Shown here in pieces: positions 1-8,688 of a stretch of 8,688 nucleotides of DNA (its first letter is position 1; every line of letters starts with the position of its first letter). The notes beneath the pieces are model-generated. The model saw nothing but the letters and a program-made list of their open reading frames with translations, did no database searches and was not told where the DNA came from. The translations under genes and the position numbers were made by a program. This DNA is from an uncultured Clostridia bacterium (lineage in GTDB: Bacteria; Bacillota; Clostridia; Christensenellales; UBA1242): positions 1 through 8,688 of the forward strand of contig USJH01000041.1 in assembly GCA_900554955.1 (NCBI GenBank), in the 5' to 3' direction.

Positions 1-1205
1 GAACCGGCCTCAATTTTAATAATTGCACCGACAGCCAAAATGTTGCCGTCATAATCAATGATTGTTGCACCATCAATTGCAATAAGCTCTTGGCGAAGTT
101 TTCTTCCAAGGTCTTGAAATTTTCGTCCGTTTATGATTTTGATAAGGTTTGCTGATTTACTGCATTTTTCTTCGGTTAAAAATTTTTCAAAAGGCTCAAA
201 TTCCTCTGAATTTTCTTCATCTGGCAAATGAAAAAATGATTGATCAATGATCTGTTGCATTTTAAAGTCATAACAATCTTTAAAAAGCATATCAGCAGCA
301 TCAATATGTTTCAAAACATTATATCGATCATTGCTGTTAACGTGAACTAAGCAACCACCATTTCTTGCAAAAGAAGTGTCAAGTGCTGAAAGATAGATTG
401 CTTTTCTGAGTTCTTCAACTTCACCATCTCTGTCTGCAAGTTTGCTTATGATTTCTTCATGGGAAAAACAAACCCAAGCACCATTTCTCTTTGCAAACAA
501 AAGTTGTTTGTCTTTAAACACCAAAATGTCGCCTTCTTCAATAAGGCACACACCAATTTTTGCACCTGTGCAAAGGTTTGCAAGTTTCAAATATTCATAT
601 GGTGCGAGCAAGTCTTCCTTAACAACTGCCGAGAAATTTTGATAACCCGCCAAATAGCCATCGGCATAAAGTTCAATTCCGGTGTTTTGACCATCAGACA
701 AAAGCGCAACAAAATCACGTTTCAAAATGTGATCAATGTGCATGTTTAAGCTTGTTCCCTTCGGAGCATTTTTTCCGTTTATAATAAAACCAAAAGTTGC
801 CTTGTTCCCCTCATAGGTTCTAAGGCTCCATTGTGTCACCGCTGTGAGCAAATGATCAAGAGTGTCACGAGCTTTTGTTGTCAAGGCTTTACAAATTGAG
901 TGTTGTGCAACTTGGCTTTCAATGCCATGCATATATTCTTTATCAAGATTGGCTTTGAATATGTGATGCATTTCATCAATAATTGACTTCACAAGCGAAA
1001 TTTCAAAAGCTTTAAAAGGTTGAACTCTTCGAATTATAAAACGATAATCATCATTACGGTCAAATTTTACAAGCAAAGAACCAGCGTTTCCCTGTGCAAC
1101 GCATGCGTCTCTTGGACCAGACTCTTCTTCCCCAACGATTTCTGAGCCTGTAAACATAGAGAGAATGTTGTCTTCCAAAAATGTTGTAAAGCGCTCTCTT
1201 TTCAT
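1..1205 (-). CDS. Diadenylate cyclase (DisA_N/DAC domain) protein with long N-terminal region, 3' end off window
   Basis: The open frame runs from ATG at 1205 to the left edge (401 full codons, no stop). The start is supported by AGGGG seven bases upstream. Residues about 265-401 resemble a diadenylate cyclase domain: a SFARNGGCLV segment (278-286), like the glycine-containing strand that opens the family fold, and the substrate-binding DGA motif at 378-380, followed by the typical DYDGNILAVGAII strand pair. In known families this domain condenses two ATP into c-di-AMP, which controls potassium, osmolyte and wall homeostasis. The second ATP motif (RHR or equivalent) would lie just beyond the edge, so activity cannot be judged. 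Residues 1-260 match nothing I recognise. They show no membrane segments, unlike CdaA, and the domain order is not that of DisA, where the cyclase is N-terminal. A signal-sensing role for this part is inference. The gene diverges from the hydrogenase gene. Confidence 0.8.
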   Translation of the reverse strand, partial: MKRERFTTFLEDNILSMFTGSEIVGEEESGPRDACVAQGNAGSLLVKFDRNDDYRFIIRRVQPFKAFEISLVKSIIDEMHHIFKANLDKEYMHGIESQVAQHSICKALTTKARDTLDHLLTAVTQWSLRTYEGNKATFGFIINGKNAPKGTSLNMHIDHILKRDFVALLSDGQNTGIELYADGYLAGYQNFSAVVKEDLLAPYEYLKLANLCTGAKIGVCLIEEGDILVFKDKQLLFAKRNGAWVCFSHEEIISKLADRDGEVEELRKAIYLSALDTSFARNGGCLVHVNSNDRYNVLKHIDAADMLFKDCYDFKMQQIIDQSFFHLPDEENSEEFEPFEKFLTEEKCSKSANLIKIINGRKFQDLGRKLRQELIAIDGATIIDYDGNILAVGAIIKIEAG

Positions 1206-1242
1206 TTTTGACCCCTGTTCACAAAAACTTTTCTATATATTT

Positions 1243-1272
1243 ATATTAGCATTATGAAAAGCGAAAAGTCAC
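1243..1272 (-). promoter_or_regulatory. Possible promoter of the diadenylate cyclase gene
   Basis: On the minus strand a GTGACT (1272-1267) and a TAATAT (1248-1243) are separated by 18 bp, about 38 bp upstream of the ATG at 1205. Each box matches its consensus at four of six positions. No better pair is visible in this spacer, but AT-rich DNA yields such matches easily. Confidence 0.35.
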
Positions 1273-1275
1273 CTA

Positions 1276-1333
1276 TTTTTTAAAGTTTTTTTTATTTTTT
1301 TCAAGATTTTTTGCGGTTTTTTATTCATTTTTT
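1276..1333. other. Phased T-tracts, predicted curved DNA between divergent genes
   Basis: Six runs of six to eight T lie at 1276-1281, 1286-1293, 1295-1301, 1307-1312, 1317-1322 and 1328-1333. The first and last centres are 52 bp apart over five intervals, an average of 10.4 bp, close to one helical turn. A-tracts phased this way bend DNA intrinsically. They lie about 45-100 bp upstream of the hydrogenase -35 box and just upstream of the possible cyclase promoter, where a bend or UP-like element could influence both. Confidence 0.55.
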
Positions 1334-1376
1334 ATGCGTAATTTTAAATTTTTGCAGTTTTTGACTTTTTGTTTGT

Positions 1377-1405
1377 TTGACAGCAATGTTTAAAAACAGT
1401 AAAAT
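1377..1405 (+). promoter_or_regulatory. Sigma-A-type promoter of the [FeFe] hydrogenase gene
   Basis: A perfect TTGACA (1377-1382) and TAAAAT (1400-1405) have an ideal 17-bp spacer. The -10 box ends 36 bp before the ATG at 1442. The leader is short and AT-rich. The only Shine-Dalgarno candidate is a weak GAAGAG at 1425-1430, about 11 bases from the start. Confidence 0.75.
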
Positions 1406-1441
1406 TAATACATTAAAAAAATATGAAGAGAAAAAAACATA

Positions 1442-2716
1442 ATGAAAGAAAATGTTAAAAAAACAAAAAATAAATATATTTGTGCAAGCTGTGCCCATAT
1501 TCTTGGTGAGAAAAACCAAACCCTTCCTTCGCAAGTTTTAAGTGAGTTTAATTTTTTGCAAGAAGATGGAAAAAAATGTTCAATTTGTGGACAAAAAATT
1601 TCATCAAATCAAAACACAAATAAAGACATTTTGCTTTTAGAAAGTGCACTTAAAAATTCAAAAATTAAGGTTGTTGGTTTCACCGCACCGTCAGTTCGTG
1701 TTGCACTTGGTGATGAGTTTGGTTTTAAGCCTGGCGAAAACGTTGAAGGAAAAATGGTTTCAGCAATCAAAAAACTTGGATTTTTCAAAATTTTTGACAT
1801 GAACACAGCTGCCGACTTCACCGTTGTTGAAGAAGCAAAAGAATTTGAAAAAAGACTTGAAGAAAACAAGGATCTTCCAGTGTTCACAAGCTGTTGCCCT
1901 GGCTGGGTTAACTATTGCAAAAAAATTTATCCGGAACTTACTGCAAACCTTTCAACTGTGAAAAGTCCACAACAAATTTTCGGGGCACTTATTAACAACT
2001 ATTTTGCAAAAAGCGAAAACCTTGAAAGCACCGACATGTTTGTTGTTTCAATTGTTCCCTGCCTTGCAAAAAAAAGTGAACTTTTAACCCCAAACATTAA
2101 CACAAGCAAAGGGCTTGATGTTGACGTTGCGATTACAACAACAGAACTCGCAACAATCATCAAGAACCACAACATTGATTTTGCAAACCTTGAAGATGAG
2201 AATTTTGACAATTTCTTCGGCACTGCCAGTGGTGCCGGAGCAATTTTTGGAAACACTGGAGGAGTTACCGAAGCAATTGTTCGATCATATGGGGCAAATC
2301 TCTCCCACAGCGGCAAAATGCAACTTGAATATAAAATGGTTCGTGGCCTTGAAAACATTAAAGAAGCGACAATTTCAATTGGAAACAAAAACATTTCAGT
2401 TGCGGTTGTAATTGGACTTAAAAATGTTCCTAAAATCATCCAAGAAATTAAAGATAATCCTGGCAAATATCAGTTTGTTGAAATCATGGCATGTGAAGGT
2501 GGCTGCATTGGTGGTGCCGGTCAACCAAAATGCAACTTGGAAAACAAATTTGACGTTCTTACAAAACGAGCACAAGCACTTTATGAAAGCGAAATTAAAA
2601 AGCCTGTTCGTGTTTCAATTGAAAATCCAGGGCTTTTAAAAGTTTATTCGACATATCTTGGAGAAATTGGTGAAGCAAAAGCAAAACAACTTTTGCACCG
2701 ATCCTATGAAAAATAG
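1442..2716 (+). CDS. hydA: [FeFe] hydrogenase catalytic protein with N-terminal CxxC pairs instead of ferredoxin domains
   Basis: This 424-residue protein carries the complete H-cluster domain that interconverts protons plus electrons and H2. All three signatures are present: L1 TSCCPGW (149-155), L2 VPCLAKKSE (205-213) and L3 MACEGGCIGGAGQP (349-362). The expected cluster ligands are C152, C207, C351 and C355, and C151 is the usual proton-relay cysteine. Residues about 376-424 match the small-subunit domain, ending in the typical LLHRSY. It is short for a clostridial enzyme because the N-terminal [4Fe-4S] and [2Fe-2S] domains are missing. Instead there are CxxC pairs at C14/C17 and C46/C49, resembling a zinc ribbon or rubredoxin-like knuckle. 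Val205 sits where the L2 motif of CpI-type enzymes has Met. It has its own promoter, and no maturase (HydE/F/G) gene lies nearby. Likely cytosolic; the electron partner is unknown. The start has a weak ribosome site, but no alternative in-frame ATG precedes it closely. Confidence 0.93.
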   Translation: MKENVKKTKNKYICASCAHILGEKNQTLPSQVLSEFNFLQEDGKKCSICGQKISSNQNTNKDILLLESALKNSKIKVVGFTAPSVRVALGDEFGFKPGENVEGKMVSAIKKLGFFKIFDMNTAADFTVVEEAKEFEKRLEENKDLPVFTSCCPGWVNYCKKIYPELTANLSTVKSPQQIFGALINNYFAKSENLESTDMFVVSIVPCLAKKSELLTPNINTSKGLDVDVAITTTELATIIKNHNIDFANLEDENFDNFFGTASGAGAIFGNTGGVTEAIVRSYGANLSHSGKMQLEYKMVRGLENIKEATISIGNKNISVAVVIGLKNVPKIIQEIKDNPGKYQFVEIMACEGGCIGGAGQPKCNLENKFDVLTKRAQALYESEIKKPVRVSIENPGLLKVYSTYLGEIGEAKAKQLLHRSYEK

Positions 2717-2797
2717 AAAAATCTTGTTCCCTGCCTTGATTTTGTATTGTTTTTTACGATTTAACCATTTATTTTGCACTTTTATTTAAGCAAAAAG

Positions 2798-2841
2798 AAA
2801 TATGCATAAAATTTGATTTTGAATTTTTGTGCATATTTTTT
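2798..2841 (+). terminator. Probable AT-rich terminator downstream of the hydrogenase gene
   Basis: AAATATGCATAAAA (from 2798) pairs with TTTTTGTGCATATTT (ending about 2837) through one U-G wobble, around a loop of roughly 11 nt. A T-rich run follows. The stem is long but AT-rich, and it starts about 80 nt after the stop codon at 2716, so it is weaker evidence than the other terminators here. The spacer 2717-2797 shows no gene. Confidence 0.5.
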
Positions 2842-2860
2842 ATGGTCGAATTTTTACAAA

Positions 2861-2882
2861 TTTTTCAATGCCTATTGAAAAA
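2861..2882. repeat. Perfect 9-bp inverted repeat upstream of the 2943 gene
   Basis: TTTTTCAAT (2861-2869), a GCCT loop, and ATTGAAAAA (2874-2882) form a perfect inverted repeat 60-80 bp before the next start codon. It lacks a T-run on the plus strand, so it is not an obvious terminator in that direction. Its place just upstream of the likely promoter would suit an operator, but no protein can be named. Confidence 0.4.
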
Positions 2883-2896
2883 CAAATAAAATGATG

Positions 2897-2924
2897 TTAC
2901 ACTTGTTTTATCAAATAATATTTT
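2897..2924 (+). promoter_or_regulatory. Weak promoter candidate for the 2943 gene
   Basis: TTACAC (2897-2902) and TATTTT (2919-2924) have a 16-bp spacer. Both boxes are imperfect, and the AT-rich DNA gives alternatives such as TAATAT at 2916-2921. A transcription start near here is expected because a hairpin lies between this gene and the hydrogenase gene. Confidence 0.35.
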
Positions 2925-2930
2925 TTTATT

Positions 2931-2936
2931 GGGGGG
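2931..2936 (+). promoter_or_regulatory. Unusual poly-G ribosome binding site
   Basis: GGGGGG lies six bases before the ATG at 2943, where AGGAGG would be expected. It can pair with the C-rich anti-Shine-Dalgarno core with G-U help. It is the only G-run of this length in the window's gene starts, and it supports the chosen start. Confidence 0.55.
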
Positions 2937-2942
2937 AAAAAT

Positions 2943-4103
2943 ATGAACGATTATATTAAAGCCATCAAGAAAATGGCAGTTGCACTTTTTGGCGAAGTTG
3001 ATGACCATGCCTATGACAATGAAGAACTTGAAAAGATTCTTGACAACTATTTTAGAAACATGTCACACATTCCTGAAACAAGACTTACAAAAGCTGTTGA
3101 CAACTTTATTTTGAAAGGAAAGACAAAAAACTCTTGGTTCTTTTCAGATTATGCCGTTATCAAATTTAACCGAGAAGAAAAGAAAATTTTGATTGAACAA
3201 CCAAACATCACCGCCGTTTCAGAAATTGCACTTGATCCAAACGGTGTTGCAGTTGAACTTTATTCTCTTGAAAAGTTTGAAAAAGGAATTAAACTTGCAA
3301 AAGTTATAACTGGACAATTTGAAGCTTATTCATCTGAATATAACTTGACTCGTGAATATCGCTTTAAGAAAGAAACCCCTTCTTTTGAAGATTGCTATGA
3401 TAAATTTATTTATCCTTTCATTTTAGAAGAAGTTGGCGATAATTTTCTTTCAAAATCTTTTGAAGAAGCAAGAAAACAAGAAATTTATAACTTCCCAGCA
3501 CAAGATGATTTTAGCCATATAACATTCAGAGTTTTTGATGAAAATGGAAAGTCATCACTTGCAATCATTCACCCAGAATATAAAGATGTTGAAAAGAGAC
3601 TCAGAATTCCAAAAATGCAACAAGAATTATTCTTTATGAGTAACGGAAGATTTTATCATAAGACCATTGGAGAAATGCACACTAAACATGGTTTAAAACA
3701 TTTTGAAGAGACCGGAGAAAACATTTTCCGTGGAACTCTTGGTGCTTCACTTTTCATTCTTAAAACAACAAATCCAGCAGAATATTATGGCTACACAAAC
3801 AATCCAGAACTTATCAGAAAAATGGAAGAAAAAATAGCTGAAAAAGCAAGACAACTTGAAAAAGAAAAACACGAACAAATGCTCAGAGAGGCTGGAAAAC
3901 AAGAAGAAAAAACAAAAACAACTTCAAGAAGAAAAACAAAAGTTAAAGAAAGCGAAACAAGTGCACCTGTTAAACCAGAAGAAAAACCACAACCAAAGAA
4001 AAAGCAAACAGCAAAAACAATCACTGCAAAAAAGAAGGCTGCTTCTAAGAAAACAACAACACAAAAGAAAAAACCAACCGAAAATGAAAAGGGTGACGAT
4101 TAA
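2943..4103 (+). CDS. Unrecognised 386-residue protein with lysine/alanine-rich histone-H1-like tail
   Basis: I do not recognise the main domain. Residues 1-285 form a mixed alpha/beta body without signal peptide or membrane segments. Charged and aromatic stretches are common, and a distinctive GRFYHKTIGEMHTKHGLKHF segment (235-254) contains four histidines. Residues about 289-320 are a strongly charged predicted coiled coil (repeating E/K/R/Q). Residues 320-386 are a disordered tail rich in Lys, Ala, Pro and Thr, with AKKKAASKK (362-370), as in bacterial histone-H1-like DNA-binding tails; the last residues are acidic. The tail suggests binding to nucleic acid or another polyanion, which is inference. 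Translation starts after an unusual run of six G (2931-2936) six bases before the ATG. The gene is bounded by hairpins, so it is probably a single unit. Codon use matches the neighbouring hydrogenase, so it looks native. Confidence 0.85.
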   Translation: MNDYIKAIKKMAVALFGEVDDHAYDNEELEKILDNYFRNMSHIPETRLTKAVDNFILKGKTKNSWFFSDYAVIKFNREEKKILIEQPNITAVSEIALDPNGVAVELYSLEKFEKGIKLAKVITGQFEAYSSEYNLTREYRFKKETPSFEDCYDKFIYPFILEEVGDNFLSKSFEEARKQEIYNFPAQDDFSHITFRVFDENGKSSLAIIHPEYKDVEKRLRIPKMQQELFFMSNGRFYHKTIGEMHTKHGLKHFEETGENIFRGTLGASLFILKTTNPAEYYGYTNNPELIRKMEEKIAEKARQLEKEKHEQMLREAGKQEEKTKTTSRRKTKVKESETSAPVKPEEKPQPKKKQTAKTITAKKKAASKKTTTQKKKPTENEKGDD

Positions 4104-4108
4104 AAATT

Positions 4109-4134
4109 AAGATGCAAGTTTTTGCATCTTTTTT
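4109..4134 (+). terminator. Rho-independent terminator of the 2943 gene
   Basis: AAGATGCAA (4109-4117) and TTGCATCTT (4122-4130) form a perfect 9-bp stem with a GTTT loop. The stem's 3' end runs into a TTTTTT tract (4129-4134). It begins 5 nt after the stop codon at 4103. Confidence 0.88.
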
Positions 4135-4148
4135 AAACAAATTGCATC

Positions 4149-4177
4149 TTGATTTTGCATTTTTTGTTTGATATAAT
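4149..4177 (+). promoter_or_regulatory. Promoter of the 4199 gene
   Basis: TTGATT (4149-4154) and a perfect TATAAT (4172-4177) have a 17-bp spacer. The -10 box ends 21 bp before the ATG, and TAGGAG (4185-4190) lies eight bases upstream of the start. The -35 box overlaps a second copy of TTGCATCTT (4142-4150), the right arm of the preceding terminator. Confidence 0.7.
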
Positions 4178-4198
4178 ATTTTTATAGGAGAAAATAAA

Positions 4199-4996
4199 AT
4201 GTTTAACGCAAACCAATTTAAAGAAATGAGATTTAAAAAGCATTTGTCAGAAGACGACATCATCGAGCTTATTCGCCTTCAAAACAGAGCATATAAAGAC
4301 TACACTGCTTTCTGCAATACACAATGCAACGTAGATAATAAATTTTATGACTTCACTTTAAGCAAAATTTTAAAACTTTCATATGCACAATATAAAGAAA
4401 AAAGTGGTTCAGAAGAAATTGCAACAAGATGTGCAATGGCAGACCAAGAATTTTATGATTCTGCTTGCATGCTTGCTTTTGGAAGAAGAGCATATTATAG
4501 TGATGCCGATGTTACGACCGTTTTCGGATCACAAGACCGCTATGAAGACGTAATGAGATCTGCCCTTTTCAAAACTGCACTTATGATTCCAATCAAAGCT
4601 CGCATTCAAGAATTTAAAACAAGAGCAAAAACTGCAAAAAGTGGAGATTATGAAAAACTCGCTTATGACATTAATCGTCTTAGAGATATTTACACATTCA
4701 CTTCAAAACTTGCAAATGACAGACTTAGCAACATGTATGAAGAAAACTATAGTTCTATAGACAATAATGGCAAACCAGTCCACGGCGAATTTGATCTTGA
4801 TATTGTTGAATATCAAATGTATATTATCAATCAAAATCTTGCAAAGATTATAAAACTTCAAAACAAAATTGAAAAAAGACACCTTCATATCACCAAAAAC
4901 AAAAGTCTTCTTTCATCGCTCAGCAAAACAACTTTTGAAAGAGCCGAAGAAAAAGAAGATCCAAGCAAAGAAGAAAGCAACTTGGAAAATGAATAG
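4199..4996 (+). CDS. Unrecognised 265-residue, mostly helical soluble protein
   Basis: I recognise no family. The protein appears almost entirely helical, with no signal peptide or membrane segment. Residues 1-60 are amphipathic and rich in aromatic residues and Lys. Four cysteines lie at C39, C43, C78 and C90; C39 and C43 are CxxxC-spaced, but no clear metal site results. Residues about 133-180 and 200-232 look like long charged helices, possibly coiled coils. The last ~20 residues are strongly acidic (Glu/Asp/Lys/Ser). TAGGAG eight bases before the ATG and a strong upstream promoter support the start. A terminator follows 14 nt after the TAG stop, so this is a single-gene unit. Leu CTT and Ile ATT use matches the other native-looking genes. 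It could be a lineage-specific structural or adaptor protein; no function is claimed. Confidence 0.85.
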   Translation: MFNANQFKEMRFKKHLSEDDIIELIRLQNRAYKDYTAFCNTQCNVDNKFYDFTLSKILKLSYAQYKEKSGSEEIATRCAMADQEFYDSACMLAFGRRAYYSDADVTTVFGSQDRYEDVMRSALFKTALMIPIKARIQEFKTRAKTAKSGDYEKLAYDINRLRDIYTFTSKLANDRLSNMYEENYSSIDNNGKPVHGEFDLDIVEYQMYIINQNLAKIIKLQNKIEKRHLHITKNKSLLSSLSKTTFERAEEKEDPSKEESNLENE

Positions 4997-5010
4997 GTTT
5001 TGAACAAACA

Positions 5011-5040
5011 AAAAAGAGCCTCAATTGAAGCTCTTTTTAT
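5011..5040. terminator. Bidirectional terminator between convergent genes
   Basis: AAAAAGAGC (5011-5019) pairs with GCTCTTTTT (5030-5038). The interior TCAATTGA can extend the helix after one mismatch. T-runs follow on both strands, so it can end transcription of the 4199 gene from the left and of the ABC gene (stop at 5045) from the right. Confidence 0.88.
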
Positions 5041-5044
5041 TTTC

Positions 5045-6769
5045 TTATTTTTCAGTTTTTCTTTTCCTTTTTGGTTTTTCTTCATGAACCGAAACCAAAA
5101 CTTCTTCTATTTTTTGTTTTTGCACAACTGAAGCATTTCCGCCGTTAATTTCATAAACCAAGCCAGCAATGTCATCAAACTCTTCAGAATGCGTGAAAAA
5201 GATTATTGTTTTTTCTTTCGCAAGTTTCTTTATCACCTTTCTAAAATGATAGATAAAATCAGGCGATGCATCTTGTGGAAGCTCATATATCATTAAAATT
5301 GATGGATTTGAAAGCAATGAACGTGCCATTCCTAAAAAGAATAAAATTTCACTTGATGTCACATCAATAACTTGACAATTGAACCCATCTGGAAGCCTTT
5401 CAATTGCATTAAGAATTCCAACTTTGTCGCACATTTTTCGAACATTTTCAAAACGTTTGTCAGCAAGGCTCAAGTTCTCTTTGATTGTTCCACTTATAAA
5501 TGGTGGGTGCGAAGAACAATAATTGATATGGTTTTTGAAAGTTTTGTCGTTATAGTCATAAAGGTTAAGGTTGTCAAGAAGAACCTTTCCACTTTTTGGT
5601 TTAATGTTTCTTCGAAGAAGGTTAAACACAAGACGTTTTCCGCTTCCACGACCGCCACGAATAATGTTTATGTCTTCCATTTTAAACGAAATGTCAATAT
5701 GGTCAAGAGAAATGTTTTCACTTGTTTTTTCTTCACATGAAACATCAATAAGCCCCAAATTATATCCATTTGTGGCAGTATTAAGTTCGCCATATTTTGC
5801 AAGTTGACTGTCGCTCATTGACAAGATTGTTTCAATTCTATCAACGTCAACACGCATGTTTTCAAGTGCACTTGTTTTGTCAAAAAGAGTGTTAAGCTTA
5901 TCGGTGCAAGTTGAAAGATATGGAACAATAATCAAATATACAGTCATTTCCATTGTTCCTTTCGAAACATAATACATCATGAGAGCTGCAACCGCATAAA
6001 CAACAACGTTCCAAAGTGCATACCATAAATTTGCTTTTTTAGAATAGGTTGTATAATATTGATCAAAAGCTTTTGCATAGTTTTTAATGTCCTGATGAAC
6101 AACATCGGAATATTTCTCTTCCCCGCCAAATTCTTTTATAAGCAATTTCCCATCGATAACTTTATTATAAGATTTAAACAAATCATCTTTCTTCTCATAA
6201 CGAAGCATCATATATTTCCCGAGTTTTTTGTTGAAAAAATAATATGCAAAGAAGTTTACAACTCCAAGTGCAAGAACAATTACACCTGCAAGCCAATTTG
6301 CAACAAACACTGTTGCAAGAGTAATGACAACTTGAAATGAATATGCAATAAAACTTGCGACTGTGTCTGGAAATTCACCAATATATGAAAGGTTGTTAAG
6401 TGCAATATTAATGATCTTTTCCTTGCTCATTTTCTTTATGCTTGAGCTTTCGCAAGACATGATTTTGTCATATACTTTGCCAGTAACTTTCTCACGAACC
6501 CAACCATAATGTTTTGCATAATATTTATATTGCAAGTGAAGAGAGGAATTTCTTATTACAATTGTTGCAAGCTCTAAAAACAAAAATAGAAATGATCCTT
6601 TCCAATCTTTTGCATACATGCAGTTGATTGTTTTTGCTGCAAAAATTGTGAAAACGGTAAGAAATAAAGAATATACAACATAATAAAAAATCTGCCAAAA
6701 CCAAATTCTTTTGTTTGGTTCTGCCAACCTATACCATCGCTTGAGAATGCTATCTTTATTCTTTTCCAC
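5045..6769 (-). CDS. ABC half-transporter (permease fused to a degenerate nucleotide-binding domain)
   Basis: The 574-residue product has the layout of an exporter half-transporter: about six membrane segments (roughly 24-46, 57-74, 135-159, 160-180, 252-268, 275-287), then an ATPase domain. That domain is degenerate. Walker A is GGRGSGKR (372-379), with Arg for the Mg-binding Ser/Thr. The Q-loop Gln is Ser420. The signature LSGGQ is replaced by TSSEI (471-475). Walker B ends in Tyr495 instead of Asp. The catalytic-position Glu496 and H-loop His527 remain, as does the SGTIKENL segment. It may be the inactive half of a heterodimer, with the active half elsewhere, or a non-transport protein; the substrate is unknown. 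The Lys/Arg-rich tail is a further oddity. I start it at GTG 6769, with AAGGA seven bases upstream. An upstream ATG at 6817 would add 16 residues but overlaps the promoter. Confidence 0.87.
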   Translation of the reverse strand: MEKNKDSILKRWYRLAEPNKRIWFWQIFYYVVYSLFLTVFTIFAAKTINCMYAKDWKGSFLFLFLELATIVIRNSSLHLQYKYYAKHYGWVREKVTGKVYDKIMSCESSSIKKMSKEKIINIALNNLSYIGEFPDTVASFIAYSFQVVITLATVFVANWLAGVIVLALGVVNFFAYYFFNKKLGKYMMLRYEKKDDLFKSYNKVIDGKLLIKEFGGEEKYSDVVHQDIKNYAKAFDQYYTTYSKKANLWYALWNVVVYAVAALMMYYVSKGTMEMTVYLIIVPYLSTCTDKLNTLFDKTSALENMRVDVDRIETILSMSDSQLAKYGELNTATNGYNLGLIDVSCEEKTSENISLDHIDISFKMEDINIIRGGRGSGKRLVFNLLRRNIKPKSGKVLLDNLNLYDYNDKTFKNHINYCSSHPPFISGTIKENLSLADKRFENVRKMCDKVGILNAIERLPDGFNCQVIDVTSSEILFFLGMARSLLSNPSILMIYELPQDASPDFIYHFRKVIKKLAKEKTIIFFTHSEEFDDIAGLVYEINGGNASVVQKQKIEEVLVSVHEEKPKRKRKTEK

Positions 6770-6788
6770 TGCTATTTCCTTTGGTTTT

Positions 6789-6817
6789 ATTATATTATAC
6801 CAAAAAAAATATGGCAA
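6789..6817 (-). promoter_or_regulatory. Promoter of the ABC gene, deciding its start
   Basis: On the minus strand TTGCCA (6817-6812) and TATAAT (6794-6789) have a 17-bp spacer; an overlapping second TATAAT lies at 6799-6794. The -10 box is about 20 bp upstream of the GTG at 6769, and AAGGA at 6781-6777 follows. Because the ATG at 6817 falls inside the -35 box, this pair argues for the GTG start. Confidence 0.7.
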
Positions 6818-6827
6818 ACAAATTTGT
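6818..6827. repeat. Small palindrome beside the ABC -35 box
   Basis: ACAAATTTGT is a perfect 10-bp palindrome abutting the -35 box of the ABC promoter. It could be an operator half, but AT-rich palindromes of this size are common. The rest of the divergent spacer (6828-6940) shows only AT-rich DNA with no gene. Confidence 0.25.
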
Positions 6828-6940
6828 CAAAAAACACATGTTTTTGTATTTTTCCGCATAAAAAATGCAAAAATAGACAAGTTTGTTAATTATTAATTGT
6901 AAAATCTCCACGAACAAGAAAACACTAAAAATTGCCACTC

Positions 6941-6968
6941 TTGACAAATTTTTTATTTGTTGTATAAT
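6941..6968 (+). promoter_or_regulatory. Consensus promoter of the 7000 gene
   Basis: A perfect TTGACA (6941-6946) and a perfect TATAAT (6963-6968) have a 16-bp spacer. The -10 box ends 31 bp before the ATG. AAGGAG (6987-6992) lies seven bases from the start codon. This is the closest match to the vegetative consensus in the window, suggesting strong constitutive expression. Confidence 0.85.
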
Positions 6969-6999
6969 ATTTATATAATAAATTTTAAGGAGCACTTTT

Positions 7000-7467
7000 A
7001 TGAGCAAAATTAATTTCCAAGACATGCTTGAGTTCTCACTTTATACATGCGCATATCGCCTTCAAGAAGTTATCACAGTGATTGAAGACAATCTTGAAGA
7101 CCAAGAGCTTGTTGCAAAACAAATTGAAGAAATGACAGGCAAACGTCCAGAAGAAACTGAAGAAGATTTAGAACTTAAACAAGCAACAATTGCAAGTCTT
7201 AACCACAACTATGAAGCTCTTGACGAAATCAAAACTTTGATTGAAAAAAGATATGGCAAAGGCGAATTTAAAAATTGGCTTGAATATAACGATAAGTTTG
7301 TTGCCTCTCTTTCATGGGACAACTATTCAGAAGTTGGTGATGCAAACGAACAATATAAAAACAAAGGTTTCTTGCTTAATTCTCCATCATATGAAGAACT
7401 TAAACACGTTTTAAAAGCAAACGGCTATCATCGTTACAGCCCAGAAAAAGAACCAGCAAACGACTAA
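7000..7467 (+). CDS. Unrecognised small acidic helical protein, 155 residues
   Basis: I recognise no family. The protein is soluble and acidic. Residues 7-45 form a predicted helix, followed by a Glu/Asp-rich stretch (50-60) and a second long helix (about 56-87). The C-terminal third (88-145) has aromatic residues (W93, Y96, W106, Y109, Y119) and ends in a short polar tail. C17 is the only cysteine. A consensus promoter and strong AAGGAG site suggest high expression, and a perfect terminator follows eight bases after the stop codon, so it is transcribed alone. It diverges from the ABC gene, but nothing in the sequence ties the two functionally. Codon use is native-like. It could be a housekeeping-level lineage-specific protein; function unknown. 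Confidence 0.85.
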   Translation: MSKINFQDMLEFSLYTCAYRLQEVITVIEDNLEDQELVAKQIEEMTGKRPEETEEDLELKQATIASLNHNYEALDEIKTLIEKRYGKGEFKNWLEYNDKFVASLSWDNYSEVGDANEQYKNKGFLLNSPSYEELKHVLKANGYHRYSPEKEPAND

Positions 7468-7474
7468 AAGACAC

Positions 7475-7508
7475 AAAAAAAGAACACATGAAAATGTGTT
7501 CTTTTTTT
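7475..7508. terminator. Strong bidirectional terminator with GAAA loop
   Basis: AAAAAAAGAACACAT (7475-7489) and its exact complement (7494-7508) form a 15-bp perfect stem closed by a GAAA loop. The stem ends are A-runs and T-runs on both strands. It serves the 7000 gene from the left and the NADAR gene (stop at 7518) from the right. Confidence 0.92.
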
Positions 7509-7517
7509 ATCTCTTTT

Positions 7518-8012
7518 TTACTGATTTTGTTGTTTTAATTCTTCACGAAGCTTCATCCAAAGTTTTCCAAGTTCGTTTCTTCCGTCACGATTTTTTCCAA
7601 TGCCCCAAAAACTGTCTTTAGGAGAATCTTCACAAATTCTTAAATCTCCAGTTAAAAGCAATTTCTTTTTCACATATGGGTTTTGTTCAAGTTTAAGACG
7701 AAGCAATTTCTCCATAACCTGAAGTTTAATGTCGTCCCAATCTTTTCTTTGCTTGTCTTTGTTTGCATATGCAATTTTTTGTGCTTCATGGGCAGAATAA
7801 CACTCTGTAATTTGCTTTGCAATTTCGGGTGCGGTTTCCAAAAACTTGATTGATTGATAAGCATGTTCAACCGTGCAATAAAGCACTCCGTCAACCAAAA
7901 CTCTGAACGACGAAAAATTGTCAAAAACAAAAAATTCTCTTGGATAGAACCCAATAAACTCGTCAAACTTTTCTGCAAGCCATGGGTCACGATATTGTTC
8001 AATTTGTATCAT
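7518..8012 (-). CDS. NADAR-family N-glycosidase (YbiA-like)
   Basis: The 164-residue product is full length for the NADAR/DUF1768 fold and keeps its signature positions: FDNFSSF (30-36), VEHAYQSIKF (48-57, with E49, H50, Q53 and K56), DW...M (91-100), SFWGIGKNRDGRNELG (134-149) and the closing LWMKLRE. Family members hydrolyse N-glycosidic bonds. E. coli YbiA acts on riboflavin-pathway ribosylamino intermediates, and other NADAR proteins remove ADP-ribose from guanine in DNA as antitoxins to DarT-type toxins. The sequence alone does not say which substrate applies here. It is the second gene of an operon: AAAGGAG lies inside the last codons of the upstream phosphoribosyltransferase, whose TAA is 3 nt before this ATG, so translation is probably coupled. 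Codon use (CTT Leu, ATT Ile) is native-like, unlike its partner. Confidence 0.92.
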   Translation of the reverse strand: MIQIEQYRDPWLAEKFDEFIGFYPREFFVFDNFSSFRVLVDGVLYCTVEHAYQSIKFLETAPEIAKQITECYSAHEAQKIAYANKDKQRKDWDDIKLQVMEKLLRLKLEQNPYVKKKLLLTGDLRICEDSPKDSFWGIGKNRDGRNELGKLWMKLREELKQQNQ

Positions 8013-8015
8013 AAT

Positions 8016-8688
8016 TTATCTCCTTTCATACATATTTCCTATTTCTGCGACTTCACTCTTGTCCGCATATATTCCATTTTTGTAAAGATATTCTAATAAT
8101 CTTCTTCTATCCTTATTAAATATTCCAAGTTCATCTAAATACAAGCCAGAATTATTCTCTTTAATTTTCGTATAAGGACTAGAGAACACTAACCCTTGTA
8201 TATAATTAAAAAACTTTTCCGTATCTATAGCCGAATCTTCAGCCATCATTTGATTCACTCTATTGATTGATGGATATCTTACAATTGCAATATTATCCAC
8301 AGCTATATTATTTGAAAATAATAAGTTTATCATTGCTTGTAATGTTTTTCCAGTCAATACATTATCATCTCCGAGAACATTAAATGTTGAATTTAGATTA
8401 TCAAAGTCTTCAGCCTTTATTGGTTTAGATATATACTCTTCTGGATTTCTATCTTTATATTTACTTTGCAAAATAATTGCAGACATCATAATTTCATTAT
8501 TTAATATTTCATTAGCGATAAATGGTAACTCTAAGCCCCCATAGGTTGCGCCTATAAAGTTAACATTTCTTCCTAATATATCTGGTTTTGTTTCTTTTAT
8601 TTTTTGTATTGCGTAATAAATGGCAATATAATTTTCAATAAAATTGTCTATTTCTCGATAAGATCTAAATGATTTATCTAAATTTGTA
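8016..8688 (-). CDS. Phosphoribosyltransferase-fold protein, 5' end off window
   Basis: The frame is open from the right edge to the TAA at 8016 (224 codons including the stop), so the first ATG inside it (8489) is not a convincing start. Visible residues include NFIGATYGGLELP (43-55), resembling the first PRTase strand and pyrophosphate loop, and NVLGDDNVLTGKTLQ (103-117), which fits the type I PRPP-binding motif (two acidic residues, then TGKT). A following strand, AIVRYPSINR, continues the fold. Such enzymes use PRPP to attach or exchange phosphoribosyl groups on bases or related molecules; the substrate is unknown. About 80 C-terminal residues (150-223) are unassigned. Ile ATA (15 of 26) and Leu TTA (12 of 19) contrast with all other genes here, suggesting acquisition by transfer. 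It is translationally coupled to the NADAR gene. Confidence 0.75.
   Translation of the reverse strand, partial: TNLDKSFRSYREIDNFIENYIAIYYAIQKIKETKPDILGRNVNFIGATYGGLELPFIANEILNNEIMMSAIILQSKYKDRNPEEYISKPIKAEDFDNLNSTFNVLGDDNVLTGKTLQAMINLLFSNNIAVDNIAIVRYPSINRVNQMMAEDSAIDTEKFFNYIQGLVFSSPYTKIKENNSGLYLDELGIFNKDRRRLLEYLYKNGIYADKSEVAEIGNMYERR
8019..8027 (-). promoter_or_regulatory. Strong ribosome binding site of the NADAR gene inside the upstream coding region
   Basis: On the minus strand GAAAGGAGA spans the last Glu-Arg-Arg codons region of the phosphoribosyltransferase gene and is followed by its TAA and, after 3 nt, the NADAR ATG at 8012. This near-perfect Shine-Dalgarno fixes the NADAR start and implies coupled translation of the two proteins. 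Confidence 0.85.

What the first reader, a model, noticed from the sequence alone, without database searches (positions are those of the whole stretch)
7518..8688. Coupled phosphoribosyltransferase-NADAR operon, a possible base modification and reversal pair
Seen: a PRPP-motif protein (DDNVLTGKT) ends 3 nt before a NADAR protein with all family signature residues, with the NADAR ribosome site inside the first gene. Known: NADAR enzymes break N-glycosidic bonds, and some are antitoxins that strip ADP-ribose from guanine; PRTases form N-ribosyl bonds from PRPP. Inference: the first enzyme could install a phosphoribosyl group on a nucleobase or metabolite that the second removes, as a toxin-antitoxin, phage-defence or metabolite-repair module. 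I know of DarT-NADAR pairs but no established PRTase-NADAR pair.
Basis: partly seen in the sequence, partly recalled or inferred. Interest (0 to 1): 0.75.

Follow-up and report, generated by a model that had tools for sequence, protein, structure and literature searches.

The report
Two-enzyme pair resembling phage defence
In this bacterial DNA fragment a predicted phosphoribosyltransferase gene ends three bases before a NADAR gene, the same two-gene layout as the system catalogued as anti-phage under the name DS32 but with a first protein from a different sequence family, so it is likely a separately evolved version of that kind of module.

Summary
On the minus strand a PRTase fragment (8016-8687, cut by the window end) stops 3 nt before a full NADAR (7518-8012), whose Shine-Dalgarno lies in the PRTase's last codons. 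The claim that no PRTase-NADAR pair is established is wrong: NCBIfam holds a two-gene anti-phage system, DS32 (PRTase-like + NADAR). I found it in Klebsiella, Methylobacterium, Vibrio and both E. coli records opened (of 62 with a match; same alleles, in a lambdoid prophage), same order, 1-5 nt apart. The window pair has that layout but fails both DS32 models, and its PRTase shows no sequence homology to DS32_1. It belongs to an unnamed type I PRTase family, about 480 aa alone or about 780-805 aa with an N-terminal HAD. One other genome, G623, pairs this family with a 67%-identical NADAR, in swapped order. Pairing is facultative: 5 of 6 genomes of one order with this NADAR subfamily lack the PRTase; G001, G703 and G740 have the PRTase without NADAR. 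The window PRTase has foreign codon usage; NADAR does not. Best reading (0.45): a DS32-like module in which PRTase makes an N-phosphoribosyl product and NADAR hydrolyses it. Untested idea: NADAR replaces HAD (5 of 5 loci agree).

The parts
8016..8687 (-). C-terminal 223 aa of a type I phosphoribosyltransferase of an unnamed family (gene runs off the window)
   Evidence: Open ORF; 41 relatives at E 0.01; closest complete-looking relatives are HAD-less 480-481 aa proteins P0138/P0133/P0130; fold of P0138 = type I PRTase
8343..8369 (-). PRPP-binding motif DDNVLTGKT
   Evidence: Sequence; the DD pair is kept in 107 of 108 aligned rows of 740 aa or more (one protein is in twice)
8020..8024 (-). Shine-Dalgarno AGGAG for NADAR, inside the last two PRTase codons
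   Evidence: Junction sequence printed; translational coupling is inferred
7518..8012 (-). NADAR protein, 164 aa, YbiA-type (Glu in the last strand)
   Evidence: Pfam 102.6 bits, TIGR02464 98.7 bits, DS32_2 91.4 bits against a cut-off of 240; PADLOC candidate family PDC-M42C 34.5 bits; active-site residues E49, K56, E128
7473..7510 (-). Intrinsic terminator, usable on both strands, closing the operon after NADAR
   Evidence: Pattern scan of 6800-8688: 3 found, mean 0.5 in shuffles

Best explanation
The window carries the end of a two-gene operon, a predicted phosphoribosyltransferase followed after 3 nt by a NADAR enzyme, that likely works as a conflict (anti-phage or toxin-antidote) module of the DS-32 kind. 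Inferred mechanism: the PRTase uses PRPP to put a 5-phosphoribosyl group on a nucleobase, free or in nucleic acid, giving a harmful or signalling product. NADAR would hydrolyse the new N-glycosidic bond, so the cell stays safe until infection upsets the balance. Shown: gene order, 3-nt gap, embedded ribosome site, intact PRPP motif and NADAR active-site residues, terminator, recurrence of the pair in genome G623, and the same layout in DS-32 loci. Inferred: catalysis by either enzyme, a shared substrate, toxicity, and an anti-phage role. In origin the PRTase is not DS32_1 by any sequence test run. It comes from a family otherwise seen with a HAD phosphatase domain, or in biosynthetic clusters, and its codon usage suggests that it reached this genome from elsewhere.
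For: Gene order and 3-nt coupling. The pair recurs in G623: NADAR 67% identical, HAD-PRTase 48% identical over the shared part, same strand, 47 nt, order swapped; it is the only NADAR match in that genome. DS-32 loci have PRTase then NADAR with 1, 5, 4, 2 and 2 nt between them in Klebsiella, Methylobacterium, Vibrio and two E. coli records (the two E. coli share the same protein accessions, so four distinct pairs); the window has 3. Both members of the four distinct pairs pass the NCBIfam DS32 models. DefensePredictor reports 42 validated systems and names NADAR and PRTase among their domains (passages and sections read). NADAR also hits a PADLOC candidate defence family, PDC-M42C, E 5e-9. PRTases are proposed effectors in other defence systems (one passage). 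Foreign codon usage of the PRTase, about 5.9 sd below expectation, against 1.1 sd for NADAR, and patchy presence (3 of 287 genomes at 1e-20, one of them a fragment) fit a mobile accessory gene.
Against: No detectable sequence homology between this PRTase family and DS32_1: hhalign probability 0.3%, aligning only the stretch at the DD motif, and no PF24390 match. NADAR scores 91 bits on DS32_2, cut-off 240. The NADAR subfamily is mostly without the PRTase (5 of 6 genomes), and in 4 of 6 it lies within 3 kb of a Ham1 or Nudix gene (G408, G689, G397, G492), which suggests nucleotide sanitation. The PRTase exists without any NADAR in G001, G703 and G740, which is odd for a toxin with an obligatory antidote. 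Two distant relatives sit in biosynthetic-looking clusters. NADAR looks native and the PRTase foreign, so they may not have been together for long in this genome. No Pfam or NCBIfam defence family reaches its cut-off in the six other main ORFs of the window (PADLOC was not run on them).
Confidence: 0.45

Rival explanations
1. Metabolic pair: the PRTase makes a modified nucleotide (with HAD as 5'-phosphatase in most long relatives), and NADAR is a damage-control or overflow N-glycosidase that removes excess product, as proposed for riboflavin intermediates. No conflict role.
For: N-terminal HAD in the long relatives: HAD-IIB 33.0 bits in L001 (below the 41.8 cut-off), Hydrolase_3 32.5 bits in P0077 (cut-off 20.9) and IMP 5'-nucleotidase ISN1 30.4 bits in G623's copy (cut-off 25). 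HAD-less relatives beside a separate HAD, an asparagine-synthase amidotransferase and an acyl-AMP ligase in G740; G703 has a HAD-like 192-aa ORF and a PF00155 aminotransferase. NADARs of this subfamily follow Ham1 (G408) or precede Nudix (G397). NADAR passes TIGR02464, riboflavin intermediates N-glycosidase. PRTase occurs without NADAR.
Against: The same two-gene layout is catalogued as anti-phage elsewhere. The PRTase is rare and foreign in composition, unlike housekeeping metabolism. The HAD nucleophile Asp is replaced in 19 of 108 aligned rows (and not covered in 2 more), so nucleotide dephosphorylation is not a constant part.
Confidence: 0.3
2. Chance neighbours: a horizontally acquired PRTase landed upstream of a resident NADAR and merely shares its transcript.
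For: PRTase codon usage and GC (27%) differ from the host genes; NADAR (35%) does not. Most genomes found carry only one of the two. Gene order differs in G623.
Against: Of the two genomes searched that hold a full-length HAD-PRTase (G001, G623), one has its only NADAR next to it. Adjacency on the same strand by chance in about 1400 genes is roughly 0.0007 (arithmetic; gene number assumed, ignores hot spots). The NADAR ribosome site lies inside the PRTase gene, and relatives P0003, P0010 and P0133 share the MYER(R/S) C-terminus that can encode it (their DNA was not seen), which hints that the tight junction predates this genome.
Confidence: 0.2

Closest known systems
DS-32 / NCBIfam NF053875 (DS32_1, phosphoribosyltransferase-like) + NF053876 (DS32_2, NADAR), anti-phage
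   Same: Two genes, same strand, PRTase-type protein first, NADAR second, 1-5 nt apart; a DD..[FL][ST]G motif in the first gene
   Different: First protein belongs to PRTase-CE (PF24390) with no detectable sequence link to the window's family; NADAR only 28-39% identical and the window's is below the DS32_2 cut-off; all DS-32 loci opened here are from Pseudomonadota
DarT1-NADAR (DarTG1) and YarT-YbiA toxin-antitoxin pairs
   Same: NADAR/YbiA enzyme as partner of an enzyme that makes an N-glycosidic modification
   Different: The partner here is a PRPP-type PRTase fold, not an ADP-ribosyltransferase; NADAR has the YbiA-type glutamate, not the DarT1-linked aspartate
COG3236/RibX-type riboflavin-intermediate N-glycosidase (TIGR02464, YbiA)
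   Same: NADAR passes the TIGR02464 cut-off; YbiA-type catalytic glutamate
   Different: No riboflavin gene among the window's main ORFs; 1 of 4 DS32_2 NADARs also passes this cut-off (81 bits) and the other 3 fall just below (71, 72.7, 66.5), so the model does not tell the functions apart
Unnamed HAD + PRTase family (L001, L032 and more than 100 relatives of 740 aa or more)
   Same: The window PRTase belongs to it by sequence (99% to P0001; 58% to L001; 48% to L032)
   Different: Nearest relatives lack the HAD domain; a NADAR neighbour was seen only in the window and G623
E. coli dinG-ybiB-ybiA operon and phage NadV-NADAR neighbourhoods
   Same: A phosphoribosyltransferase-like protein and a NADAR in one neighbourhood (passages in PMC11125620 and PMC9503650)
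   Different: TrpD2-type and NadV-type PRTases are other folds or classes (recalled); no two-gene coupling of the DS-32 kind is described in the passages

Membership tests
NADAR superfamily, YbiA family | Pfam PF08719 above the curated cut-off | tested here: met
   102.6 bits against 35.1
NADAR superfamily, YbiA family | E and K of the ADP-ribose site and glutamate (not Asp/His) in the last strand | tested here: met
   E49, K56, E128 by alignment; roles read in passages of PMC11543638 and PMC11125620
Type I PRTase | PRPP motif with an acidic pair | tested here: met
   DDNVLTGKT in the window; DD in 107 of 108 rows (one protein in twice)
Type I PRTase | PRTase fold | tested here: met
DS-32 | DS32_1 (NF053875) at 250 bits or more | tested here: not met
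   No match for the window piece at E 1 or for P0138/P0133 at E 0.01
DS-32 | DS32_2 (NF053876) at 240 bits or more | tested here: not met
   91.4 bits
DS-32 | PRTase-type gene directly followed by NADAR on one strand | tested here: met
   3 nt; DS-32 loci 1-5 nt
DS-32 | Protects against phage | not testable with these tools
   Needs a plaque assay
PRTase-CE (PF24390) | Match above 27 bits | tested here: not met
   Not listed for the window piece at E 1 or for P0138, P0133, P0130, L032 at E 10
DarTG1 | DarT ADP-ribosyltransferase partner and catalytic Asp | tested here: not met
   Partner is a PRTase; residue is Glu
Riboflavin N-glycosidase (TIGR02464) | Score above 73.7 bits | tested here: met
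   98.7 bits; not discriminating, as K. pneumoniae DS32_2 NADAR passes too with 81
Riboflavin N-glycosidase (TIGR02464) | Activity on riboflavin intermediates | not testable with these tools
   Needs an enzyme assay

The most novel reading that the evidence does not exclude
A second, independently assembled class of PRTase-NADAR immunity: NADAR has taken the place of an ancestral HAD phosphatase as the enzyme that disposes of the PRTase's product. Where an intact HAD motif is fused or adjacent (L001, L036, L037) the genome has no NADAR; where the HAD is dead (L032, nucleophile Asp to Gly) or, by its nearest relatives, absent (window), NADAR sits next door: 5 of 5 loci. If so, two unrelated PRTase families converged on NADAR, which would make 'install an N-phosphoribosyl group, remove it with NADAR' a general defence chemistry.
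Probability: 0.2. Interest if true: 0.78.

Novelty: new variant of a known kind. Interest (0 to 1): 0.52.

Why it matters
NADAR enzymes are known to undo ADP-ribosylation of guanine, but I saw no account of what a PRTase-NADAR pair does, even for the DS32 system named anti-phage in NCBIfam. A second PRTase family that reached the same two-gene layout would say that the partnership, and not one PRTase lineage, is what is selected. It would point to phosphoribosylation of a base, which I did not see described in phage defence in the passages read, as the shared chemistry. The G623 and window pairs offer two natural variants (NADAR without and with the phosphate-binding lysine) for a direct test of substrate.

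Tried and rejected
Purine or pyrimidine salvage identity: no curated Pfam or NCBIfam PRTase family reaches its cut-off for the window piece (UPRTase 12 bits, cut-off 27). Among relatives PF00156 reaches its cut-off only in the distant L036 (29.1 against 26.3) of those scanned. The fold is generic type I and does not name a substrate.

NADAR-HAD link through the phosphate lysine: I first thought that K56 loss in the G623 NADAR matched an active HAD in its partner. The G623 HAD has lost its nucleophile, so that version fails. K56 is Gly in 16 of 121 aligned NADARs (the 120 listed, closest of 1085, plus the window), and is lost in NADARs without a PRTase as well.

HAD/NADAR alternation (novel case): 5 loci only, 2 of them distant (22-26% identity); Fisher's exact p for 2-of-2 against 0-of-3 is 0.1 by hand. 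The absent HAD of the window is inferred from P0138, P0133 and P0130, not seen.

Conserved adjacency in other collections: no PRTase relative in plasmids, phages or viral contigs. Three viral contigs hold a 43-44% identical NADAR; no ORF with a PRPP-like motif lies near it in any of the 3. Plasmid records with a NADAR match: 60; I opened 3 of these hits plus the neighbourhoods of two DS32_1 hits. Class search: 30 of 391 genomes at E 0.001, only G001 over the whole model, the rest HAD or PRTase stretches. Phylum: 1 of 299. Genus of G623: 1 of 14. NADAR in the class: 0 of 196 at 1e-30, with no positive control. So the survey rests on few loci.

Middle helical domain: model pLDDT 86.5, but no PDB match below E 0.28; rank 5 is a HEPN toxin at E 0.54, not significant.

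DS-32 in E. coli by DNA match to the Klebsiella locus: none with megablast; 62 of 5426 genomes with blastn, covering 22% of the query, in the NADAR part, in the rows shown. I opened 2 of the 62, with identical protein accessions. DS32_1 has no match in phages and 3 in plasmid records. That NCBIfam's DS32 is the paper's DS-32 is inferred from the matching scheme (DS2_3, and DS-2 with three genes).

Full report
What is there. On the minus strand the window ends with a 223-aa open frame (8016-8687, cut by the window end) followed after 3 nt by a 164-aa frame (7518-8012). The junction reads ...GAAAGGAGATAAATTATG, so the Shine-Dalgarno of the second gene is made of the last codons of the first. A 17-pair hairpin with a T run closes the operon at 7473-7510. 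The second gene is a NADAR: Pfam 102.6 bits against 35.1, TIGR02464 98.7 against 73.7, DS32_2 91.4 against 240, and PADLOC's candidate defence family PDC-M42C 34.5 bits. It has E49 and K56, spaced like E88 and K95 of E. coli C7 NADAR, and the YbiA-type glutamate E128 in the last strand (roles from passages of PMC11543638, and PMC11125620).

Is the pairing conserved? In the order of G001, 3 of 287 genomes have the PRTase family at 1e-20: two full-length and one fragment. In the family of G623, 4 of 292 at 1e-12: G623, the same fragment, and two distant HAD-less relatives. In G623 a 164-aa NADAR, 67% identical to the window's, lies 47 nt upstream of a HAD-PRTase on the same strand and is the only NADAR match in that genome. 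So the two families are paired twice, in opposite gene order. Against this, NADAR at 64% identity or more occurs in 6 of 385 genomes of the order (19 of 385 with any match at 1e-10), and of these 6 only G623 has the PRTase (1 of 7 genomes searched, the seventh being G538 with a 44%-identical NADAR). G001, G703 and G740 have the PRTase but no NADAR, and neither does G410, which holds the fragment (1 of 5 with NADAR). NADARs without the PRTase sit next to Ham1 (G408) or a Nudix gene (G397), with Ham1 pieces about 3 kb away in G689 and a Nudix gene about 2 kb away in G492; I saw none beside G472 or G623 by eye. The two distant HAD-less PRTases sit in small clusters. In G740 the neighbours are a separate HAD, a short-chain dehydrogenase, an asparagine-synthase-type amidotransferase, an AMP-ligase and a radical SAM protein. 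In G703 I gave Pfam the PRTase (no hit) and an aminotransferase (PF00155); the 192-aa HAD-like ORF and the other neighbours were read by sequence only.

Composition. In the window the PRTase piece has 27.4% GC and codon usage 5.9 sd below what host codon usage would give this protein; NADAR has 35.4% and is 1.1 sd below; the six other genes range from -2.9 to +1.9 (the two sd distances for the pair are my division of the printed means and sds). The PRTase looks imported and NADAR resident.

The decisive comparison. NADAR's weak match to DS32_2_antiphage led me to NF053875, DS32_1, whose description is 'phosphoribosyltransferase-like anti-phage protein'. I found whole DS-32 pairs in Klebsiella pneumoniae, Methylobacterium aquaticum and Vibrio algicola and in both E. 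coli records that I opened of 62 with a match; these two carry the same protein accessions, between lambda-type replication and nin genes of a prophage. In all five records the PRTase is first and NADAR starts 1-5 nt later. Both proteins of the four distinct pairs pass the NCBIfam cut-offs. The two DS32_1 proteins that I gave to Pfam (Klebsiella, E. coli) belong to PRTase-CE, PF24390. DefensePredictor validated 42 systems in E. coli (abstract) and mentions NADAR and PRTase domains among them.

Same family or same plan? Profile comparison of the window's PRTase family with four DS32_1 proteins finds nothing beyond a 31-column stretch at the DD...TG motif (hhalign probability 0.3%). PF24390 does not match. 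NADAR fails the DS32_2 cut-off. By membership the window pair is not DS-32; by plan it is the same. Remote common descent of the two PRTases cannot be excluded, because DS32_1 was not folded.

Mechanism. From the families: PRTases move a 5-phosphoribosyl group from PRPP to a nitrogen; NADARs hydrolyse N-glycosidic bonds of ribosyl groups on bases (guanine-ADP-ribose shown for several, PMC11125620 and PMC11833690 passages; riboflavin intermediates cited in PMC11125620 and PMC11543638). The simplest shared chemistry is that NADAR undoes what the PRTase makes. In a conflict module the PRTase would be the effector and NADAR the safeguard; in a metabolic pair NADAR would be overflow control. I put 0.45 on the first, 0.30 on the second and 0.20 on chance. 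The layout shared with DS-32 and the foreign PRTase speak for the first; the many unpaired copies speak against it.

A pattern worth testing. Where an intact HAD motif is fused or next door (L001, L036, L037), the genome has no NADAR. Where the HAD nucleophile is lost (L032) or the HAD is absent in the nearest relatives (window), NADAR is adjacent: 5 of 5 loci. Five loci prove nothing, and the motifs of L036 and L037 were read by eye (a Pfam HAD match was run for L036 only), but it predicts that HAD and NADAR are alternative ways to handle the same product.

What I did not find. No paper in the listings and passages seen that describes this PRTase family or its pairing with NADAR (searches; the library lacks most subscription journals, and I read passages of a few papers only). 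Frelin et al. 2015 is not held and is cited through PMC11543638.

Noticed in passing
L071:3772-6927, L070:2233-5402, L072:870-4016, L046:268-2852: Another NADAR subfamily (33-37% identical) lies in a conserved operon: thymidylate-kinase-like gene, a protein of about 551 aa with no Pfam match (L071 copy scanned), NADAR, GreA-like gene. L046 shows only the last three. Partner and function unknown.
   Followed up: partly
L036:1335-8386 and L037:693-8951: Distant HAD-less relatives of the PRTase (468 aa) sit in small biosynthetic-looking clusters: HAD, amidotransferase, AMP-ligase, dehydrogenase and radical SAM genes in L036 (Pfam); similar genes by eye plus an aminotransferase in L037. A possible nucleoside-like natural product.
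   Followed up: partly
L001:448-4785: The HAD-PRTase of this Clostridia MAG is followed by a 617-aa protein with PfkB kinase and weak SIS matches.
   Followed up: no
L032:3945-4439, L045:7595-8086, L065-L068: A branch of this NADAR subfamily has lost the phosphate-binding lysine (K56 to G or S) and the histidine at position 50 (to E) but keeps E49 and E128, so its substrate may lack that phosphate.
   Followed up: partly
L039:7234-8618: A truncated HAD piece of the HAD-PRTase family is followed by a second HAD-like fragment (by eye) and a Ham1-family gene: a decayed copy.
   Followed up: no
L079:2968-5832: A conjugative Enterococcus faecium plasmid carries a 954-aa protein annotated NADAR, beside a MobP2 relaxase and a toprim gene: a NADAR domain in a much larger protein.
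   Followed up: no
6941-6968, + strand: A perfect TTGACA-16-TATAAT promoter precedes an unknown 155-aa gene (7000-7467) that shares the terminator with NADAR.
   Followed up: no
3-1205 (-), 2943-4103 (+), 4199-4996 (+): Three genes without any Pfam family over its cut-off, beside an [FeFe] hydrogenase (1442-2716) and an ABC exporter (5045-6817).
   Followed up: no
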